This document shows positions 1 through 64,000 of a DNA stretch of 64,000 nt, piece after piece. The translations under genes and the position numbers were made by a program. The notes under the pieces are model-generated. The model was given only the letters and a program-made list of their open reading frames with translations. It was not told the origin of the DNA and did no database searches. Position 1 is the stretch's first letter. Every line of letters starts with the position of its first letter. Source of the stretch: Burkholderiales bacterium (GTDB lineage: Bacteria; Pseudomonadota; Gammaproteobacteria; Burkholderiales; Burkholderiaceae_E); the NCBI GenBank assembly GCA_026399835.1, contig JAPLQE010000044.1, forward strand, positions 62,001 to 126,000, read 5' to 3'.

Positions 1-200
1 ATGCTGCGGGTGCTGCACGGCGCGTTCGCCACCGCGTTCCGCGACCGGTTCCCGCTCGGCGCGCTCGCCACCTTCCTCGTGACCGTGGCCGACCTGCCGA
101 TCGCCGGCATCGGCGCGCCGTTCTGGGGGCTGGTGATCGGCTTCGCGGTGTCGTGGGCGCTCGAGCGCGGCGATCTGGCCGCGGTGGCGGGGGGGCCGAA

Positions 201-204
<4 letters not shown>
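1..204 (+). CDS. BenE-type benzoate/aromatic acid permease, 3' end only
   Basis: The last 67 codons of a gene that begins before the window. The residues read as one or two membrane helices ([17 protein letters not shown], then [14 protein letters not shown]) and resemble the C-terminus of BenE-family benzoate/proton symporters, where a 'VTFLVTASG...GIGAAFWGL' segment forms the last helices. The internal ATG at base 1 is simply the first base of the window and should not be taken as the start. The stop TGA overlaps the GTG start of the next gene, so the two are probably co-transcribed. The family call rests on a short segment and is tentative. Confidence 0.6.
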
Positions 205-1001
<797 letters not shown>

Positions 1002-1070
1002 GCCGGCCCGGCGACCCCGCCCGCAGCCGTCACGCCCCGAACTGCCTCGCCCCACCGCACGGACTCCGCC

Positions 1071-2087
1071 ATGGCCATCACCAACGCCCCCGCCGCCGTC
1101 ATCGACGCCGACCTCATCCCGGTCATCGACGTCGCCGCACTGCTCGGCGGCGACCCGGACGCGCCCGCGCGCATCGGCCGCCAGATCCTCGACGCGTCCG
1201 AGCGCATCGGCTTCTTCTACATCGCGAACCACGGCGTGCCGCGCGCGGTGCTCGATGCCGCGGTCGCGCAGTCGCTCGCACTCTTCCGCCGGCCCGCCGA
1301 GGACAAGCTGCAGGTGCGGGTGTCGCCCAAGCACCGCGGCTTCATCCCGGTCGGCGAGGCGAAGATGTATCCGGGCGCGCGCATCGACCTCAAGGAGAGC
1401 TTCGTCTGGGGGCTCGACGTCGCCGACAGCGACCCCGACGTCGTCGAGGGTCGCACGCTGCTCGCGCCCAACCGCTGGCCCGCGTTCCAGCCCGGCCTGC
1501 GGGACGCGCTGTGCGCGCACTTCGACGCCTGCCACGCGATCGCCTGGCCGCTGATGCGCGCGTTCGCGGTGGCGCTCGGCATCGACCCGGCGCACTTCGT
1601 GCGGCACATCGGCCGACCGGTGTCGCGCGGCGCCTCGGTCTGGTACCCGCCGCAGCCGGCCGCCGCGCACGACGAGCAGTTCGGCGTCGCGCCGCACACC
1701 GACTACGGCTGCCTGACCTTCGTCTACCAGGCCGACGTCGGCGGCCTCGAGGTGTTCGGCCGCGAGCGCACCTGGGTCGAGGCACCGCCGATCGACGGGA
1801 CCTTCGTCGTCAACGTCGGCGACCTGCTCGCGCGCTGGACCAACGACCGCTTCCGCTCCACGCCGCACCGCGTGGTGAACCGCTCGGGCCGCGAGCGGCT
1901 GTCGATCGCGATGTTCGTGGACCCCGACGACACGGCGCTCGTCGAGCCGGTGTGCCGCCCCGGCGAGGCGCCGCGCCATGCGCCGGTGCAGGTCGGCGAC
2001 TACATCCGCGGCCGCTACGACGCATCGTTCGCGTATCGGGCGAAGGCGGCTCAGGCGGCGGGTGCGGCGGGTTCGTCCGGCGAGTAG
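1071..2087 (+). CDS. 2-oxoglutarate/Fe(II)-dependent oxygenase, isopenicillin N synthase-like
   Basis: Soluble non-haem iron oxygenase of 338 residues. The N-terminal DIOX_N part (about 15-130) carries 'SERIGFFYIANHGVP'. The double-stranded beta-helix core holds the iron ligands His209 and Asp211 (HTDYG) and His266 (TPHRVV), and the 2-oxoglutarate-binding Arg276 in RLS. The substrate cannot be deduced. In bacteria such enzymes hydroxylate or desaturate small acids, often near transporters, which fits the amino-acid ABC transporter genes on either side. Its last 37 bases overlap the 3' end of the convergent carboxymuconolactone-decarboxylase-like gene. Confidence 0.9.
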   Translation: MAITNAPAAVIDADLIPVIDVAALLGGDPDAPARIGRQILDASERIGFFYIANHGVPRAVLDAAVAQSLALFRRPAEDKLQVRVSPKHRGFIPVGEAKMYPGARIDLKESFVWGLDVADSDPDVVEGRTLLAPNRWPAFQPGLRDALCAHFDACHAIAWPLMRAFAVALGIDPAHFVRHIGRPVSRGASVWYPPQPAAAHDEQFGVAPHTDYGCLTFVYQADVGGLEVFGRERTWVEAPPIDGTFVVNVGDLLARWTNDRFRSTPHRVVNRSGRERLSIAMFVDPDDTALVEPVCRPGEAPRHAPVQVGDYIRGRYDASFAYRAKAAQAAGAAGSSGE

Positions 2088-2650
2088 TACCCCAGCACGT
2101 CGCCCTCGGTGGTCACGCCCAGCCCGTTGAGCAGCCGGTTCGAATAGTTGAAGTACGCGCAGACCTGGTTGACTTCCAGGATCTCGCCGTCGTCGCAGCC
2201 CGCGGCGCGCAGCGCATCGACATCCTCGCGCACCATCGCGCCCACCGCGAGCGTGAGCTTGCGCGTGTAGCGCAGCAGCGCGGCCTCCTTCGGGCCGAAC
2301 GCGTCCTCGGGCCGCTCGGCCTCGAGCGCCGCACGGATCGCGAACGCGCGAGGATCGTCCTTCAACAGCCGGCGCACGTTCATGAAGTGATGCGTGAGGC
2401 TGTACTCGCAGCGGTTGGCGATGCTGGTGCAGCAGGCCACCACCTCGAGGAACCAGAACGGCAGCACGTTGTCCGGGTTGTGCAGCACGCTGCGGTAGAG
2501 CGCGACGTGGCCGGCCATCGTGTGCGGCCGCAGGCTGTGCGCGCGCATCACGTTGTCGACCGTGCCGTGCGGCGTCGTCGCCTTGTCGTACATCTCGGCG
2601 AGCGTGCCGCTCGCCTCGTCGACCGGCACCATGCGGATCCATGCGGACAT
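2051..2650 (-). CDS. Carboxymuconolactone decarboxylase / AhpD-fold protein
   Basis: Small all-alpha protein (199 residues) of the CMD/AhpD superfamily, as in proteins often annotated as peroxidase-related. The helix normally bearing the redox motif reads ANRCEYSLTHHF: Cys81 and His87/His88 are present, but the second cysteine of the AhpD CxxC pair is replaced (C-E-Y-S), so classic disulfide peroxidase chemistry is unlikely. The ATG at 2650 is chosen because upstream residues are arginine-rich noise. The gene lies 13 bases downstream of the ABC permease gene on the same strand and is probably the last gene of the transporter operon, suggesting a role in catabolism of the imported compound. 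Confidence 0.8.
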   Translation of the reverse strand: MSAWIRMVPVDEASGTLAEMYDKATTPHGTVDNVMRAHSLRPHTMAGHVALYRSVLHNPDNVLPFWFLEVVACCTSIANRCEYSLTHHFMNVRRLLKDDPRAFAIRAALEAERPEDAFGPKEAALLRYTRKLTLAVGAMVREDVDALRAAGCDDGEILEVNQVCAYFNYSNRLLNGLGVTTEGDVLGYYSPDEPAAPAA

Positions 2651-2663
2651 CGGGAAGACCTCT

Positions 2664-3599
2664 TCAGCGTGAGTCGGGCGCCCCGCGCCGCGCGCGCCGC
2701 TCCCAGCGGCGGAACGCCAGCGACAGCGCGAGGCAGGGCAGGAAGTACAGGGCCGCGGCGGTGAGCCAGACCTCGAAGACACGGCCGGTGGAGACGGTCA
2801 CCTCGTTGGCGATGAAGGTCAGCTCCTGGATGGAGATGATCGACACCAGCGAGGAGTCCTTCACCAGCGAGATGAACTGGCCGGCGAGCGGCGGCAGCAC
2901 GCGGCCCACCGCCTGCGGCAGCACCACGTCGCGCAGCGTGGCGGTGCGCGACAGGCCGACGGTGGCCGCGGCCTCCCACTGGCCGCGCGGCACCGCCTGG
3001 ATGCCCGCGCGCACGATCTCGGCGACATAGGCGGCCTCGAGCATCGCCAGGCACAGCACGCCGGCGGCGAAGTTGCCGAGCAGCGCGGGGGGGCCGGCGA
3101 GCCAGGCGATCGCCTCGCGCGTGGCGGGCGAGGCCGCGCGGGCCCAGGCCTCGATGCCGAGCGCAGGCATCAGCTGCGCGCTCACGAAGTAGTAGAAGAC
3201 GAAGAGGAACACCAGGTTCGGGACGTTGCGGATCGACTCGACGTAGGTGCGTGCGAGCAGCCTCGGCAGCAGCCGCCCCGAGGTGCTCATCAGCCCGACG
3301 ACGAGGCCGACCGCACCTGCGAGCAGCGAGGCCCAGAAGGTCAGGCGCAGCGTGGTCAGCAGGCCCGCGAGCAGCAGGTTCGGCACCCAGCGACCGGTGG
3401 CCGCATCCTGACGCACGAGGAAGCCGGGGACGCTGTCCCAGCGGAAGCGGTAGTTCAGGTGGTGCTCGATGCGCCAGGCGACGACGCCGACCGCGCCCGC
3501 GACCAGCGCGAGCAGCAGCAGGTCGAGCCACGAGGGCCGCCAGCCGCGGCGACGCGGCGCGTGTGCGCTCACCGCGGCCCGCGGCGCCTCCGCGCTCAC
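2664..3599 (-). CDS. Polar amino-acid ABC transporter permease, second subunit
   Basis: Inner-membrane permease of 311 residues in the HisM/GlnP family. Hydrophobic segments occur near residues 20-40, 80-110, 125-145, 180-210 and 270-290. The EAA loop that docks on the ATPase is clear (RGQWEAAATVGLS ... VVLPQAVGRVLPPL). The start is a GTG at 3599 that overlaps the stop of the upstream permease (GTGA), indicating coupled translation; a second in-frame GTG lies about nine codons later. It should form a heterodimer with the product of 3596-4399. Confidence 0.92.
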   Translation of the reverse strand: MSAEAPRAAVSAHAPRRRGWRPSWLDLLLLALVAGAVGVVAWRIEHHLNYRFRWDSVPGFLVRQDAATGRWVPNLLLAGLLTTLRLTFWASLLAGAVGLVVGLMSTSGRLLPRLLARTYVESIRNVPNLVFLFVFYYFVSAQLMPALGIEAWARAASPATREAIAWLAGPPALLGNFAAGVLCLAMLEAAYVAEIVRAGIQAVPRGQWEAAATVGLSRTATLRDVVLPQAVGRVLPPLAGQFISLVKDSSLVSIISIQELTFIANEVTVSTGRVFEVWLTAAALYFLPCLALSLAFRRWERRARRGAPDSR

Positions 3600-4399
3600 C
3601 GTACCCCCCGGCGCATCCGCGCCTCGAGCGCGCGTGCGCCCGCCGACATCGCCGTGATCAGCACCAGGTAGATGCCGGCGACCGCGAACCAGATCTCGAA
3701 GGCGAGGAAGGTCTCGGACACCGCATTGCGCCCGGCGGTGGTGAGTTCCGCCACCGCGATCACGCTGACGATCGCCGAGTGCTTGACCAGCGCCACCGCG
3801 AGGTTCACCAGCGGCGGCAGCACCAGCTGCACCGCCTGCGGCAGCACCACGTGCGCATAGGTGTCGCGCGGCGACAGCGACAGCATCGCCGCCGCCTCCC
3901 ATTGGCCCCGCTCCACGCCGTCGAGCCCCGCGCGGAACACCTCGGCGGCGAACGCGCCCTCGAACAGCGCGAGCGCCAGCACCGCCGCCCAGAAGCGGTC
4001 GAGCCCGAGCAGCGGGCCGAGCGCGAAGTACACCAGGTAGACCTGGATCAGCAGCGGCGTGTTGCGCACCAGCTCGACGTAGCCGCGCGCCAGCCAGCGC
4101 CCGACGCTCGACGGCCCGCGCGCGAGCAGCGCCGACGCCAGGCCGAAGGCCACGGTGAGCGCAAAGGCGGCGCCGACCAGCTGCAGCGTCACCACGGTGC
4201 CGCGCAGCAGCGTGCCGGGCACGAAGCCGCCCTCGTGCCAGGCACCGAGGTAGCGCAGCACCCGGTGCCACTGCCAGTCGTAGCCCAGGCCGGTGGCGCC
4301 GCGCCACAGCAGCGCGGCCAGCAGCGCCATCAGCGCCGCATAGGCCAGCAGGTCGGGCAGGCGACCGCGGCGGGCGCCGCCGCGGACCGCGTCGCTCAC
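3596..4399 (-). CDS. Polar amino-acid ABC transporter permease, first subunit
   Basis: Inner-membrane permease of 267 residues, same family as its downstream neighbour. It contains 'YVELVRNTPLLIQVYLVYFALGP', typical of HisQ/GltJ permeases, and the EAA loop RGQWEAAAMLS followed by HVVLPQAVQLVLPPL. It starts with GTG 24 bases after the stop of the binding-protein gene. A perfect 13-base direct repeat lies over this start (4390-4402 and 4404-4416). Confidence 0.92.
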   Translation of the reverse strand: MSDAVRGGARRGRLPDLLAYAALMALLAALLWRGATGLGYDWQWHRVLRYLGAWHEGGFVPGTLLRGTVVTLQLVGAAFALTVAFGLASALLARGPSSVGRWLARGYVELVRNTPLLIQVYLVYFALGPLLGLDRFWAAVLALALFEGAFAAEVFRAGLDGVERGQWEAAAMLSLSPRDTYAHVVLPQAVQLVLPPLVNLAVALVKHSAIVSVIAVAELTTAGRNAVSETFLAFEIWFAVAGIYLVLITAMSAGARALEARMRRGVR

Positions 4400-4416
4400 T
4401 TCACGTCGCTCACTTC
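4390..4416. repeat. 13-bp tandem direct repeat at a gene start
   Basis: CGTCGCTCACTTC occurs twice with one base between copies, across the start of the first permease gene. It looks like a local duplication and leaves the binding-protein stop and permease start 24 bases apart. Confidence 0.8.
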
Positions 4417-4423
4417 GCGTGAC

Positions 4424-5248
4424 TTACTTCGCGCCGTCGGGAAGCTGCCTCGCCCAGTCACGGCTCGCGAACCAATAGGTCCGGCGTTCCTTCAGGAAGC
4501 CGTCCTTGAAGCGCTCGGCGATCCAGGCGTTCAGCACCTTCTGGGTCTCGGGGTCGTTCTTGCGCATGCCCATCGCCTCGAAGGAGTCGGCGAGGAAGGT
4601 GCTGAACGGCTTGTACAGCGTGTCGCGGTTGTCGAGGAAGGCGAAGGTCGGCTTGGGCTCGCTCGAGACGTAGGCGTGGGCCTTGCCGTTGATCACCTCG
4701 AGGATCGCCTGCGCGTCGTCGTCGAAGAACACGATCTGCGCGCGCGGCATCTGCTTCTGCACGTCGGCGACCGCCGCGATGCCGCGGCGCATCGCGATCG
4801 TCACGTTCGGCGCGTCGAAGTCGGCCGGCTTGCTGCGGCCGCCGGCAATCTTGGCGTTCGCGACGAGGCCGATGCCGGTGTACGAGTACGGATCGGTGAA
4901 GTCGATGCTCTCGCGGCGCTGTGGCGTGGGCGTCATGCCGCCGATGATCAGGTCGAAGCGGCCCGACTGCAGCGCCGGGATGATGCCGTCCCAGGCGGTC
5001 GGCACGAACTCGACCTTCACGCCGAGGTCACGCGCGAGCCGGTTCGAGACGTCGATCTCGTAGCCGATCAGCTCGCCGGCGCGGTCGCGCATCACCCAGG
5101 GCATGAAGGTGGCGAGGCCGACGCGCATCGCCCCGCGCTTGCGGATCTGCTCGATCACCGGCCCGCCCTCCTGCGCACGTGCACCGGTCGCAGCCAGCGT
5201 CCCCGCGGCCAGCGCCGCGCCCATCATCGTCCTGCGTCCCTGCTGCAT
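4424..5248 (-). CDS. Polar amino-acid ABC transporter periplasmic binding protein
   Basis: Periplasmic solute receptor (274 residues, SBP family 3). A signal peptide is visible: MQQGRRTMMGAALAAG with cleavage likely after GARA or AQ. The mature part has the cluster-3 features 'MRVGLATFMPWVMRDRAGELIGYEIDVSN' split over two strands, 'FDLIIGGMTPTPQRRESIDFTDPY', and a C-terminal 'WFASRDWARQL'. The ATG at 5248 follows an excellent ribosome-binding site (GGAGGG, five bases upstream). It is the first gene of the minus-strand transporter operon, followed by two permeases and the CMD-like gene. The amino acid bound cannot be told from sequence alone. Confidence 0.93.
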   Translation of the reverse strand: MQQGRRTMMGAALAAGTLAATGARAQEGGPVIEQIRKRGAMRVGLATFMPWVMRDRAGELIGYEIDVSNRLARDLGVKVEFVPTAWDGIIPALQSGRFDLIIGGMTPTPQRRESIDFTDPYSYTGIGLVANAKIAGGRSKPADFDAPNVTIAMRRGIAAVADVQKQMPRAQIVFFDDDAQAILEVINGKAHAYVSSEPKPTFAFLDNRDTLYKPFSTFLADSFEAMGMRKNDPETQKVLNAWIAERFKDGFLKERRTYWFASRDWARQLPDGAK

Positions 5249-5424
5249 CGCTTCCCTCCGGTCATCCGGCCCCGTGCGGGCCGATCGGCCGATGGTAGAG
5301 GAGCGGGGCCGCCGGTGCACGCCGGCGTGCCGAGAGCGGCCTTGAAGCCGGCGTGCCGCGTCCCCACCTGCATCGGCAGCATGGGACTCGGCCCCCGACC
5401 GGCCCCACCGTCCCCGGAGCCCCG

Positions 5425-5874
5425 ATGACCGACACCCCAGACACCCCCGACACGCTGAACACCGTCTGCCCGCACTGCGAGGCGGTCAACCGCATCCCGG
5501 CCGCGCGCCGCCACGAGCATCCGGACTGCGGGCGCTGCGGCCGGGCGCTCTTCCCCGGCGCGCCGGTGGCGCTGGCCACCGCCGCCTGGGACCGCTTCAC
5601 CGAGCGCAACGACCTGCCGGTGGTGGTCGACTTCTGGGCGAAGTGGTGCGGCCCTTGCCGCGCGATGGCACCGCAGTTCGAGCAGGCCGCGCAGCGGCTC
5701 GCCGGCCGCGTGCAGTTCGCCAAGGTCGACACCGACGCCGAGCCCGAGCTCGCCGGGCGCTTCGGCATCCGCAGCATCCCGACCCTGGTGCTGATGCAGG
5801 GCGGGCGCGAGGTCCGTCGCGCGAGCGGCGCGATGAGCGCGGCCCAGCTCGAGCGGTGGCTCGAAGCGGGCTGA
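5425..5874 (+). CDS. trxC: Thioredoxin 2 (TrxC)
   Basis: Cytoplasmic disulfide reductase of 149 residues. It has the N-terminal zinc-binding extension that marks TrxC, with cysteines 15, 18, 35 and 38 (CPHC and CGRC), and a thioredoxin fold with active site WCGPC (74-78), cis-Pro in SIPT and the usual 'VVVDFWAKWC' strand. The ATG at 5425 follows CCGGAGCCCCG; the upstream in-frame ATG at 5353 would add proline/arginine-rich residues not found in the family. TrxC is often OxyR-regulated, but no OxyR site is evident here. Confidence 0.95.
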   Translation: MTDTPDTPDTLNTVCPHCEAVNRIPAARRHEHPDCGRCGRALFPGAPVALATAAWDRFTERNDLPVVVDFWAKWCGPCRAMAPQFEQAAQRLAGRVQFAKVDTDAEPELAGRFGIRSIPTLVLMQGGREVRRASGAMSAAQLERWLEAG

Positions 5875-6040
5875 GGCAGCCGGACAGGATCGCGGCGCTG
5901 CGGCGCCGACGACCGGACTCCCCGATCCGTACGGCTGAGCCGGGCCGCGAGAGGCCGCGCATGCAAGGGGTCGGCACCTCCGGGGCGCGGCCGTTGTGGG
6001 GTACAGTCGCGAGCGAACGATTCCGGCCTGCGCCTTCGTG

Positions 6041-7216
6041 ATGACCGACCCGACCGCACGCCTCCCCGAGCCTCCCGCAGCCCCGACGCCCGCCCCGGAC
6101 GCCGGCGGGCGCCCCGCGCCGCTGCCGTCCGCGCTCACGCTGTCGATGTCGGCCCCCGAGCTCACGCGCACGGTGCTGGCGATCATCTTCCTGATCGCGA
6201 TGATCGGCGGCAGCTTCTGGGTGATGCAGCCCTTCATCCCCGCGCTGATCTGGGCGACGACCATCGTCATCGCGACCTGGCCGCTGATGATCGCCGCGCA
6301 GCGCCTGCTGTGGGGACGACGCAGCCTCGCGGTCGCGGTGATGACCACCGCCCTGCTGCTGCTGTTCTTCGTGCCGCTGTCGGTCGCGATCTTCACCGTC
6401 GTCGACAACGTCGACACGATGGCGGGCTGGTTCAACGCGGTGGCGAGCTACCGCTTCGGCGAACCGCCGGCCTGGGTGGCGAGCCTGCCGATGGTCGGCC
6501 CGCGCGCCGCGGCCTACTGGCGCGAGCTGGCCGAGAGCGGCGCCGGGCCGCTGTTCGCCAAGGTCGCACCCTACGCCGGCACCTTCGCCTCGAGGGTGCT
6601 GCGGGAGGCCGGCGTCATCGGCGCCATCGGCCTGCAGCTGATGCTGACCGTCGCGATCTCCGCCATCCTCTACGCGACCGGCGAGACCGCCGGCCAGGCG
6701 GTGCTGCGCTTCGCGCGGCGGCTGGCCGGCCACCGCGGCGAGGACACCGCGCTGCTCGCGGCCGCCTCGATCCGCGGCGTCGCGCTCGGCGTGGTGGTGA
6801 CCGCGGTGGCCCAGTCGGTGCTCGGCGGCATCGGCCTGGCGGTGGTCGGCGTGCCGGCGGTGGCGCTGCTGAGCGCGGTGATGTTCCTGCTCGCCATCGC
6901 GCAGATCGGCGTGATCCCGGTGCTGGCGCCCGCGGTGATCTGGCTGTTCTGGAGCGGCGACACCGGCTGGGCGATCGTGCTGGCGATCTGGACGACCTTC
7001 GTCGGGACGATGGACAACTTCCTGCGCCCGTGGCTCATCAAGAAGGGCGCCAACCTGCCGATGCTGCTGATCTTCGCCGGCGTGGTCGGCGGGCTGATCG
7101 CCTTCGGGCTGGTGGGCATCTTCATCGGGCCGGTGGTGCTGGCGGTCACCTACACGCTGCTCGGTGCCTGGATGGACGAGCGGCCCGGCCGCTCCCGGAC
7201 GCCGCCGGGGGCCTGA
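6041..7216 (+). CDS. ydiK: AI-2E family transporter, YdiK-like
   Basis: Polytopic inner-membrane protein of 391 residues in the AI-2E/PerM superfamily. After a Pro/Ala-rich N-terminus there are paired helices at about 40-85 and 100-130, then a periplasmic-type domain, then four closely spaced helices with 'LLIFAGVVGGLIAFGLVGIFIGPV', the most conserved part of the family. Members export small molecules or ions; the substrate of YdiK proteins is not established. A TACAGT -10-like box is at 6002-6007. The ATG at 6041 is preferred over the GTG at 6038; both are in frame. Confidence 0.9.
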   Translation: MTDPTARLPEPPAAPTPAPDAGGRPAPLPSALTLSMSAPELTRTVLAIIFLIAMIGGSFWVMQPFIPALIWATTIVIATWPLMIAAQRLLWGRRSLAVAVMTTALLLLFFVPLSVAIFTVVDNVDTMAGWFNAVASYRFGEPPAWVASLPMVGPRAAAYWRELAESGAGPLFAKVAPYAGTFASRVLREAGVIGAIGLQLMLTVAISAILYATGETAGQAVLRFARRLAGHRGEDTALLAAASIRGVALGVVVTAVAQSVLGGIGLAVVGVPAVALLSAVMFLLAIAQIGVIPVLAPAVIWLFWSGDTGWAIVLAIWTTFVGTMDNFLRPWLIKKGANLPMLLIFAGVVGGLIAFGLVGIFIGPVVLAVTYTLLGAWMDERPGRSRTPPGA

Positions 7217-7219
7217 GCC

Positions 7220-7594
7220 GTGGCGGTGCGCCTCGAGTTCATCGACGTGCTGGTGCCGGTGCACGTGATCGAGGAGAAGTATCCGGGCGGCTTCGCGCAG
7301 TGCCTGGCCGTCCACCGCCCGCTGATCGGCCGGCGCATGTGGCACGACGGCCGACTGCTGCGCGACGGCGCGCTCGACCCGGCCAGCGCGCGGACGCTGG
7401 TCGAAGGCTGGCAGGCGCTCGGCATCGAGCCGCTGCAGTGGGTCAACAGGCGCCTCGCCTGGAAGGACGTCTGCGTCGTCGACACGACCGCGGGCGGCCC
7501 GACCGTGGTGTGCGACTGGCTCGAATGGGACCCGAAGCAGCGCGTCGCCTGGCTGCGCGGCGACACGCGGGGCGAGGCGGTCGGGCGCTGGTGA
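7220..7594 (+). CDS. Conserved hypothetical protein
   Basis: A 124-residue soluble acidic protein starting with GTG, three bases after the ydiK stop, so probably in the same transcript. It has no signal peptide or membrane segment. It begins VRLEFIDVLVPVHVIEEKYPG and has a tryptophan-rich second half (GWQALGIEPLQWVNRRLAW, CDWLEWDPKQRVAWLRGD). I do not recognise a family with a known function. The regular codon use and tight spacing indicate a real gene. Confidence 0.75.
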   Translation: MAVRLEFIDVLVPVHVIEEKYPGGFAQCLAVHRPLIGRRMWHDGRLLRDGALDPASARTLVEGWQALGIEPLQWVNRRLAWKDVCVVDTTAGGPTVVCDWLEWDPKQRVAWLRGDTRGEAVGRW

Positions 7595-7597
7595 GCG

Positions 7598-7625
7598 CCG
7601 TGCGGACCCGAAGGGGCCCGCACGG
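7598..7625. terminator. Hairpin between convergent genes
   Basis: CCGTGCGG (7598-7605) pairs with CCGCACGG (7618-7625), followed inward by one mismatch and three more G-C pairs around a GAAG tetraloop. It lies between the stops of the genes at 7594 and 7662 and could end transcription from both sides. There is no T-run. Confidence 0.55.
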
Positions 7626-7661
7626 TGGATCGTCACGCGGCGACGACGGCCGCGCGGCGGC

Positions 7662-8387
7662 TCAGCCCCGGATGCCGCTCGGGTTCGTCATCCGGCGTCG
7701 CTCGCAGCCGCTGGTGTCGGACTGAGGGTCGCAGCCGACGAGCTCGTCGAGCAGCTCGCGAAGGCCGCCCATGGCCTTCTCGAAGGTCGGGCGCTCGGGC
7801 AGCTTCCCGCGCGCCGAGCAGGCGTGCACGGTCACCGAGCGGCCAGGCCGCGCGACGCAGTCGCAGTCCCCGGGCGCCCGATCGGCCGCAGCGAAGGCCT
7901 CGCGCGCCATCGAGCAGGCCCGTGCCTCGGACTCGGTCGTGGTCGCCTGCACGGTGTCGGGAAACGGGTTGCGCGCCAAAGGCGGGCGGGGCGGGCAGGT
8001 GAAGCGGCCGGTTTCGTCGCTCTTGAAGCCGCCGATCCCGGTCACCGAACCCGTGCCGTTGCAGACCGCCACCTTCAGCCTCGGGACGGCGACCCGGGCC
8101 CGCTCGCCCGGGGCGAGCCCCACGCCGTCGGTGAAGTAGACGTTGAGCGTCCCGCCGTCGCCGCAGATGCGGACGAATCCACCCACCGCTGCGCTGTCGG
8201 CGGCGCAGACCGCGACGCTGATCGGTCGGTCGCAGAGGTTGTGCAGCACCGTGCCGGTGCCGTCGGACTGGCGATCGAGGCACTGCGGCACCGGCTGCGC
8301 GAACGCGCCGGCCGCGGCGAAGGCCAGTGCGAGCCCCGCCGCCGCGCGCACCGCGCACCGCGCGGCCGTCGACGCGAACCCGCTCAC
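7662..8387 (-). CDS. Cysteine-rich secreted protein of unknown function
   Basis: A 241-residue exported protein. The GTG start at 8387 overlaps the stop of the upstream lipoprotein gene (GTGA). A signal peptide is clear: basic start, then AAAGLALAFAAAGAFA with cleavage near residue 30 before QPVPQ. The mature part has more than ten cysteines spread evenly (CLDRQ, LCDRP, VCAAD, ICGDG, VCNGT, TCPPRP, CDCVARP, HACSAR, GCDPQ, GCERR), suggesting several disulfides formed in the periplasm. A segment 'TVLHNLCDRPISVAVCAAD' resembles small beta-sandwich proteins that bind ligands, but I cannot place it. Function unknown. Confidence 0.75.
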   Translation of the reverse strand: MSGFASTAARCAVRAAAGLALAFAAAGAFAQPVPQCLDRQSDGTGTVLHNLCDRPISVAVCAADSAAVGGFVRICGDGGTLNVYFTDGVGLAPGERARVAVPRLKVAVCNGTGSVTGIGGFKSDETGRFTCPPRPPLARNPFPDTVQATTTESEARACSMAREAFAAADRAPGDCDCVARPGRSVTVHACSARGKLPERPTFEKAMGGLRELLDELVGCDPQSDTSGCERRRMTNPSGIRG

Positions 8388-8935
8388 AGCTTCGACTGCG
8401 CGGCCTGGCAGGCCGACTGCGTGAAGTTGCTGCCGCCGTTGTACCAGTTGCAGGTGATCCGGGACGAAGGCGCCGAGGTCGACGTCGAGCAGGTCGACGC
8501 CTGGACCGGGCTGCTGGGCGACGACGCGCACACATAGAGGGTGTAGAGGCCGGTGCTCAGGCTGGGCCCGGTCGAGGCCGAGCCCGATCCCGAGACCGGG
8601 CACAGCAGCTTGACGGTCGACACCGCGTAGTCGGCGGCCTTCTGGTACTGGGCATAGTAGGCGGCGGCGCCCGCGGCGTTTCCGGACGCGCAGGCCGACT
8701 TCGTGGTCGACAGCAGGATGTCGGCGTTCGCGACATAGGACGAGCACTGCGCGTCCGCAGTCGACGCGCTGCGCACGTTGCTCGGGATCACGTCGACGTA
8801 CTGCGAGCAGCTCGCGCTCGATGCGGACGAGGAGGAGGAGGACGAGCCGCTGTCCAGGCCCGAACCGCAGGCGACGAGGGCGAGAAGGAGCGCGCCACCG
8901 AGTGCAGCGGCGGCGGGACGGGGGAACCGGGACAT
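8384..8935 (-). CDS. Serine-rich lipoprotein of unknown function
   Basis: A 183-residue predicted lipoprotein. From the ATG at 8935 the start is MSRFPRPAAAALGGALLLALVAC, whose lipobox LVAC places the lipidated cysteine at 23; a Ser-run linker (about residues 28-42) follows. The rest is rich in Ser, Ala and Tyr with several cysteines and reads as a secreted globular domain. The open frame continues upstream through a CT-repeat to an ATG at 9040, but only the start at 8935 gives a normal lipoprotein signal. It is followed without a gap by the cysteine-rich secreted protein, so the two probably act together in the envelope. Confidence 0.75.
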   Translation of the reverse strand: MSRFPRPAAAALGGALLLALVACGSGLDSGSSSSSSSASSASCSQYVDVIPSNVRSASTADAQCSSYVANADILLSTTKSACASGNAAGAAAYYAQYQKAADYAVSTVKLLCPVSGSGSASTGPSLSTGLYTLYVCASSPSSPVQASTCSTSTSAPSSRITCNWYNGGSNFTQSACQAAQSKL

Positions 8936-8950
8936 GGGGACCTTGGGAGC

Positions 8951-8979
8951 GAGAGAGAGAGAAAGAGAGAGAGAGAGAG
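8951..8979. repeat. GA/CT dinucleotide repeat upstream of the lipoprotein start
   Basis: (GA)6-AA-(GA)7-G on the plus strand, read as a CT tract on the coding strand, ending 15 bases before the ATG of the lipoprotein gene at 8935. Such simple repeats are rare in this GC-rich window and are prone to slippage. Confidence 0.9.
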
Positions 8980-9135
8980 CGGCGGCCACGGGGGTCGCGC
9001 AATCGGCGGGAATCGGTGTTTCTTCGACGTAGTGAAACAATCATCCGCGCGCCGCGATCCAAGCGGGGCCGCAGGGGGTCGCGGGCCTCACGAGCGCCAC
9101 GCTTTCGCCGACGAACGGTACCCGTGGCGTCTCGT

Positions 9136-10815
9136 CTAAACCCCCAGCGCCGCCCTCAGCGCCTTCGCCGAGCGTGCGCTCGCGACGATCGCGAGCTTCA
9201 TCGTCGCGCGCGTGGCGCCGACGAAGAGCTTCCTCACCGTGCGCTCGTCGAGCGTCTCGAAGTCGACCTCGCTCAGCACGACCGCCGGCGCCGCCTGCCC
9301 CTTGAAGCGGTAGACCGACTCGACCAGCAGCTCGCCCTCGGTGAAGACCGGCTGCGCGAGCAGGTCGTAGCGGCCGGTGAAGCGGCGGATCGGGTGGGGC
9401 CCGAGCGCATCGAGCCCGAGCAGCGCCGAGCCCTCGCGGCCTCGGAAGCTGATCACCGCGATGTCGTGGCGCCGGAAGCCCTCCGCCAGGCACTTGCGGA
9501 TCGCCTCCTTGGTGGCGGCCATCAGGCCCTCGGTGTCGGTGTACTCGATCAGCTCGAGGCCGGCACCGGCGAACGGTCCTGCGGCCTCGATCTCGACGTC
9601 GGGCGGCAGGATGGCCGACAGCAGCTTCACCACGTCGCGCGGGCTGCGGTAGTTGGCGCGCGCGTGCAGCGTGACCCAGCCGGGCAGCGGCGCGGGCTCG
9701 CGCTGGTAGAGCGCCTGCATCGCGTCTTCCAGCCAGATGACGCGCGCATCGGGCTTGGCGTGGCGCAGCACCTGGTCGCGCCAGGCCGCCGGGAAGTCCT
9801 GGCCTTCGTCGACGACGACGGTGTCGAAGCGCCAGCGTGAATCGACCGCCACCTGCGCGGCCTCGCGCTCGAGCCGTTCGAAGCCGTCTGGCGCCGACAG
9901 GTCGACCGCGCGGCCGGCGTCGCGCAGCATCCGCTGGCACAGCGTGTGGAAAGTGCAGACCTCGCCGCCGGGCGGCACGATCGCGGCGAAGTGGTCGGCC
10001 AGCGGGCGGTTGTAGCAGACGTAGAGCGGGCGGGCGCCGCGGGCGATCGCGTCGCGGTGCTCGGCGAGCGCGAGCTGCGTCTTGCCCGAGCCCGCGGTGC
10101 CGTCGACGTGCAGCCGGAAGGGCGTGAACTCGAGCTGGCGCGCCCAGTGCGCGAGCCCGCCGGAGATCCGCGTGACCAGCGCCTGCGCTTGGCCGACCAG
10201 CGCGTTGACGTCGGTCTCGAGCTCGATCACGTCGCGAAAGAACCGGTCGACCTGCTGCCACGCCGGCGCATGCGTGCCCGAGGGTCCGACGCGGCCCGGC
10301 GGCAGCACCTCGCGGATCACCGGCACGAGCCGGTCGCGGCGCGAGGCGTCGACCAGCCGGTCGGCCGACAGGCCGGCGGTCTCGATGCGGCGCACCGTGT
10401 AGTCGGGGCAGTAGAGCAGGTACTCGACGCGGATCGACTCGCAGCCGGGACGGCGCGCAAGCTTGTCGCGCAGCGTGGTGACCGTGCGCGCGATCTGCAC
10501 CGGCACGTTGCGGATGCGGCCGCGCTCGCGCTTGAGGAGGCCGTCGCCGCCCTCCTCGAGGAAACCGGTCTTCTGCTCGACGAGCAGCACGTCGCCCTGC
10601 CGGTTCACGACCACGAAGTCGATCTCTCCGTAGACCGAGAAGCCGCGCTCGACGGTGGTCCAGTGGACCGCGTGATAGACGGTGTAGTCGTCGGGCAGGC
10701 CGCGGGCGAACAGCTCGAGCGTCTCGCGGTGCCGCTGCGCGGACGCGGGCAGCGCCGCGGTCGTGGAATCGCTGTCGGCCAGTTCACGCCAGCCGTCGGG
10801 AATGATGCTCGCCAT
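9136..10815 (-). CDS. NERD-domain nuclease fused to an SF1 (UvrD-like) helicase
   Basis: A 559-residue fusion. Residues about 30-130 form a NERD nuclease-related domain: YGEIDFVVV (Glu64, Asp66) followed by VLLVEQKTG (Glu80-x-Lys82), the PD-(D/E)xK metal-binding pattern. Residues 230-559 form an SF1 helicase-like domain: Walker A DGTAGSGKT (238-246), motif Ia region VCYNRPLA, Walker B VVVDEGQDF (333-341), ANYRSP near 390, and a C-terminal 'KLFVGATRATMKLAIV' matching SF1 motif VI. Such proteins cut or unwind nucleic acid; some NERD or nuclease-helicase proteins are anti-phage factors, but there is no defence neighbourhood here. It stands alone, with an ATG at 10815. Confidence 0.9.
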   Translation of the reverse strand: MASIIPDGWRELADSDSTTAALPASAQRHRETLELFARGLPDDYTVYHAVHWTTVERGFSVYGEIDFVVVNRQGDVLLVEQKTGFLEEGGDGLLKRERGRIRNVPVQIARTVTTLRDKLARRPGCESIRVEYLLYCPDYTVRRIETAGLSADRLVDASRRDRLVPVIREVLPPGRVGPSGTHAPAWQQVDRFFRDVIELETDVNALVGQAQALVTRISGGLAHWARQLEFTPFRLHVDGTAGSGKTQLALAEHRDAIARGARPLYVCYNRPLADHFAAIVPPGGEVCTFHTLCQRMLRDAGRAVDLSAPDGFERLEREAAQVAVDSRWRFDTVVVDEGQDFPAAWRDQVLRHAKPDARVIWLEDAMQALYQREPAPLPGWVTLHARANYRSPRDVVKLLSAILPPDVEIEAAGPFAGAGLELIEYTDTEGLMAATKEAIRKCLAEGFRRHDIAVISFRGREGSALLGLDALGPHPIRRFTGRYDLLAQPVFTEGELLVESVYRFKGQAAPAVVLSEVDFETLDERTVRKLFVGATRATMKLAIVASARSAKALRAALGV

Positions 10816-10903
10816 CGTCCGATTCTAGCGGTGAAGGCCGCGGCGCCGGACGGGCCCCGCGCGCGTCACCGCGGCGCCGCGCCGGCCCTGCCGAGGTCGC
10901 GGA

Positions 10904-12151
10904 TCACAGCAGCAGCCAGCGCACCGAGAGCTGTGCGCGCACGGTCGACGCCCGCGCCCCGTCGACCGCGGCCGCCTCGCCCCACTGCAGCTCGGCCCCG
11001 GCGAACACCGTCGGCGCGATCCGCCAGACCAGGTTGGCGCTCGCATACGTCAGCGCGCGCAGCGCGTCCGGGGCCCGCGGCGACGCGTCGCCGTCGACCC
11101 GCAGCCGGCTCGCACCGAAGGTGCTCGAGACGCCGTCGGCCCATGCGCGACGGTAGTAGAGCGTCGTGCCCGCGAGGGTGATCGGCACCACGCGCAGGTC
11201 GGTGCCGAGCGCGGCCCCGGTCGCCGACACGCCGTCGTTGAAGTAGCGGCCGATGCCGTCGCCCCGCACCCACTGCATCGACAGCGTGTCCTCGCCGAAG
11301 GTCGGCACGCTCGCCGACAGCGACACTCCCTGCCCGGCGACGCGGCGACCGACGCTGGCCGTCGGCGCGTGGGCGGGGCCGGTCTGCGCCTCGACGTCGA
11401 GGCGGCGCGACAGCACCGCGAGCTGTGCGTGCGCGCGCTCGCCCTCGACGCGCAGCCGTGCGGCGAGATCGGGGCGCGCCGCGCGACTGCCCACGCGCAC
11501 CCGCTCGTCGAGCTCGGCACGCGCGTCGGCCTGCGCCTGCTCGACGGACGCGTCGAGCCGCACCGGTCCGCCGAGCGGCAGCGAGACGCGGGCGAGCCAC
11601 TGCCGCACGAAGCTCACCCCGCTCGGGCCGTTGTAGTCGAGCGTGGTGGGCAGCACCGCGTCGTCCATGAAGGTCGAATAGGTCCTGCCGACCAGCACGG
11701 CATCGCCCCAGCGCACCCAGGCCTGGGTGAGCTGCGGTCGCGTCGTGCCGTCCGGGCCGAAGAGGTTCGCCTGCAGCCGCGTCCACAGGAAGGGCCCGCC
11801 CTCGAGCGGCGTGCGCGAGACCCAGTCGAGCTGCGAGCTGCGGACCGACAGCCGCTGCGCGGACGGCGCGGCACCGAAAGGCGTCGACGAGACGATCAGC
11901 GTGTCCTGCTCGTCGCCGTCCTGACGGCGGCGCGCGGCGATCGCATCGGCCTGCAGCGTGGCGCCGACGAGGTACTGCGTGCCGCCGGGCAGCGTGTGCG
12001 CCCGCGCCTCCAGGCGCTCGCGCAGGGTGGTCTCGGCGGCTTCGCCGCGCTCGGCGGCTCCGGCCCGCCCCGCGAGGACCGCGACGATCGCCGCGACCCC
12101 CAGCAAGAAGGCGCGGGCCGCAGGCAGGGAGCTCGGATTCGGGCGCGGCAT
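10904..12151 (-). CDS. DcaP-like outer-membrane porin
   Basis: A 415-residue outer-membrane beta-barrel protein. It has an N-terminal signal peptide (AFLLGVAAIVAVLAGRAGAA), a short helix (TTLRERLEARAH), then alternating beta strands from 'QYLVGATLQADAI'. The segment 'VLVGRTYSTFMDDAVLPTTLDYNGPSG' matches the conserved GQTWSNFMD...PETVDF region of DcaP trimeric porins, which in Acinetobacter import dicarboxylates and other anions. It ends VRWLLL, with an aromatic/hydrophobic terminus common in barrels. It is divergent from the CoA-transferase gene at 12356. Confidence 0.82.
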   Translation of the reverse strand: MPRPNPSSLPAARAFLLGVAAIVAVLAGRAGAAERGEAAETTLRERLEARAHTLPGGTQYLVGATLQADAIAARRRQDGDEQDTLIVSSTPFGAAPSAQRLSVRSSQLDWVSRTPLEGGPFLWTRLQANLFGPDGTTRPQLTQAWVRWGDAVLVGRTYSTFMDDAVLPTTLDYNGPSGVSFVRQWLARVSLPLGGPVRLDASVEQAQADARAELDERVRVGSRAARPDLAARLRVEGERAHAQLAVLSRRLDVEAQTGPAHAPTASVGRRVAGQGVSLSASVPTFGEDTLSMQWVRGDGIGRYFNDGVSATGAALGTDLRVVPITLAGTTLYYRRAWADGVSSTFGASRLRVDGDASPRAPDALRALTYASANLVWRIAPTVFAGAELQWGEAAAVDGARASTVRAQLSVRWLLL

Positions 12152-12294
12152 CGGACGACGGCTCCGGGTGCCCGTCCGCGAGGGCCGACGGCGCGGCCAG
12201 ATGCTACCTCGGCCGTGCGCGGCCGCGCACCGCGCATTGCCGGCTCGCCGGTTTGCGTGGCGGCGGCCGGCCTGCGATGCTGCGCCACCGTATC

Positions 12295-12330
12295 GGCACC
12301 GACCGCGGCACCGACCGCGGCACCGACCGC
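12295..12330. repeat. 12-bp tandem repeat, three copies
   Basis: GGCACCGACCGC is repeated three times without gaps, 25 bases upstream of the CoA-transferase start and inside its probable 5' leader. Confidence 0.9.
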
Positions 12331-12355
12331 GACAACGAGATCGAGGAGACCTCCC

Positions 12356-13552
12356 ATGACCGCCCCCACCGACGGCGTGCTCGCCGGCATCCGCGTGCTG
12401 GACTTCGGCCGCTACATCGCCGGCCCGCACTGCGCCGCGCTGCTCGGCGACCTCGGCGCCGACGTGATCCGCATCGAGCGCCCCGGCGGCGGCGAGGACC
12501 GCGGCGTCGCACCGGTCACCGACGGCGGCGACGGCGGCACCTACCTGCAGTGCAACCGCAACAAGCGCGGCATCACGCTGTCGCCGGGCACGCCCGCGGG
12601 GCGCGAGGTGGTACGGCGGCTGGTGGCCGGCGCCGACGTCGTCGTGGCCAACCTGCCGCGCGCCGGCCTGGTCTCGCTCGGCCTCGACTATCCGACGCTG
12701 TCGGCGATCAACCCGCGGGTGATCCTGGTGACGGCGTCGGCCTACGGCTCGCGCGGGCCCTGGGCGGACCGGGTCGGCTTCGATGCCGTCGGGCAGGTGA
12801 TGGCGGGCGGCGTGCACATGACCGGCACCGAGGACCAGCCCTACCGCGCGAACGTCAACTGGGTCGACTTCATGACCGCGGCCAACTGCGCGATCGGTAC
12901 GCTGGCCGCACTGATGGCGCGCGCGAGCACCGGCCGCGGCCAGGTCGTCGAGGGCTCGCTGCTGCGCTCGGCACTCATGGCGAACAACCCGCTGCTGATC
13001 GAGCAGGCGCTGCGCGCGCCGAACCGCGTGGCCACCGGCAACCGCGGCCAGACCGCCGGGCCGGTCGACCTGTTCCGCACGCGCGACGGCTGGATCGTGC
13101 TGCAGGTGGTCGGCGACGGCATCTTCGGGCGCTGGTGCGAGCTGGTCGGCGAGCCCGGCTGGAAGGCCGACCCGCGCTTCGTCGACGACCTCGCGCGCGG
13201 CGAACAGGGCGAGCTGCTGTCGGCACGCACGCAGCAGTGGTGCGCGATGCTCACCACCGACGAGGCGCTCGGGGCACTCGGCCGGGCCCGGATCCCGGCG
13301 GGCCCGGTGCTCACGCCGCAGCAGGCGCTCGACCACGAGCAGGTGCGGGCCGGCGGCTACCTGCACCCGGTCGCGCATCCCGACTCGCCGGTGCCGGTGC
13401 CGGTCGCGGTGCCGACCTTCGAGCTGGGCGCCACGCCTGCCGCGTTCCGCAGGCGCCCGCCCCGGCTGGGCGAACACACCGAGGAGGTGCTTCGCGAGTC
13501 CGGCTATCGCGACGCCGAGATCGCGGCGCTCCGCGCCGAAGGCGCTGTCTGA
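12356..13552 (+). CDS. CaiB/BaiF family (class III) CoA-transferase
   Basis: A 398-residue cytoplasmic enzyme that moves CoA between carboxylic acids. It has the family N-terminus 'GIRVLDFGRYIAGPHCAALLGDLGADVIRIE', the 'NRNKRGITL' loop, and Asp171 in VNWVDFMTA at the position of the catalytic aspartate that forms the mixed anhydride. The C-terminal 'RRPPRLGEHTEEVLRE' is also typical. Start: ATG at 12356 after GAGGAGACCTCCC. Its acid substrate is unknown; no dedicated acyl-CoA dehydratase or ligase is adjacent. Confidence 0.93.
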   Translation: MTAPTDGVLAGIRVLDFGRYIAGPHCAALLGDLGADVIRIERPGGGEDRGVAPVTDGGDGGTYLQCNRNKRGITLSPGTPAGREVVRRLVAGADVVVANLPRAGLVSLGLDYPTLSAINPRVILVTASAYGSRGPWADRVGFDAVGQVMAGGVHMTGTEDQPYRANVNWVDFMTAANCAIGTLAALMARASTGRGQVVEGSLLRSALMANNPLLIEQALRAPNRVATGNRGQTAGPVDLFRTRDGWIVLQVVGDGIFGRWCELVGEPGWKADPRFVDDLARGEQGELLSARTQQWCAMLTTDEALGALGRARIPAGPVLTPQQALDHEQVRAGGYLHPVAHPDSPVPVPVAVPTFELGATPAAFRRRPPRLGEHTEEVLRESGYRDAEIAALRAEGAV

Positions 13553-13870
13553 ACCACCGGCCGCACGCCGGCCACGCGCCGGCCCGAGACCGCGTGCGAA
13601 CCCCCGTCACCGTGGAATCCGAGGGTCTCGCGCGCACCGACCGCCGGTGACCCGACGAGCGGCGCAGACAGACGGTCGGCGGTGCATGACCGACGTCCCC
13701 GACACCACCCGCGACCCGGGTGTGCACCCGGGTCCGGCGCCCTCGCCCGGGCGGCGACCCGGGTAGGCGCGCCCCGGCGGCATCGATACCGTCGATCCAC
13801 GTTCCGGATGCGATGGTCGCAGGCCTGGAACCCGCCACGGCCCGCGAGCCGAACAGGATTGAACCGCGCC
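13553..13870. other. 318-bp region without a gene
   Basis: No coding frame is convincing here. It holds a near-perfect long dyad (13713-13734) and further copies of the ACCCGGG core, and ends with a short AGGA ribosome-binding site before the chemoreceptor start. It must contain the promoter of that gene, but I see no clear sigma-70 or sigma-28 boxes. Confidence 0.6.
13713..13734. promoter_or_regulatory. 22-bp dyad upstream of the chemoreceptor gene
   Basis: GACCCGGGTG (13713-13722) and CACCCGGGTC (13725-13734) are perfect inverted repeats separated by TG. It could be an operator or a terminator of the preceding gene, whose stop is 161 bases upstream; it lacks a T-run. Confidence 0.45.
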
Positions 13871-15412
13871 ATGAACCGACTCACTCTCCGCTACCGCCTG
13901 CTGCTGCTGGCAGCCATCCCGATGACCTGCCTGGTGCTGGTGTCCGCCCTCGCGGCCTGGACGGTGCGCAGCAGCACGGTGTCGCTGCAGTCCGTCGAGG
14001 AACGCGTCGTCGCGATCAAGAACCTCAAGACGATCGCCGACATGTATGCGGTCAACATCGTCGACACCGCGCACCAGGCGCGTGATGGCGCACAGACCTT
14101 CGAGCAGGCGAGCGCCTCGGTCGAGACCGCCCGCAAGACGATCGCCGAGACCTGGAAGTCGTATCTGGCCACCGGGCAGACGGTCGAGGAGACGAAGCTC
14201 ATCGAGAAGACTCGCGTTGCGATGGGCGCGGCCGATGCGGCGACGCAGACGCTGCTCAAGATCCTCGCCGCGCGCGACCGCGCAGCACTCACCGAGTTCG
14301 CGGCGAAGGCGCTGTATCCCGCGATCGACCCGGTCTCGGCCGAGGTCAACGCGCTGACCACGCTGCAGATCGACGTCTCCAAGCAGGCCTACGACGAGGG
14401 CCGCGCCACCGAGCGCATGCTGCTCGGCGCGACGGGCGCGCTGTTCCTGCTCGCCTTGATCGCCGGCATGGGCGCGGCGGTCTGGGTGACGCGCCGGCTG
14501 ATCGGCCAGCTCGGCGGCGAGCCCGAGGTCGCGGTCGAGCTGGCCCGGGCGATCGCCGCAGGCGACCTGTCGCGCAGCGTGATCGTGAAGGCCGGCGACA
14601 CGCAGAGCCTGACCGCCGCGCTCGCCGAGATGACCACGTCGCTGCGTTCGATCGTCTCCGAGGTGCGGGTGGGCGTGGACCAGATCGCCGGCGCGTCGGC
14701 GCAGATCGCCACCGGCAACCAGGACCTGTCGCAGCGCACCGAAGAGCAGGCCAGCAGCCTGCAGCAGACCGCCGCATCGATGGAGCAGATGACCTCGGCG
14801 GTGGCGCAGAACAGCGGCTCGGCGCGCGAGGCCTCGTCGCTGGCCGGTGACGCGAGCCGCGCCGCCGCGCAGGGCGGAGAGGTGGTCGGCCGTGTCGTGA
14901 CGACGATGGGCGAGATCGCCTCGCAGAGCCGCCGGATCGCCGACATCATCGGCGTGATCGACGGCATCGCGTTCCAGACCAACATCCTCGCGCTCAACGC
15001 CGCCGTCGAGGCCGCGCGGGCCGGCGAGCAGGGCCGCGGCTTCGCGGTCGTGGCCACCGAGGTGCGCAACCTCGCGCAGCGCAGCGCGCAGGCCGCCAAG
15101 GAGATCAAGACCCTGATCACCGACAGCGTCGAGCAGGTCGGCCATGGCACCAAGCTCGCCGCCGACGCGGGCACCGCGATCGACGAGGTGGTGCGCCGCG
15201 TGCACGCGGTCAACGACCTGATCTCGGGCATCAGCAACGCGTCGGGCGAGCAGTCGAACAACGTGGCGCAGGTCAACCAGGCGGTCGGCCAGATCGACCA
15301 GATGACGCAGCAGAACGCCGCGCTCGTCGAGCAGGCCGCGGCCGCCGCCGAGAGCCTCTCCGACCAGGCGCACCAGCTCGCCAAGACCGTGTCGGTGTTC
15401 CGCACCGCCTGA
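13871..15412 (+). CDS. Methyl-accepting chemotaxis protein
   Basis: Inner-membrane chemoreceptor of 513 residues. Helix 1 spans about 10-31, a four-helix-bundle-type periplasmic sensor domain follows, helix 2 spans about 183-207, and a HAMP segment follows ([29 protein letters not shown]). The signalling domain contains the highly conserved hairpin tip '[33 protein letters not shown]', split here across about residues 363-395. The C-terminus (TVSVFRTA) has no NWETF-like CheR/CheB tether, as in low-abundance receptors. The ligand is unknown. Start: ATG at 13871, after ACAGGATTG. Confidence 0.95.
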
Positions 15413-15435
15413 TCCCCGATCGGTGGCGCCGCGCG

Positions 15436-15472
15436 CACGCCGGGTCCCGCGAGGGGCCCGGCGTGTCCGTTT
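15436..15472 (+). terminator. Intrinsic-type terminator after the chemoreceptor gene
   Basis: CACGCCGGGTCCC (15436-15448) pairs with GGGGCCCGGCGTG (15453-15465), one G-U pair, loop GCGA, followed by TCCGTTTCC. Confidence 0.75.
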
Positions 15473-15526
15473 CCAGGGCCTGGCGGCGCACGGGCGAATG
15501 CGCAATGCCGGGGGCCCGACGTGGGC

Positions 15527-15532
15527 TACCCT
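15527..15532 (+). promoter_or_regulatory. -10-like box TACCCT, probable leaderless start
   Basis: TACCCT ends six bases before the ATG at 15539, which places the transcription start on or next to the start codon. No good -35 box is visible. Confidence 0.45.
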
Positions 15533-15538
15533 GCAGCG

Positions 15539-16441
15539 ATGCGTTGGCGCGATGTGCTCGAGCTCTGCGTGCTGGCCCTGCTCTGGGGCAGCGCCTACCT
15601 GTTCATCCGCGCCGCGGTGCCGGAGTTCGGACCGGTGCCACTGATCGCGCTGCGGCTGGGCATCTCGGCGCTGGTGCTGCTGCCGCTGCTGCTGGCGAGC
15701 GGCGGGCTGCGCGCGCTGCGCGGCGCGGGCCGGCCGCTCGTCGTGCAGGGGATCCTCTTCAGCGCGATCCCCTTCGTGCTCCTCGCCTGGGCGTCGCTGT
15801 CGATGACCGCGGGGCTCACCGCGATCCTCAATGCGACCGCGCCGCTGTTCGCCGCGATCGTCGCGCACCTGTGGCTCGCCGAGCGGATCGGGCGCTGGCG
15901 CGCGCTGGGGCTGGCGATCGGCTTCGCCGGCGTGCTGGTGCTGGTCTGGGGCGGCGTGAGCTTCCGGGCGGGCGGCAGCGGCTGGGCGCTGCTGGCGATG
16001 ATGGTGGCCTCGCTGCTGTGGGGCATCGGCGGCCACTACACGCGGGTGCGCCTCGCGGGGCTGAGCCCGGTGGCGATCTCGGTCGGCACGCTCGCGGTCT
16101 CCGCGCTGGTGCTGGCGCCGTTCGCCGTGGCGAGCTGGCCCGCGCAGGCGCCGAGCCTGCGCGCATGGCTGGAGGTGGCCTTCCTGGGCGTCGCGTCCTC
16201 GGGGTTCGGCTTCCTGCTGTACTACCGGCTGGTGCGCAACGTCGGCGCCGTGCGCGCGACCTCGGTCACCTTCCTGAATCCGCCGGTGGCGATGATCGCG
16301 GGCGCGCTTTATCTCGGCGAGCCGATCGGCGTGCAGATGGTGGCCGGCGCGGCCGTGATCCTCGCCGGCACCGGCCTGGCGCTCGGGCTGGTGGGTCCCC
16401 GGGCGGGATCCTCGCGTGCCCAGGCGGCGAGCCGTTCCTGA
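15539..16441 (+). CDS. EamA-family drug/metabolite transporter
   Basis: Inner-membrane protein of 300 residues with about ten hydrophobic helices in two repeats. The first EamA repeat begins 'ALLWGSAYLFIRAAVPEFGPVPLIALR'; the second begins 'MVASLLWGIGGHYTRVRL' and contains the typical 'VTFLNPPVAMIAGALYLGEPI'. These proteins usually export amino acids or metabolites. The ATG at 15539 is chosen over the GTG at 15521 because the -10-like box lies between them. No ribosome-binding site is visible. Confidence 0.92.
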   Translation: MRWRDVLELCVLALLWGSAYLFIRAAVPEFGPVPLIALRLGISALVLLPLLLASGGLRALRGAGRPLVVQGILFSAIPFVLLAWASLSMTAGLTAILNATAPLFAAIVAHLWLAERIGRWRALGLAIGFAGVLVLVWGGVSFRAGGSGWALLAMMVASLLWGIGGHYTRVRLAGLSPVAISVGTLAVSALVLAPFAVASWPAQAPSLRAWLEVAFLGVASSGFGFLLYYRLVRNVGAVRATSVTFLNPPVAMIAGALYLGEPIGVQMVAGAAVILAGTGLALGLVGPRAGSSRAQAASRS

Positions 16442-16473
16442 TCCTCGACCGAAGCGCCCGCCGACGGCTCGCG

Positions 16474-16479
16474 TACGAT
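16474..16479 (+). promoter_or_regulatory. -10-like box TACGAT, probable leaderless start
   Basis: TACGAT ends seven bases before the ATG at 16487. It overlaps an earlier in-frame ATG at 16478, which argues that 16487 is the true start of the YchJ gene. Confidence 0.45.
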
Positions 16480-16486
16480 GCGCGCC

Positions 16487-16882
16487 ATGCCCCGCGCCGC
16501 CGCTGCCCCGCGCTGTCCCTGCGGTCTCGATGCCACCTACGATGCCTGCTGCGGCCGCTGGCACGCCGGCCCGCTGCACCGGTGCGCCCCGGACGCGGAG
16601 GCGCTGATGCGCTCGCGCTACAGCGCCTACGTGCTCGGGCTCGTGCCCTACCTGCTCGACACCTGGCATGCCCGCACGCGGCCCGCCACCCTGGCGCTCG
16701 ACCCGGCGACGAAGTGGCTCGGCCTCGAGATCCGGGCCCGCCGCAGCATCGACGCGCACCACGCCACGGTCGAGTTCGTCGCGCGCTGCCGGGATGCGGG
16801 CCGCGCGACGCGGCTGCACGAGACCAGCCGCTTCGTGCGCGAGGACGGCCGCTGGCTGTACGTGGACGGCGAGTCGGGCTGA
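16487..16882 (+). CDS. ychJ: YchJ family (UPF0225) SEC-C motif protein
   Basis: A 131-residue soluble protein. It starts with the zinc-binding motif CPCG (10-13) followed by CC (21-22), then 'EALMRSRYSAYVLG', the signature of YchJ, and an NTF2-like domain ending 'ETSRFVREDGRWLYVDG'. E. coli YchJ has one SEC-C motif at each end; here the C-terminal copy is absent and the protein ends after the NTF2-like domain, as in many shorter members. Function in the cell is not established. Start chosen from the -10-like box just upstream. Confidence 0.93.
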   Translation: MPRAAAAPRCPCGLDATYDACCGRWHAGPLHRCAPDAEALMRSRYSAYVLGLVPYLLDTWHARTRPATLALDPATKWLGLEIRARRSIDAHHATVEFVARCRDAGRATRLHETSRFVREDGRWLYVDGESG

Positions 16883-17011
16883 TCGGGCGCTGATCGGGGG
16901 CGGTCCGCGATCGGGGGCCTCGCAGCCGCGGCCGCGACCGGGGTCCCGAGGCTATCATCGCCCCCGATGCGCGGTGCGGTCGACACCGCGCGCGACACGA
17001 GGAGACACCCC

Positions 17012-18010
17012 ATGGATCGCATCCGCACCGCGTCCGGCCCGGCGCCCGCGCGCCGCCGCGCGCTCGCCGCGCTCGCCGCCGCCCCGGGCGCGGCCCGCGC
17101 CCAGGCCTATCCCTCGCGCACGCTGAGGATCGTCGTGCCGCATGCAGCCGGCGGCAACTCCGACGCCTTCGGCCGGATCCTCGCGCAGCGCCTGGCCGAG
17201 CGCATCGGCCAGCCCGTGGTCGTCGAGAACCGCACCGGCGCGGGCGGCACCATCGCCTGCGCGAGCATCGCGCGTGCACCCGCCGACGGCTACCAGATCG
17301 TCGTCGCCGACACCGGCACGCACGCCATCGCGCCGCAGCTCTACGGCGCCCGGCTGCAGTACGACGTCTTCAAGGACTTCACGCCGATCTCGCTGGCCGC
17401 GACCTTCCCGACCGTGCTGCTGCTGCATCCGTCGGTGCCCGCGACGACCGCGCAGGAGTTCATCGCGCTGGTGAAGTCGCAGCCCGGCAAGCTGACCTTC
17501 TCGTCGGCCGGCACCGGCAACGGCTCGCACCTCGCGCAGACCGTCTTCCTGCATGCCGCGGGGGGGCTGGACATGATCCACGTGCCCTACAAGGGCGGCG
17601 CGCCGGCGATCCAGGCGCTGATCGCAGGCGAGGTGCAGATGACCGCGGTGAGCGTGAACACCTCGCTGCCGCACATCCGCTCCGGCCGCGCCCGCGCGCT
17701 CGCGCTCGCCTCGAGCAAGCGCTCGCCTGCGCTGCCCGATCTGCAGACGCTCGCGGAAGCGGGCGTGCAGGGGGGCGAGGCCGACAACTGGCTGGCGCTG
17801 CTCGCGCCGCCGGGGTTGCCGGCCGACATCGCCGCCACGCTCGCGCGCGAGGTCAACGCGACCCTGGTCCTGCCCGAGGTGCGGGAGAAGCTGGCCGGCC
17901 TCGGCCTGGAGGTGGTCGCCGGCGGCAGCCAGGCCTACACCGAACTGCTGCGGCGCGACGTCGTGAAGTGGACCGAAGCGGTCAAGCGCAGCGGCGCCGT
18001 CGCCGACTGA
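17012..18010 (+). CDS. Bug-family tripartite tricarboxylate transporter receptor
   Basis: Periplasmic solute-binding protein of 332 residues. The mature sequence begins 'YPSRTLRIVVPHAAGGNSDAFGR' and contains the family motifs 'VVENRTGAGGTIA', 'ADGYQIVVADTGTHAIAP', 'VPYKGGAPAIQALIAGEVQM' and 'RARALALAS'. Bug proteins bind carboxylates or aromatic acids; most lack a linked TctAB membrane pair, as here. The export signal is short and alanine-rich after RRR (ALAALAAAPGAARAQA), weaker than usual. Start: ATG at 17012 after GAGGAGACACCCC; a TATCAT -10-like box at 16953-16958 would give a leader of about 45 bases. Confidence 0.93.
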   Translation: MDRIRTASGPAPARRRALAALAAAPGAARAQAYPSRTLRIVVPHAAGGNSDAFGRILAQRLAERIGQPVVVENRTGAGGTIACASIARAPADGYQIVVADTGTHAIAPQLYGARLQYDVFKDFTPISLAATFPTVLLLHPSVPATTAQEFIALVKSQPGKLTFSSAGTGNGSHLAQTVFLHAAGGLDMIHVPYKGGAPAIQALIAGEVQMTAVSVNTSLPHIRSGRARALALASSKRSPALPDLQTLAEAGVQGGEADNWLALLAPPGLPADIAATLAREVNATLVLPEVREKLAGLGLEVVAGGSQAYTELLRRDVVKWTEAVKRSGAVAD

Positions 18011-18032
18011 ACCGGGCGGCACCCGCTCGGCC

Positions 18033-18052
18033 GCGGCCGGCGCGCCGGCCGC
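18033..18052. terminator. 20-bp palindrome after the Bug-protein gene
   Basis: GCGGCCGGCG followed directly by its reverse complement CGCCGGCCGC, 23 bases after the stop codon. It would fold into a stable hairpin; there is no T-run. Confidence 0.4.
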
Positions 18053-18460
18053 AGGCTGGACAAACCGCCTAGGCAGGGCGTCCTGACCGCGGCCTCGAGC
18101 GCTGACCGGCCGAAAAGACCCTGGACAAAACCCGGACATCGGGGCACTGCACGCGGTCGCGACACGTGCCCGGGCAGCGCGGAGCCGGCCTGGCGACGGC
18201 GGTGCCGGCCCCGGGCATGCGCCCCGGAACCGCCCGGCTCCGGGCCCCGGACGCGGAGGGATCCTGCGCGGGGAACCCCTTGCGGCATGCGGTTCTCCGG
18301 GAAGTCCGAGCGCCGACGAGGCTGCCGGCGGCGCACCGCGGATCCAAGGCCGAGCTTGGACTGATGCAATGCAGCAGAACGCGGGCGCTGCCGTTCGTCT
18401 GTCTCGGAACGCGGCCGATCGGGCGACTGAATGATTTTCGAGACGGTCCGCCCAAGTGGA

Positions 18461-18489
18461 TTGTTGCGTCGCACCAGAAGGCCCTGTAG
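18461..18489 (+). promoter_or_regulatory. Possible sigma-70 promoter of the small RNA
   Basis: TTGTTG (18461-18466) and CTGTAG (18484-18489) are 17 bases apart. They would start transcription near 18496. Both boxes are imperfect. Confidence 0.4.
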
Positions 18490-18495
18490 AGTTCG

Positions 18496-18565
18496 GGCTG
18501 TCTCCTCCACCTCCTCAAATGGTGGTTTCAGGCCCGAACCTCACGGTTCGGGCCTTTTCTTTTCC
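18496..18565 (+). ncRNA. Candidate small RNA with exposed anti-Shine-Dalgarno sequence
   Basis: About 70 bases from a plausible promoter to a perfect terminator. The 5' part carries two C/U-rich anti-Shine-Dalgarno elements, TCTCCTCC (18501-18508) and CTCCTC (18511-18516), the second in the loop of a small hairpin (CCACC 18507-18511 with GGTGG 18521-18525). The terminator stem follows. This design, CU-rich loop plus terminator, is common in small RNAs that base-pair with ribosome-binding sites. A second pairing is possible: GTTCGGGC at 18491-18498 could pair with the 5' arm of the terminator and act as an anti-terminator if transcription comes from upstream. I cannot assign it to a named family. 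Confidence 0.5.
18531..18565 (+). terminator. Strong rho-independent terminator
   Basis: GGCCCGAACC (18531-18540) and GGTTCGGGCC (18545-18554) form a perfect 10-bp stem with loop TCAC, followed directly by TTTTCTTTTCC. It is the only hairpin in the window with a full T-rich tail. Confidence 0.9.
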
Positions 18566-18785
18566 GGCACCGGATGCCACGTGCCAACGGGTTCCAGCCC
18601 CGCCCGGCCAGGCCGCGGCGCGTGCGCGCCCCGCTTCGATTCGCGCGGCGCCCGCAGTCAGTCCGTGCAGTCCGACATGCCGACGACTGTCACGCTCGAG
18701 TGACGCCCGCCCTGTCCGTTTTGTCAGACGACCTCGGCGCCCAGCGGGTCGTCGCGCCGCCCCGCCGTCGCGCGCCCCGTTTCGC

Positions 18786-19979
18786 TCAGCGCTTCCTGCG
18801 CGCGCGGTGCACGTCGTGCGTGACGAACGCCGAGTCGCCTGCGCCCGGCGTGGGGCGGGCGAGCCAGTCCGGATGCGCGAGCGTGTCGCGCAGGTCCGCC
18901 AGGCCCGAGCGCCAGTGGTCGCGCATCGACAGCAGGCCGAACTGGTAGTCCTTGAAGTGCCCCTCGAAATCCTTGTCGTCGAAGATCAGGTGCACGACGT
19001 TCACGCGGCGGTCGTCGGCGAGCGCCGCCGCGCGCCGTGCGGCCGGATGGCCGCGATGCTCGGCAGGCACCAGTTCCAGCAGCTCGCGCAGCAGCTTGGC
19101 CTGGTCGGCCTCGGCGCGCAGCACATCGGTCACCAAGCGCGTGCGGCTCGAGAACTGGATGTCCTTCTGGCGGTTGGCGACCTCGAACAGGTCGCGCGGC
19201 AGCGCGCCGCTCGCGCTCCAGAGGTCGACCTGGAACACCAGCGCGTCGCGCCGGTGCGACTGGCCGAGCACCGCCGCCAGCGGTGTGTTCGACACGATGC
19301 CGCCGTCCCAGTACCAGCGCCCGCCGACCTTCACCGCCGGAAAGCCCGGCGGCAGCGCGCCCGAGGCCATGAAGTGCTCCGGGCCCAGCCGCTCCTCGCG
19401 GTTGTCGAAGTAGCGGAAGTTGCCGCTCTCGACATCGACCACACCGACCGACACGCGTATCGAGTCGGGCGCGGCGATCCGGTCGAAGTCGACGAAGCGC
19501 TCGAGCGTCTCGCGCAGCGGCCCGGTGTCGTACCAGCTCGCGCCGCCCGGCCCGGGCCGGTGCACCGCCCACGGCGGCGGCAGGCGGGGCGCGAAGAAGC
19601 CGTTCTGGCCCTCGAGCAGCGCGCGCCAGGCCTCGCCCGCATTGATCGCGACCATCGCCGGCTCGAAGGCCTGCAGCCACGGCTCGAGCATCGCGGGGAT
19701 CGCATTGACCGGCGAGGCCGGCATCACCGGCGGGCGGCAGATCGTCTCCCAGAACTCGCGCAGCCGCTCGACGCGGGTCTCGCGCGGATTGCCCGCGACG
19801 ATCGCCGCATTCAGCGCGCCGATCGAGATGCCGGCCACCCAGTTGGGCTCGATGCCCGCCTGCGCGAGGCCCTCGATCACGCCACCCTGGTACGCACCGA
19901 GCGCACCGCCCCCCTGCAGCACCAGCCCGACCACCGGATAGCCGGCGGCGACCTCGGCGGGCGTCGGCGCGGGGCTCAC
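18786..19979 (-). CDS. Patatin-like phospholipase with DUF3734-type C-terminus
   Basis: A 397-residue serine acyl-hydrolase. The patatin domain has the oxyanion-hole GGGALGAYQGG (23-33), nucleophile elbow GISIG (Ser52) and catalytic DGG (Asp225), all intact. The C-terminal third (from about 270) carries 'VNVVHLIFDDKDFEGHFKDYQFG', as in the RssA-like DUF3734 subgroup linked to polyhydroxyalkanoate or lipid turnover. It starts with GTG at 19979 and no strong ribosome-binding site. No signal peptide, so it is probably cytoplasmic. It lies downstream of cnoX on the same strand, 39 bases away. Confidence 0.92.
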   Translation of the reverse strand: MSPAPTPAEVAAGYPVVGLVLQGGGALGAYQGGVIEGLAQAGIEPNWVAGISIGALNAAIVAGNPRETRVERLREFWETICRPPVMPASPVNAIPAMLEPWLQAFEPAMVAINAGEAWRALLEGQNGFFAPRLPPPWAVHRPGPGGASWYDTGPLRETLERFVDFDRIAAPDSIRVSVGVVDVESGNFRYFDNREERLGPEHFMASGALPPGFPAVKVGGRWYWDGGIVSNTPLAAVLGQSHRRDALVFQVDLWSASGALPRDLFEVANRQKDIQFSSRTRLVTDVLRAEADQAKLLRELLELVPAEHRGHPAARRAAALADDRRVNVVHLIFDDKDFEGHFKDYQFGLLSMRDHWRSGLADLRDTLAHPDWLARPTPGAGDSAFVTHDVHRARRKR

Positions 19980-20018
19980 CCCGAGCGTCCGGCGCCGCGG
20001 CGTACTGCCGCGGCGCGG

Positions 20019-20873
20019 TCAGCGCACATTCAGCGCGCCCCCGAGCCTGCGCCGCCACTCCGACACCAGCGGCGGCTGCGCCGCGGCCAGCTCGAAGACC
20101 TGGACCATCCGCCGCCGGCCGATGTCCTCCTGGAAAGCACGATCACGCAGCACGATCTCCAGCAGCTGCTCGAGCGCCGGCTCCCATTCCTTGTACTCGA
20201 TCCAGTACTCGGCGAGGTCGAGCCGCGCCTGCAGGTCGGCCGGATGCCCGGCCACGCGATCGAGCAGCTCGTGCGGCACCGGCGGCTTGGCGGCCTCGGC
20301 CGCCTCGGCCACCTGCTGCATCAGCGCCGCGACCTGCGGATCGGCCTTCGCGGCGGCCGACAGTGCATCGAGCTGGCCTTGGGCAGCGGCCGGCTCGCCC
20401 GCGCCCAGCAGCAGCTGCGCGTACAGCAGGCGGGCCGAGTCGTTCGACGGGTCGAGGGCGATCGCCTTCTTCGCATGCTCGGTGGCCGCGGCCTCGTCGC
20501 CCCGGTCGAGCGCGGCACCGGCCTGCTCGAGCTCGACGTCCGAGGGGTTGGGCATGAGCCGATCGATGAACTCGCGCAGCTTGCCCTCGGGCAGCGCGCC
20601 CTGGAACTGGTCGACCGGCTGGCCGCCGACGAAGGCGTAGACCGTCGGGATCGACTTGATGCGGAAGTGCTGGGCGAGCTGCTGCTCGGCGTCGGTGTCG
20701 ATCTTCACGAGCTTGAAGCGGCCGCCGTAGGCCTGCTCGAGCTTCTCGAGCATCGGTCCGAGCGACTTGCAGGGGCCGCACCAGGGCGCCCAGAAGTCGA
20801 CCAGCACCGGCACCTGCATCGAGGCGTCGATGACGTCGGCCTGGAAGGTCTGGAGGGTGGTGTCGGTGCTCAT
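20019..20873 (-). CDS. cnoX: CnoX/YbbN-like thioredoxin-TPR chaperone
   Basis: A 284-residue cytoplasmic protein: thioredoxin domain (1-110) followed by a TPR-like helical domain (about 115-284). E. coli CnoX (YbbN) is a chaperedoxin that protects proteins from oxidation and passes them to GroEL/ES. Here the active site is a full CGPC (32-35), whereas E. coli has SxxC, so this protein may keep disulfide-reductase activity. The ATG at 20873 is used; the upstream extension to 20969 is not family-like. It is divergent from nnrU at 21071. Confidence 0.92.
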   Translation of the reverse strand: MSTDTTLQTFQADVIDASMQVPVLVDFWAPWCGPCKSLGPMLEKLEQAYGGRFKLVKIDTDAEQQLAQHFRIKSIPTVYAFVGGQPVDQFQGALPEGKLREFIDRLMPNPSDVELEQAGAALDRGDEAAATEHAKKAIALDPSNDSARLLYAQLLLGAGEPAAAQGQLDALSAAAKADPQVAALMQQVAEAAEAAKPPVPHELLDRVAGHPADLQARLDLAEYWIEYKEWEPALEQLLEIVLRDRAFQEDIGRRRMVQVFELAAAQPPLVSEWRRRLGGALNVR

Positions 20874-21070
20874 GGCGTCGGCGCGTCGGTGGGATGGGAG
20901 ACCGCGATTGTGCACCCGCGGGCCCGAGCGCCCGGCCGTACCCGTGAATGCCAGCGCTCGCTTCGCCATCCAGGCGCCTGGCTCCTGGGTCCGGAAGCCC
21001 CGTCGATACCGGGCCGTCCGCCGGCTCGGGGCGCCTCGGTGCTAGCATCGGCGCCAACCGGAGGTCCGCG

Positions 21071-21649
21071 ATGGGCATGATGCTGCTGGGTATGGTGCTG
21101 TTCCTGGGGGTGCACTCGGTGCGCGTCTTCGCGGATGGCGCACGCGATTCGCTGATCCGGCGCCTCGGCCCCGGGGCCTACAAGGGGCTCTACTCGCTGG
21201 CCTCGATCGCCGGCTTCGTGCTGATCGTCTGGGGCTACGGCCTGGCGCGCACCGCGCCGGTGGACCTGTGGATGCCGCCGGTCTGGACCCGGCACCTCGC
21301 CGCGCTGCTGACGATACCCGCCTTCGTGCTGCTGGCCGCGGCCTACGTGCCCGGCACCGCCATCAAGGCCGCCGTCGGCCATCCGATGGTGATGGGCGTC
21401 AAGGTCTGGGCGTTCGCCCACCTGATCGCCAACGGCCGGCTCGCCGACGTCGTGCTGTTCGGCGGCTTCCTCGCGTGGGCGGTGCTGCTGTACATCGCGT
21501 CGCGCAAGCGCGACCGGCGCACCGGCACCCGCTACGTCGCCGGCCCGGCCTCGCGCGACGCGATCGCGATCGTCGTGGGCCTCGCGGCCTGGGCGGCCTT
21601 CGCGTTCTGGCTGCACGGTGCGCTCATCGGCGTGCGCCCCTTCGGTTGA
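21071..21649 (+). CDS. nnrU: NnrU family membrane protein
   Basis: Polytopic inner-membrane protein of 192 residues with five or six helices. It begins MGMMLLGMVLFLGVHSVRVF and includes 'LGPGAYKGLYSLASIAGFVLIVWGYG' and 'HPMVMGVKVWAFAHLIANG', the characteristic NnrU segments. NnrU was first described beside nitrite and nitric-oxide reductase genes, but homologues occur widely without denitrification; none of those genes is here. Ribosome-binding site GGAGG at 21060-21064; a TAGCAT -10-like box is at 21043-21048. Confidence 0.92.
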   Translation: MGMMLLGMVLFLGVHSVRVFADGARDSLIRRLGPGAYKGLYSLASIAGFVLIVWGYGLARTAPVDLWMPPVWTRHLAALLTIPAFVLLAAAYVPGTAIKAAVGHPMVMGVKVWAFAHLIANGRLADVVLFGGFLAWAVLLYIASRKRDRRTGTRYVAGPASRDAIAIVVGLAAWAAFAFWLHGALIGVRPFG

Positions 21650-21668
21650 GAAGCGCGGGCCCGGGCGG

Positions 21669-22682
21669 CTACGCCGGGTCCGACCCCGCCCCCATCTCCA
21701 CCACGATCTTGCCCGGCGCCTCGCGCCGCTCGAGCGCGCGCAGCGCGTCGATCGCCCGCTCGATCGGGAAGCACGCGCCCACCAGCGGCCGGAACGTGCC
21801 CTGCGCGGCGAGCCGCGCGAGCTCGGCGCGGATGCGCGGCGCGTCCGCCGGGCGCTGGCGCAGCCACTCGCCGGCCCGCACCCCGATCACCGCGTAGCTC
21901 TTGATCAGCACGTGGTTGGCGGCGAGCGCGGGGATGCGCCCGGCGGCGAATCCGATCACCAGCAGCCGCCCGCCGAAGCCGATGCAGCGGGTCGAGCGAT
22001 CGAACACGTCGCCGCCCACCGGGTCGTAGACCACATCGGCGCCACGCCCGCCGGTCAGCGCCTTGACCTGTTCGTGGAAGTCGCCGCGCGAGGACACGAG
22101 GTGGGTGGCGCCCATCGGGCGCAGCCGCTCGAGCCACGCCGGGTCGCTGCCGGTGGCGATCACGGTGGCGCCGAGCGCGGCGCCGAGCTGCACCGCGGCG
22201 GCGCCCATGCCGCCGGTGGCGCCGTGGACCAGCAGCGTCTCGCCGGCGCGCAGCCCGCCGCGCACGACCAGCGCCACGTAGGCGGTCAGGGCGCCGACCT
22301 GCCAGGCCGCGGCGGACGGCCAGTCCCAGCCCGGGGGCACCGCCGACAGCGCGGACGCCGGGAACACCGCGTGGTGCGCGATGGCCCCGGACTTGTCGGA
22401 CACGCAGACCGCGTCGCCGACCCGCCAGCCGGCCACGCCCGGGCCCACCGCCGCGACCGTCCCCGCGCCCTCCATGCCGATCGTGAAGGGCAGGGTCGGC
22501 TTGTGCTGGTAGCCGCCGCGCGTCATCAGCAGGTCCGGGAAGTTCAGCGCGGCCGCGCGCATCGACACGGCGACCTCGCCCGCGGCGGGCGGCACTGGAT
22601 CGAGCCGGTCGAGCGGGTCGAGGGCGACGCCGGCGAGATCGTCGGCGAGGCGGTGGCAGCGCAGCGCGAGGGATCGGGGCAC
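21669..22682 (-). CDS. Zinc-independent NADPH:quinone oxidoreductase
   Basis: A 337-residue MDR-superfamily reductase. The GroES-like part has 'RAAALNFPDLLMTRGGYQHKPTLPFTIGMEGAGTV', split by the catalytic fold; the Rossmann part has LVHGATGGMGAAAVQLG (the NADPH loop) and 'DVVYDPVGGDVFDRS'. It lacks the catalytic and structural zinc cysteines of alcohol dehydrogenases, which defines the quinone reductase/enoyl reductase-like branch. It starts with GTG at 22682 after GAGGAG. It lies 25 bases downstream of the thioesterase gene; the pair probably handles an acyl or enoyl intermediate. Confidence 0.9.
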   Translation of the reverse strand: MPRSLALRCHRLADDLAGVALDPLDRLDPVPPAAGEVAVSMRAAALNFPDLLMTRGGYQHKPTLPFTIGMEGAGTVAAVGPGVAGWRVGDAVCVSDKSGAIAHHAVFPASALSAVPPGWDWPSAAAWQVGALTAYVALVVRGGLRAGETLLVHGATGGMGAAAVQLGAALGATVIATGSDPAWLERLRPMGATHLVSSRGDFHEQVKALTGGRGADVVYDPVGGDVFDRSTRCIGFGGRLLVIGFAAGRIPALAANHVLIKSYAVIGVRAGEWLRQRPADAPRIRAELARLAAQGTFRPLVGACFPIERAIDALRALERREAPGKIVVEMGAGSDPA

Positions 22683-22707
22683 GGTGGTCGGCTCCTCGGG
22701 ACAGGCG

Positions 22708-23574
22708 TCAGTCGAAGATGGCGGTGGTCTGGTGGCTCACCGCCACCGGTCGGCCATCGGCGTCCCAGACGCGCGCGGTCTGGCTGGTGTAGCCCTCGGC
22801 CGCGTGGCGCGTCTCGGTGTGCAGCAGCAGCCAGGCCTGTGGATCCACGGTGCGCGGGTCCGCGAGGAACTCGAGCAGCCAGGTGAGCGAGGCGCCCGGC
22901 GCCCGGCGGGTCAGCGTCGACATGACCGGCGAGGGCGGCATGTCGCAGAGCGCGACCACGTTGGCCTCGCGGGCGGCGGGCGCATCGAGTGCGGGCGCGA
23001 GCGGTGCCTCGCCGGGCCCGGCATCCTCGCCCTCGGTGGCCTCGCGCAGCCGCACCCACATCGACGAGGGCTTCATCGGCTGGCCGCTGTACGGGATCGC
23101 GCCGCCCGCCCAGCGCTGGCGGTAGTGGCGCAGGAAACCGGGCATGCGCTCGGGCAGGAACGGCGCCTCGCGCAGCTCGCCGGGGCCGCGCAGCTCGGGC
23201 ATCGGCATGTCGGCGATCGCCTTGGACTCGCGTGCCGCGCCGAACAGCCCGACCATCAGGGCGCCTGCGCGTCCGCCGCTCGACAGCGTGCACTGCGCAT
23301 GCGTGACGGCGCGGCCGCGCCGCACCACGCTCGCGTCGGCGACCGACTCGCCCCCGACGGCGGCCACGAAGGTCACCTGCAGCGCCCGCAGCGGCAGCGC
23401 GTCGCCGACGGCCGCGCGCATCGCGAGCACGCCGAGCGCGCCCTGCAGGCCGCCGAACGCGGCCTTGCCCTGGAGCCAGTCCTCGGTGACCTCGGCGCGC
23501 AGCACGGCGCGGCCTTCGGGGGAGTCGGCGCGCACCTCGGCGGGCCGCGCGGCGATGGAGGAGAAGCTCTGCAT
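22708..23574 (-). CDS. TesB-like acyl-CoA thioesterase family protein
   Basis: A 288-residue double hot-dog protein. The first half has 'WLQGKAAFGGLQGALGVLAMRAAV' and 'LRALQVTFVAAVGGE', typical of the acyl-CoA-binding first hot-dog; the second half has 'WLLEFLADPRTVDPQAWLLLHTETRHAAEGYTSQTARVWDADGRPVAVSHQ', split in the usual 'D..G.L.A...Q' pattern of TesB relatives. It is probably a cytoplasmic acyl-CoA thioesterase. ATG at 23574. First gene of a two-gene unit with the quinone oxidoreductase and divergent from metY. Confidence 0.87.
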   Translation of the reverse strand: MQSFSSIAARPAEVRADSPEGRAVLRAEVTEDWLQGKAAFGGLQGALGVLAMRAAVGDALPLRALQVTFVAAVGGESVADASVVRRGRAVTHAQCTLSSGGRAGALMVGLFGAARESKAIADMPMPELRGPGELREAPFLPERMPGFLRHYRQRWAGGAIPYSGQPMKPSSMWVRLREATEGEDAGPGEAPLAPALDAPAAREANVVALCDMPPSPVMSTLTRRAPGASLTWLLEFLADPRTVDPQAWLLLHTETRHAAEGYTSQTARVWDADGRPVAVSHQTTAIFD

Positions 23575-23675
23575 GATCGATCCGCGGCCCGCGGGGGAAG
23601 GGGCCGGTGCCGCTCGAGGATGCCACAATCGCCGGCCGTTCCCGTTCCACAGCGCCCCCCCCGAGGAGACCTCCC

Positions 23676-24953
<1,278 letters not shown>

Positions 24954-24963
24954 TCGGCGACGA

Positions 24964-24992
24964 GCGGCCGCCCGTGGCGAACGGGCGGCCGC
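24964..24992 (+). terminator. Hairpin after metY
   Basis: GCGGCCGCCCGT (24964-24975) pairs perfectly with ACGGGCGGCCGC (24981-24992), loop GGCGA, 11 bases after the metY stop. No T-run. Confidence 0.6.
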
Positions 24993-25174
24993 AGGGCCGG
25001 GCTCGAGACCGGATCGAGACCGAAGCGCACCGGATCCGATCCCCGGACGAGTCGGGCGCGACAGACGGCGTGCGCACACTGGATCCCATCGACACCGCAC
25101 CTGAAACGCGATGTCGGCGAGGCGGCAGGAGGTCCTGCCGCCCCACCCCGGACCGATCCACAAGGAGCCACGCC

Positions 25175-25357
25175 ATGACCAAGACCCTCGCCCGCATCGC
25201 CCTGCCCGCCGCCCTCGCCCTCGCCGCCTTCGGCGCGCAGGCCGGCGAAGGCCCGATCGACGTCCGCGTCGCGCCCGCCGCCGCGCAGTCCGCGCCCGCC
25301 GCCGCGACCTCGCAGATCCAGAGCGCCGCGAAGGCGACGCTGCTGCCGGGCGCCTGA
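25175..25357 (+). CDS. Small exported protein, 60 residues
   Basis: Start MTKTLARIALPAALALAAFGAQA gives a standard signal peptide with cleavage before GEGPID, leaving a mature peptide of about 37 residues that is mostly Ala, Pro and Gln (VAPAAAQSAPAAATSQIQSAAK). A good ribosome-binding site (AAGGAG) precedes the ATG. It is flanked by terminator-like hairpins, so it is its own transcription unit. I recognise no family. Confidence 0.65.
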   Translation: MTKTLARIALPAALALAAFGAQAGEGPIDVRVAPAAAQSAPAAATSQIQSAAKATLLPGA

Positions 25358-25363
25358 GCCCGC

Positions 25364-25384
25364 GGCCGGTCCGACGGACCGGCC
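25364..25384 (+). terminator. Hairpin just after the small exported protein gene
   Basis: GGCCGGTCC (25364-25372) and GGACCGGCC (25376-25384) with loop GAC, seven bases after the stop. No T-run. Confidence 0.5.
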
Positions 25385-25414
25385 CACCCGAACGCGACCC
25401 GATCGCGTCGGACC

Positions 25415-25453
25415 CGAACGCCCGGACGCCTCCTGCAGGCCTCCGGGCGTTCG
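25415..25453 (+). terminator. Second hairpin after the small exported protein gene
   Basis: CGAACGCCCGGA (25415-25426) pairs perfectly with TCCGGGCGTTCG (25442-25453); the 15-base loop can itself pair in part. A back-up terminator is likely. Confidence 0.55.
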
Positions 25454-25588
25454 TGCGTCCGGGCGCCGTTCCCGCGGCCCGGCCCTGCGGGCGACGCGGC
25501 GCGGCGCGCGGCCATGACCTCGCGGGTCATCGACGCCCGCCCGCGGAACGCACAGGATGGAGACATCGCCCACCCACCGGAGAGGCCG

Positions 25589-25684
25589 ATGTCCCCCGCC
25601 ACCTTCGTCCCCCTCGCCCGCGCCGTGATCATCGGGCTCGGCATCGCGATGCTGTTCGCCTTCGCGAGCCCGTTCGGCGGCTGA
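25589..25684 (+). CDS. Possible 31-residue single-pass membrane protein
   Basis: ATG at 25589 after GGAGAGGCCG opens a short frame of one predicted membrane helix (LARAVIIGLGIAMLFAFASPF) ending in GG and TGA. The third codon positions are almost all G or C, as in neighbouring genes, and the ribosome-binding site is well placed. Small membrane proteins of this size are usually partners of larger complexes. It could also be chance, as it is so short. Confidence 0.45.
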   Translation: MSPATFVPLARAVIIGLGIAMLFAFASPFGG

Positions 25685-25785
25685 GCCGCAGGCCCGGGGG
25701 CCTCGGCCTCGGGGCGCCTGTCGTGGACGCCGATGCACGGCGCGTGCGAGCATCGCCGCAGCGTGCAGCCGGGGGAGCCATCGCG

Positions 25786-26634
25786 ATGGGCAAGGACGAG
25801 CGGAAGAAACCGAAGGCGGTCGAGGCAGGGGCAGTGGCAGTGGCCACGGCCGAAGCGCCGACAGGCCTGTCGCGCAAGGACTACGAGGCGCGGCTCGAAC
25901 CGCTCGAGGTGGAGCTGAACCGGCTCGCCCGCTGGATCCAGCAGACCGGCCAGCGCCTGCTGGTGATCTTCGAGGGTCGTGACACCGCCGGCAAGGGCGG
26001 CGCGATCAGCGCGATCGCCGACACGCTGAACCCGCGCCAGTGCCACGTGGTCGCGCTCTCCAAGCCGACCGAGGTCGAGCGCACCCAGTGGTACTTCCAG
26101 CGCTACGTGCCGCATCTGCCGGCGGCCGGACAGATCGCGCTCTTCGACCGCAGCTGGTACAACCGCGCCGGCGTCGAGCGCGTGATGGGCTGGTGCACCG
26201 AGCCCGAGTACCGGCGCTTCCTCAAGCAGGCGCCGGTCTTCGAGAAGCTGCTGGTCGACGACGGCGTGCTGGTCTTCAAGTACTGGCTCACCGTCGACCA
26301 GGGGCAGCAGGAAGCGCGGTTCCGCGAGCGCCTGGAGGATCCGCTCAAGCGGTGGAAGCTCTCGCCGATCGACCTGAAGTCGCGCGAGAAGTACCGCGAG
26401 TACGGCGAGGCCCGCGACGCGATGCTCGAGGCCACCCACACGAAGCACGCGCCCTGGACGCTGATCGACTTCAACGATCAGCGTGCCGGTCGCCTCGCGC
26501 TGATCCGCCACCTGCTCGACCGGATCCCGGACACCGAGGTGCCGCCCGAGTCGATCGAGTTCCCGCCGCTGCCCGGCCCGCCGCAGCGCGAACGCTTCGC
26601 CGGGCCGCTGAAGCCGATCGTCCCGAAGGCCTGA
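25786..26634 (+). CDS. ppk2: Polyphosphate kinase 2 family protein
   Basis: A 282-residue single-domain PPK2 that transfers phosphate between polyphosphate and nucleotides. It carries Walker A GRDTAGKGG (64-72), Walker B ALFDRSWYNR (118-127) and a lid segment 'RLEDPLKRWKLSPIDLKSREKYREYGEARDAML', with the WKLSPID motif found in class I enzymes. Residues 1-28 are a basic, Ala/Val-rich extension. Start: ATG at 25786 after GGGGGAGCC. The subclass (ADP versus AMP phosphorylation) cannot be settled by eye. Confidence 0.94.
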   Translation: MGKDERKKPKAVEAGAVAVATAEAPTGLSRKDYEARLEPLEVELNRLARWIQQTGQRLLVIFEGRDTAGKGGAISAIADTLNPRQCHVVALSKPTEVERTQWYFQRYVPHLPAAGQIALFDRSWYNRAGVERVMGWCTEPEYRRFLKQAPVFEKLLVDDGVLVFKYWLTVDQGQQEARFRERLEDPLKRWKLSPIDLKSREKYREYGEARDAMLEATHTKHAPWTLIDFNDQRAGRLALIRHLLDRIPDTEVPPESIEFPPLPGPPQRERFAGPLKPIVPKA

Positions 26635-26647
26635 ACGCGCGGCCCGG

Positions 26648-26887
26648 CTACAGCCGGTTGTGCGTGCCGTCGCACAGCGGCGCGCGCGCCGAGTGCTTGC
26701 AGCCGCAGAGCCAGGCCATGGCGGTGGTCGCCTGCGTGATCTTCACCGGCTCGAAGCCGGTGCCACGGTGGCTGCCGTCGCAGAACGGCTGCGTCGCGCT
26801 GCGCCCGCAGGCGCACCACCAGTAGTCCTGGCCGGCCTTGAGCTCGACCGCGAAGGCGGCCTTCGCGGGAATCTCGGGGGTGCTCAT
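26648..26887 (-). CDS. CDGSH-type iron-sulfur protein with two clusters
   Basis: A 79-residue soluble protein made of two tandem CDGSH motifs: Cys25-x-Cys27...Cys36-Asp-Gly-Ser-His40 and Cys61-x-Cys63...Cys72-Asp-Gly-Thr-His76. Each should hold a [2Fe-2S] cluster with 3Cys-1His coordination. The bacterial two-motif proteins are like human Miner2/CISD3 in layout and probably act in iron-sulfur or redox traffic. It is convergent with ppk2, 13 bases apart. Confidence 0.93.
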   Translation of the reverse strand: MSTPEIPAKAAFAVELKAGQDYWWCACGRSATQPFCDGSHRGTGFEPVKITQATTAMAWLCGCKHSARAPLCDGTHNRL

Positions 26888-26951
26888 CGTCGGCGGCCTG
26901 CTGCGTGATTCGGAGACGAAGTCTATCGGCCGCGGCCCCCCGCATCGGCGA

Positions 26952-28589
26952 TCACCCGGTGCGCAGCGGGGCCTCGAACATCGCGCCGAGCGCGCGCTCG
27001 ACGACCCGCGCGGTCAGGTACGCGGAGCTGGTGAAGAAGCCCGGCCCCCAGAGCATCATGCCGGCGACATGCACCGCGCGCGTGCCGTGCGCGCGGTAGC
27101 TCGTCATGTCGACCGCGATGCCCTCGCGCGGCTCGCCGTCGAGCTCGAAGGGGCGCAGCAGGCCCGCCGCGTGCATCGACGCGAAGAGCGGCGGCTGGCG
27201 GGGGCTGTCCAGGCGCCGGTCGAGCGCGCCCGAGCAGTCGACGAGCACCGTCGCGCGCTCGTCGCCGAAGCGGTGCGGCACGGTGTAGCCGGCGCCGTCG
27301 GCATCGAGCGCCGGCGTGCCCGCCCCCGCGCGCACCACCAGCCGGCCCGCGCGATGCAGGGCGAGCAGGCGCTCGGCGGTCGGCACCGGGCAGGTCGCCG
27401 CCCAGCCGAGCATCGCCGACTCGATCTCGCGCCGGTAGTGCCGCTCCGCGTCGGGGCGAAGCCATCGGTTCGCGAACGCGTCCCACAGCAGCAGCTGCGC
27501 GTCGCCCACCAGGTCGACGAGGAAGTTCGCGCCGGCACCGGTGCGCGCGGCATCGAGGTCGGCCGCGAGCAGCGCGCCCGCGCGCGCGTCGAGCGCGTCG
27601 GCGTCGGTGCAGCCGGCATAGGGCACGCGCACGGTCGGCCAGTCGATGCGGCAGCCGTGCGCCGCGGCCTCCTCGTCGGCCAGGCGCGCCACGTCCTCGA
27701 GCGTCAGGCCACCGTGTTCGGCGGCCAGCGCCGCGAGTACCGGCTCGACCAGCCGGGTGCGCCGGATCGGCCTACGCACGGGGCTGCCCACCTTCTTCAG
27801 GCGCCCGGAGCGCGACATCAGCACGACGCGCCGCGCGTTCGGCCCGCCCTCGAAGCGCAGCGTGCCGTCGGCGGCGCGCACGAAGGCCGCGCCGGTGCGC
27901 GGCGAGAACAGGCGGTTGACCACGTCGTAGGCGCTCAGCGAGGCACCGAGCAGGTGTACGGTCGCGTCCGCCGGCAGCGCGTCGAGCCCGTCGCTGCAGA
28001 CGTGGGTCGGAAAGAAGCGGGCCGCGGCGCCCGGCGGCGGCGGCGCGACGCGGCTTGCCTCGGGGCAGCGCCCGGTCGCGAGCAGCACCGCGTCGGCCCG
28101 GACCTCGCCGCCGGCCCAGCGGACCCGCACGCCGCCTTCGGCGGGCTCCTCGATGCCCAAGGCCTCCTGCGACACCCGATCCACGCGGATGCCGCGGATC
28201 GACGCACCGACCAGCGAGGCGCGCACCACCTCGCGCAGGAAGCGGCCGAACTCGGCGCGCGGCAGGTGACCGTCCGGCGCGGCCGCGCCGGGATGGCCGG
28301 TGGCGCGCAGCCAGTCGAGGAAGGCGCCGCGGTGCGAGGGCACCAGGCACATCGTGTCGGTGGTGTTGTTGACGAGGTAGTCGGGGCAGTCGCGCTCGCG
28401 GTACGGGAAGCCCGGGCCGAACTCGCCGCTCGCCTCCAGCACGGTCACGCGCTCGACCGGATGCCGGTGGACGAGCTGCCACAGCGCGCTCGTGCCGGCG
28501 AAGCCGCAGCCGACCACGACGACGTGGCGCGGCGCGGCGGCGCGCGGGCCGCCCTCCTCGACGCCGCCCTCCTCGACGCCGCGGCTCAT
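26952..28589 (-). CDS. FAD/NAD(P)-binding oxidoreductase, FAD_NAD_binding_9 type
   Basis: A 545-residue flavoprotein. The dinucleotide motif VVVVGCGFAG (23-32) is followed by 'EFGPGFPYRERDCPDYLVNNTTDTM', which matches the 'GxGxAYxxxDxxHLLNV' region of the FAD_NAD_binding_9 family (COG4529). A second segment 'VHLLGASLSAYDVVNRLF' looks like the NAD(P) site, and the C-terminus 'VHVAGMMLWGPGFFTSSAYLTARVVERAL' like the FAD-closing region. Its ATG overlaps the stop of the acyl-CoA ligase gene (ATGA), so translation is coupled. The substrate is unknown; it may be a ligase product. Near its start a 15-base repeat encodes VEEGG twice. Confidence 0.85.
   Translation of the reverse strand: MSRGVEEGGVEEGGPRAAAPRHVVVVGCGFAGTSALWQLVHRHPVERVTVLEASGEFGPGFPYRERDCPDYLVNNTTDTMCLVPSHRGAFLDWLRATGHPGAAAPDGHLPRAEFGRFLREVVRASLVGASIRGIRVDRVSQEALGIEEPAEGGVRVRWAGGEVRADAVLLATGRCPEASRVAPPPPGAAARFFPTHVCSDGLDALPADATVHLLGASLSAYDVVNRLFSPRTGAAFVRAADGTLRFEGGPNARRVVLMSRSGRLKKVGSPVRRPIRRTRLVEPVLAALAAEHGGLTLEDVARLADEEAAAHGCRIDWPTVRVPYAGCTDADALDARAGALLAADLDAARTGAGANFLVDLVGDAQLLLWDAFANRWLRPDAERHYRREIESAMLGWAATCPVPTAERLLALHRAGRLVVRAGAGTPALDADGAGYTVPHRFGDERATVLVDCSGALDRRLDSPRQPPLFASMHAAGLLRPFELDGEPREGIAVDMTSYRAHGTRAVHVAGMMLWGPGFFTSSAYLTARVVERALGAMFEAPLRTG
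28551..28580. repeat. 15-bp tandem repeat in the flavoprotein start
   Basis: GCCCTCCTCGACGCC occurs twice in tandem, in frame, just inside the N-terminus of the flavoprotein. A separate 12-base tandem repeat (GGCGCCTCGCGC, 28602-28625) lies in the end of the ligase gene and encodes the AREAPREA region. Confidence 0.85.
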
Positions 28590-30268
28590 CGCGGGGTGCT
28601 CGGCGCCTCGCGCGGCGCCTCGCGCGGCGCCCGCTCCAGGTCCCAGGCGCCCGCCGCGCCGCGCTTCCTCAGCACCGCGCGCTGCACCTTGCCGGTGGCG
28701 GTCTTGGGCAACGCATCGACGAGGCTCATGTAGCGCGGCCACGCGAAGCGGGGCAGCGAGCGCTCGGCATGCGCCGCCACGTCCTGCGGCGTGGGCGAGG
28801 CGCCGGGTGCGGGCACCACCGCGAGCATCACCTCGTCCTCGCCGCCGCGGATGTCCGAGGGCACCGCATAGGCCGCGACCTCGGCGACGCCGGCCAGCGT
28901 CGCGAACGCCGCCTCGATCTCGGTCGCCGACAGGTTCTCGCCGCGGCGCCGGATGCAGTCCTTGATGCGGTCGACGAAGGTCAGCACGCCGTCGGCGGTC
29001 ATCGTGCCCGCGTCGCCGGTGTGGAACCAGAGGTTGCGCCAGGCCTCGACCGTCTGCTGCGGCCGGCCGTGGTAGCCGGCCATGAAGCCGAAGGGCACCT
29101 TCGGACGCACGAGGATCTCGCCGAGCTCGCCCGGCGCCACCGGCCGGTCGGTCTCGGGGTCGGCGATCACCACCTCGAAGAAGCGGTCGTAGACCCGCCC
29201 CGCGGCGCCCGGCGTCGACTCGCCGAGCCGCCCCCACACGGGGATGTTGACCTCGGTCATGCCGAAGCCCGAGGTGACGTCCGGCACCCCGAAGCGCTCC
29301 CGGAACACCGCCTCGTGCTCGGGCAGGTTCGGGCCGTTCTTGACGACGCGCAGCCGGTGGTCGCGGTCGTGCGGCGTGGGCGGTGTACCGACCACGAAGG
29401 CCGCGAGCGCGCCGAGGCAGTTGGTGAGCGTCGCGCCGTGGCGGCGGATGTCGTCGAGCCAGGCGCTCGCCGAGAAGCGCGGCCTCACCACCGCGGCACA
29501 GCCGGCGATCAGCGTGGCGCCGAGCTGCATCAGCAGGCCGTTGGCGTGGAAGAGCGGCAGCACGATGTAGTACACGTCGTCGGCCGTGAGCGCGAGCGAG
29601 TCGATCGCGCCGCGGCCGTAGAGGAAGCAGTGCGCATGCGGCATCAGCACGCCCTTGGCCGGCCCGCTGGTGCCCGAGGTGTACATCACGCAGGCGATGT
29701 CCTGGGCGCGAGGCATCGGGCCCTCGTGGCGCGGCGCGACGCGCCAGGCGTCCCAGGCAAGCGTTGCGAGGCCGCCGCGCGGGGCGGGGTCCGGGGCGTC
29801 GGCGTGCGCGCCGCGCGGGTCGTGGCCGTGACCGGCGTCCGGCGCGCCGCCCGCGACCAGCACCCGGGCGATGGTCGGCACCTCGCGTGAGGCCTCGACG
29901 AACGCCGGCAGCAGCGAGGCGTCGACCACCGCGAGCGTGGCGCCGCAGTCGGTGAGCGGATGGCGCAGGAACGCGCCGGTGAGCTCGGGGTTGAGCAGCA
30001 CCGCGACCGCGCCGAGCCGGCCCAGCCCGAGCCAGGCACGCATCAGGTCCAGGCCGCTGGGCAGCATCACCGCGACGTGGTCGCCGGGGGCGACGCCGAG
30101 CGACGCGAAGAAGCCCGCCGCGCGCTCGACGTCGGCATGGGCCTCGCCGAAGCTCGTGCGCTCGCCCGTGGTGGTCTCGATCCAGCGCGCATCGGGGGCG
30201 CGTGCGGCCTGCTCCGCGAGCACCGCGGGCAGCACCCAGCGGCCGGGGTCGTCGAATCCGGAATACAT
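28586..30268 (-). CDS. AMP-binding acyl-CoA ligase, crotonobetaine/carnitine-CoA ligase-like
   Basis: A 560-residue adenylate-forming enzyme. Motifs: P-loop MYTSGTSGPAKGV (195-207), 'GFGMTEVNIPVWG', 'WFHTGDAG', 'DRIKDCIRRRGENLSATEIE' and the C-terminal catalytic lysine in LPKTATGKVQR. The 'R..K.....G.N.S..EIE' form with RIKDCIRRRGEN is typical of the CaiC-like group. Residues 142-168 are a His/Asp/Pro-rich insertion. ATG at 30268 after GAGGAGA. It is followed, with a 4-base overlap, by the flavoprotein, so it probably activates an acid that the flavoprotein then oxidises, or the reverse. Confidence 0.92.
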   Translation of the reverse strand: MYSGFDDPGRWVLPAVLAEQAARAPDARWIETTTGERTSFGEAHADVERAAGFFASLGVAPGDHVAVMLPSGLDLMRAWLGLGRLGAVAVLLNPELTGAFLRHPLTDCGATLAVVDASLLPAFVEASREVPTIARVLVAGGAPDAGHGHDPRGAHADAPDPAPRGGLATLAWDAWRVAPRHEGPMPRAQDIACVMYTSGTSGPAKGVLMPHAHCFLYGRGAIDSLALTADDVYYIVLPLFHANGLLMQLGATLIAGCAAVVRPRFSASAWLDDIRRHGATLTNCLGALAAFVVGTPPTPHDRDHRLRVVKNGPNLPEHEAVFRERFGVPDVTSGFGMTEVNIPVWGRLGESTPGAAGRVYDRFFEVVIADPETDRPVAPGELGEILVRPKVPFGFMAGYHGRPQQTVEAWRNLWFHTGDAGTMTADGVLTFVDRIKDCIRRRGENLSATEIEAAFATLAGVAEVAAYAVPSDIRGGEDEVMLAVVPAPGASPTPQDVAAHAERSLPRFAWPRYMSLVDALPKTATGKVQRAVLRKRGAAGAWDLERAPREAPREAPSTPR

Positions 30269-30321
30269 GGCGGCGTGTCTCCTCGTCGATGCCCGGGTCG
30301 ACGATACCCGAGCGCGCCCGC

Positions 30322-32516
30322 TCAGGTGAACAGGCCGATGTCCTTCACGGTATAGCGGACGATCCCCGGCATCACCCGCGGCAGGTTCGATGCCGACACG
30401 CCGAACCAGGTGGCGAGCGTCGCGCCGAGCTGGTCGACCGAGGTGGTGGGCAGGTAGCGGCCCTGGCCGACGTCGTCGGGGCCGCCGTTGGCCGGAACCG
30501 GTGGCGTCCCGTGGATCCGCCGGCCGCGGACCGCGCCGCCCATCACGAAGTGGTGCGACCCCCAGCCATGGTCGGAACCGTCGCCGTTGGAGCTCAGCGT
30601 GCGGCCGAAGTCGCTCGCGGTGAACGTGGTCACGCGGTCCTGGATGCGGAGCTCGGTCATCGCCGCGTCGAATGCGGCGAGGGCATCCCCGAGCTGCGTC
30701 ATCAGCGCGGGATGGGTGACCAGCATGTCGTCATGGGTGTCGAAGCCGCCGAGCGTCACGAAGAACACCTGCCGCCGGACGCCGAGCGAGCCGCGCGCCG
30801 ACAGCATGCGCGCCACCCTCTTCAGCTGATTGCCGACGCCAGTCGCCGGGAAGGCCGCGGCGAGCGCGGGCGCCGCGGTCAGGGCCGCCGCCACCGTGCC
30901 GGTGGCCGCGATCGAGCGTCCGACCAGCTTCCCGTGCTCCTGCTCGAGCAGGCTCGGACCGGTGGCAGCCGTGGCCAGCGTCCGCAGGGCCTGCGAGGCC
31001 GCCGCCGACCCGAACAGGCTGCCGGACAGTCCGGTGATGCCGACCGGTCCGGTGCTGTTCAGCTGGTACTGCGCCGTGGCGCGCCCGCTCACGAACACCG
31101 ATGTGCCGCCGGTGCTGATGCAGGCGAAGGTCGAGGCCGCGTTGTCCGCGGCGAACACGTCCCCCATGCGTCCGCCCCAGCCCGAGGTCGCACCCTCGGG
31201 ATTGCCGGCCTGCCAGGTCGACTGCTGGTCGTTGTGCGAGACGCGCTGCGCGGCAGCGCCAGGCCGCCACGGACTGTCGCATACGCCTGATGGGTCGCAT
31301 CGTCGTACGGCACCACGGTGTTGCCGTTGTCGTTGCCGCCCAGCAGGAACACGCAGACCAGCGCCTTGTAGTCGGTGGCCGACTGCGCGGCGGCGTCGCC
31401 GATCGCCCAGGCGCCCGACGGCGAGGTGACGCCGAAGGCGCGGGCCCACTGCGTGAAGCGCAGCACCGGCTCGGTCAGCTTGGCACCCGCGGTGCGGGTG
31501 TCCGGCCAGCGCGCCTCCGGGTCGGTGAGGATCGCGCGCAGCACCGCCTTCAGGTCGCCGCGCACGCGTGCGCCGTTGTCGGCGAAGACGGCCGCCACGC
31601 GCCGCACGTAGTCCGGCGATGGGTTCGAGCAGACCAGCCGCTGGATCAGCGGGCGACCGATGAACGGGCCGACGTTGGGATGCGCGACCAGCGTGTCGAG
31701 CGCGATCGACAACGTCTCGCGTGCGCCCGTTCCGGCCGGCACCACCGTGCCGAGGAAGCGCTTCTCGCCCGTCTCGTGCCGCGCGGCGATCGGCTGCATC
31801 GGCGTGATCGCACGGGCCTCCGTGGCGGGGTCGATGCCCGGGCCGCTGACGACGTCCCAGCCGGTGAGCGCACGCGCCAGTCCGCTGACATCGGCCGGGC
31901 CGTAGGTCTCGATCGGCGCGCCGTTCGCGAGCCTGGGCGTGCCGTCGGGCTCGAGCGTCGTCAGCCCGATGGTGAAGCGCTGCATCACCTCGCGGGCGTA
32001 GTTCTCGTCGGGCTGGCGCCCGGTCGCGAGATCGGCCTTCTGGCTGCCGCGCATCGACAGGTAGGCACCCATCGCCGGCGACAGCGTCACCGCCTCGAGC
32101 AGGTCCCGGAACCGGCCGAACGCATGGGTCTCGAGCACATCCATGAAGTGACCGGCGCCGATCGACGGGCACGGGACAGTGATCGTCGACGCCGAGATCA
32201 CGAAGATCTGCGACAGCGCGTAGGTCATGCGCTGGCGCAGCTGGTCGGGGCGGGTGATGAATGCACGCCAGATCGAGTGGCTGGCCTCGGCGCGGGAGTT
32301 CACGAAGGCGCCGACGTTGTAGCCGCGGCCGACCATCCAGTCGACGTGGGACTGTCCGCGGGGCATCGCGAACTGCTCGTCGAGCCAGCCGTCCAGTCCG
32401 ATCGACTGCGTCCGCCGGATCTCCGCGGCGCTGGCCCCGAGGCTCAATCGCGGGCGACGCAGGCGGGAGCCTACAGGTTCGACTCCGTCGGCGAACAGGG
32501 CGTGCGCGGACGGCAT
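30322..32516 (-). pseudogene. Decayed DUF1800 / DUF1501 gene pair, fused and frameshifted
   Basis: From 32516 the frame reads as the DUF1800 family (ASAAEIRRTQSIGLDGWLDEQF, MTYALSQIFVIS, QPDENYAREVMQRFTIG, NPSPDYVRRVAAVF, LTEPVLRFTQWARAFG). It then runs, without the usual last 100 or so DUF1800 residues, straight into the start of DUF1501 (DYKALVCVFLLGGNDNGNTVVP). Near 31240-31256 the frame breaks; the rest of DUF1501 (SHNDQQSTWQAG, FFVTLGGFDTHDD, TASDFGRTLSSNGDGSDHGWG) continues in another frame to 30322. About 70 residues of DUF1501 between GLALPR and SHNDQQ are missing. The DUF1800 start also lacks a signal peptide and the usual RFL.QATFG motif. Normally these are two separate adjacent genes for exported proteins. 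This copy is almost certainly inactive unless the sequence is wrong here. Confidence 0.8.
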
Positions 32517-32607
32517 CGACGCGAGCCCGGGAGTTCGGAACGGCTGCAGCGGTACGCCGCCCGGCCTCTGCCCGGGCCGGGAAGTCGGCTGGGCTACGAT
32601 CGACCCC

Positions 32608-32637
32608 CTCCTCCACCCTCTTCTCCTCCACCCTCTT
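32608..32637. repeat. 15-bp tandem repeat upstream of the DUF3830 gene
   Basis: CTCCTCCACCCTCTT twice in tandem, ending 17 bases before the DUF3830 ATG and downstream of a TACGAT -10-like box (32595-32600). It lies in the leader of the mRNA. Confidence 0.9.
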
Positions 32638-32654
32638 CCCGCGCGAGCCCCGCC

Positions 32655-33065
32655 ATGTCCCGCATCCTCATCACCATCGCCGGCCGCCGTTTCGTCGCCG
32701 AGACGAACCCGGACGCACCCAAGACCGTCGCCGCCTTCGAGAAGCTCCTGCCCTACCGGCAGAAGATCATCCACGTGCGCTGGAGCGGCGAGGCGTGCTG
32801 GATCCCGCTCGGCGACTTCGAGCTCGGCGTGGGCTTCGAGAACCACACCTGCCACCCCTCGGTCGGCGACGTGCTGTTCTACCCGGGCGGCTACAGCGAG
32901 ACCGAGCTGCTGATCGCCTACGGCTCGTGCTCGTTCGCCTCGAAGATGGGGCCGCTCGCCGGCAACCACTTCCTCACCATCGTCGAGGGCAAGGAGCAGC
33001 TGCGGACGATGGGCACCGAAGTACTGTGGGAAGGCGCGAAGGACATCCTGTTCGAGCGCGGCTGA
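32655..33065 (+). CDS. DUF3830 family protein
   Basis: A 136-residue soluble protein that matches DUF3830 (cyclophilin-like fold): 'PKTVAAFEKLLPYRQKIIHVRWSGEACWIPLGDF' and 'HPSVGDVLFYPGGYSETELLIAYG' are the diagnostic parts. Homologues often sit beside catabolic hydrolases or transporters; no function is established. Ends 14 bases before the glutathione transferase ATG, so the two form an operon. Confidence 0.88.
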   Translation: MSRILITIAGRRFVAETNPDAPKTVAAFEKLLPYRQKIIHVRWSGEACWIPLGDFELGVGFENHTCHPSVGDVLFYPGGYSETELLIAYGSCSFASKMGPLAGNHFLTIVEGKEQLRTMGTEVLWEGAKDILFERG

Positions 33066-33079
33066 AACGAGGAAAGACG

Positions 33080-33772
33080 ATGCTGAAGTTCTGGTACAAC
33101 CTGGCACCCAACCCGATGAAGGTCGCGCTGATGCTCGAGGAGCTCGGCGTGCCCTACGAGCCGATTCCCGTCGACACCCGCAAGGGCGAGCAGCACACCG
33201 ACGCGTTCAAGGCGGTGAACCCGAACGCCAAGGTCCCGGCGATCGACGACGACGGCGTGCAGCTCTTCGACAGCAACGCGATCCTGCTGTACCTGGGCGA
33301 CCGGCACGGCCGCTTCGTGCCGACCGACACCGCCTCGCAGGCGCGCGCCGAGATGCTGACCTGGCTGATGTTCATCGCCAGCGGCATCGGGCCGTACTCC
33401 GGCCAGTCGGTGCACTTCCGTCACGCCGCGCCCGAGCCGAAGGCCTATGCGCTGAACCGCTACGACTTCGAGGCCCACCGCCACTGGAAGATCCTCGACG
33501 ACCGGCTCGCGACGAACCGCTACCTCGCCGGCGGCGAGTACGGCATCGTCGACATGGCGTTCTGGGGCTGGGTGCGCCTGGTGCCCTACGTGCTCGGCAT
33601 CGAGAACCCGTGGACGCAGTACCCGAACCTCGAGCGGCTGCTCGACGAGATCAACGCGCGGCCGGCGGTCGCGCGCATCGAGGACCTGCGCAAGCGCCAC
33701 GCCTTCAAGGCGGAGATGGACGCCGAGGCGTTCCGCGCGATGTTCCCGCAGAACGAGCGGCTGAAGGGCTGA
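33080..33772 (+). CDS. Glutathione S-transferase family protein
   Basis: A 230-residue protein: thioredoxin-like N-terminal domain (1-80) with 'NPMKVALMLEELGVPYE' and the glutathione-binding 'NAKVPAIDDDGVQLFDSNAILLYL' (cis-Pro and DSN), and an all-helical C-terminal domain. The N-terminal 'FWYNLAPNPMKV' resembles YfcG/YghU-type bacterial enzymes that act as disulfide reductases. Start: ATG at 33080 after GAGGAAAG. Confidence 0.92.
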   Translation: MLKFWYNLAPNPMKVALMLEELGVPYEPIPVDTRKGEQHTDAFKAVNPNAKVPAIDDDGVQLFDSNAILLYLGDRHGRFVPTDTASQARAEMLTWLMFIASGIGPYSGQSVHFRHAAPEPKAYALNRYDFEAHRHWKILDDRLATNRYLAGGEYGIVDMAFWGWVRLVPYVLGIENPWTQYPNLERLLDEINARPAVARIEDLRKRHAFKAEMDAEAFRAMFPQNERLKG

Positions 33773-33787
33773 GGGTCCGAGCGCGGT

Positions 33788-33808
33788 CCGCTGCGCTCAG
33801 CGCAGCGG
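33788..33808. terminator. Hairpin between convergent genes
   Basis: CCGCTGCGC (33788-33796) pairs with GCGCAGCGG (33800-33808), loop TCA. It overlaps the stop of the DUF1254-like gene and could terminate transcription from both sides. Confidence 0.55.
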
Positions 33809-34360
33809 CTCGCAGCGCAGCGTGGCGCGGGCGGCCTCGACCTGCTCGCGCTGCGCCGCGTAGTCCGCCACCAGCACCCGCATCAGCAGCAGGCCGCGCG
33901 CCGTCGGGGACGTCACCAGCGTCGCGCCGTCCGGCACGGCGGGCGCCGCGGCGTAGGCGCCAGGCCCGACCAGCAGCAGCTCCACCGCGCGCCCGCCCGC
34001 CTGCCGGTCGTTCAGCACGAAGACGTTGTCGGAGTTCGACGCGTACAGCGCGATCGACCAGTAGCCCGGCGCCTTCGGATCCGCGCGGATGCGCAGCGGC
34101 GCGGTGCCCAGGTCGAACGCGCAGGTGGCGTACAGCAGGTCGGGGCTCGGCATCACGATGCGGCGCTGCGTGGCATCGGTCATCGGCGGCAGGAACACGC
34201 CGCCGCCGGCCGCACCGGTGCCGGCGAGCACGCGACTCATGATCACCCGCGGCACTGCCCAGACGGCGAGTGCGTGCACCGCCGCCGCGATCGCGACGAC
34301 CATCGCCGCGCGCAGCGCCCAGCGTCGCCGTGCGGTGGCGGCCCTGCTCGCCGCGGTCAT
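33797..34360 (-). CDS. DUF1254-like membrane-anchored protein
   Basis: A 187-residue protein with one N-terminal membrane helix (AAMVVAIAAAVHALAVWAVPRV) and a periplasmic-type domain. 'IVMPSPDLLYATCAFDLGTAPLRI' and 'APGYWSIALYASNSDNVFVLNDRQ' match the DUF1254 pattern 'SPDNDTLYS..WxDL...P'. The neighbouring gene encodes the DUF1214 half; in many bacteria both are one protein. ATG at 34360 overlaps the previous stop (ATGA). Function unknown. Confidence 0.78.
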   Translation of the reverse strand: MTAASRAATARRRWALRAAMVVAIAAAVHALAVWAVPRVIMSRVLAGTGAAGGGVFLPPMTDATQRRIVMPSPDLLYATCAFDLGTAPLRIRADPKAPGYWSIALYASNSDNVFVLNDRQAGGRAVELLLVGPGAYAAAPAVPDGATLVTSPTARGLLLMRVLVADYAAQREQVEAARATLRCEPLR

Positions 34361-34971
34361 GCGCAGCGCCCGACCGGCTCGATGCGCGGCGGCTCGAGCG
34401 AGGCGGGCGCGGCCTGCAGCGCCGCCTCGGGGTTGTAGACCCGCAGCGTGAAGATCAGCCCGCGATCGCCCGGCGTCGGCAGCCAGGGCGTCGTGCCCGC
34501 ATCGCGCGGCTCGGTCGGCGCGCTCGTGAAGGCGAAGCGTCCGCGCGCATCGAGCACCGCGGTCTGGCCGTTGACGCTGTAGCGCCGCTGCGGCGCGTCG
34601 AAGAGGAAGAAGTCATCGGCGTAGGCGGTGACGCTCCACCAGCGCGCCGCCGGCGGCACGCCCTCGACGCGGTAGCTGCAGCGCGAGCGCAGCGGTGCGC
34701 CGGCGGAGTCGTGCGTGGCGACGTAGTACATCGTCTCCTCGCGGTTGAGCGCCAGCAGCCCGCCGATGGCGACGCGCGCGCGGGTCCAGGGATCGGCGTC
34801 GGCGCTGCCCGCGAGCAGCGCCACCCGCCACGGCCCCGCACCGCTGCCGAAGCCGTCGGCGCGCCGCAGCACGGCCCAGGCACTCGCGAGGCCCAGCACC
34901 ACGCCCAGCCCGAGCACTGCCGCGCCGACGGCGAGCCGGCGACCGAGGGGGCGGCGACGCCCCGGGCTCAT
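34357..34971 (-). CDS. DUF1214 domain protein, membrane-anchored
   Basis: A 204-residue protein with one N-terminal membrane helix (LAVGAAVLGLGVVLGLASAWAVL) and a DUF1214 domain: 'ALNREETMYYVATHDSAGAPL', 'WWSVTAYADDFFLFDAPQRRYSVNGQT' and 'LIFTLRVYNPEAAL' are the usual segments. It overlaps by four bases with both the SDR gene upstream and the DUF1254-like gene downstream. The two small proteins probably associate in the periplasm. Confidence 0.88.
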   Translation of the reverse strand: MSPGRRRPLGRRLAVGAAVLGLGVVLGLASAWAVLRRADGFGSGAGPWRVALLAGSADADPWTRARVAIGGLLALNREETMYYVATHDSAGAPLRSRCSYRVEGVPPAARWWSVTAYADDFFLFDAPQRRYSVNGQTAVLDARGRFAFTSAPTEPRDAGTTPWLPTPGDRGLIFTLRVYNPEAALQAAPASLEPPRIEPVGRCA

Positions 34972-35819
34972 CGGCCCGCCCGGCCCGCAGCGGCGCCGGC
35001 ACGCGCACGCCGGGCGAGCGCCGCGAACCACCGGCCCGCGCGCGCGGGCGCCAGGCGGAACATCCAGTCGCCCAGGCGCGCATCGATGCCGATCAGCAGC
35101 CGCGTGTCGCCGCGCTCGATCGCACGCACGATCGCGGCCGCCGCCTGCTGCGACGTGGTCCGCGCGGTCCGCCTGAACTGCGCGTCGAGCGCCGCCTTCG
35201 AGTCGGCCGCGACCGAGAGATCCACCACGCGCGCGGACTCGACGATCCGCGTGCGGATGCCGCCCGGATGAACCGTCAGCACGCGCACGCCCGAGTCGCG
35301 CAGCTCCTCGCGCAGCACGTCCGAGAACGCGCGCACCGCGGCCTTCGAGGCTGCGTACATCGACTGCGTGGGCGGCGCGACGAAGGCGAACACGCTCGAG
35401 ATGTTCACCAGCGTCGCCCCCGGCCGCCCGCGCAGCTGCGGCACGAACGCGCGACAGCCGCGCACCACGCCCCAGAAGTTGATGTCCATCAGCCAGCGCG
35501 CGTCGGCCTCGGGCAGGGTCTCGACCGGTCCGACCAGGGCGACGCCCGCGTTGTTGACGACGATGTCCGCGCCACCCCACAGCGCGATCGCACGCTCGGC
35601 GAGCGCGGGCGCGGTGGCGGGGTCGGCGACGTCGCAGGCCAGCGCTTCGACGCTCGCGCCCTGCGCGCGCAGCGCGTCGGCCACCGCCGCGAGACGGCTC
35701 GCGTCGAGGTCGGCGATCAGCAGCTTCGCGCCGCGCCCGGCCAGCGCGTGCGCAAGCGCCTCGCCGATGCCGGAGGCCGCACCGGTGACCACCACGCCCC
35801 GCCCCTTCAGCTCAGACAT
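34968..35819 (-). CDS. Short-chain dehydrogenase/reductase
   Basis: Classical SDR of 283 residues. Cofactor motif TGAASGIG (12-19), DVAD at 63-66, NNAG (89-92), catalytic Ser141/142, Tyr155 and Lys159 (YAASK). The C-terminus is an Arg/Ala-rich extension (LARRARAGAAAGRAGR). ATG at 35819. First gene of the SDR-DUF1214-DUF1254 operon and divergent from the shikimate-dehydrogenase-like gene. The substrate is unknown. Confidence 0.93.
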   Translation of the reverse strand: MSELKGRGVVVTGAASGIGEALAHALAGRGAKLLIADLDASRLAAVADALRAQGASVEALACDVADPATAPALAERAIALWGGADIVVNNAGVALVGPVETLPEADARWLMDINFWGVVRGCRAFVPQLRGRPGATLVNISSVFAFVAPPTQSMYAASKAAVRAFSDVLREELRDSGVRVLTVHPGGIRTRIVESARVVDLSVAADSKAALDAQFRRTARTTSQQAAAAIVRAIERGDTRLLIGIDARLGDWMFRLAPARAGRWFAALARRARAGAAAGRAGR

Positions 35820-35890
35820 CGCACGGGCCGCTGCGGCGGTGGCGTCGGGGTAAGGTGGCGACTTCCACAAGACCAGGACGGGGGACAGGC

Positions 35891-36724
35891 ATGACGGCAG
35901 CATCGACCGAGCAGGTGGCCTTCGTCAACGGCCGGACACGACTGTATGGAATCGTCGGAGACCCGATCGTGCAGGTGCGTTCGCCGGAGATGGTCACCTG
36001 GGCGCTCCAGCGGCGCGGGCTCGACGCGGTGCTGGTGCCGATCCACGTGCACGAGGCCGAGTTCGAGCAGGTGCTGCCGCAGCTGATGCGCGTCGCGAAC
36101 CTCGACGGCCTGGTGTTCACCATTCCGTTCAAGCAGCGGGCCTTCGCGCTCGCCGCCACCCTGGGGCCGCAGGCCCGCGCGATCGGCGCGATCAATGCGC
36201 TGGCGCGCGGCGCCGACGGCCGCTGGCACGGCGAGATCTTCGACGGGCTGGGCTGCGTCGAGGCGCTGCGCCGGGCGGGCGTCGCGGTGGGCGGCGCGCG
36301 CGCGATGCTGATGGGGCTCGGCGGCGCGGGCACCGCCATCGCCGCCGCACTCGCCGCCGAACGGCCCGCGCTGCTGCGGATCTTCGACCTCGATGCATCG
36401 CGCTGCGAGCGCGTGGCAGCGATGCTGCGCGCGGCGAGCCCGGAAACCGAGGTGGTGGTCGGCGCGCCGGTCGTCGACGGCATCGACCTGCTGCTGAACG
36501 CGACGCCCGTCGGCATGCTCGACGACGCGCGCCTGCCGATCGAGGTGCCGCGGCTGCCGGCCTCGCTCGTGGTCTTCGACGCGATCGTGATGCCCGAGCG
36601 CACGCCGCTGCTCGCGCTCGCCGAAGCCTGCGGCTGCCGCACCGTGCGCGGCCGCGAGATGATGCGCGGGCAGATCTCGCGGATCGTGGACTTCTTCGAG
36701 GCGGGCGATGCTGCGACGGCATGA
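35891..36724 (+). CDS. Shikimate/quinate dehydrogenase family protein
   Basis: A 277-residue AroE-like enzyme. The N-terminal domain has 'YGIVGDPIVQVRSPEM' (Ser31, substrate contact) and TIPFKQRA with the catalytic Lys81; Asp118 in FDGLG replaces the usual NTDG. The NADP loop is GLGGAGTAI (142-150). The change from N-T-D to E-I-F-D and the divergent C-terminus suggest a paralogue acting on a related compound rather than the housekeeping AroE. ATG at 35891 is preferred over a GTG at 35855, which lies almost on the TAAGGT box at 35850-35855. Confidence 0.88.
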   Translation: MTAASTEQVAFVNGRTRLYGIVGDPIVQVRSPEMVTWALQRRGLDAVLVPIHVHEAEFEQVLPQLMRVANLDGLVFTIPFKQRAFALAATLGPQARAIGAINALARGADGRWHGEIFDGLGCVEALRRAGVAVGGARAMLMGLGGAGTAIAAALAAERPALLRIFDLDASRCERVAAMLRAASPETEVVVGAPVVDGIDLLLNATPVGMLDDARLPIEVPRLPASLVVFDAIVMPERTPLLALAEACGCRTVRGREMMRGQISRIVDFFEAGDAATA

Positions 36725-36895
36725 GCATCCCGTCGATGCGTCGCTTGGCGGCTCGACCCGCCGAAGTTCGACGCGGCCTTCGATCCGCGCTGGGTCGGGC
36801 GCGACGGCCGCTGGATCGGCTTCCTGCCGCCGAACATCCCTGCCGAGCGGATCGCGACGGTGCTGCGCTCGCACATTCCGGGGCCGGCGCGCTGA
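36725..36895 (+). pseudogene. 5'-truncated coding remnant, family unknown
   Basis: In the frame ending at TGA 36893-36895 the DNA reads WRLDPPKFDAAFDPRW, then VGRDGRWIGFLPPNIPAERIA and TVLRSHIPG, with the strong GC third-position bias of real genes. There is no start codon: the frame is closed by TGA at 36722-36724, the stop region of the upstream gene. It looks like the C-terminus of a lost gene left between the dehydrogenase and the VapBC pair. I do not recognise the family. Confidence 0.45.
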
Positions 36896-36912
36896 GCGCG
36901 CCGCTTCGGAGC

Positions 36913-36966
36913 GCATCTTGATGCCGCATCGAAACTGATGCAGACTGATGCGATTCACTGCATCAA
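36913..36966. promoter_or_regulatory. Clustered GATGC/GCATC sites, likely vapBC operator
   Basis: Six copies of GATGC or its complement lie within 54 bases. They include a perfect 8-bp inverted repeat, TGATGCAG (36936-36943) and CTGCATCA (36958-36965), and a longer pair TTGATGC (36918-36924) / GCATCAA (36960-36966). The block ends 17 bases before the probable vapB start, where VapB-VapC complexes usually bind to repress their own operon. Confidence 0.6.
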
Positions 36967-36982
36967 TCCAAGGCGGGCCCAC

Positions 36983-37192
36983 GTGCGCACCACGGTCACC
37001 ATCGAAGACGAGCTGGTCGAGCAGGCGCTGGCCCTCGCGGATCCGGCCATGCCTCGCTCGGCACTGTTCCGCGAAGCGCTCCAGGCCTTCGTCAGGCAGC
37101 AGGCGGCCCGTCGGCTCGCCGCGCTCGCGGGCACGGCGCCCCGGATGGCGGACGTCCCGCGTCGTCGCGCCACCCGCGTGAAGGCCGGATGA
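36983..37192 (+). CDS. VapB-type antitoxin
   Basis: A 69-residue antitoxin. From the GTG at 36983 it reads VRTTVTIEDELVEQALAL, a ribbon-helix-helix DNA-binding N-terminus of the VapB family ('RT.VTIDDELL..A'), with the C-terminal part (ALAGTAPRMADVPRRRATRVKAG) expected to wrap the toxin. An ATG at 36938 is in frame but sits within the operator repeats. Its stop overlaps the VapC start (ATGA). Confidence 0.85.
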   Translation: MRTTVTIEDELVEQALALADPAMPRSALFREALQAFVRQQAARRLAALAGTAPRMADVPRRRATRVKAG

Positions 37193-37563
37193 TCCTCGCG
37201 GACACGTCGACCTGGGTCCGGCATTTCCGCGATCCGTCGACCGGACTCGGCGAACTGCTGCTCGCGGGCCGGGTCGCGATGCATCCGTGGGTCCGGCTCG
37301 AGGTCTCGCTCGGGACACCGCCCCGCAGGCGTCAGACGCTGGCGCTCATGGCGCAGCTCGAACCGTTGCCCGTCGCCACCGACGCCGAGCTCCACGCGTT
37401 CATAGAGCGGCGCTCGCTCCGGGACCGAGGCATCGGCCTCGTCGATGCGGCCCTGCTCGCTTCGGTCCTGCTGCGGCCAGGCGCCCGACTCTGGACCTTC
37501 GACAAGGCGCTCGCCGAGCTCGCCCACGAGCTCGACTGCGCTCACGAAGCCCGCGGGCACTGA
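37189..37563 (+). CDS. VapC-type PIN-domain ribonuclease toxin
   Basis: A 124-residue PIN-domain protein. The four acidic metal ligands are present: Asp5 (ADTSTWV), Glu38 (RLEVSLG), Asp86 (GLVDAALLAS) and Asp105 (WTFDKAL). VapC toxins cut tRNA or rRNA and are neutralised by the VapB made just before. The pair is overlapped (ATGA) and follows an evident operator. All catalytic residues look intact, so the toxin is probably active. Confidence 0.93.
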   Translation: MILADTSTWVRHFRDPSTGLGELLLAGRVAMHPWVRLEVSLGTPPRRRQTLALMAQLEPLPVATDAELHAFIERRSLRDRGIGLVDAALLASVLLRPGARLWTFDKALAELAHELDCAHEARGH

Positions 37564-37596
37564 CGCCCCGGCACCGCCGCCCACCGGAGCGCGCCC

Positions 37597-38208
37597 CTGA
37601 CCCCCCACGACTGGCTCGTCTACTGCATCGCCGCCATCGGCCTGTCCGTCACCCCCGGCCCGAACAGCTTCCTCGTCCTCACCCACGGCGCGCTGCACGG
37701 TCATCGCCGCACGCTGTGGACGGTGGCCGGCGGCGCGATCGGGTTCTCGCTGCTGATCGGCCTGTCGCTCGCCGGCATCGGCGCGCTGCTGCAGGCCTCG
37801 TCGCACGCGCTCACGGTGCTGAAGTGGGTGGGCGGCGCCTACCTGGTGTGGCTCGGCGTGCAGCTCTGGCGCGCGCCGCCGCCGCGCCTGGACGCGGCCA
37901 CCTCGGCGGCCGACGGCCGCCCGACAGTGCTGTTCCGCCAGGGCCTGCTGACCGCGGTGTCGAACCCGAAGGCGCTGCTCTTCTACGGCGCGTTCCTGCC
38001 GCAGCTGATCCGCCCGGGCGTGGACCTGCTCCCGCAGCTCGCCGCGCTCCTGCTCGTCTTCGTCGCGATCGAGATCGTCGTCGAGTACGCGCTGGCGCTG
38101 CTCGCGCACCGCGTGCGGCCCTTCATCGCGCGCCAGGGCCGGCGCTTCAACCGGGTCTGCGGGTCGCTGTTCGTCGCGATGGGCGCGGCGCTGCCGCTGG
38201 CGCGCTGA
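37597..38208 (+). CDS. LysE/RhtB-family amino-acid exporter with apparent CTG start
   Basis: Inner-membrane exporter of about 203 residues. The reading begins LTPHDWLVYCIAAIGLSVTPGPNSFL, matching the LysE N-terminus 'M...DWL.F...A..L..TPGPN' exactly, then 'GAIGFSLLIGLSLAGIGALL', 'LKWVGGAYLVWLGVQLWR' and 'TAVSNPKALLFYGAFLPQ'. No ATG, GTG or TTG occurs in frame between the vapC stop (37561) and this point; CTG at 37597 follows GGAG by eight bases. A later canonical start would remove the first helix and the TPGPN motif. So it either starts at CTG or lost its start codon. Confidence 0.85.
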   Translation: MTPHDWLVYCIAAIGLSVTPGPNSFLVLTHGALHGHRRTLWTVAGGAIGFSLLIGLSLAGIGALLQASSHALTVLKWVGGAYLVWLGVQLWRAPPPRLDAATSAADGRPTVLFRQGLLTAVSNPKALLFYGAFLPQLIRPGVDLLPQLAALLLVFVAIEIVVEYALALLAHRVRPFIARQGRRFNRVCGSLFVAMGAALPLAR

Positions 38209-38238
38209 GCCGCGCCGCTGCCGGCAAGCCGGGCATCG

Positions 38239-39492
38239 CTACGCGCGATGCCGCGGTCCCGCGCACAGCGCGGCCGCCGCGAGCTGCATCACGAGGCAGG
38301 CCGCGATCGTCCACGCCGGCGTGCCGGTGGCTGCGAGCAGCGCGCCCGCGCCGATCGGACCGAGCGCGAACAGCGTCTGGCCCACCGTCCACACCCGGTT
38401 GACCACCGCGCCGTAGCGTGCCGGCGCGAACTCGCGCTGCGCGAAGATCGCCGGCAGCGTGATCACGTTGCCCACCGACAACCCGAACAGGCAGCAGCCC
38501 ACGAGCACCGCGGCCGGCGCGTCCGAGGCGAGCAGCAGCACCATGCCCACCGCCTGCACCGCGTAGCTCGCGGCGGTCGCGAGCCGGTGGTCGACGCGGT
38601 CGATCACCGTCGACAGCAGCAGCCGCCCGACGAGCGAGGCCGCGGTGGTGGCCGCGACCGCGGCGGTCGCGGCCGCGACGCCGACCTTGGGCACCAGGAG
38701 CGGCATCTGCTGCGACAGGAACGCCACCTGCGCGAGCCAGCCGATCGCGAACAGCGCGGTGACGCGGGCGAGGGGCTCGGTGGCGAGGGCGGCTGCGGTG
38801 GCGGCCGACGTGCCCGACGTGCCCGACGTGCCCGGCGTGCCCGACGGGCCCTGCGACACCTGCGCCCCCACCGCCCCGCGCCCCGTCGGCTCAGGCAGGT
38901 TCCACGCGACCGCCGCCAGCGTCGCCACCGCCAGCACCGCGGCGACGCCCGCCAGCCCGTCGGCCACGCCCCAGTGCGCCACCGCCCAGGCCATCGGCGG
39001 GATCACCAGGAAGCCCGAGGCGCTCGCGCCGGTCAGCGCGAGGTTGAGCGCCAGCCCGCGGCGCTGCTCGAACCACTGGCCGATCACATGGCTGATCGCC
39101 GTGCCCGAGGTCGCGGCCCAGCCGAGCGCCATCGTGGCGTAAGCGGCGAGCAGCAGCGCGGGGTGGCCGGCACGCGGCAGCGCCGCGACCCCGCCCGCCA
39201 GCAGCAGCACGCCCGCGAGCGCGACCCGCCGTCGCCCGAAGCGCGCGGCCGCGCGCTCCACGCCCTGGATCGCGGCCGCGCCGAGCAGGAAGTAGCCGGT
39301 GGTCGCGGCCGACAGCAGCGTGCCCGACCAGCCCGCCTCGCCGAGCCGGTGCACGTACAGCGACAGCGAGTAGAAGCCCAGCCCCCAGGCGAACACCGCC
39401 ATCCAGAACGCGGTGGCCACCACGCGCCAGCCCGCGATCGGCCGCGGCGTGCGGAACTCGTCGAGCCGCGGCGCGGGCGCGCGTGGCCTCAT
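38239..39492 (-). CDS. MFS transporter
   Basis: Inner-membrane permease of 417 residues with about twelve helices. Between the two halves there is a Ser/Gly/Thr linker (about 208-232) encoded by a 9-base repeat. 'GQWFEQRRGLALNLALTGASASGFLVIPPM' is typical of oxalate/formate-type (OFA/MCT-like) MFS carriers. ATG at 39492 overlaps the stop of pepE (ATGA). The substrate is unknown; coupling to a peptidase may mean uptake of peptides or their products. Confidence 0.9.
   Translation of the reverse strand: MRPRAPAPRLDEFRTPRPIAGWRVVATAFWMAVFAWGLGFYSLSLYVHRLGEAGWSGTLLSAATTGYFLLGAAAIQGVERAAARFGRRRVALAGVLLLAGGVAALPRAGHPALLLAAYATMALGWAATSGTAISHVIGQWFEQRRGLALNLALTGASASGFLVIPPMAWAVAHWGVADGLAGVAAVLAVATLAAVAWNLPEPTGRGAVGAQVSQGPSGTPGTSGTSGTSAATAAALATEPLARVTALFAIGWLAQVAFLSQQMPLLVPKVGVAAATAAVAATTAASLVGRLLLSTVIDRVDHRLATAASYAVQAVGMVLLLASDAPAAVLVGCCLFGLSVGNVITLPAIFAQREFAPARYGAVVNRVWTVGQTLFALGPIGAGALLAATGTPAWTIAACLVMQLAAAALCAGPRHRA
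38805..38850. repeat. 9-bp repeat encoding the MFS linker
   Basis: CGACGTGCC repeats about five times with increasing mismatches, giving the G-T-S triplet run in the central loop of the MFS protein. In-frame expansion would lengthen the loop by three residues per copy. Confidence 0.85.
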
Positions 39493-40184
39493 CCGAGCGC
39501 CAGCGGCCCCGGCCGCAGCGCGAGCGCCTCGCGCCCGGCGCGGAACAGCCAGGCGTCGAAGGGCCCGTGCAGCGCCATCGCGCCGTCGCGCACCGTCAGC
39601 CAGTCGCCTTCGGGCAGCCCGATCACCGTCTCGCCCGGCTCGAGCACCTGGAACTCGGCGATCCGCTGGCGGCGCGTCTCGCCCTGGTGGCCGGGCGGCA
39701 TGGCGTCGGTGAAGTGGCAGTTGAGCTGGACCGGCACGAGGCCGAGCGCATCGAGCCCGCCCGGATCGACGATCGGCATGTCGTTGGTGGTGCGGATCGT
39801 CGGGCAGGCGAGCACCGAGCCGGCGCTCCAGCCCGCGTAGGGCAGGCCCGCGCGCACCGCGCCCGGGATCGCGTCGAGCCAGCCGCGCCGGCGCGACTCG
39901 GCGAGCAGCCGGAAGGTGCTGCCGCCGCCCACCAGCAGCAGCTCGGTCGCGGCCAGCGCGGCGCGCGGACCCTCGACGCGGTGCGCGCCCTCGATCTCCA
40001 GGCCGATCGGCGCGAGCGCCTCGCGCACGGTCGCGGTATAGGCATCCCAGTCGACGGTCACGCCCGCGAAGGGCAGGAACAGCGCGCGGCGCCGGCCGGC
40101 CGCGAGCGCGGCGATCGCGTCGAGCGCATGCACGAGGTAGCGTCCGTCGGGCATCCGGGAGTTCGACAGCAGCAGCAGGTTCAT
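39489..40184 (-). CDS. pepE: Dipeptidase E (peptidase S51)
   Basis: A 231-residue cytoplasmic alpha-aspartyl dipeptidase. The catalytic triad is complete at the positions known for the E. coli enzyme: Ser120 in AGWSAGS, Asp135 in TTND and His157 in NCHFTD. It begins [10 protein letters not shown] and contains [10 protein letters not shown]. It removes N-terminal aspartate from dipeptides. It precedes the MFS gene with a 4-base overlap. The extension to 40364 is out because it is Pro/Arg-rich and without family match. Confidence 0.95.
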
Positions 40185-40397
40185 CGCGGGCGGCACCGGC
40201 ACGGGGGGTGCCCAGTGTAGGACGGGCCCGGGGCCGGAGGCACGTGGGGGGCTTCGCGGGGGCACGCGGGAGAGGCGCGCGCGCCCGTGCCGCCGCCGCG
40301 CCGACACACCGGCGCGCACGCCCTGGACCGGCCGCGCCGCCGCACCGCCCGGCTTCCCGTACACTCTCGCCCTCGCGCGGGCTGCCCGGTCCGCCGA

Positions 40398-40488
40398 ATG
40401 CTGGGGGTGCCGTGCGCGCAGTCTCGCGCGACACGGCTGAGAGAGTCCCCTCGAACCTGATCGAGGTCATCCTCGCGGAGGGAAGCAA
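40398..40488 (+). promoter_or_regulatory. Thiamine pyrophosphate (THI) riboswitch
   Basis: All conserved parts are visible: TGCTGGGGGTGCC (from 40399), CGGCTGAGAGAG (from 40434), CCCTCGAACCTGATC (from 40448) and GCGGAGGGAAGCA (from 40475). P1 can form between TGCT (40399-40402) and AGCA (40484-40487). The ribosome-binding site GGAGGG (40477-40482) is part of the aptamer, eight bases before the cytX ATG, so TPP binding should block translation directly. A TACACT -10-like box lies at 40360-40365. Confidence 0.95.
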
Positions 40489-40490
40489 CC

Positions 40491-41807
40491 ATGTCGTCCG
40501 TCGTCCGGAATTCCGCACTCGTTCCCGTTCCCGCCACCGAGCGGCCCTTCGGCCTGCGCGACCATGCGTCGCTGTGGCTGTCGCTCGGCGTGGGCCTGCT
40601 GGTCATCCAGGTCGGCTCCTTCCTCGTGCCGGCGATGGGCACGCGCGAGGCGTTCGCCGCGATCGTCTTCGGCTCGATCCTGGGAGCCGGCCTGCTCGCG
40701 TGGACCGCGAAGATCGGCTGCGACAGCGGGCTCTCGAGCGCGGGCCTCATGCACGCGACCTACGGCAGCGCCTTCGCCCGGCTGCCGATCGTGCTGAACA
40801 TCGTCCAGCTGATCGGCTGGACCACCTTCGAGCTGGTGGTGATGCGCGACGGCCTGGTCGCGATCCTGCGCGACCTCGGCTGGATCGCGCCGGCCCCTGC
40901 CGCCGGGGCCGCATCCGCGCAGGCGCTCCAGATCGCCGCGCCGTGGTCGCTGCCACCGGCGGCGATCGTCGCGACGCTGGCGTTCGGCGCGCTCCTGCTC
41001 GTGCTGGCCAACGGCTCGATGGTCACCCTGGTGCGCCGCTTCGTCAGTCGCTTCGGCCTGCCGCTGGTGCTGATCTCGCTCGCCTGGCTGACCTGGCAGT
41101 TCGCCGGCCTCGCGGCCATGAAGGGCTGGAACGAGCTGTGGTCGCGGCCCGGCGACGGCGGCATGAGCCTGCTCGGCGCGGTCGACCTGGTGATCGCGAT
41201 GCCGATCTCCTGGCTGCCGCTGGTGGCGGACTTCTCGCGGCACGGCCGCGACGGGCGCGGCGCGCTCGCCGGCACCTGGATCGGCTACGCGATCGCCAAC
41301 GCCTGGTGCTACACGCTCGGCGTGCTGGTCGCGCTGTCGGCGCCGACGACCGACCTGGTGACCGCGCTGCTGCTCGCGCAGGGCGGACTCGTCGCGCTCG
41401 GCCTGATCCTCGTCGACGAACTCGACAACGCCTACGGCGACGTCTATTCGGGCGCCGTCGCCTCGCACAGCCTCGCGCCGCGACGCAGCGTCCGGGGCTG
41501 GGGCATGGCGCTGGCGGTGCTGTGCACCGTGCTCGCGCTGATGCTGCCGATGCACGGCCTCGAGCCGTTCCTGCTGCTGCTGTCGTCGGTGTTCGTGCCG
41601 CTGTGCGGCGTGATCCTCGGCCGGCTGGGCGGGCTGCGCGACGTCGCCGGGCGGGTCGGCGCAGCCCGAGTCGAATGGGTCGCGGTGGCCATCTGGTTCG
41701 GCGGCGTCGCGCTGTTCCACCTGCTGCCGAGGTGGACGACCGACTTCGGCTCGGCGCTGCCGACCCTGGCCGCGACCTTCCTGATCGCGCGTCTGACACG
41801 GCGCTGA
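40491..41807 (+). CDS. cytX: CytX-like NCS1 permease (hydroxymethylpyrimidine transporter)
   Basis: Inner-membrane NCS1 carrier of 438 residues with about twelve helices. Typical segments are '[23 protein letters not shown]', '[18 protein letters not shown]', '[16 protein letters not shown]' and '[13 protein letters not shown]'. The thiamine riboswitch directly upstream supports uptake of a thiamine precursor, most likely hydroxymethylpyrimidine, which is the accepted role of CytX. No thiD or thiE gene follows; the next gene has its own -10-like box. Confidence 0.95.
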
Positions 41808-41866
41808 GCGTCGGCGGGCCGGCTGACGTACGATCGGGCTCCGACGCCCCGATCCGCGCCCAAGCC

Positions 41867-42886
41867 ATGCTGCCGCTGTCCGTCCTCGATCTGGTTCCCG
41901 TGCGCCTCGGCGACACGCCCGCCGACGCGCTGCGCAAGTCGCTCGAGCTCGCGCGCACCGCCGAGCGCTGCGGCTACACCCGCTACTGGGTGGCCGAGCA
42001 CCACAACATGACCGGCATCGCGAGCTCCGCGACCTCGGTGGTGATCGGCTACCTCGCCGGCGGCACCTCGACCATCCGCGTCGGCTCGGGCGGCATCATG
42101 CTGCCCAACCATTCGCCGCTGGTGATCGCCGAGCAGTTCGGCACGCTGGAGTCGCTGTACCCCGGCCGCATCGACCTGGGCCTCGGGCGCGCGCCCGGCA
42201 CCGACCAGGCGACCTCGCGCGCGTTGCGCGTCGACCCGCGCGCCGCCGAGCACTTCCCCGACGACATCGCCGCGCTGCGCATGCTGTTCGACGAGGCCGA
42301 GCCCGGCCAGGCGGTGCGCGCGGTGCCCGGCGCCGGCCTGAAGGTGCCGCTGTGGATCCTCGGCTCGAGCCTGTACGGCGCGCAGGTCGCCGCCCACTTC
42401 GGCCTGCCCTACGGCTTCGCGTCGCACTTCGCGCCCGACGAGCTCGATGGTGCGATCCGCATCTACCGCGAGCGCTTCCGCCCGTCCGAGCAGCAGACGC
42501 GCCCGCATGCGATGCCCTGCATCAACGTGATCGTCGCCGACACCGACGCCGAGGCCACGCGCCTGTTCAGCAGCATCCAGCAGCGCTTCGTCGACATGGT
42601 CCGCAACCGCCGCGGCCTGCTGTCGCCGCCGCTCGACGACATCGAGTCGTACTGGACGCCGCACGAGAAGGCGCATGCGATGCGCATGCTCGCCTGCTCG
42701 TTCGTCGGCTCGCCCGAGACGGTGCGCCGCGCGCTGCAGGCCTTCATCGAGCGCACCGGCGCCGACGAGCTGATGGTGAGCGCCGCCATCTACGACCAGG
42801 CCGCGCGGCTGCGCTCGTACGAGCTGCTCGCCGAGGTCGGCCAGTCGCTGCAGCCGTCCCGCAGCGCGATGCTCGCCACTGCCTGA
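41867..42886 (+). CDS. LLM class flavin-dependent oxidoreductase, MsnO8 type
   Basis: A 339-residue luciferase-like TIM-barrel monooxygenase. The start '[45 protein letters not shown]' and '[42 protein letters not shown]' are the hallmark of the MsnO8 subgroup. It uses reduced FMN, so it needs a separate flavin reductase; none is adjacent. A TACGAT box (41829-41834) gives it a separate promoter. The chromene-carboxylate isomerase gene follows after seven bases. Confidence 0.93.
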
Positions 42887-42893
42887 GGCCGCC

Positions 42894-43502
42894 ATGCCGG
42901 ATCGCAGCTTCGAGTTCTTCTTCGACATCGCCTCCGGCTACAGCTGGCTGGCCGCGACCCAGGTCGAGGCGCTCGCGCGCCGCACCGGCTCGGTCGCCAT
43001 CTGGCGGCCGTTCTCGCTCGGCTTCGCGTTCAAGGCCTCGGGCAACGAGACGCCGGCGCGCATCCCCGCCAAGGCCGAGTGGCTGACGGCCGACCTCGCC
43101 CGCTGGGCGAAGCGCTACGGCATCGCCTACACCTATCCGTCGCGCTTCCCCATCGCGTCGATGGGCGCGCTGCGGCTGCTGGTGGCCGCGCGCAGGCTGC
43201 ACGGCGACGAGGCGGTGCCGCGGCTGGCCGCGACGCTCTTCGACGCCGCCTGGGGGCACGACCGCGACATGGCCGATGCGCTGGTGCTCGCGCGCTGCGC
43301 GCAGGACGCCGGGCTCGACCCCGAGCCGCTGCTCGCCATCGTCGAGGCGCCCGAGACCAAGGCCGAGCTCAAGGCCAACACCGACGACGCGATCGCGCGC
43401 AAGGTGTTCGGCGCGCCGGCGTTCTTCGTCGACGGCGAACTGCACTGGGGCAACGACCGGCTCGACTTCGTCGAGGAAGCGTTGCGCGCGCGGGCGTCTT
43501 GA
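42894..43502 (+). CDS. 2-hydroxychromene-2-carboxylate isomerase family (DsbA-like) protein
   Basis: A 202-residue thioredoxin-fold protein of the DsbA/HCCA isomerase group, glutathione-dependent in the studied examples from naphthalene breakdown. It reads 'FEFFFDIASGYSWLAATQVE' where the family has D.xSPYSYLA; the serine is kept and the proline is Gly. The C-terminal 'FGAPAFFVDGELHWGNDRLDFVEEAL' is standard. No CxxC is present. It follows the LLM gene by seven bases and probably shares its mRNA; no aromatic pathway genes are close. Confidence 0.92.
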   Translation: MPDRSFEFFFDIASGYSWLAATQVEALARRTGSVAIWRPFSLGFAFKASGNETPARIPAKAEWLTADLARWAKRYGIAYTYPSRFPIASMGALRLLVAARRLHGDEAVPRLAATLFDAAWGHDRDMADALVLARCAQDAGLDPEPLLAIVEAPETKAELKANTDDAIARKVFGAPAFFVDGELHWGNDRLDFVEEALRARAS

Positions 43503-43519
43503 TCGGGCGTGCGGGCGCG

Positions 43520-44590
43520 GTGCGGCCGCTGCGCTTCGCATTCGGGGTGGCGGCCGGGCTGCTGCTCGGATCGGGGCTCGCGGGCTGCGCCGGACCGGGT
43601 CCGCAGGCCGCCGCACCGATATCCACGTCCGCATCGGCGCCCACGTCCGCATCCGCACCGGCACCCGCTTCGGCAACCGCGGCCGCCCCCTCGCCCTCCT
43701 CCGTCCGTCCCCTCGCCTTCGCCAGCACCCTCTCCTGCGGCGAGCGCAGCGCCACGGTCGGCTCGCGCGGCACCGCCTGGGTGCTGGCCGTCGAAGGCCG
43801 CGAACTGACGCTGCGCACGGTGCCCGCGCCCGTCGGCGTGCGCTACGAGGCCGTCGACGAGCCCGGCACCAGCGTGGCCAACGTCGGCGACCGGGCCCGC
43901 GTCGTCGTGCGCGGCGAGGCCTGGCCGGAGTGCCGCACCGGACCGGTCGCCTCGGGCGCACCGCCCGGCCCGCCGTCCTTCGCCGCGCGCGGCCACGAGC
44001 CTGCCTGGCGGCTCGAGCTGGACGGCGCGCGCATCCGCTTCGTGCCCGGCATGGACGGCGCCGCCATCGAGGCGCCCACGCCCCCCGCGCGGCCCGCCGG
44101 TGCCGGCCGCCGCTGGACGGCGAGCGCGCAGGGCCGCCCGCTGACGGTCACCGCGACCGAGCGCGTCTGCACCGACACCATGACCGGCATGCCGCATCCG
44201 CTCGAGGTCTCGGTCGGACACGACGGCCGCGACTGGCGCGGCTGCGGCGGCGAGCCGGCGATGCTGCTGGGCGGCGCCGAATGGGTGGTCGAGGACATCG
44301 ACGGCGCCGGCATCATCGACCGCTCGCGCGCCACGCTCGTCTTCCTGCCCGACGGCCGCATCGCCGGCCGCGCGCCGTGCAACACGTACGACGGACGCTG
44401 GACGCTGGACGCCGAGCGCCTGTCGATCGGCAACCTGAGGCGCACTGAGGCGTACTGCGGACCGGCACTCATGCTGCAGGAACGGCGCTTCCTCGAGCGC
44501 CTGGAGGCGGCGTCGCGCTTCGAGATCACGCCCGAGGGCGCGCTGCGCCTGCTCGCCGACGGGCCGGGCTCGCTGCTGGCGCGCCGCTGA
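43520..44590 (+). CDS. META-domain lipoprotein
   Basis: A 356-residue lipoprotein. From the GTG at 43520: [22 protein letters not shown], a textbook lipobox LAGC. A linker of Ala/Ser/Pro follows (about 28-60). The middle part contains '[19 protein letters not shown]', a COG3650-like domain. The C-terminal 100 residues are a META (HslJ-like) domain: '[43 protein letters not shown]' in two strands. HslJ-like lipoproteins bind or sense stress compounds such as novobiocin, but the role here is unknown. An in-frame TTG overlaps the previous stop, yet gives a poorer signal. Confidence 0.88.
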
Positions 44591-44623
44591 CCCGTCCATC
44601 CACCGCCCCACCCAGGCGTCACG

Positions 44624-44713
44624 ATGCCCAAGGTGTACAAGCAGATCATCGCCGACCTCGGCGAGATGACCGCCAAGCTCCGCGCCGAGGCGCCCGGCGG
44701 CCCCGCCGCATGA
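44624..44713 (+). CDS. Possible 29-residue protein coupled to the MOSC gene
   Basis: ATG at 44624 opens a frame reading [19 protein letters not shown] followed by a Gly/Ala/Pro tail, with TGA overlapping the next ATG (ATGA). The peptide is amphipathic and helical. There is no ribosome-binding site worth the name. Its overlap with the MOSC gene suggests a leader peptide or a small partner protein. Alternatively chance. Confidence 0.4.
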
Positions 44714-45246
44714 AGGCGGAGGGCCTGCGCGCGCTCGCCGCCGCCTTCCCGCACGCCGGCCGCCTCGAGGCGATCGTGCTGCGCCCCGCGCGGCGCGAGC
44801 CCGCGCGGCGGGTCGACGAGGCCCTCGCGGTGGCCGCGCGCGGCCTCGAGGGCGACCGCGCCAGCGCACGGGCATCACGGGTCCCGGGCGGCGGCGCGCG
44901 GCAGGTCACGCTGATCCAGGCCGAGCACCTGCCGGCGATCGCCGCGCTCGCCAGGCGCGACGCCCTCGCGCCCGAGGCGCTGCGGCGCAACCTCGTCGTC
45001 GCCGGCCTGAACCTGCTCGCGGCACGCACGCTGTTCGCCGACCGGCCGCTGGTGCTGCGCATCGGCGCCGAGGTCGTGCTGCAGGTGACCGGTCCGGCCG
45101 AGCCCTGCTCGCGGATGGAGGAGGTGCTGGGCGCGGGCGGCTACAACGCGATGCGCGGCCATGGCGGCGTGACCGCGCGCGTGCTGGCCGGCGGCCGGCT
45201 GCGCGTCGGCGACGCGGTCGTGGCCGGACCGCCCGAGGCGGGCTGA
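44710..45246 (+). CDS. MOSC domain protein
   Basis: A 178-residue MOSC-domain protein. It shows '[30 protein letters not shown]', '[14 protein letters not shown]' and the conserved cysteine segment '[35 protein letters not shown]'. MOSC proteins bind sulfur through this cysteine and feed molybdenum-cofactor or metal-sulfur chemistry. A molybdenum hydroxylase is encoded 7 kb away, but no direct link is shown. Confidence 0.93.
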
Positions 45247-45280
45247 CCGGGCGCGGCAGCTCGCTGCGCCCGCCCTGCGC

Positions 45281-45286
45281 TACGAT
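45281..45286 (+). promoter_or_regulatory. -10-like box TACGAT, probable leaderless start
   Basis: TACGAT ends six bases before the ATG at 45293. There is no ribosome-binding site in between. Confidence 0.45.
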
Positions 45287-45292
45287 CCGGCG

Positions 45293-45790
45293 ATGGACGC
45301 CACCGACTTCACCCGCCTGCTCGACCGCATGATGGACGCCGCCGAGGCCGGTGACGGCGCGGCCTTCGCCGCATGCTTCACCCCCGATGCGACCTACCAC
45401 GACTACGTGTACGGCCCGCACGTCGGCCGCGCCGAGATCGAGCGGATGCTGGTCGAGCTCTTCCGGCGCGACGCCGGCCCCGACTACCGCTGGCGGATGC
45501 ACGACCCGGTCTGCGCGGGCGACACCGGCTATGCCTGGTCGCTCTCGAGCTTCACGTCGACCGTGCCCGAGTTCGCCGGCCGGCGCGTCGTCATCGACGG
45601 CATCAGCCGCTTTCGGCTGAGCGGCGGCCTGATCGCCGAGTACTTCGAGTCGGTCAACGGCTGCGTCGCGATGGCGCAGCTCGGCGTCGCGCCCGAGCGC
45701 ATGGCGAAGGTCGCCCGCAAGTGGGCCAATCGGCTGCTGGCCGAGCCCCGCACCCTCGCCTTCGAGGCCGGCGACCCGCCGGGCCGATGA
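45293..45790 (+). CDS. NTF2-like (SnoaL-type) protein
   Basis: A 165-residue NTF2-fold protein: 'LLDRMMDAAEAGDGAAFAACFTPDATYHDYVYGPHVGRAEIERML' and 'VVIDGISRFRLSGGLIAEYFESVNGCVAMAQLG', split as usual by four strands. Such proteins are small isomerases, cyclases or binding partners; nothing here defines the substrate. Convergent with the MFS gene, 13 bases apart. Confidence 0.88.
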   Translation: MDATDFTRLLDRMMDAAEAGDGAAFAACFTPDATYHDYVYGPHVGRAEIERMLVELFRRDAGPDYRWRMHDPVCAGDTGYAWSLSSFTSTVPEFAGRRVVIDGISRFRLSGGLIAEYFESVNGCVAMAQLGVAPERMAKVARKWANRLLAEPRTLAFEAGDPPGR

Positions 45791-45803
45791 CGGGCGTGCC
45801 GGC

Positions 45804-47108
45804 CTAGGACGCCGGCCGGATCCGCCCCGCCACCGCCCGCACCTTCCCCGGCGAGGCCCGCCAGACCGCGACGATCGACAGCAGCGATGCGCCGATCGCG
45901 AGCCAGAAGGCGGGCGCATAGGAGCCGGTCGCATCGTGGATGGCGCCGGCAACCCACGGCCCGGTCGCGCCGCCCGCGACCGAGGACAGCGACAGCACGC
46001 CGAAGACGCTGCCGTAGTGCTTGCCCTCGAAGATCTCGGCCGGCATCGCGCCGAACACCGAGGTCAGGCCGTAGCCGAGCGCACCCTGCACGATCACCAT
46101 CGTCCACAGCAGCAGCGGGCTGGGATGCGAGGGCAGCGCCAGCAGCGCGACGTAGGTCAGCACGAAGCCCAGGCTGCCGATCGCCCACACCGGCTCGCGC
46201 CCGATGCGGTCCGAGAGCTGCCCGAGCGCGATCTGCCCCGGCACGCCGGCGAGGCTGACCGCGCCCAGCGCCCAGGCCGCCTCGTGCGCGCTGAAGCCGA
46301 CCTCGAGCAGGTACTTGGTCTGGTGGACCTGCACCAGGTACCAGGCGAGCAGCCCGGTGAAGTAGCCGAGCGCCAGCCACCAGAAGCGCGCCGTGCGCAG
46401 CGCGCGCGCCAGCGTCCAGTCGGTCGCGGCCCAGGCCGCGTCGACGATGTTGGAGCGCCGCGCCGGACCCGCGCCGGGCAGGGGCGCGGCGTCGCCGTCG
46501 GGCCGCAGGCCGAGGTCCTCGGGGCGGCGGCGCAGCAGCAGGTTCAGGGGCGCCAGCACCACCAGCGTGACGATGCCCAGGCCGATGCAGGCGGTGCGCC
46601 AGCCGTGGCGCTCGATCATCGTCTGCATCAGCGGCAGCAGCAGGATCGAGCCCGCGCCGACGCCGGCGAAGGCGAGGCTGAGCGCCAGCCCCCGCCGTCT
46701 CACGAACCATGCCGGCAGCCACAGCGCCTGGCCCGAGTAGCCGAGGACCACGCTGCCCGCCCCGACACCCACGCCGAGCGTCAGGTACAGGTGCCAGGGC
46801 TGGCTGGTGAGGGTGGCGAGCAGCAGGCCCGCGCCGGTCGCGACCACGCCGAGCGTGCAGACGAAGCGCGGGCCGCGCGAGTCCATCGTGCGGCCGATCA
46901 GCGGGCTCAGGATGGCCGACACCAGGAAGCCGAACGAGAACACGCCGGCGGTCACCGCGCGGTCCCAGCCGAACTCGTCGAGGATCGGCGGATAGAGCAG
47001 CGAGAACGCGGTGCGCGCGTTGACCGCGACGCCCATCGACACGAAGACCACGGCCACGAGCAGCCAGCCGTAGTAGAACGGCAGGCGGCGGGCGAGCGAC
47101 TGCAGCAC
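45804..47108 (-). CDS. MFS transporter, OFA/monocarboxylate type
   Basis: Inner-membrane permease of 434 residues, twelve helices. It starts at GTG 47108 after AGGAGACCCGCC: 'LARRLPFYYGWLLVAVVFVSMGVAVNARTAF' is typical of OFA-like carriers (YGW motif), as are 'WFVRRRGLALSLAFAGVGAGSILLLP' and 'GLTSVFGAMPAEIFEGKHYGSVFG'. The family carries monocarboxylates such as formate or oxalate. Its gene lies 37 bases downstream of the phosphatidylserine decarboxylase gene on the same strand, so the two may share a transcript. Confidence 0.92.
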   Translation of the reverse strand: MLQSLARRLPFYYGWLLVAVVFVSMGVAVNARTAFSLLYPPILDEFGWDRAVTAGVFSFGFLVSAILSPLIGRTMDSRGPRFVCTLGVVATGAGLLLATLTSQPWHLYLTLGVGVGAGSVVLGYSGQALWLPAWFVRRRGLALSLAFAGVGAGSILLLPLMQTMIERHGWRTACIGLGIVTLVVLAPLNLLLRRRPEDLGLRPDGDAAPLPGAGPARRSNIVDAAWAATDWTLARALRTARFWWLALGYFTGLLAWYLVQVHQTKYLLEVGFSAHEAAWALGAVSLAGVPGQIALGQLSDRIGREPVWAIGSLGFVLTYVALLALPSHPSPLLLWTMVIVQGALGYGLTSVFGAMPAEIFEGKHYGSVFGVLSLSSVAGGATGPWVAGAIHDATGSYAPAFWLAIGASLLSIVAVWRASPGKVRAVAGRIRPAS

Positions 47109-47145
47109 GGCGGGTCTCCTGGAGGGCCCCCGATCGGGACGGCCT

Positions 47146-48018
47146 TCAGGGTAGCGCAGGCAGGCGCAGCAGCGGCCGACCCGCGCTGATGCGCGCGCCC
47201 GGCTCGACCCCCGCGCACGGCTCGAAGCCGCGCGGGGCGAACACGATGATCGTCGAGCCATGCTCGAAGCCGCCCAGCTCCTCGCCCTTCGCCACGGGTG
47301 CATTGCAGGCGATCTCGTCGGGCCCCTGGTAACGCAGGTGCAGGCGCAGGTCGAGGAACCGCAGCCGGATCGACGCGACCAGGATCGCCGCGACCGGCAC
47401 CAGCGCGATCGGATGCCCGCCTGCGTGCAGCCTCGCCCGCAGCACCGCGCGCTCGTTGCGGCAGAACAGCCGCTCGACGCGTGCGAGCGCGATCGGGTTC
47501 ACGTTCCAGGTGTCGCCGCTCAGATAGGTCACGTGCTGGATCGTGCAGTCGTGCGGCGCGTGGAAGCGGTGGTACATCGCCGAGGTCAGGCGCAGCGTCA
47601 CGAAGCAGCCATCGCGGAACGGACGCGTGTCCTGCGTCGGGCCGAACAGCTCCTCGATCGAATACGGGTAGCCCTTGGCCTGGTACACCCGGCCGTCGAC
47701 CACGCGGCCGCATTCTCCGACGATGCCGTCCGACGGACTCGCCAGCACCGCGGGGTCGGGGTCGAAGGGTCGCGCGCCCGGCACCAGCTCGCGCGTGAAG
47801 CAGTCGTGCAGGCTGAGGTAGCGCACCGGCGCCGCATCGCTCAGGTCGAGGTCGGTGAACAGCCGCCAGACGGCGATCGACGCGCGGCACAACCACGGAT
47901 TGCGGATCCGGCTGAATCGCCCCATCGCACGGGTCAGCGCGATCCGCGGCACGCGGTTGGTGAGGAGGAAGTTGAGATCCTCCTGCATGAAAACGGCACG
48001 CAGCGCACGCAAGGTCAT
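47146..48018 (-). CDS. psd: Phosphatidylserine decarboxylase family protein
   Basis: A 290-residue pro-enzyme that would cleave itself to form a pyruvoyl group. The processing site is FEHGSTIIVF: here HGST at 253-256 with Ser255, a variant of the LGST motif. Conserved parts are 'SPSDGIVGE', 'YSIEELFG' and 'FVTLRLTSAMYHRFHAPHDCTI'. It lacks a strongly hydrophobic N-terminus. It makes phosphatidylethanolamine if it uses phosphatidylserine; but its divergent partner (a PLP enzyme) and lipid-type neighbours raise the chance of a special lipid substrate. ATG at 48018; an ATG at 47988 (MQEDLN) is the alternative. Confidence 0.9.
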   Translation of the reverse strand: MTLRALRAVFMQEDLNFLLTNRVPRIALTRAMGRFSRIRNPWLCRASIAVWRLFTDLDLSDAAPVRYLSLHDCFTRELVPGARPFDPDPAVLASPSDGIVGECGRVVDGRVYQAKGYPYSIEELFGPTQDTRPFRDGCFVTLRLTSAMYHRFHAPHDCTIQHVTYLSGDTWNVNPIALARVERLFCRNERAVLRARLHAGGHPIALVPVAAILVASIRLRFLDLRLHLRYQGPDEIACNAPVAKGEELGGFEHGSTIIVFAPRGFEPCAGVEPGARISAGRPLLRLPALP

Positions 48019-48019
48019 G

Positions 48020-48059
48020 GTGGTGTCAAGCAGAACCGGTACACAGCACCCGACACCAC
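48020..48059. promoter_or_regulatory. Inverted repeat in the divergent psd/aminotransferase promoter
   Basis: GTGGTGTC (48020-48027) and GACACCAC (48052-48059) are perfect inverted repeats 24 bases apart within the 53-base gap between two divergent genes. TACACA (48040-48045), a possible -10 box, lies between them. A regulator or bent loop controlling both genes is plausible. Confidence 0.5.
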
Positions 48060-48071
48060 TGGGGCATCGGC

Positions 48072-49718
48072 ATGGAAGACACTTTCGCACTCTCCGCAGT
48101 CGCGCTCGCCGCACTCGCGCTCGCTCTGCCCCGCGTCAAGCGCCGCCTCGAACTCTCGCGGGCCAAGCACCGCTCGCTCGCAGGACACGCCCGGATGGCC
48201 AAGCGCGTGGTCGCGCAGATCCCGGGCTACGCCTACGACGAGGCGGCCTTCTTCGACTCCGACGGCGCCGTGCCCGAGGTGATCGCGCGCCGCCGCGCGG
48301 GGTTCGCACGGCTGGCGGCATCGCTCGCCGCACGCAGCCCCCGCACGCTCGAGGCGACCGCGGCGGCGCGCGAGGCGCTGTCCGACCTGCAGTTCACCAC
48401 CACCTACCGCGTGCCCTATCAGTACGGCCCGTACCTGCGTGCCCACCTCGCCACCGGCAGCATGCTGGCGGCCTCCAGCGGCGTGCAGGTCGAGGATCTG
48501 GACGGCAACCGCCTCTACGACCTCACCGGCTCGTACGGCGTGAACGTGCTCGGCTACGACGCCTACAAGGACTGCATCGACGAGGGCGCCGCGCGCGCCC
48601 GCGCGCTCGGTCCGGTACTCGGCGCCTACCATCCGGGCGTGCTCGAGGCGCTCGAGCGGATCCGCGCGCTCTCGGGGCTCGACGAGGTCTCGTTCCACAT
48701 GTCCGGCACCGAGGCGGTGATGCAGGCGGTCCGCCTGGCGCGCTACCACACGCGACGCTCGCACCTGGTCCGCTTCACCGGGGCGTATCACGGCTGGTGG
48801 GAGGACGTGCAGCCCGGCCCGGGCAACCCGCTTCCCCCGCGCGAGACCTACACGCTGCGCGAGGGTGACGCGCGCACGCTGCACGTGCTGCGCACGCGGC
48901 GCGACATCGCCTGCGTGCTGGTGAACCCGCTGCAGGCGCTGCATCCGAACTCGGCCGCGCCATCCGATGCATCGCTGGTGGACAGCGGCCGTGCCGCGGG
49001 CGCCGATCGGGCCGCCTACGCGGACTGGCTGCGCCAGTTGCGCGAGGTCTGCACCGAGCGCGGCATCGTGCTGATCCTCGACGAGGTGTTCACCGGCTTT
49101 CGCCTCGCGCGCGGCGGCGCGCAGGAATACTTCCGTGTCCAGGCCGACATGGTCGTCTACGGCAAGACGCTGGGCGGCGGCCTGCCGGTCGGGGTGGTCT
49201 GCGGCCGGCGCGACCTGATGCGCCGCTGGCGCGACGACCGGCCCGCCGACGTCTGCTTCGCCCGCGGCACGTTCAATTCGCACCCCTACGTGATCGGTGC
49301 GATGAACGCATTCCTCGACCGCTTCGAGCGGCCGGAGACCCGTGCGCTGTACGACGGCCTCGACGAGCGCTGGAACCGTCGCACTGCCCGGATGAACGCC
49401 GGCCTCGCCGAGGCGGGCGTACCGGTGCGGGTGGCGAACCTGAGCTCGATCTGGACGGTGCTCTACACGCGTCCTGCCCGCTACAACTGGCTGCTGCAGT
49501 TCTACCTCCGCGAACACGGCCTGGCCCTGAGCTGGGTGGGGACGGGGCGGCTGATCTTCAGCCTCGACTGGAGCGACGACGACTTCGAGGCGATGGTCGG
49601 ACGCTTCGTCGCGGCGGCGCGCGCGATGCACGCGGACGGCTGGTGGGACGGTCCCGATGCGAGCAACCGCTCGATCCGCCGCACCCTGCTCTCCGAGATG
49701 CTGCGCCGCCGCTTCTGA
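48072..49718 (+). CDS. Membrane-anchored class III PLP aminotransferase/aminomutase-like protein
   Basis: A 548-residue protein. Residues 5-20 form a membrane helix (FALSAVALAALALALP), followed by a basic stretch and a region of about 100 residues not found in glutamate-1-semialdehyde aminomutase. From about 120 it is a class III fold: SGTEAVMQAVRLAR (211-224), AYHGWWEDV (238-246), Asp337 in LILDEVFTGFR and PLP-lysine 365 in VYGKTLGGGLP. This is the GSAM-like branch, but the helix and length set it apart from the haem enzyme. Divergent from psd and close to lipid-type genes, it may act on a membrane-bound amino compound. Starts with ATG at 48072. Confidence 0.85.
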   Translation: MEDTFALSAVALAALALALPRVKRRLELSRAKHRSLAGHARMAKRVVAQIPGYAYDEAAFFDSDGAVPEVIARRRAGFARLAASLAARSPRTLEATAAAREALSDLQFTTTYRVPYQYGPYLRAHLATGSMLAASSGVQVEDLDGNRLYDLTGSYGVNVLGYDAYKDCIDEGAARARALGPVLGAYHPGVLEALERIRALSGLDEVSFHMSGTEAVMQAVRLARYHTRRSHLVRFTGAYHGWWEDVQPGPGNPLPPRETYTLREGDARTLHVLRTRRDIACVLVNPLQALHPNSAAPSDASLVDSGRAAGADRAAYADWLRQLREVCTERGIVLILDEVFTGFRLARGGAQEYFRVQADMVVYGKTLGGGLPVGVVCGRRDLMRRWRDDRPADVCFARGTFNSHPYVIGAMNAFLDRFERPETRALYDGLDERWNRRTARMNAGLAEAGVPVRVANLSSIWTVLYTRPARYNWLLQFYLREHGLALSWVGTGRLIFSLDWSDDDFEAMVGRFVAAARAMHADGWWDGPDASNRSIRRTLLSEMLRRRF

Positions 49719-49737
49719 GGCAGGCCGATCCGCCCGC

Positions 49738-50346
49738 TCAATGCCGCCGCGCGTGCGGCATCGGGTCGATCAGCTCACCGCGCAGCAGCGCGAGGGGCGC
49801 GCCGCGATAGAGGAGGGCATCGTGAAACGGATCGGTGAGGATCTTGAGCGCCCAGACCAGCCCGGTGGCGAGGTCGCGCTCGATCCACAGCTGCAGCACG
49901 CGCAACAGCACGCCGCCGACGCCGAGCGCGAACCAGGCGATCCCGACGTCGTGCAGGTACTCTCCGAAGCCGTTCGCCGGCTCGATCGTGCCGAACAGCG
50001 ACGGGCTCGCCCAGAGCAGCGCCGGCACGGCCGCCCACGCGCTCATCAGAACCACCTTGCGGCGGATGTTGTAGCCGACCTTCACTGCTTCCTTGTACTC
50101 GTCGGTGACCTCGTTGACATGGTCGTAGCCGCGCGGCTCGAAGAAGAAGTGGCCGGCCTGGCGCGTCGTCATCGACACGCCCCAGGCCAGCAGCGCCGCG
50201 GACGCCGGGTCCACCAGCACCAACAGGTAGGCGGCGATGAAGCACAGCGCGCTGACGAAGTGCAGCGTCTGGTTGATCCGGCTATGGTGATAGAAGCGAT
50301 GGTCGTCCCAGCGCTGGGTCGAGAGTTCCTGAAGCAGTGCCTTCAC
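49738..50346 (-). CDS. Membrane protein resembling Mpo1/DUF962 enzymes
   Basis: A 202-residue membrane protein with about four helices. It contains histidine motifs: FYHHSRINQTLHF (residues 18-30), SMTTRQAGHFFFEP (58-71) and DPFHD near 172. Mpo1-type (DUF962) proteins, iron-dependent dioxygenases that shorten 2-hydroxy fatty acids in yeast, share an 'H....N..LH' start and a 'Q..GH...E' second motif, so a similar role is possible. The likeness is by eye and remote. The start is GTG at 50346. It is convergent with the PLP enzyme and divergent from the glycosyltransferase. Confidence 0.6.
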   Translation of the reverse strand: MKALLQELSTQRWDDHRFYHHSRINQTLHFVSALCFIAAYLLVLVDPASAALLAWGVSMTTRQAGHFFFEPRGYDHVNEVTDEYKEAVKVGYNIRRKVVLMSAWAAVPALLWASPSLFGTIEPANGFGEYLHDVGIAWFALGVGGVLLRVLQLWIERDLATGLVWALKILTDPFHDALLYRGAPLALLRGELIDPMPHARRH

Positions 50347-50436
50347 ATCGGCCTCGTGGGTTCATCGGCACGGCGACGCCGCCGTGTCATGTGACTGGAG
50401 CATGAAGCCTGTTCGTGAAGGCTGCGTTACGGTGCT

Positions 50437-50456
50437 CGACCGTCATCGAACGGTCG
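50437..50456. promoter_or_regulatory. Dyad upstream of the glycosyltransferase
   Basis: CGACCGT (50437-50443) and ACGGTCG (50450-50456), spacer CATCGA. It lies between the Mpo1-like gene and the glycosyltransferase and could be an operator, or part of an mRNA leader. Confidence 0.4.
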
Positions 50457-50542
50457 TGCTCGGCAGGCATGCTCCGCAGATGGTCATCGAGGCGAAGCAC
50501 CCGGACACCGTGATCGCACGGTCAGCACGATCGTCCCGGCCG

Positions 50543-51739
50543 ATGCAGGTCGCCGTCGTCACGGAGACCTGGCCGCCCGAGGTCAACGGCGTCGCGAACA
50601 CGCTTGCCCGCATGGTCGGGGGCCTGCACGAGCGCGGTCACGACATCCGGCTGATCCGCCCCCGGCAGGCCACCGACGGCCCGCACGGTCCGGACGGCGC
50701 CATCGGCCGAGACGGCTTCGGCGAGGTCCTGACCCGCGGCATGCGGATTCCGCGCTACCCCCAGCTGAGGCTGGGCGTCCCCGCCCGGCGCCTGCTGTCG
50801 CGGCTGTGGTCCACGCGGCGCCCGGACATCGTCCACATCGCCACCGAAGGCCCCCTCGGCTGGTCCGCGCTGCAGGCGGCGACACGATTGAGGCTGCCGG
50901 TGGCGACCGACTTCCGCACGAACTTCCACGCCTACAGCGACCACTACGGCATCGGCTGGCTGCGCAATCCGATCGTCTCGTACCTGCGCACGTTCCACAA
51001 CCGCGCCGGCTGCACCCTGGTGCCGACCGAGGCGCTGCGCCGCGAGCTCGAGTCGTTCGGCTTCCAGCGGGTCCGGGTCGTCTCGCGCGGTGTCGACCCT
51101 CTGCTGTTTCGGCCCGAGCGCCGAAGCGACGCGCTGCGCGCCGCGTGGGGCGTGGCGCCGGAGGGCCTCGTCGTGGCCTGCGTCGGTCGGCTCGCTCCCG
51201 AGAAGAACCTCGCCACCGTCGAACTCGCGTTCGAGGCGATCCGCGCGGCACGGCCCGACGCGCGGCTGCTGCTGGTCGGCGACGGCCCGCTTCGCGCCGA
51301 GCTGCAGGCGCGACATCCGGACGCGCTGTTCGCAGGCCAGCGCAGCGGCGAGGACCTCGCGGCCCACTACGCCTCGGCCGACCTGTTCCTGTTCGCGAGC
51401 CTGACCGAGACCTACGGCAACGTGACCAACGAGGCGATGGCGAGCGGGTTGCCGGTCGTCGCCTTCGACTACGCCGCAGCCGCCCAGCTGATCCGTCAGG
51501 ACGTCTGCGGCGCACTGGTGCCCTGCGGTGACCGCGCCGCCTTCGTCGCGACCGCGCAAGGCCTGGCCTGCGACGCGGACCGCCGGCGCCGGCTGGGCGC
51601 GGCGGCGCGCACCGTATCGGAGTCGCTCGGCTGGGACACCGTGGTCGAGCGCTTCGAGCAGTCCCTGTCGACCGTCATCGCAGAGTCCGGTCTGGTTCCG
51701 GACGATGCCGCACTCGTCGCACGGGTGCCGACGGTGTGA
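50543..51739 (+). CDS. Glycosyltransferase family 4 (MgtA/SqdX-like)
   Basis: A 398-residue GT-B enzyme. N-terminal domain: 'VAVVTETWPPEVNGVANTLARMVGGLHERGHDIRLIRPRQ' and 'DFRTNFHAYSDHYGIGWL'; C-terminal domain: 'VACVGRLAPEKNLATVELAFEAIR', 'FLFASLTETYGNVTNEAMASGLPVVAFDYAAA' with the EX7E donor motif. The NGVANTL start is typical of bacterial mannosyl/glucosyltransferases that glycosylate diacylglycerol or GDP-mannose-dependent lipids. An in-frame ATG at 50402 after GGAG would add 47 residues of unrelated sequence; I prefer 50543, though it lacks a ribosome-binding site. Confidence 0.9.
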   Translation: MQVAVVTETWPPEVNGVANTLARMVGGLHERGHDIRLIRPRQATDGPHGPDGAIGRDGFGEVLTRGMRIPRYPQLRLGVPARRLLSRLWSTRRPDIVHIATEGPLGWSALQAATRLRLPVATDFRTNFHAYSDHYGIGWLRNPIVSYLRTFHNRAGCTLVPTEALRRELESFGFQRVRVVSRGVDPLLFRPERRSDALRAAWGVAPEGLVVACVGRLAPEKNLATVELAFEAIRAARPDARLLLVGDGPLRAELQARHPDALFAGQRSGEDLAAHYASADLFLFASLTETYGNVTNEAMASGLPVVAFDYAAAAQLIRQDVCGALVPCGDRAAFVATAQGLACDADRRRRLGAAARTVSESLGWDTVVERFEQSLSTVIAESGLVPDDAALVARVPTV

Positions 51740-51827
51740 GCGGCCGCGCTGTCCGCGGTCGCGGTCCGCGCGGCGCCGGCCCGGTCGTGGCAGCATGGGC
51801 ACCCGCCTCATGCCGAGAGTCCGCCCG

Positions 51828-52124
51828 ATGACAGATTCCCCGACGATGGCCGTGCCGCGCGTCGATCTGGACGACGACCGCCTGCGCATCACCGAGTGGC
51901 GGTTCGCGCCCGGCGCCCGCACCGGCCACCACCGCCACGGCTTCGACTACGTGGTGGTGCCGCTCACCGACGGGCTGCTCAGGCTGGAGACCGAGCAGGG
52001 CATCGCGCACTTCGAGCTGAAGGCCGGGCACTCGTACGCACGGCTGGCCGGCGTCGAGCACGACGTGGTCAACGCCGGCACCGCCGAGCTCGCCTTCGTC
52101 GAGATCGAATACAAGAGGCCTTAG
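51828..52124 (+). CDS. Cupin-domain protein
   Basis: A 98-residue small beta-barrel: 'ITEWRFAPGARTGHHRHGFDYVVVPLTDG' has the metal-binding His-x-His pattern (HHRH) of cupin motif 1, and 'AGHSYARLAGVEHDVVNAG' that of motif 2. These can bind a metal and a small acid. It ends 64 bases before the CO-dehydrogenase-type genes; the relation is unknown. Confidence 0.9.
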   Translation: MTDSPTMAVPRVDLDDDRLRITEWRFAPGARTGHHRHGFDYVVVPLTDGLLRLETEQGIAHFELKAGHSYARLAGVEHDVVNAGTAELAFVEIEYKRP

Positions 52125-52188
52125 AGGCGCCGCGGACGCGTTTGACGCTACCATCGGCGCGTCTTCTTTCCGGATACGGATACGCACC

Positions 52189-52668
<480 letters not shown>

Positions 52669-52688
52669 CCCCACCCGAGGCCCGACCC

Positions 52689-55025
52689 ATGGCTCAGACC
52701 GCCCCCGCCGACGTCAACGCCGGCCGCTACGGCAGCGGCCACTCGGTGCGCCGCATCGAGGATCCCGCGCTCGTCGCCGGCGCAGGCCGCTACGTCGACG
52801 ACGTGTCGCTCCCCGGCCAGGTGCACCTGGTGATGCTGCGCTCGCCGTACGCGCACGCCCGCATCCGCGCCATCGACGCGAGCGCCGCGCTCGCGATGCC
52901 CGGCGTCATCGCCGTCTACACCGGCGCCGACCTGCTCGCCGCCGGCGTCAAGACGATGCCCACGCCCGGCCCCTTCCCGCGCCCGGACGGCAAGCCCTCC
53001 AACGTGCCGCCGCTGCAGGCGCTCGCCACCGACACCGTGCGCTACGTCGGCGAGGCGGTCGCCGCCATCGTCGCCGAGACCCGCGACGCGGCCCGCGAGG
53101 CGCGCGACGCCGTCGAGGTCGACTACGAGGACCTGCCCGCCGCCGTCGACCTCGAGGACGCGCTCGCCGAGGGCGCGCCGCTGGTCTGGGGCCCGGCCGG
53201 CGACAACTGGGCCGCGCAGGCCCGCCACGGCGATGCCGCCGCGTCCGACGCGGCCTTCGCGCGCGCCGCGCACGTGGTCGCGCTCGACCTGACGAACCAG
53301 CGCGTGGCCGCGGTCGCGATGGAGCCGCGCGGCGTGCTCGCCTACCCCGATGCCGAGTCCGGCAAGCTCACGCTGCGCCTGTCGACGCAGATGCCCTCGG
53401 GCTCGCGCGACACCGTCGCCGACGTGCTCGGCCTCTCGAAGGACCAGGCCCGCGTGGTCGTCGGCGACGTGGGCGGCGGCTTCGGCATGAAGACCGGCGC
53501 CTATCAGGACGACGTGGTCGTCGGCTTCGCGGCCAAGACCCTCGGGCGCCCGGTCAAGTGGACCGCCGAGCGCGGCGAGGAGTTCCTCGTCGGGCGCGCC
53601 GGCCGCGACTGCCGCAGCCACGCCGAGCTCGCGCTCGACGCCGACGGCAAGATCCTCGCGCTGCGCATCCGCACCGACGCCAACGTCGGCGCCTACGCCA
53701 CCACCACCGGCGTCGTGATCCAGCTGCTGATCGGCCCCTGGGTCTCCACCAGCATCTACCACGTGCCGGTCATCGACTTCGACCTGCGCGCGGTGCTCAC
53801 GCACACCGCACCGGTCGGCGCCTACCGCGGCGCCGGGCGCCCCGAGGCGATCTACATCATCGAGCGGCTGATGGAAGCGGCCGCGCGCAGGATGGGCATC
53901 GACCAGGGCGAGCTGCGGCTGCGGAACATGATCGCGCCGGAGCAGATGCCCTACACCAACCCGATGGGGCAGACCTACGACACCGGCAACTTCCCGTCGA
54001 TCGCGAAGCAGGGCCTGGCCCTCGCCGACTGGTCCGGGTTCGATGCGCGCGCCGCGCAGTCCAAGGCGCGCGGCAAGCTGCGCGGCCGGGGCCTGGCCAC
54101 CTTCCTCGAGTGGACGGGCGGCAACCAGTTCGAGGAGCGCGTGACGGTCGACGTGTCGGCCGACGGCTTCATCGAGATCTACACCGCCACCCAGGCGATG
54201 GGCCAGGGCATCGCGACCAGCTACGCGCAGCTCGCCGTCGACGTCTTCGGCGTGCCGATCGAGCGCGTGCGCATCGTGCAGGGCGACACCGACCGCGGCG
54301 TGGGCTTCGGCAGCGCCGGCTCGCGCTCGCTGTTCACCGGCGGCTCGGCGGTGCGGGTCGCCTCGCAGCGCACGATCGAGCAGGCCAAGGATCTCGCGGC
54401 CGATGCGCTCGAGGCCTCGGCCAAGGACATCGAGTACCGCGAGGGCAGCTTCTCGATCGTCGGCACCGACCGGCAGATCGGGCTGTTCGAGCTGGCGGGC
54501 AGGCAGTCCGAGCGCCGCGTCTACGTCGACTCCACCAGCACCGTCTCCGGCCCCACCTGGCCGAACGGCTGCCATGTCTGCGAGGTCGAGGTCGACCCGG
54601 ACACCGGCGAGGTCGAGGTCGTCGCATACGCGTCGGTCAACGACGTGGGCCGGGTGGTGAACCCGACCATCGTCGTCGGCCAGCTCGACGGCGGCGCGGT
54701 CCAGGGGCTGGGCCAGGCGCTGTGCGAGCAGGTCGTCTACGACCGCGACTCGGGGCAGCTGCTCACCGGCACGCTGAGCGACTACGCGCTGCCGCGCGCA
54801 GACCTCGTGCGCAGCTTCCGCACCGAGCTCGACCAGTCGGTGCCGTCGATCAACAACCCCCTCGGGGTCAAGGGCGTGGGCGAGCTGGGCACGATCGGCG
54901 CGACGCCGTGCGTGGTCAACGCGGTCATCGACGCCCTGGCCCGCGCGGGAGCCACCGAACGGGCCCAGGCGATGCAGATGCCGCTGGTGCCCGAGACGGT
55001 CTGGCGCGCGCTGCACGGAGCCTGA
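52689..55025 (+). CDS. Molybdenum-binding large subunit, CoxL form II-like
   Basis: A 778-residue xanthine-oxidase-family catalytic subunit. It begins 'GSGHSVRRIEDPALVAGAGRYVDDV' and has GGGFGMKTG, the active-site loop AYRGAGRPE (378-386) and the catalytic Glu732 in GVGELGTIG. True aerobic CO dehydrogenases (form I) have AYRCSFR; AYRGAGR marks form II enzymes, whose substrates are aldehydes or N-heterocycles, not CO. The CO role is therefore unlikely. Start: ATG at 52689. Ends four bases before the next ATG. Confidence 0.95.
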   Translation: MAQTAPADVNAGRYGSGHSVRRIEDPALVAGAGRYVDDVSLPGQVHLVMLRSPYAHARIRAIDASAALAMPGVIAVYTGADLLAAGVKTMPTPGPFPRPDGKPSNVPPLQALATDTVRYVGEAVAAIVAETRDAAREARDAVEVDYEDLPAAVDLEDALAEGAPLVWGPAGDNWAAQARHGDAAASDAAFARAAHVVALDLTNQRVAAVAMEPRGVLAYPDAESGKLTLRLSTQMPSGSRDTVADVLGLSKDQARVVVGDVGGGFGMKTGAYQDDVVVGFAAKTLGRPVKWTAERGEEFLVGRAGRDCRSHAELALDADGKILALRIRTDANVGAYATTTGVVIQLLIGPWVSTSIYHVPVIDFDLRAVLTHTAPVGAYRGAGRPEAIYIIERLMEAAARRMGIDQGELRLRNMIAPEQMPYTNPMGQTYDTGNFPSIAKQGLALADWSGFDARAAQSKARGKLRGRGLATFLEWTGGNQFEERVTVDVSADGFIEIYTATQAMGQGIATSYAQLAVDVFGVPIERVRIVQGDTDRGVGFGSAGSRSLFTGGSAVRVASQRTIEQAKDLAADALEASAKDIEYREGSFSIVGTDRQIGLFELAGRQSERRVYVDSTSTVSGPTWPNGCHVCEVEVDPDTGEVEVVAYASVNDVGRVVNPTIVVGQLDGGAVQGLGQALCEQVVYDRDSGQLLTGTLSDYALPRADLVRSFRTELDQSVPSINNPLGVKGVGELGTIGATPCVVNAVIDALARAGATERAQAMQMPLVPETVWRALHGA

Positions 55026-55029
55026 TGCG

Positions 55030-55821
55030 ATGAACAACTTCCAGTTCCACCGTCCCGCCACCGTCGCCGACGCCACCCGCGCGCTCGCCGGCACCGACGA
55101 CGGCCGCTTCCTCGCCGGCGGCCAGTCGCTGCTGCCCGCGATGAAGATGGGCCTGTCCGCGCCCAGCGATCTCGTCGAGCTCGCGCGGATCCCGCAGCTG
55201 AAGGGCATCCGCGTCGAGGCCGGTGCGCTCGTCGTCGGCGCCGGCACCTCGCATGCCGCGGTCGCCGCGAGCGACGTGGTGCGCGGCGCGATCCCCGCGC
55301 TCGCCCACCTCGCCTCGCTGATCGGCGATCCGGCGGTGCGCACCGCCGGCACGCTCGGCGGCAGCATCGCGCTCAACGACCCGGCGGCCTGCTATCCGGC
55401 CGGCGTGCTCGGGCTGGGCGCGACCATCCGCACCGACCGCCGCACGATCGCTGCCGACGACTTCTTCACCGGCGTCTACACCACCGCGCTCGAGCCCGAC
55501 GAGCTGATCGTCGAGGTCTCGTTCCCGATCCCGGCGAAGGCGAGCTGGCAGAAGTTCAAGCAGCCGGCCTCGCGCTTCTCGCTGGTCGGCGTGTTCGTGT
55601 CGAGCGGCCCGGCGGGCGTGCGCGTCGCGGTCACCGGCGCGGGTCCCGGCGTGTTCCGCGTCACGGCCTTCGAGCAGGCGCTCGCGCGCGGCTGGTCGGC
55701 GTCCGCGCTCGACGGTCTGAAGGTCGACGCATCGTCGCTGAACACCGACCTGCACGCGACGGCGGACTACCGCGCGCACCTCGTCGGCGTGCTCGCGAAG
55801 CGGGGCGTCACCGCGGCCTGA
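55030..55821 (+). CDS. FAD-binding medium subunit, CoxM-like
   Basis: A 263-residue flavin subunit: FAD motifs FLAGGQSLLPAMKMGL (32-47) and TAGTLGGSIALNDPA (about 113-127), a typical medium-subunit arrangement. It completes the S-L-M set (small 52189, large 52689, medium here), translated in one operon with spacers of 20 and 4 bases. It is followed by a terminator. Confidence 0.95.
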   Translation: MNNFQFHRPATVADATRALAGTDDGRFLAGGQSLLPAMKMGLSAPSDLVELARIPQLKGIRVEAGALVVGAGTSHAAVAASDVVRGAIPALAHLASLIGDPAVRTAGTLGGSIALNDPAACYPAGVLGLGATIRTDRRTIAADDFFTGVYTTALEPDELIVEVSFPIPAKASWQKFKQPASRFSLVGVFVSSGPAGVRVAVTGAGPGVFRVTAFEQALARGWSASALDGLKVDASSLNTDLHATADYRAHLVGVLAKRGVTAA

Positions 55822-55828
55822 GCAGGCT

Positions 55829-55856
55829 CGGGCCGGGCGCCCAGGCGCCCGGCCCG
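55829..55856. terminator. 13-bp hairpin between convergent genes
   Basis: CGGGCCGGGCGCC (55829-55841) pairs perfectly with GGCGCCCGGCCCG (55844-55856). It sits between the coxM-like gene and the stop of the UspA gene, which starts at 55862. It can serve both strands. Confidence 0.7.
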
Positions 55857-55861
55857 ACGGT

Positions 55862-56287
55862 TCACTTCACCAGCAGCACCGGCACGTTGGTGTTGTGCAC
55901 CACGCGCTGCGCGGTCGAGCCGAGCAGCAGCGCACTGACCGCGCCCAGCCCGCGCGTGCCCATCACGATCATGTCGGCTCGGCGTTCCCCGGCCACGCGG
56001 GGGATGTCGACCTCGGGCGTGCCGGCCTCGCCCTGAGTCTCCAGGCGCAAGAGACCCGCCCGCTGTGCATGCCCGAGCGCAGCCTCCAGGATCTGCGCCT
56101 GGTGTTGGCGCGCCTGCTCGTCGATGCGCTCGTATTCGCGCGGCATCAGGTCGCCGTGGTACGCATGTTCCTCGCGCACGTGCAGCAGCACGGCCTCGAC
56201 CTCGCCTTCGCGCCCGAGCCGCGCCGCGGTGTCGATCGCATTGCGTGCGTGTTCCGAGCCGTCGACGGCGATCAGCAGCCTGAGCAT
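55862..56287 (-). CDS. Universal stress protein (UspA family)
   Basis: A 141-residue soluble protein: start 'LRLLIAVDGSEHARNAID' and end 'VMGTRGLGAVSALLLGSTAQRVVHNTNVPVLLVK', with the ATP-binding G-x2-G-x9-G(S/T) pattern (GTRGLGAVSALLLGST). ATP-binding UspA proteins act in stress survival. ATG at 56287 after GAGGAGACC. Confidence 0.93.
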   Translation of the reverse strand: MLRLLIAVDGSEHARNAIDTAARLGREGEVEAVLLHVREEHAYHGDLMPREYERIDEQARQHQAQILEAALGHAQRAGLLRLETQGEAGTPEVDIPRVAGERRADMIVMGTRGLGAVSALLLGSTAQRVVHNTNVPVLLVK

Positions 56288-56460
56288 GGCGGTCTCCTCG
56301 TGGATGCGGGACGACGGCCCGCTCGCGCCATCCTAGGCGCTCGAACGGGTGCCGTCATCCATCGCCCACCACACCGGCGGGGTCGCACGCGGCAAAGAAA
56401 GCGGGCGGCCCACCGCCGCGACGCAGTAGCATCGATGCAAACCGCCTCACCGGATCCGAC

Positions 56461-57126
56461 ATGCCCCTTCCCGCGATTGCGACGGCCGCCCTGCTCGCCG
56501 CCGCCCTCCTCACCCACGCGAGCCCGACCCTGGCCATCGAGGAACCCGCCCACACCGTCGTCGAGCGCGACGGACGCATCGAGCTGCGCGACTACGCGCC
56601 GACGATCGTCGCCGAAACCGTCGTCGACGGCGACCTGTCGAGCGCGTCGAACCGGGGCTTCCGGGCCATTGCCGCGTACATCTTCGGCGCCAACCGTTCG
56701 GTGCGCGCCGCAGGGTCCGAGAAGATCGAGATGACTGCGCCGGTCGCGGTCGAGTCGGCCTCCGAGAAGATCGCGATGACCGCGCCGGTGAGCGCGGCGC
56801 GCCAGGGCGGTGATGCGCTGCTCTCGGGGGAGGGCAGGTGGACGATCCGCTTCACGATGCCGGCCTCGTACACCCTCGCGACGCTGCCCCGCCCCGATGA
56901 CGCCTCGGTGGTCCTGCGCGAGGTGCCCGGCGGGCGCCACGCGGTGCTGGTGTTCTCCGGCTTCACCGGCGAGGACAAGGTCCGCGCCAACACCGCCGAG
57001 CTGCTCGCCTGGATGGGCACGAAGGGCCTGAAGCCCGGTGGCCCGCCGCAGCTCGCGCGCTACGACCCGCCGTGGCGGCTGCCGTTCATGCGGCGCAACG
57101 AGATCGTGGTGCCGGTGGCACGCTGA
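56461..57126 (+). CDS. SOUL-family haem-binding protein
   Basis: A 221-residue exported protein: signal peptide MPLPAIATAALLAAALLTHASPTLA, then the SOUL/HBP fold with 'EEPAHTVVERDGRIELRDYAPTIVAETVV', 'EKIEMTAPV' and 'EKIAMTAPV' (a typical repeated motif), and 'RWTIRFTMPASYTLATLPRPDD'. Bacterial SOUL proteins bind haem or act in the periplasm; the exact role is unknown. A TAGCAT -10-like box is at 56427-56432. Confidence 0.9.
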   Translation: MPLPAIATAALLAAALLTHASPTLAIEEPAHTVVERDGRIELRDYAPTIVAETVVDGDLSSASNRGFRAIAAYIFGANRSVRAAGSEKIEMTAPVAVESASEKIAMTAPVSAARQGGDALLSGEGRWTIRFTMPASYTLATLPRPDDASVVLREVPGGRHAVLVFSGFTGEDKVRANTAELLAWMGTKGLKPGGPPQLARYDPPWRLPFMRRNEIVVPVAR

Positions 57127-57153
57127 GCGGGCGGCGCGAGGCGCCGGCCGCCG

Positions 57154-58608
57154 TCAGTCGAATCCCGGCGGCGCCCTGAACCCGAAGCCCTCGCGCTCGA
57201 GCAGCCCCGCGATCGCCAGCAGGTCCAGGTCCGTGCCGCGCGCGCCGATCAGCTGCGCGCCCACCGGCAGGCCGTCGGCCGCGAGGCCCGCGGGCAGCAC
57301 CGTCGCCGGCAGCCCGCAGACCGCGCCGAGCCCGGCCCAGAACATCTGCGTCGTGCTCGGCTGCAGCGCGCCGTTGACGTCGAGCATGCGCTCCCAGCGT
57401 TCGCCCGTCTGCCGGTGCGGGAACGCGGTGGTCGACGCGGTCGGGCACAGCATCACGTCGTAGCGCCCGAACCAGCGCATCCAGCCCTCGGTCTGCGCCA
57501 GCCTGCGCTCGTTCCAGTGGTGCCAGTCGCGCTGCGACAGCGTCCAGGCGCGCGCCAGCATCGCCGGGTACGACCAGTCGTCGTCGCGCACCTTGGGGCG
57601 GCGCTTCGCGGCCTGCGCGACCTGCACGTCGGTGACCGAGCCGCTGGTCGCCGCCCGCAGCAGCATGAAGTAGGTGTTGTGGTTGTCGGCGAGGTCGAAG
57701 GGCAGCTCGGGCGCGAGGTCCACCTTAGCGCCCGCCGACTTCATCGCGCGGGCGAGCGTGGCCAGCACGTCCTGCACGCAGCGGTCCACGTCGGCGCTCG
57801 GTGCCGACAGCAGCACGCCCACGCGCAGGCCCTTGAGCGTGCGCCGCTTCGAGGCCGGCAGCGCCACCTGCCAGCCCGCCTGCCAGGCCGGGTCCGCGCC
57901 CGCGGTCGCCTCGAGCAGCAGCCTGAGGTCGGCCGCGGTGCGCGCGAGCGGGCCGCAGGCGGCGATGTCGCGGTCGTGCACGTAGGGGGGCAGGCCGTGG
58001 CCGCGCGAGGGCACGATGCCGATCGTCGGCTTGTGGCCGAACACGCCGCAGTAGTGCGCCGGATTGCGGATCGACGCGCCGATGTCCGAGCCGAACTCCA
58101 GCGGCGTGAGCCCGGCGGCCAGCGCCGCGGCCGAGCCGCCCGAGGAGCCGCCCGGCACGCGCGTCGGATCCCAGGGATTGTTGGTCGTGCCGTAGACCGG
58201 GTTGAACGACTGCCAGTCGGCCATCGCCACCGGCAGGTTGGTCTTGCCGAAGACGATCGCGCCGGCCGCCGCCAGCCGCTGCACGACCAGCGAGTCCTGC
58301 GGGGGCCGGTTGTCGCGGTGCTCGACGAACCCGATGGTGGTGGCCATGCCCGCCACGTCGAACGACTCCTTCACCGTCATCGGCACGCCGTGCAGCGGGT
58401 CCAGCGTCACGCCCTTGGCGCGGGCGCGGTCGGCGGCCTTCGCCTGGCGGCGCGCCCGCGGCACGTCCGTGGCGACGATGGCGTTGATCGCGGGGTTGAT
58501 CCGCTCCATGCGCGCGATGGCGGCATCGAGCGCCTCGAGCGAGGAGAGCTCGCCGCGGCGGATGCGTGCGGCGAGTTGCTTTCCGGACAGCCAGGCGAGG
58601 TCGGTCAA
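57154..58608 (-). CDS. Amidase (amidase signature family)
   Basis: A 484-residue amidase of the AS family. Catalytic triad: Lys80 (TVKESFD), cis-Ser155 in GGSSGGSAAAL and nucleophile Ser179 in GASIRNPAHYCG. 'LHGVPMTVKESFDVAG' and 'LPATVLPAGLAADGLPVGAQLIG' are standard. The substrate amide is not known. ATG at 58608; the higA gene lies 51 bases upstream on the same strand. Confidence 0.95.
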   Translation of the reverse strand: MTDLAWLSGKQLAARIRRGELSSLEALDAAIARMERINPAINAIVATDVPRARRQAKAADRARAKGVTLDPLHGVPMTVKESFDVAGMATTIGFVEHRDNRPPQDSLVVQRLAAAGAIVFGKTNLPVAMADWQSFNPVYGTTNNPWDPTRVPGGSSGGSAAALAAGLTPLEFGSDIGASIRNPAHYCGVFGHKPTIGIVPSRGHGLPPYVHDRDIAACGPLARTAADLRLLLEATAGADPAWQAGWQVALPASKRRTLKGLRVGVLLSAPSADVDRCVQDVLATLARAMKSAGAKVDLAPELPFDLADNHNTYFMLLRAATSGSVTDVQVAQAAKRRPKVRDDDWSYPAMLARAWTLSQRDWHHWNERRLAQTEGWMRWFGRYDVMLCPTASTTAFPHRQTGERWERMLDVNGALQPSTTQMFWAGLGAVCGLPATVLPAGLAADGLPVGAQLIGARGTDLDLLAIAGLLEREGFGFRAPPGFD

Positions 58609-58659
58609 GGCAGAGGTTCCTCAGAAGGGCGGGCTTGGCTCGCTGTCATCGGGTGCTTG

Positions 58660-59076
58660 TCACAGGAACACGTCGACGGCCACCTTGAAGCGTCGAGCCA
58701 GCGCCTTCGCGACATCCCGGCTGATCGCTCGATGACCGTTCAGGATCGCAGAGAGATTCGGCTGCGCGATGACATCGCTCAGCTCCGACTGCTTCAGTCC
58801 GTTCTGCTCCAGCAGGAATCGGAGGATCTCGCGCGGCTCTCCGGAGGGGATCGTGAAGTGGTCCGAGTCGTATCCCTCGACCTGATCACCCACCAATGCG
58901 AGCACCGTTGCGAGCGGATGCGTCTCGTCTTCGCCCACCACGTCGAGCAGCTGGTTCATCAGGGCGACCATCTGCTCGTAGTCGGCATCCGAACGGATCG
59001 GACGAACAGGCAGCTCCCGGGAGAATTCGCTCCAGCGCTCGGCGGCGCGCTTGCTGTCAAAGACCGTAACACTCAT
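58660..59076 (-). CDS. higA: HigA-type antitoxin
   Basis: A 138-residue antitoxin. The C-terminal helix-turn-helix (EQNGLKQSELSDVIAQPNLSAILNGHRAISRDVAKALARRF) is of the COG5499/HigA type; the N-terminal part (YEQMVALMNQLLDVVGEDETHPLATVLALVGDQVEGYD) is the usual toxin-binding segment. Its ATG overlaps the HigB stop (ATGA). As in other hig loci the antitoxin follows the toxin. Confidence 0.93.
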   Translation of the reverse strand: MSVTVFDSKRAAERWSEFSRELPVRPIRSDADYEQMVALMNQLLDVVGEDETHPLATVLALVGDQVEGYDSDHFTIPSGEPREILRFLLEQNGLKQSELSDVIAQPNLSAILNGHRAISRDVAKALARRFKVAVDVFL

Positions 59077-59387
59077 CGCTTGCCTCGCCTGTAGTCGGTG
59101 CACCAGTCGTCGTATTCGGCATGAGTCATGACTGCGCGGACATAGACCCGCCGCGCGTCGTAGTGGATCACGGCGATCAATCGGTCGTTGTTCCCGCCGA
59201 TGTCGAAGACCGTATAGGGAGCCACATGGTCAGCGGACCGGAACGTTCTTCGAAGGTCGTTGAAGTCGTCGAATGCGGTTGCCTCGACAACCGTGTGCCA
59301 GTTCCTGAGCGGACTCTCGGCCGCCGGGTGCTTTCGCCAGAAGTCGCGCAGCGCGCGCAGCGAGATGACGTGCACGGCGAACAGCAT
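59073..59387 (-). CDS. higB: HigB-type mRNA interferase toxin
   Basis: A 104-residue RelE-fold ribonuclease of the HigB_toxin family. It contains 'HVISLRALRDFWRKHPAAESPLRNW', 'TVFDIGGNNDRLIAVIHYDARRVYVRAVMTHAEYDDW', which matches the family motif 'VFnIgGNkYRLIa.I.Y....vyIr.vlTHaeYd' except N-D-R in place of K-Y-R. It cleaves mRNA at the ribosome when not bound by HigA. An ATG at 59411 would add eight residues that lie in the operator; I prefer 59387. Confidence 0.92.
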   Translation of the reverse strand: MLFAVHVISLRALRDFWRKHPAAESPLRNWHTVVEATAFDDFNDLRRTFRSADHVAPYTVFDIGGNNDRLIAVIHYDARRVYVRAVMTHAEYDDWCTDYRRGKR

Positions 59388-59403
59388 AGGGGATGCGTCC
59401 GAA

Positions 59404-59420
59404 TATATCAATACGATATA
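59404..59420. promoter_or_regulatory. AT-rich dyad, likely higBA operator
   Basis: TATATC (59404-59409) and GATATA (59415-59420) are a perfect 6-bp inverted repeat with spacer AATAC. This AT-rich patch stands out in a GC-rich window. It lies 17 bases upstream of the higB start and 42 bases upstream of the divergent amidohydrolase start, in a position to control both. Confidence 0.65.
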
Positions 59421-59449
59421 AGCGGAAATCTCAAGCCATCCCGTCGCCC

Positions 59450-59455
59450 TACAAT
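59450..59455 (+). promoter_or_regulatory. -10 box TACAAT, probable leaderless start
   Basis: TACAAT, one base off consensus, ends six bases before the ATG at 59462. No ribosome-binding site exists between them. Confidence 0.55.
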
Positions 59456-59461
59456 CACCCG

Positions 59462-61162
59462 ATGCCCGCCCCCAACGCGCCCCCCACGCTGATCCTGCAC
59501 GGCGGTACCGTCCACACGCTGGACGCCGCGGACCGCACCGTCTCCGCGCTCGCCGTCGCCGACGGTCGCATCGTCGCCGCCGGGCCTGACGCCGACGTGC
59601 TCGCGCTGCGCACGCCGCTCACCCGCGTCGTCGACCTCGCCGGCCGCACGGTGGTGCCCGGCTTCTACGACGCGCATCCGCACATGGACCGCCTGGGGCT
59701 GCGTGCGCGGGCCGGCGTGCCGATCGCGCACTGCCGCTCGGTCGCAGAGATCTGCGAGGCGATCCGCGAGGCGGCCGCCCGCACGCCGGCGGGCGAGTGG
59801 ATCGTCACGCTGCCGATGGGCGCGCCGCCCGACGGCTACCTGAGCGATCCCTCGCCGCTCGCCGAGGGGCGCTTCCCCGACCGCCACGACCTCGACCGCG
59901 CCGCGCCCGACCATCCGGTGTTCATCCGCTCGCCCTGGGGCTGGTGGACGCGCCTGCCCCTGCCCGCGGTCGCGAACTCGCGCGCGCTCGCGCTCGCCGG
60001 CATCGGCCGCGACACGCCCGCGCCTCACAAGATCGAGATCCTGCGCGATGCGGCGGGCGAACCGACCGGCGTGTTCCTCGAGCGCAACCGCGCGCCCACG
60101 CTGGAGTACGTGCTCTTCGACTGCGTGCCGCGCTTCTCCTTCGAGGACCGGCTCGAGGGCCTGCGCGTCGCCACCCGCCTGACCAGCGCCGCCGGCGTGA
60201 CCGCGGCCTTCGAGGGCCACGGCCTGACGCCCGCGGTGCTCGACGCCTACCGCCAGCTCGCCGCCGCGGGCGAGCTCACCGTGCGCATGCAGGCCGCGCT
60301 CAGCGTGCCGAGCGCGGCCTATGGCGACGCCGCGATCGCCTCGCAGCTCGGCACCTGGGCGCCGCGCCTCGCGGGCCTGGGCACCGCCACCGGCCTGCTG
60401 TGCGAGGAGGGGCTGTGCCTAGACGTCGCCGATGCGCAGGTCGCCTGCGTGCTGGCGCGCGGCCATCCGTACGAGCACTGGGCCGGGCACTTCTACCAGG
60501 CGCTGCCGCAGGAGCGCCTGATCGGGCTCGGCGTCGAGGCCGCGCGGCTGGGGCTCAGGGTGAGCGTGCTCGTCTGCTACGAGCTCGAGCGCGTGCTGCA
60601 GGCGTTCGAGGCGATCGACGCGCAGGTATCGATCCGCGATCGCCGCTGGGTCGCGGTGCACGTCGTCGCCGCCACGCCCGCGCAGATCGAGCGCATGCGC
60701 GTGCTCGGACTGGTCGCCACCGTCACGCCGAGCTTCATGCACCATGCGACCGACCGCTTCGGGCTCGATGCGCTGGGCGCCGCCGGCACCCCGATCCGCG
60801 CGCTGCTCGACGGCGGCGTGCCGGTCGCGCTGTCCACCGACGGCGTGCCGCATTCCATGCTGTTCGCGATGTGGCAGGCGCTCGCGCGGCACGATGCCGA
60901 CACCGGCACCACGCTCGGCGACAGCGGCCTGTCGCGCATCGAGGCACTGCGCCTGTCCACCGTCGCCGGCCACGTGCTGAGCTGGGACGAGGACCGGCGC
61001 GGGCCGCTCGCGGTCGGGTACGACGCCGACTTCACCGTGCTCGCCGAGGACCCGCTCGCCTGCCCGCTCGAGCGGTTGCCGGTGATCGCGGTCGAGCAGA
61101 CCGTGGTCGACGGGCGCATGGTGTACGACCGGGCGCACGACGGCGAGCCGGTGGTGCCTTGA
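59462..61162 (+). CDS. Amidohydrolase, YtcJ-like
   Basis: A 566-residue metal-dependent hydrolase of the amidohydrolase_3 (YtcJ) family. 'TLILHGGTVHTLDAADRTVSALAVADGRI' and 'LAGRTVVPGFYDAHPHMDR' (His-Pro-His metal site), 'VALSTDGVPHSMLFAMWQALAR' and the C-terminal 'GPLAVGYDADFTVLAEDPL' are typical. They hydrolyse N-acyl or ring amides; the substrate is unknown. The -10 box before the ATG implies a leaderless mRNA, and the higBA operator upstream may affect it. Start chosen at 59462. Confidence 0.92.
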   Translation: MPAPNAPPTLILHGGTVHTLDAADRTVSALAVADGRIVAAGPDADVLALRTPLTRVVDLAGRTVVPGFYDAHPHMDRLGLRARAGVPIAHCRSVAEICEAIREAAARTPAGEWIVTLPMGAPPDGYLSDPSPLAEGRFPDRHDLDRAAPDHPVFIRSPWGWWTRLPLPAVANSRALALAGIGRDTPAPHKIEILRDAAGEPTGVFLERNRAPTLEYVLFDCVPRFSFEDRLEGLRVATRLTSAAGVTAAFEGHGLTPAVLDAYRQLAAAGELTVRMQAALSVPSAAYGDAAIASQLGTWAPRLAGLGTATGLLCEEGLCLDVADAQVACVLARGHPYEHWAGHFYQALPQERLIGLGVEAARLGLRVSVLVCYELERVLQAFEAIDAQVSIRDRRWVAVHVVAATPAQIERMRVLGLVATVTPSFMHHATDRFGLDALGAAGTPIRALLDGGVPVALSTDGVPHSMLFAMWQALARHDADTGTTLGDSGLSRIEALRLSTVAGHVLSWDEDRRGPLAVGYDADFTVLAEDPLACPLERLPVIAVEQTVVDGRMVYDRAHDGEPVVP

Positions 61163-61223
61163 GACCCACGACGAAGCACGATGCCGAAGCGCGCGCGCGG
61201 ACCGGGCAGACAGGGACGACCCC

Positions 61224-62486
61224 ATGACACTCGCAGACGACCGCGGCCTGCCGCTGTCCACCGCGTCCGCCTCCGCGCGCGACGCCTACGTCGACGGCGT
61301 GGCGCGCCTGCTGTGCGCGCAGCCCGGCATCGAGGCGGCGCTCGGGCGGGCCATCGAGGCCGACCCGCGCTTCGCGCTGCCGCATGCCGCGCTCGCGCGC
61401 GCACACCAGGCGCACGGGCGGGGTGCTGCGGCCCGGGCCTCGATCGCCGAGGCGATGGCGCTCTCCGAAGGCCTGGGCGAGCGCGAGCGCGGCCACGTGC
61501 TCGCGATCGAGCGCGTCGTGCTCGGTGACGCCGGCGGCGCCCTCGACGCCATCCGCGCGCACCTCGCCCGGCATCCGCGCGACCGCATGGTGATGGCGCC
61601 GTGCACGGGCGTCTTCGGCCTGTTCGGCTTCTCCGGCCTCGCCGGTCGCGAGACCGCGCTGCGCGCCTTCATCGAACCCTTCGAGCCCGCCTGCGGCGAC
61701 GACTGGTGGTACCTCGCGATGCGCGCCTTCGCACGCTGCGAGACCGGCGCACTCGACGCCGCACGCGCCGACATCGACGCCTCGCTCGCCGCGCGGCCCG
61801 ACAACGCCAACGGCGCGCACATCCGCGCGCACGTCGACTACGAGTGCGGCGAGGACGCCGCCGGCCTGGTGTGGCTGCGCGACTGGATCGCCGGCTATCC
61901 GCGCGACGGCATGATGCACGGCCACCTGCACTGGCACATGACGCTGGCCGCGCTCGCGATGGGCGATGGCGCGGGGGCCTGGGCGCTGTACGACGCGCAC
62001 GTGCGCAGCGCCTGGGGCCCGCCGCTGAACCTCGTCACCGACGCGAGCTCGTTCCTGCTGCGTGCCGAGTTCTGCGGAACGCCCGCGCCCGAGGGCGCGT
62101 GGCGCACGCTCGCGGGTGTGGCGGCCGAGCTGTACCCCCAGACCGGCGTCGCCTTCGCGGATGCACACGTCGCGCTCGCGTTCGCGATGGCCGGCGACGA
62201 GGCGGGCCTGGCCCGCGTGCGCGACGGCGCGCGCGGTCCCGCCGCCGACGTGGTGGCGGGCCTGGCGCGCGCCTTCGACGCCTACGCCCGCCGCGACGAC
62301 CACGCGGTGCTCGCGCACCTGCTGCCGCTGCTGCCCGAGCACGAGCGCATCGGCGGCAGCCGCGCGCAGCGCGACCTGCTCGAGCAGCTCGCGGTGGTCG
62401 CGCAGCGGCGCGGGGCGGTGGCGGGTGGCTGGCGGCCGCGCGCGGGGCGGGCGCTGCCGCCTCACCCCATCACCCGCGCCTCGTAG
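61224..62486 (+). CDS. TTC38-type tetratricopeptide-repeat protein
   Basis: A 420-residue helical repeat protein. 'GIEAALGRAIEADPRFALPHAALARAHQAHGR' and 'RGHVLAIERVVLGDAGGALDAIRAHLARHPRDRMV' read as TPR-like hairpins; the middle 'HGHLHWHMTLAALAMGDGAGAWALYDAHVR' resembles the TTC38 (COG4783-like) family in bacteria. No enzymatic motif is seen. Its last 25 bases overlap the end of the convergent methyltransferase gene. Confidence 0.8.
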   Translation: MTLADDRGLPLSTASASARDAYVDGVARLLCAQPGIEAALGRAIEADPRFALPHAALARAHQAHGRGAAARASIAEAMALSEGLGERERGHVLAIERVVLGDAGGALDAIRAHLARHPRDRMVMAPCTGVFGLFGFSGLAGRETALRAFIEPFEPACGDDWWYLAMRAFARCETGALDAARADIDASLAARPDNANGAHIRAHVDYECGEDAAGLVWLRDWIAGYPRDGMMHGHLHWHMTLAALAMGDGAGAWALYDAHVRSAWGPPLNLVTDASSFLLRAEFCGTPAPEGAWRTLAGVAAELYPQTGVAFADAHVALAFAMAGDEAGLARVRDGARGPAADVVAGLARAFDAYARRDDHAVLAHLLPLLPEHERIGGSRAQRDLLEQLAVVAQRRGAVAGGWRPRAGRALPPHPITRAS

Positions 62487-63538
62487 AACGCCAGCGCCGG
62501 GCTGCGGATCGGCAGCGCCTGGAAGTGCCCGAAGCCCGCGTCGCGCGCCCGCGCCGCCGCACGCGCCGGCCCCCAGCACGCGCCCAGCCCCGGCCCGCCC
62601 TGCGCGAGCGACTGCGGCACGCAGTGCAGGCAGCTGATGCCGTAGAGCATCCGCGCGAACGGGTTCGCGAGGTTGCCCGCCAGCGTGTCCTCCACCTTCG
62701 GCTCGACCATCAGGTAGGTGCCGCCCTCGGACAGCGCGCCGCGGATCGCGCGCAGCGCGCGGTCCGGGTCGGGCAGGTCGTGGATCACGTCGAAGGTGGT
62801 GATCAGGTCCCAGCGGCCGTCGGCCGAGGGCGCGCGCGGCATCGCCTCGGCCGGCGCGACGACGAAGGTCACCCGGTCCGCCAGCCCCGCCTCGCGCGCA
62901 TAGCTCTCGGCGATCGCCACCGAGCGCGCGTCCAGGTCCAGGCCGACCACCCGTGCCGTCGGGAAGGCGCGCGCGATCGTGATCGCCGCCACCCCGGTGC
63001 CGCAGCCCACGTCGATCGCACAGCCGCCCGCCTGCAGCCGCGCGACCACCTCCGGCATCGTCGGCAGCCAGGTCGCTGCCAGCCGCTTCTCGTAGACCGT
63101 GCGGTTCATCCGCTCCAGCCCCACCGGCAGATCCGCGCCGAACTCCGCGAACGACACCCCCTCCCCCGCGCGGAACGCCTGCGCGAGCTTCGGCGCGATG
63201 GCGGAGACGTTCGGGATCGCGCGCAGCAGCCCGCCCAGGTAGTACTCGGACGCCGGGTCCGCGAGGCACTGCGCATGTTCGTCGGGCAGCGTGTAGCGGT
63301 CCGCGGCCGCATCGTGCTCGACGTAGCCCGCCCCCACCATCGCCGCCAGCCACTCCTCGACATAGCGCGGATGCACGCCCGCGCGCTCGGCCAGCACGGC
63401 CGCCGACAGCGGCCCGGCGCCCGCCATCGCGCGGAACAGGCCCGCCTCGTCGCCGACGTACGCCAGCGCCGCGGCCATCGCGGTACCGACGTCGCCGACC
63501 AGCTTGAGCATGAAGGCCTGCGAACGCTGCCTGTCCAT
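62462..63538 (-). CDS. Class I SAM-dependent methyltransferase
   Basis: A 358-residue protein with a winged-helix N-terminus (about 10-90, 'LSAAVLAERAGVHPRYVEEWLAAMVGAGYVEHDAAADRYTLPDEH' split into helices and wing) and a Rossmann methyltransferase domain: AIDVGCGTGVAAI (about 180-192), 'ARVVGLDLDARSVAIAESYA', 'DLITTFDVIHDLPDP'. This layout (dimerisation winged helix plus SAM domain) is typical of small-molecule O- or arsenite-like methyltransferases. ATG at 63538 after GAGGAGACG. The target is unknown. Confidence 0.9.
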   Translation of the reverse strand: MDRQRSQAFMLKLVGDVGTAMAAALAYVGDEAGLFRAMAGAGPLSAAVLAERAGVHPRYVEEWLAAMVGAGYVEHDAAADRYTLPDEHAQCLADPASEYYLGGLLRAIPNVSAIAPKLAQAFRAGEGVSFAEFGADLPVGLERMNRTVYEKRLAATWLPTMPEVVARLQAGGCAIDVGCGTGVAAITIARAFPTARVVGLDLDARSVAIAESYAREAGLADRVTFVVAPAEAMPRAPSADGRWDLITTFDVIHDLPDPDRALRAIRGALSEGGTYLMVEPKVEDTLAGNLANPFARMLYGISCLHCVPQSLAQGGPGLGACWGPARAAARARDAGFGHFQALPIRSPALAFYEARVMG

Positions 63539-63668
63539 CGTGTCGTCTCCTCGTTCGGGTGCGCGGATTGCGCGCCGGGCAGGCAGTGAAGTCAAGCGCG
63601 CGGCCGGGGCGATCCCGGGCCGCCGTCGCCCGAGTGCGCCAGAATCGCTGTCCCGAGCCGCCGCACGC

Positions 63669-64000
63669 ATGGACACCGCCCCCCTCACCCACCACGAGAT
63701 CCTTGCGCTCGTCGAGCCGTTCGCGCGGCGCGGCCGGCGCGTGGACCTCGCCGCGAGCGACCGCGTCGCGCGCCGCATCGCGTTCCGCCCGATCGAGCAC
63801 GCCGCGCGCGAGGCCGTGCCCGCGCACCGCGAGACCCTGTCGCTCGCGCAGCAGCCCGACGGCGGCTGGCAGCTCGTGCGCACCCTCGAGGCTGTCGGCG
63901 ACGGGCCCGTCGCGCGGCTGCAGGTCTCGGGCACCGAGCCGGGCGTGCTGCTCGCCCGCGTCGAGGCCGTCGACGCCGCGCAGCAGCTCGTGCGCGGCCC
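63669..64000 (+). CDS. Hypothetical protein, 3' end outside the window
   Basis: ATG at 63669 opens a frame through to the window end (110 codons seen): MDTAPLTHHEILALVEPFARRG, then RVDLAASDRVARRIAFRPIEH and a strand-rich 'ETLSLAQQPDGGWQLVRTLEA'. There is no signal peptide or membrane segment so far. A CAGAAT -10-like box is at 63640-63645. I do not recognise the family from this part. Confidence 0.65.
   Translation, partial: MDTAPLTHHEILALVEPFARRGRRVDLAASDRVARRIAFRPIEHAAREAVPAHRETLSLAQQPDGGWQLVRTLEAVGDGPVARLQVSGTEPGVLLARVEAVDAAQQLVRG

Follow-up and report, generated by a model that had tools for sequence, protein, structure and literature searches.

The four neighbouring genes considered here, which encode a phosphatidylserine decarboxylase (PSD), a class III PLP enzyme, an Mpo1-like protein and a GT4 glycosyltransferase, probably form a PhoB-controlled module that remodels membrane lipids in response to phosphate starvation, and this module is most likely akin to the PlcP-Agt route already described.

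The Locus

The window, by which we mean the whole 64-kb stretch of DNA analysed, is part of contig C23 of a 4.95-Mb genome assembly. A check of its open reading frames and their families places the genes at 47146-51739 as two divergent pairs, with the order and strands given in an initial annotation of this DNA. The features are as follows.

47146..48018, minus strand: second-copy PSD of the HGST clade; the start is the ATG that matches relatives, the ORF being open to 48114
48019..48071, no strand: divergent PSD/PLP intergenic region, with a weak Pho-box-like match alone
48072..49718, plus strand: class III PLP enzyme, acyl-aminotransferase-like, with an N-terminal helix and extension (Pfam, predicted model, alignments)
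49738..50346, minus strand: Mpo1-like multi-helix protein, putative non-haem iron oxygenase (conserved residues, model)
50440..50457, plus strand: Pho-box-like site CCGTCATCGAACGGTCGT in the gap separating the Mpo1-like gene from GT4, agreeing at 11/14 positions with CTGTCAT-N4-CTGTCAT
50543..51739, plus strand: GT4 glycosyltransferase, glycolipid-synthase-like; alternative in-frame starts at 50480 and 50384

By comparison with relatives, the PSD start lies at 48018 and that of GT4 probably at 50543 or 50480, in neither case at the start of the long ORF. None of the genes flanking the set in the window looks like a phosphate or lipid gene, a point against the proposed module.

Conservation of the Gene Set

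The cassette may be common, as a scan of public species genomes with the PLP protein listed at least 574 relatives at the loose threshold of E 1e-3, the best 80 of which were examined. Within these best 80, mostly from Burkholderiales and Rhodocyclales and by definition the closest relatives, a PSD is linked in 79 and an Mpo1-like gene in 79, and 72 have a GT4-type gene at its usual position. One contig (L117) stops 31 bases ahead of the PLP match and another (L084) 0.6 kb past it. The class and phylum searches reach farther relatives, and the 20 loci of the phylum search include a PSD in 19, an Mpo1-like gene in 19 and some glycosyltransferase in 17. Counting its own genome each time, the PLP protein is matched in 18 of the 41 near genomes searched (E 1e-60) and, with the threshold at E 1e-90, in 11 of the 369 genomes sampled from the class and 25 of 398 Pseudomonadota genomes.

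The Mpo1-like gene is likewise found in 25 of those 398 genomes. Both genes occur together in 24, and each occurs alone in a single genome: the PLP gene of the one (G519) lies on a 4.4-kb contig, and the other (G651), with the Mpo1-like gene alone, is a bin of 78% completeness in which the contig breaks off within the GT gene. At two loci (L047 and L048), the PLP enzyme and the Mpo1-like protein are a single polypeptide, with the Mpo1-like part at the C terminus. The trio of PSD, PLP enzyme and Mpo1-like protein stays constant while the glycosyltransferase varies, being of GT4 or Agt type, fused, or not found.

The loci share descent, and these counts are therefore not independent events. The linkage goes beyond chance, since it is retained from α- to γ-proteobacteria amid differing flanking genes, some of the class names having been deduced from gene content and kinship labels. 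A purely local arrangement, confined to this genome, is rejected by the public-genome search and by those for farther relatives alike, and the co-occurrence of the PLP enzyme with psd and the Mpo1-like gene, proposed earlier as worth looking for across Burkholderiales, is seen in that order and beyond it.

The Phosphatidylserine Decarboxylase

The PSD scores 177 bits against PF02666 (cut-off 22) and 150.7 bits against TIGR00163 (cut-off 111.75), and its motif FEHGSTIIVF contains the xGST site at which self-cleavage generates the pyruvoyl group in this family. By family membership, the product of 47146..48018 is a phosphatidylserine decarboxylase, with PS as its predicted substrate. The variant HGST cleavage motif that had been read from this one gene turns out to be a trait of the cassette PSD family, occurring in 89 of 93 cassette gene calls versus none of 21 housekeeping copies, of which 15 carry L/M/G-GST and six have no clean motif. 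When 25 cassette PSDs and 15 housekeeping ones are placed in a tree (40 rows, with six short or divergent housekeeping PSDs omitted and one housekeeping row forming a very long branch), the two kinds split into clades with 96/98 support.

This genome contains two psd copies. At least two PSDs are found in 29 of 32 cassette-bearing genomes, and a single one in 17 of 20 cassette-free relatives. The cassette-bearing genomes with one PSD are two of the fusion type that have no linked PSD (G131 and G354) and one (G125) in which the contig ends 0.3 kb beyond the Mpo1-like gene. The cassette PSD is thus, as far as its sequence places it, an additional copy belonging to a clade of its own, marked by the HGST motif. 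It resembles the housekeeping enzyme in exceeding the TIGR00163 cut-off and in its GST self-cleavage motif, but differs in clade, in having HGST in place of L/M-GST, in being an extra copy, and in the Pho boxes that lie nearby at the family level. The idea that the cassette psd is the essential one, raised initially for the case in which a housekeeping psd was lacking, is rejected, because a separate housekeeping psd is present.

The PLP Enzyme

The initial annotation described a class III PLP enzyme with an added helix and about 100 extra N-terminal residues, and Pfam and the predicted structure agree with this. The protein scores 116.1 bits against PF00202 (cut-off 30.5), with the domain running from residue 133 on. 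The model (mean pLDDT 81.6) has a class III fold preceded by a helix at residues 2-31 and, between helix and domain, some 100 further residues; confidence is low at 36-48. Lys365, Asp337, Tyr239, Ser211-Gly-Thr and Thr400 are invariant in alignments of 12 and 44 rows. From its predicted fold, its score, and the PLP lysine with its partner residues, the protein is assigned to the class III aminotransferases.

The aminotransferase (AMT) domain of the mycosubtilin synthase MycA (PDB 6kfm) is the nearest solved relative both by fold (TM 0.82 by target, 0.68 by query) and by profile (E 2.5e-62), with GSAM next (best profile E 1.2e-44). The MycA domain adds an amine to a keto-acyl (fatty-acyl) chain, and a lipid-chain substrate may be a further likeness. 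The two differ in that identity is only 27% and the cassette enzyme stands alone, bears an N-terminal helix and ~100 extra residues, and is found among phospholipid genes.

With HemL, the enzyme shares the class III fold and PLP-site residues, and hemL (TIGR00713) does appear as a secondary match. This might suggest a GSAM of the haem pathway, or else a generic transaminase, brought into the group by accident. However, the score of 170.6 bits is far below the 527.3 required of an equivalog, a separate hemL scoring 569 bits is present in the genome, and the linkage is widely conserved, so that this reading is extremely improbable. The GSAM framing of the initial annotation accordingly fails, the nearest solved relative being an acyl-type aminotransferase.

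The Mpo1-like Protein

Yeast Mpo1 is a 2-hydroxy fatty acid dioxygenase, which carries out the iron-dependent oxygenation of its substrate. The cassette protein resembles it in its His-rich motifs and in being a helical, membrane-type protein, but scores 21.6 bits against PF06127, below the gathering cut-off of 24, and differs further in being tied to the PLP enzyme, to which it is fused in two loci. Residues His16, His20, Asn25, His29, Gln63, His66 and Glu70 are invariant in alignments of 43 and 11 rows, and the model is all-helical and confident (pLDDT 89.8). The earlier description of a four-helix protein with Mpo1-like His motifs thus holds for the motifs, but the model contains more than four helices and the Pfam match is sub-threshold. 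On the strength of the conserved residues, the protein is a putative non-haem iron oxygenase. Comparison of the model with solved structures gave no trustworthy match (best Foldseek E 1.1; best VIA-align Z 3.9), which does not show that the fold is new.

In a Bradyrhizobium-like genus, a second Mpo1-like gene is adjacent to argD. That neighbour, in the single case scored, proved to be an ordinary argD, and this adjacency may be mere synteny.

The Glycosyltransferase

Both N- and C-terminal GT4 domains are recognized above their cut-offs (PF13439 and PF00534/PF13692), as expected of the GT4 glycosyltransferase annotated initially. The protein falls short of the glycolipid synthase equivalogs, scoring 139.1 bits against NF053787, the best NCBIfam model (cut-off 480), and 75.4 bits against NF049988 (cut-off 400). 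In the fused form of the glycosyltransferase, the N-terminal part is presumably PHP-like, judging by its His and Asp motifs; a Pfam search of that part gave no confirmation of PHP.

Pho Boxes in the Divergent Promoter Regions

The consensus sequence of the Pho box, as quoted in PMC8528852, is CTGTCATNNNNCTGTCAT. Among 120 loci, 96 PSD/PLP and 80 Mpo1/GT regions are divergent with a usable gap, and these were scanned for matches at 11 or more of the 14 positions. Such boxes occur in 25 of the 96 PSD/PLP regions and in 41 of the 80 Mpo1/GT regions, where first-order random sequences would lead one to expect 1.1 and 1.9, respectively. Replacing the 4-base spacer by one of 2, 3, 5 or 6 bases gives 1-3 and 1-7 matches, respectively. 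Forty permuted heptamers give means of 2.3 and 2.6; the best of them reach 17/96 and 21/80, and some of these include fragments of the true box, TGTCA for example. Upstream of the housekeeping psd, no box is found at this threshold in 20 regions (3/20 at 10/14).

In the window itself, CCGTCATCGAACGGTCGT is the sole Pho-box-like match. Because one match in 64 kb is at the level of chance (1.65 expected), it counts only jointly with the family. Its first heptamer is retained in three close relatives. The PSD/PLP gap of the window has a weak match (10/14 at 48012-48029) that overlaps the PSD start codon and is not claimed. At the family level, then, both divergent promoter regions carry predicted Pho boxes, although the window site alone is not significant. 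Membership of the Pho regulon, as judged by promoter box, holds for the family, and induction by PhoB is predicted. The initial annotation had overlooked the phosphate-starvation setting, both the Pho boxes and the phosphate and lipid genes that neighbour the cassette elsewhere.

Neighbouring Genes

Neighbours were counted within 7 kb of 119 non-redundant loci, seven duplicates having been removed and one housekeeping psd locus (L050) omitted; at least 5 kb is available on both sides in only 74 of the 119. The lipid genes found in this way are LplT (39 loci), PmtA (13), OlsB-like (11), GT28 (10), OlsF (3) and a DUF3419 gene (3) that we take to be BtaA. The phosphate genes comprise an LpxH-like phosphoesterase, presumably PlcP (37), PPX (4), PstB (3), PPK1 (3), PhoD (3) and PhoX (2), whereas looser clustering had given PPK1 6, PhoX 5, PhoD 5 and PPX 5 in place of the 3, 2, 3 and 4 obtained at the stricter thresholds used. 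UDP-glucose dehydrogenase lies near 15 loci. One representative of each neighbour family was named by family search: those of LplT, PstB, PPK1, exopolyphosphatase, OlsF and nucleotide-sugar dehydrogenase exceed their NCBIfam cut-offs, those of PmtA, PhoD, GT28 and OlsB fall below, and PhoX and DUF3419 were named by Pfam.

A phosphate gene is near 46 of the 119 loci, a lipid gene near 70 and either near 85, and none of these neighbours is found at any of 20 control loci, with the qualification that the queries had their source in the cassette loci, a choice that favours finds there, and that the control is a single kind of locus, the housekeeping psd of 20 cassette-bearing genomes. Paired by genome, phosphate genes lie near 6/20 cassette loci and genes of either kind near 14/20, versus 0/20 for the controls of the same genomes. 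BtaA is rejected as a regular partner, being near only three loci and absent from this genome. A cluster of ABC-transporter ATPases at 11 loci is mixed and is rejected as PstB, PstB-grade matches being those at the three loci given above.

In this genome, plcP is on another contig (C74) and is not linked to the GT gene. PlcP is encoded in 29 of 32 cassette-bearing genomes versus 12 of 20 cassette-free ones, and is an optional, not an obligatory, partner of the cassette. Its frequency as a neighbour, together with a GT4 that is glycolipid-synthase-like despite scoring below the cut-off, might indicate that glycolipid is made by a plain PlcP-Agt type route, with GT4 as the one gene that matters and the PSD, PLP enzyme and Mpo1-like protein as passengers or housekeeping genes. 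Such an interpretation is improbable, as it leaves unexplained the retention of the trio whichever kind of GT is present, or when none is found, and the co-occurrence of PLP enzyme and Mpo1-like protein in 24 of the 26 genomes with either, as well as their capacity to be fused. It is very likely that the four genes act jointly on envelope lipids, as originally proposed with an amino- or glycolipid as the candidate product, because of their conserved linkage, their co-occurrence, the PLP-Mpo1 fusion and the lipid-gene neighbours. A point against the module is the lack of a second PSD both at the two loci of the fusion type and elsewhere in the genomes that contain them.

Possible Chemistry

In the module as we envisage it, a shortage of phosphate would cause PhoB to turn on both divergent pairs, and the PSD would convert PS to PE. 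The PLP enzyme, anchored through its N-terminal helix, and then the Mpo1-like oxygenase would act on one shared membrane lipid. This sequential action is suggested by the 24/26 co-occurrence, by the hydrophobic helices of both proteins, as read from sequence and model, and by the fact that they can be fused. GT4 would place glucose or glucuronic acid on diacylglycerol, either freed at this point or made by PlcP.

For the PLP-Mpo1 step itself, we favour, with low confidence, chemistry on the head group of PE, in which the aminoethyl group would be transaminated to an aldehyde and then oxidized in an O2-dependent reaction. PmtA, LplT and PlcP handle PE or its kin, as does PSD, and it is for this reason that PE is the preferred substrate. 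Arguing against this are the considerations that PlcP alone would suffice for the removal of PE and that the solved protein nearest to the PLP enzyme adds amino groups instead of taking them off.

Just as likely is the same Pho module operating in reverse, with the Mpo1-like oxygenase generating a lipid carbonyl that the PLP enzyme would aminate and GT4 adding a glycolipid. The product would be a phosphorus-free aminolipid, not described before, standing in for PE. The fatty-acyl substrate of the MycA domain, the PLP-Mpo1 fusion and the presence near some loci of makers of phosphorus-free lipids (OlsB-like, GT28, OlsF and BtaA) are consistent with this direction, but it leaves the second PSD without a clear role, and the conserved core has neither an acyltransferase nor a dehydrogenase. 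Put in full, it is conceivable, though we regard it as doubtful, that a membrane-anchored acyl-type aminotransferase and an Mpo1-like iron oxygenase, fed by their own PSD, build a phosphorus-free aminolipid that replaces PE, and that they do so across Burkholderiales and their kin, a Bradyrhizobium-like genus and several γ-proteobacterial genomes.

Relation to Known Systems and Significance

The phosphate-starvation lipid routes found in print combine PlcP with the synthesis of a glycolipid (Agt) or a betaine lipid (BtaAB) (PMC4796936, PMC8528852), the PlcP-Agt renovation being that of Pseudomonas aeruginosa (PMC8528852) and of marine heterotrophs (PMC4796936). The cassette is like PlcP-Agt in its Pho boxes, its GT4-type glycosyltransferase, its PlcP and UDP-glucose dehydrogenase neighbours and its likely glycolipid output, but unlike it in having a core of PSD, PLP enzyme and Mpo1-like protein. 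The words "decarboxylase" and "aminotransferase" are absent from the main texts of PMC4796936 and PMC8528852, and the passages on these routes name no PSD or PLP enzyme. A literature search, which covered neither preprints nor most subscription journals, found no paper on the four-gene set, none in which a PSD, a PLP enzyme or an Mpo1-like protein is named in connection with lipid exchange during phosphate starvation, none combining plcp, phosphatidylserine decarboxylase and phosphate, and no pathway setting for a bacterial Mpo1-like protein. Within the scope of that search, the physiology is known and the core enzymes are undescribed in it.

The exchange of phospholipids for phosphorus-free lipids allows many aquatic and soil bacteria to live on little phosphate, and a further conserved set that includes a PLP enzyme and an Mpo1-like protein would add a route or a lipid to this repertoire. 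The four neighbouring genes recur together in more than 100 of the bacterial genomes examined, and the cassette provides the bacterial Mpo1-like protein with a pathway setting. It could lead to a membrane lipid not seen before, or to a novel means by which such a lipid is recycled.

Genes surrounding the cassette

Two flanking features in the window were named by eye.

45804-47303, - strand: major-facilitator-like gene, beside the PSD gene
52189-55821, + strand: xanthine dehydrogenase-like operon, downstream

Just three loci, the closest ones (L031, L056 and L057), were seen to carry the operon, and the transporter was seen beside no PSD other than that of the window; neither therefore seems to be part of the module. 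An unnamed hydrophobic protein recurs within 7 kb of the cassette at 8 of 119 non-redundant loci, adjoining PSD in L053, L055 and L116; neither of the two copies scored matched a Pfam family.

L034:12355-13152, L053:11095-11925, L055:2075-2875, L116:2890-3705: unnamed hydrophobic protein

Cassettes also occur in metagenome bins whose record titles read Bordetella parapertussis or Klebsiella pneumoniae (L074, L093, L101, L116, L122). They resemble those of environmental Burkholderiales, and the titles look misassigned.

A second Mpo1-like paralogue

In a Bradyrhizobium-like genus with 18 matching genomes, an argD-type gene adjoins a second Mpo1-like paralogue in all eight second-copy loci read (L228, L232, L234, L237, L240, L243, L246, L247).

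L228:7523-9628 (genome G721): example locus, paralogue with argD-type gene

This neighbor is a class III PLP enzyme, the L228 copy scoring as acetylornithine transaminase. Plain synteny could account for the adjacency.

Fused glycosyltransferases

At L046, L167, L169, L170, L176, L177 and L178, the glycosyltransferase is a fusion with PHP-like His/Asp motifs in its N-terminal part.

L046:10843-13551, L167:11349-14174: glycosyltransferase fusions

As none of the three fused-type genomes checked (G085, G753, G417) has a match to PlcP, the phosphate-starvation phosphoesterase encoded beside some cassettes, the fusion may replace that enzyme.
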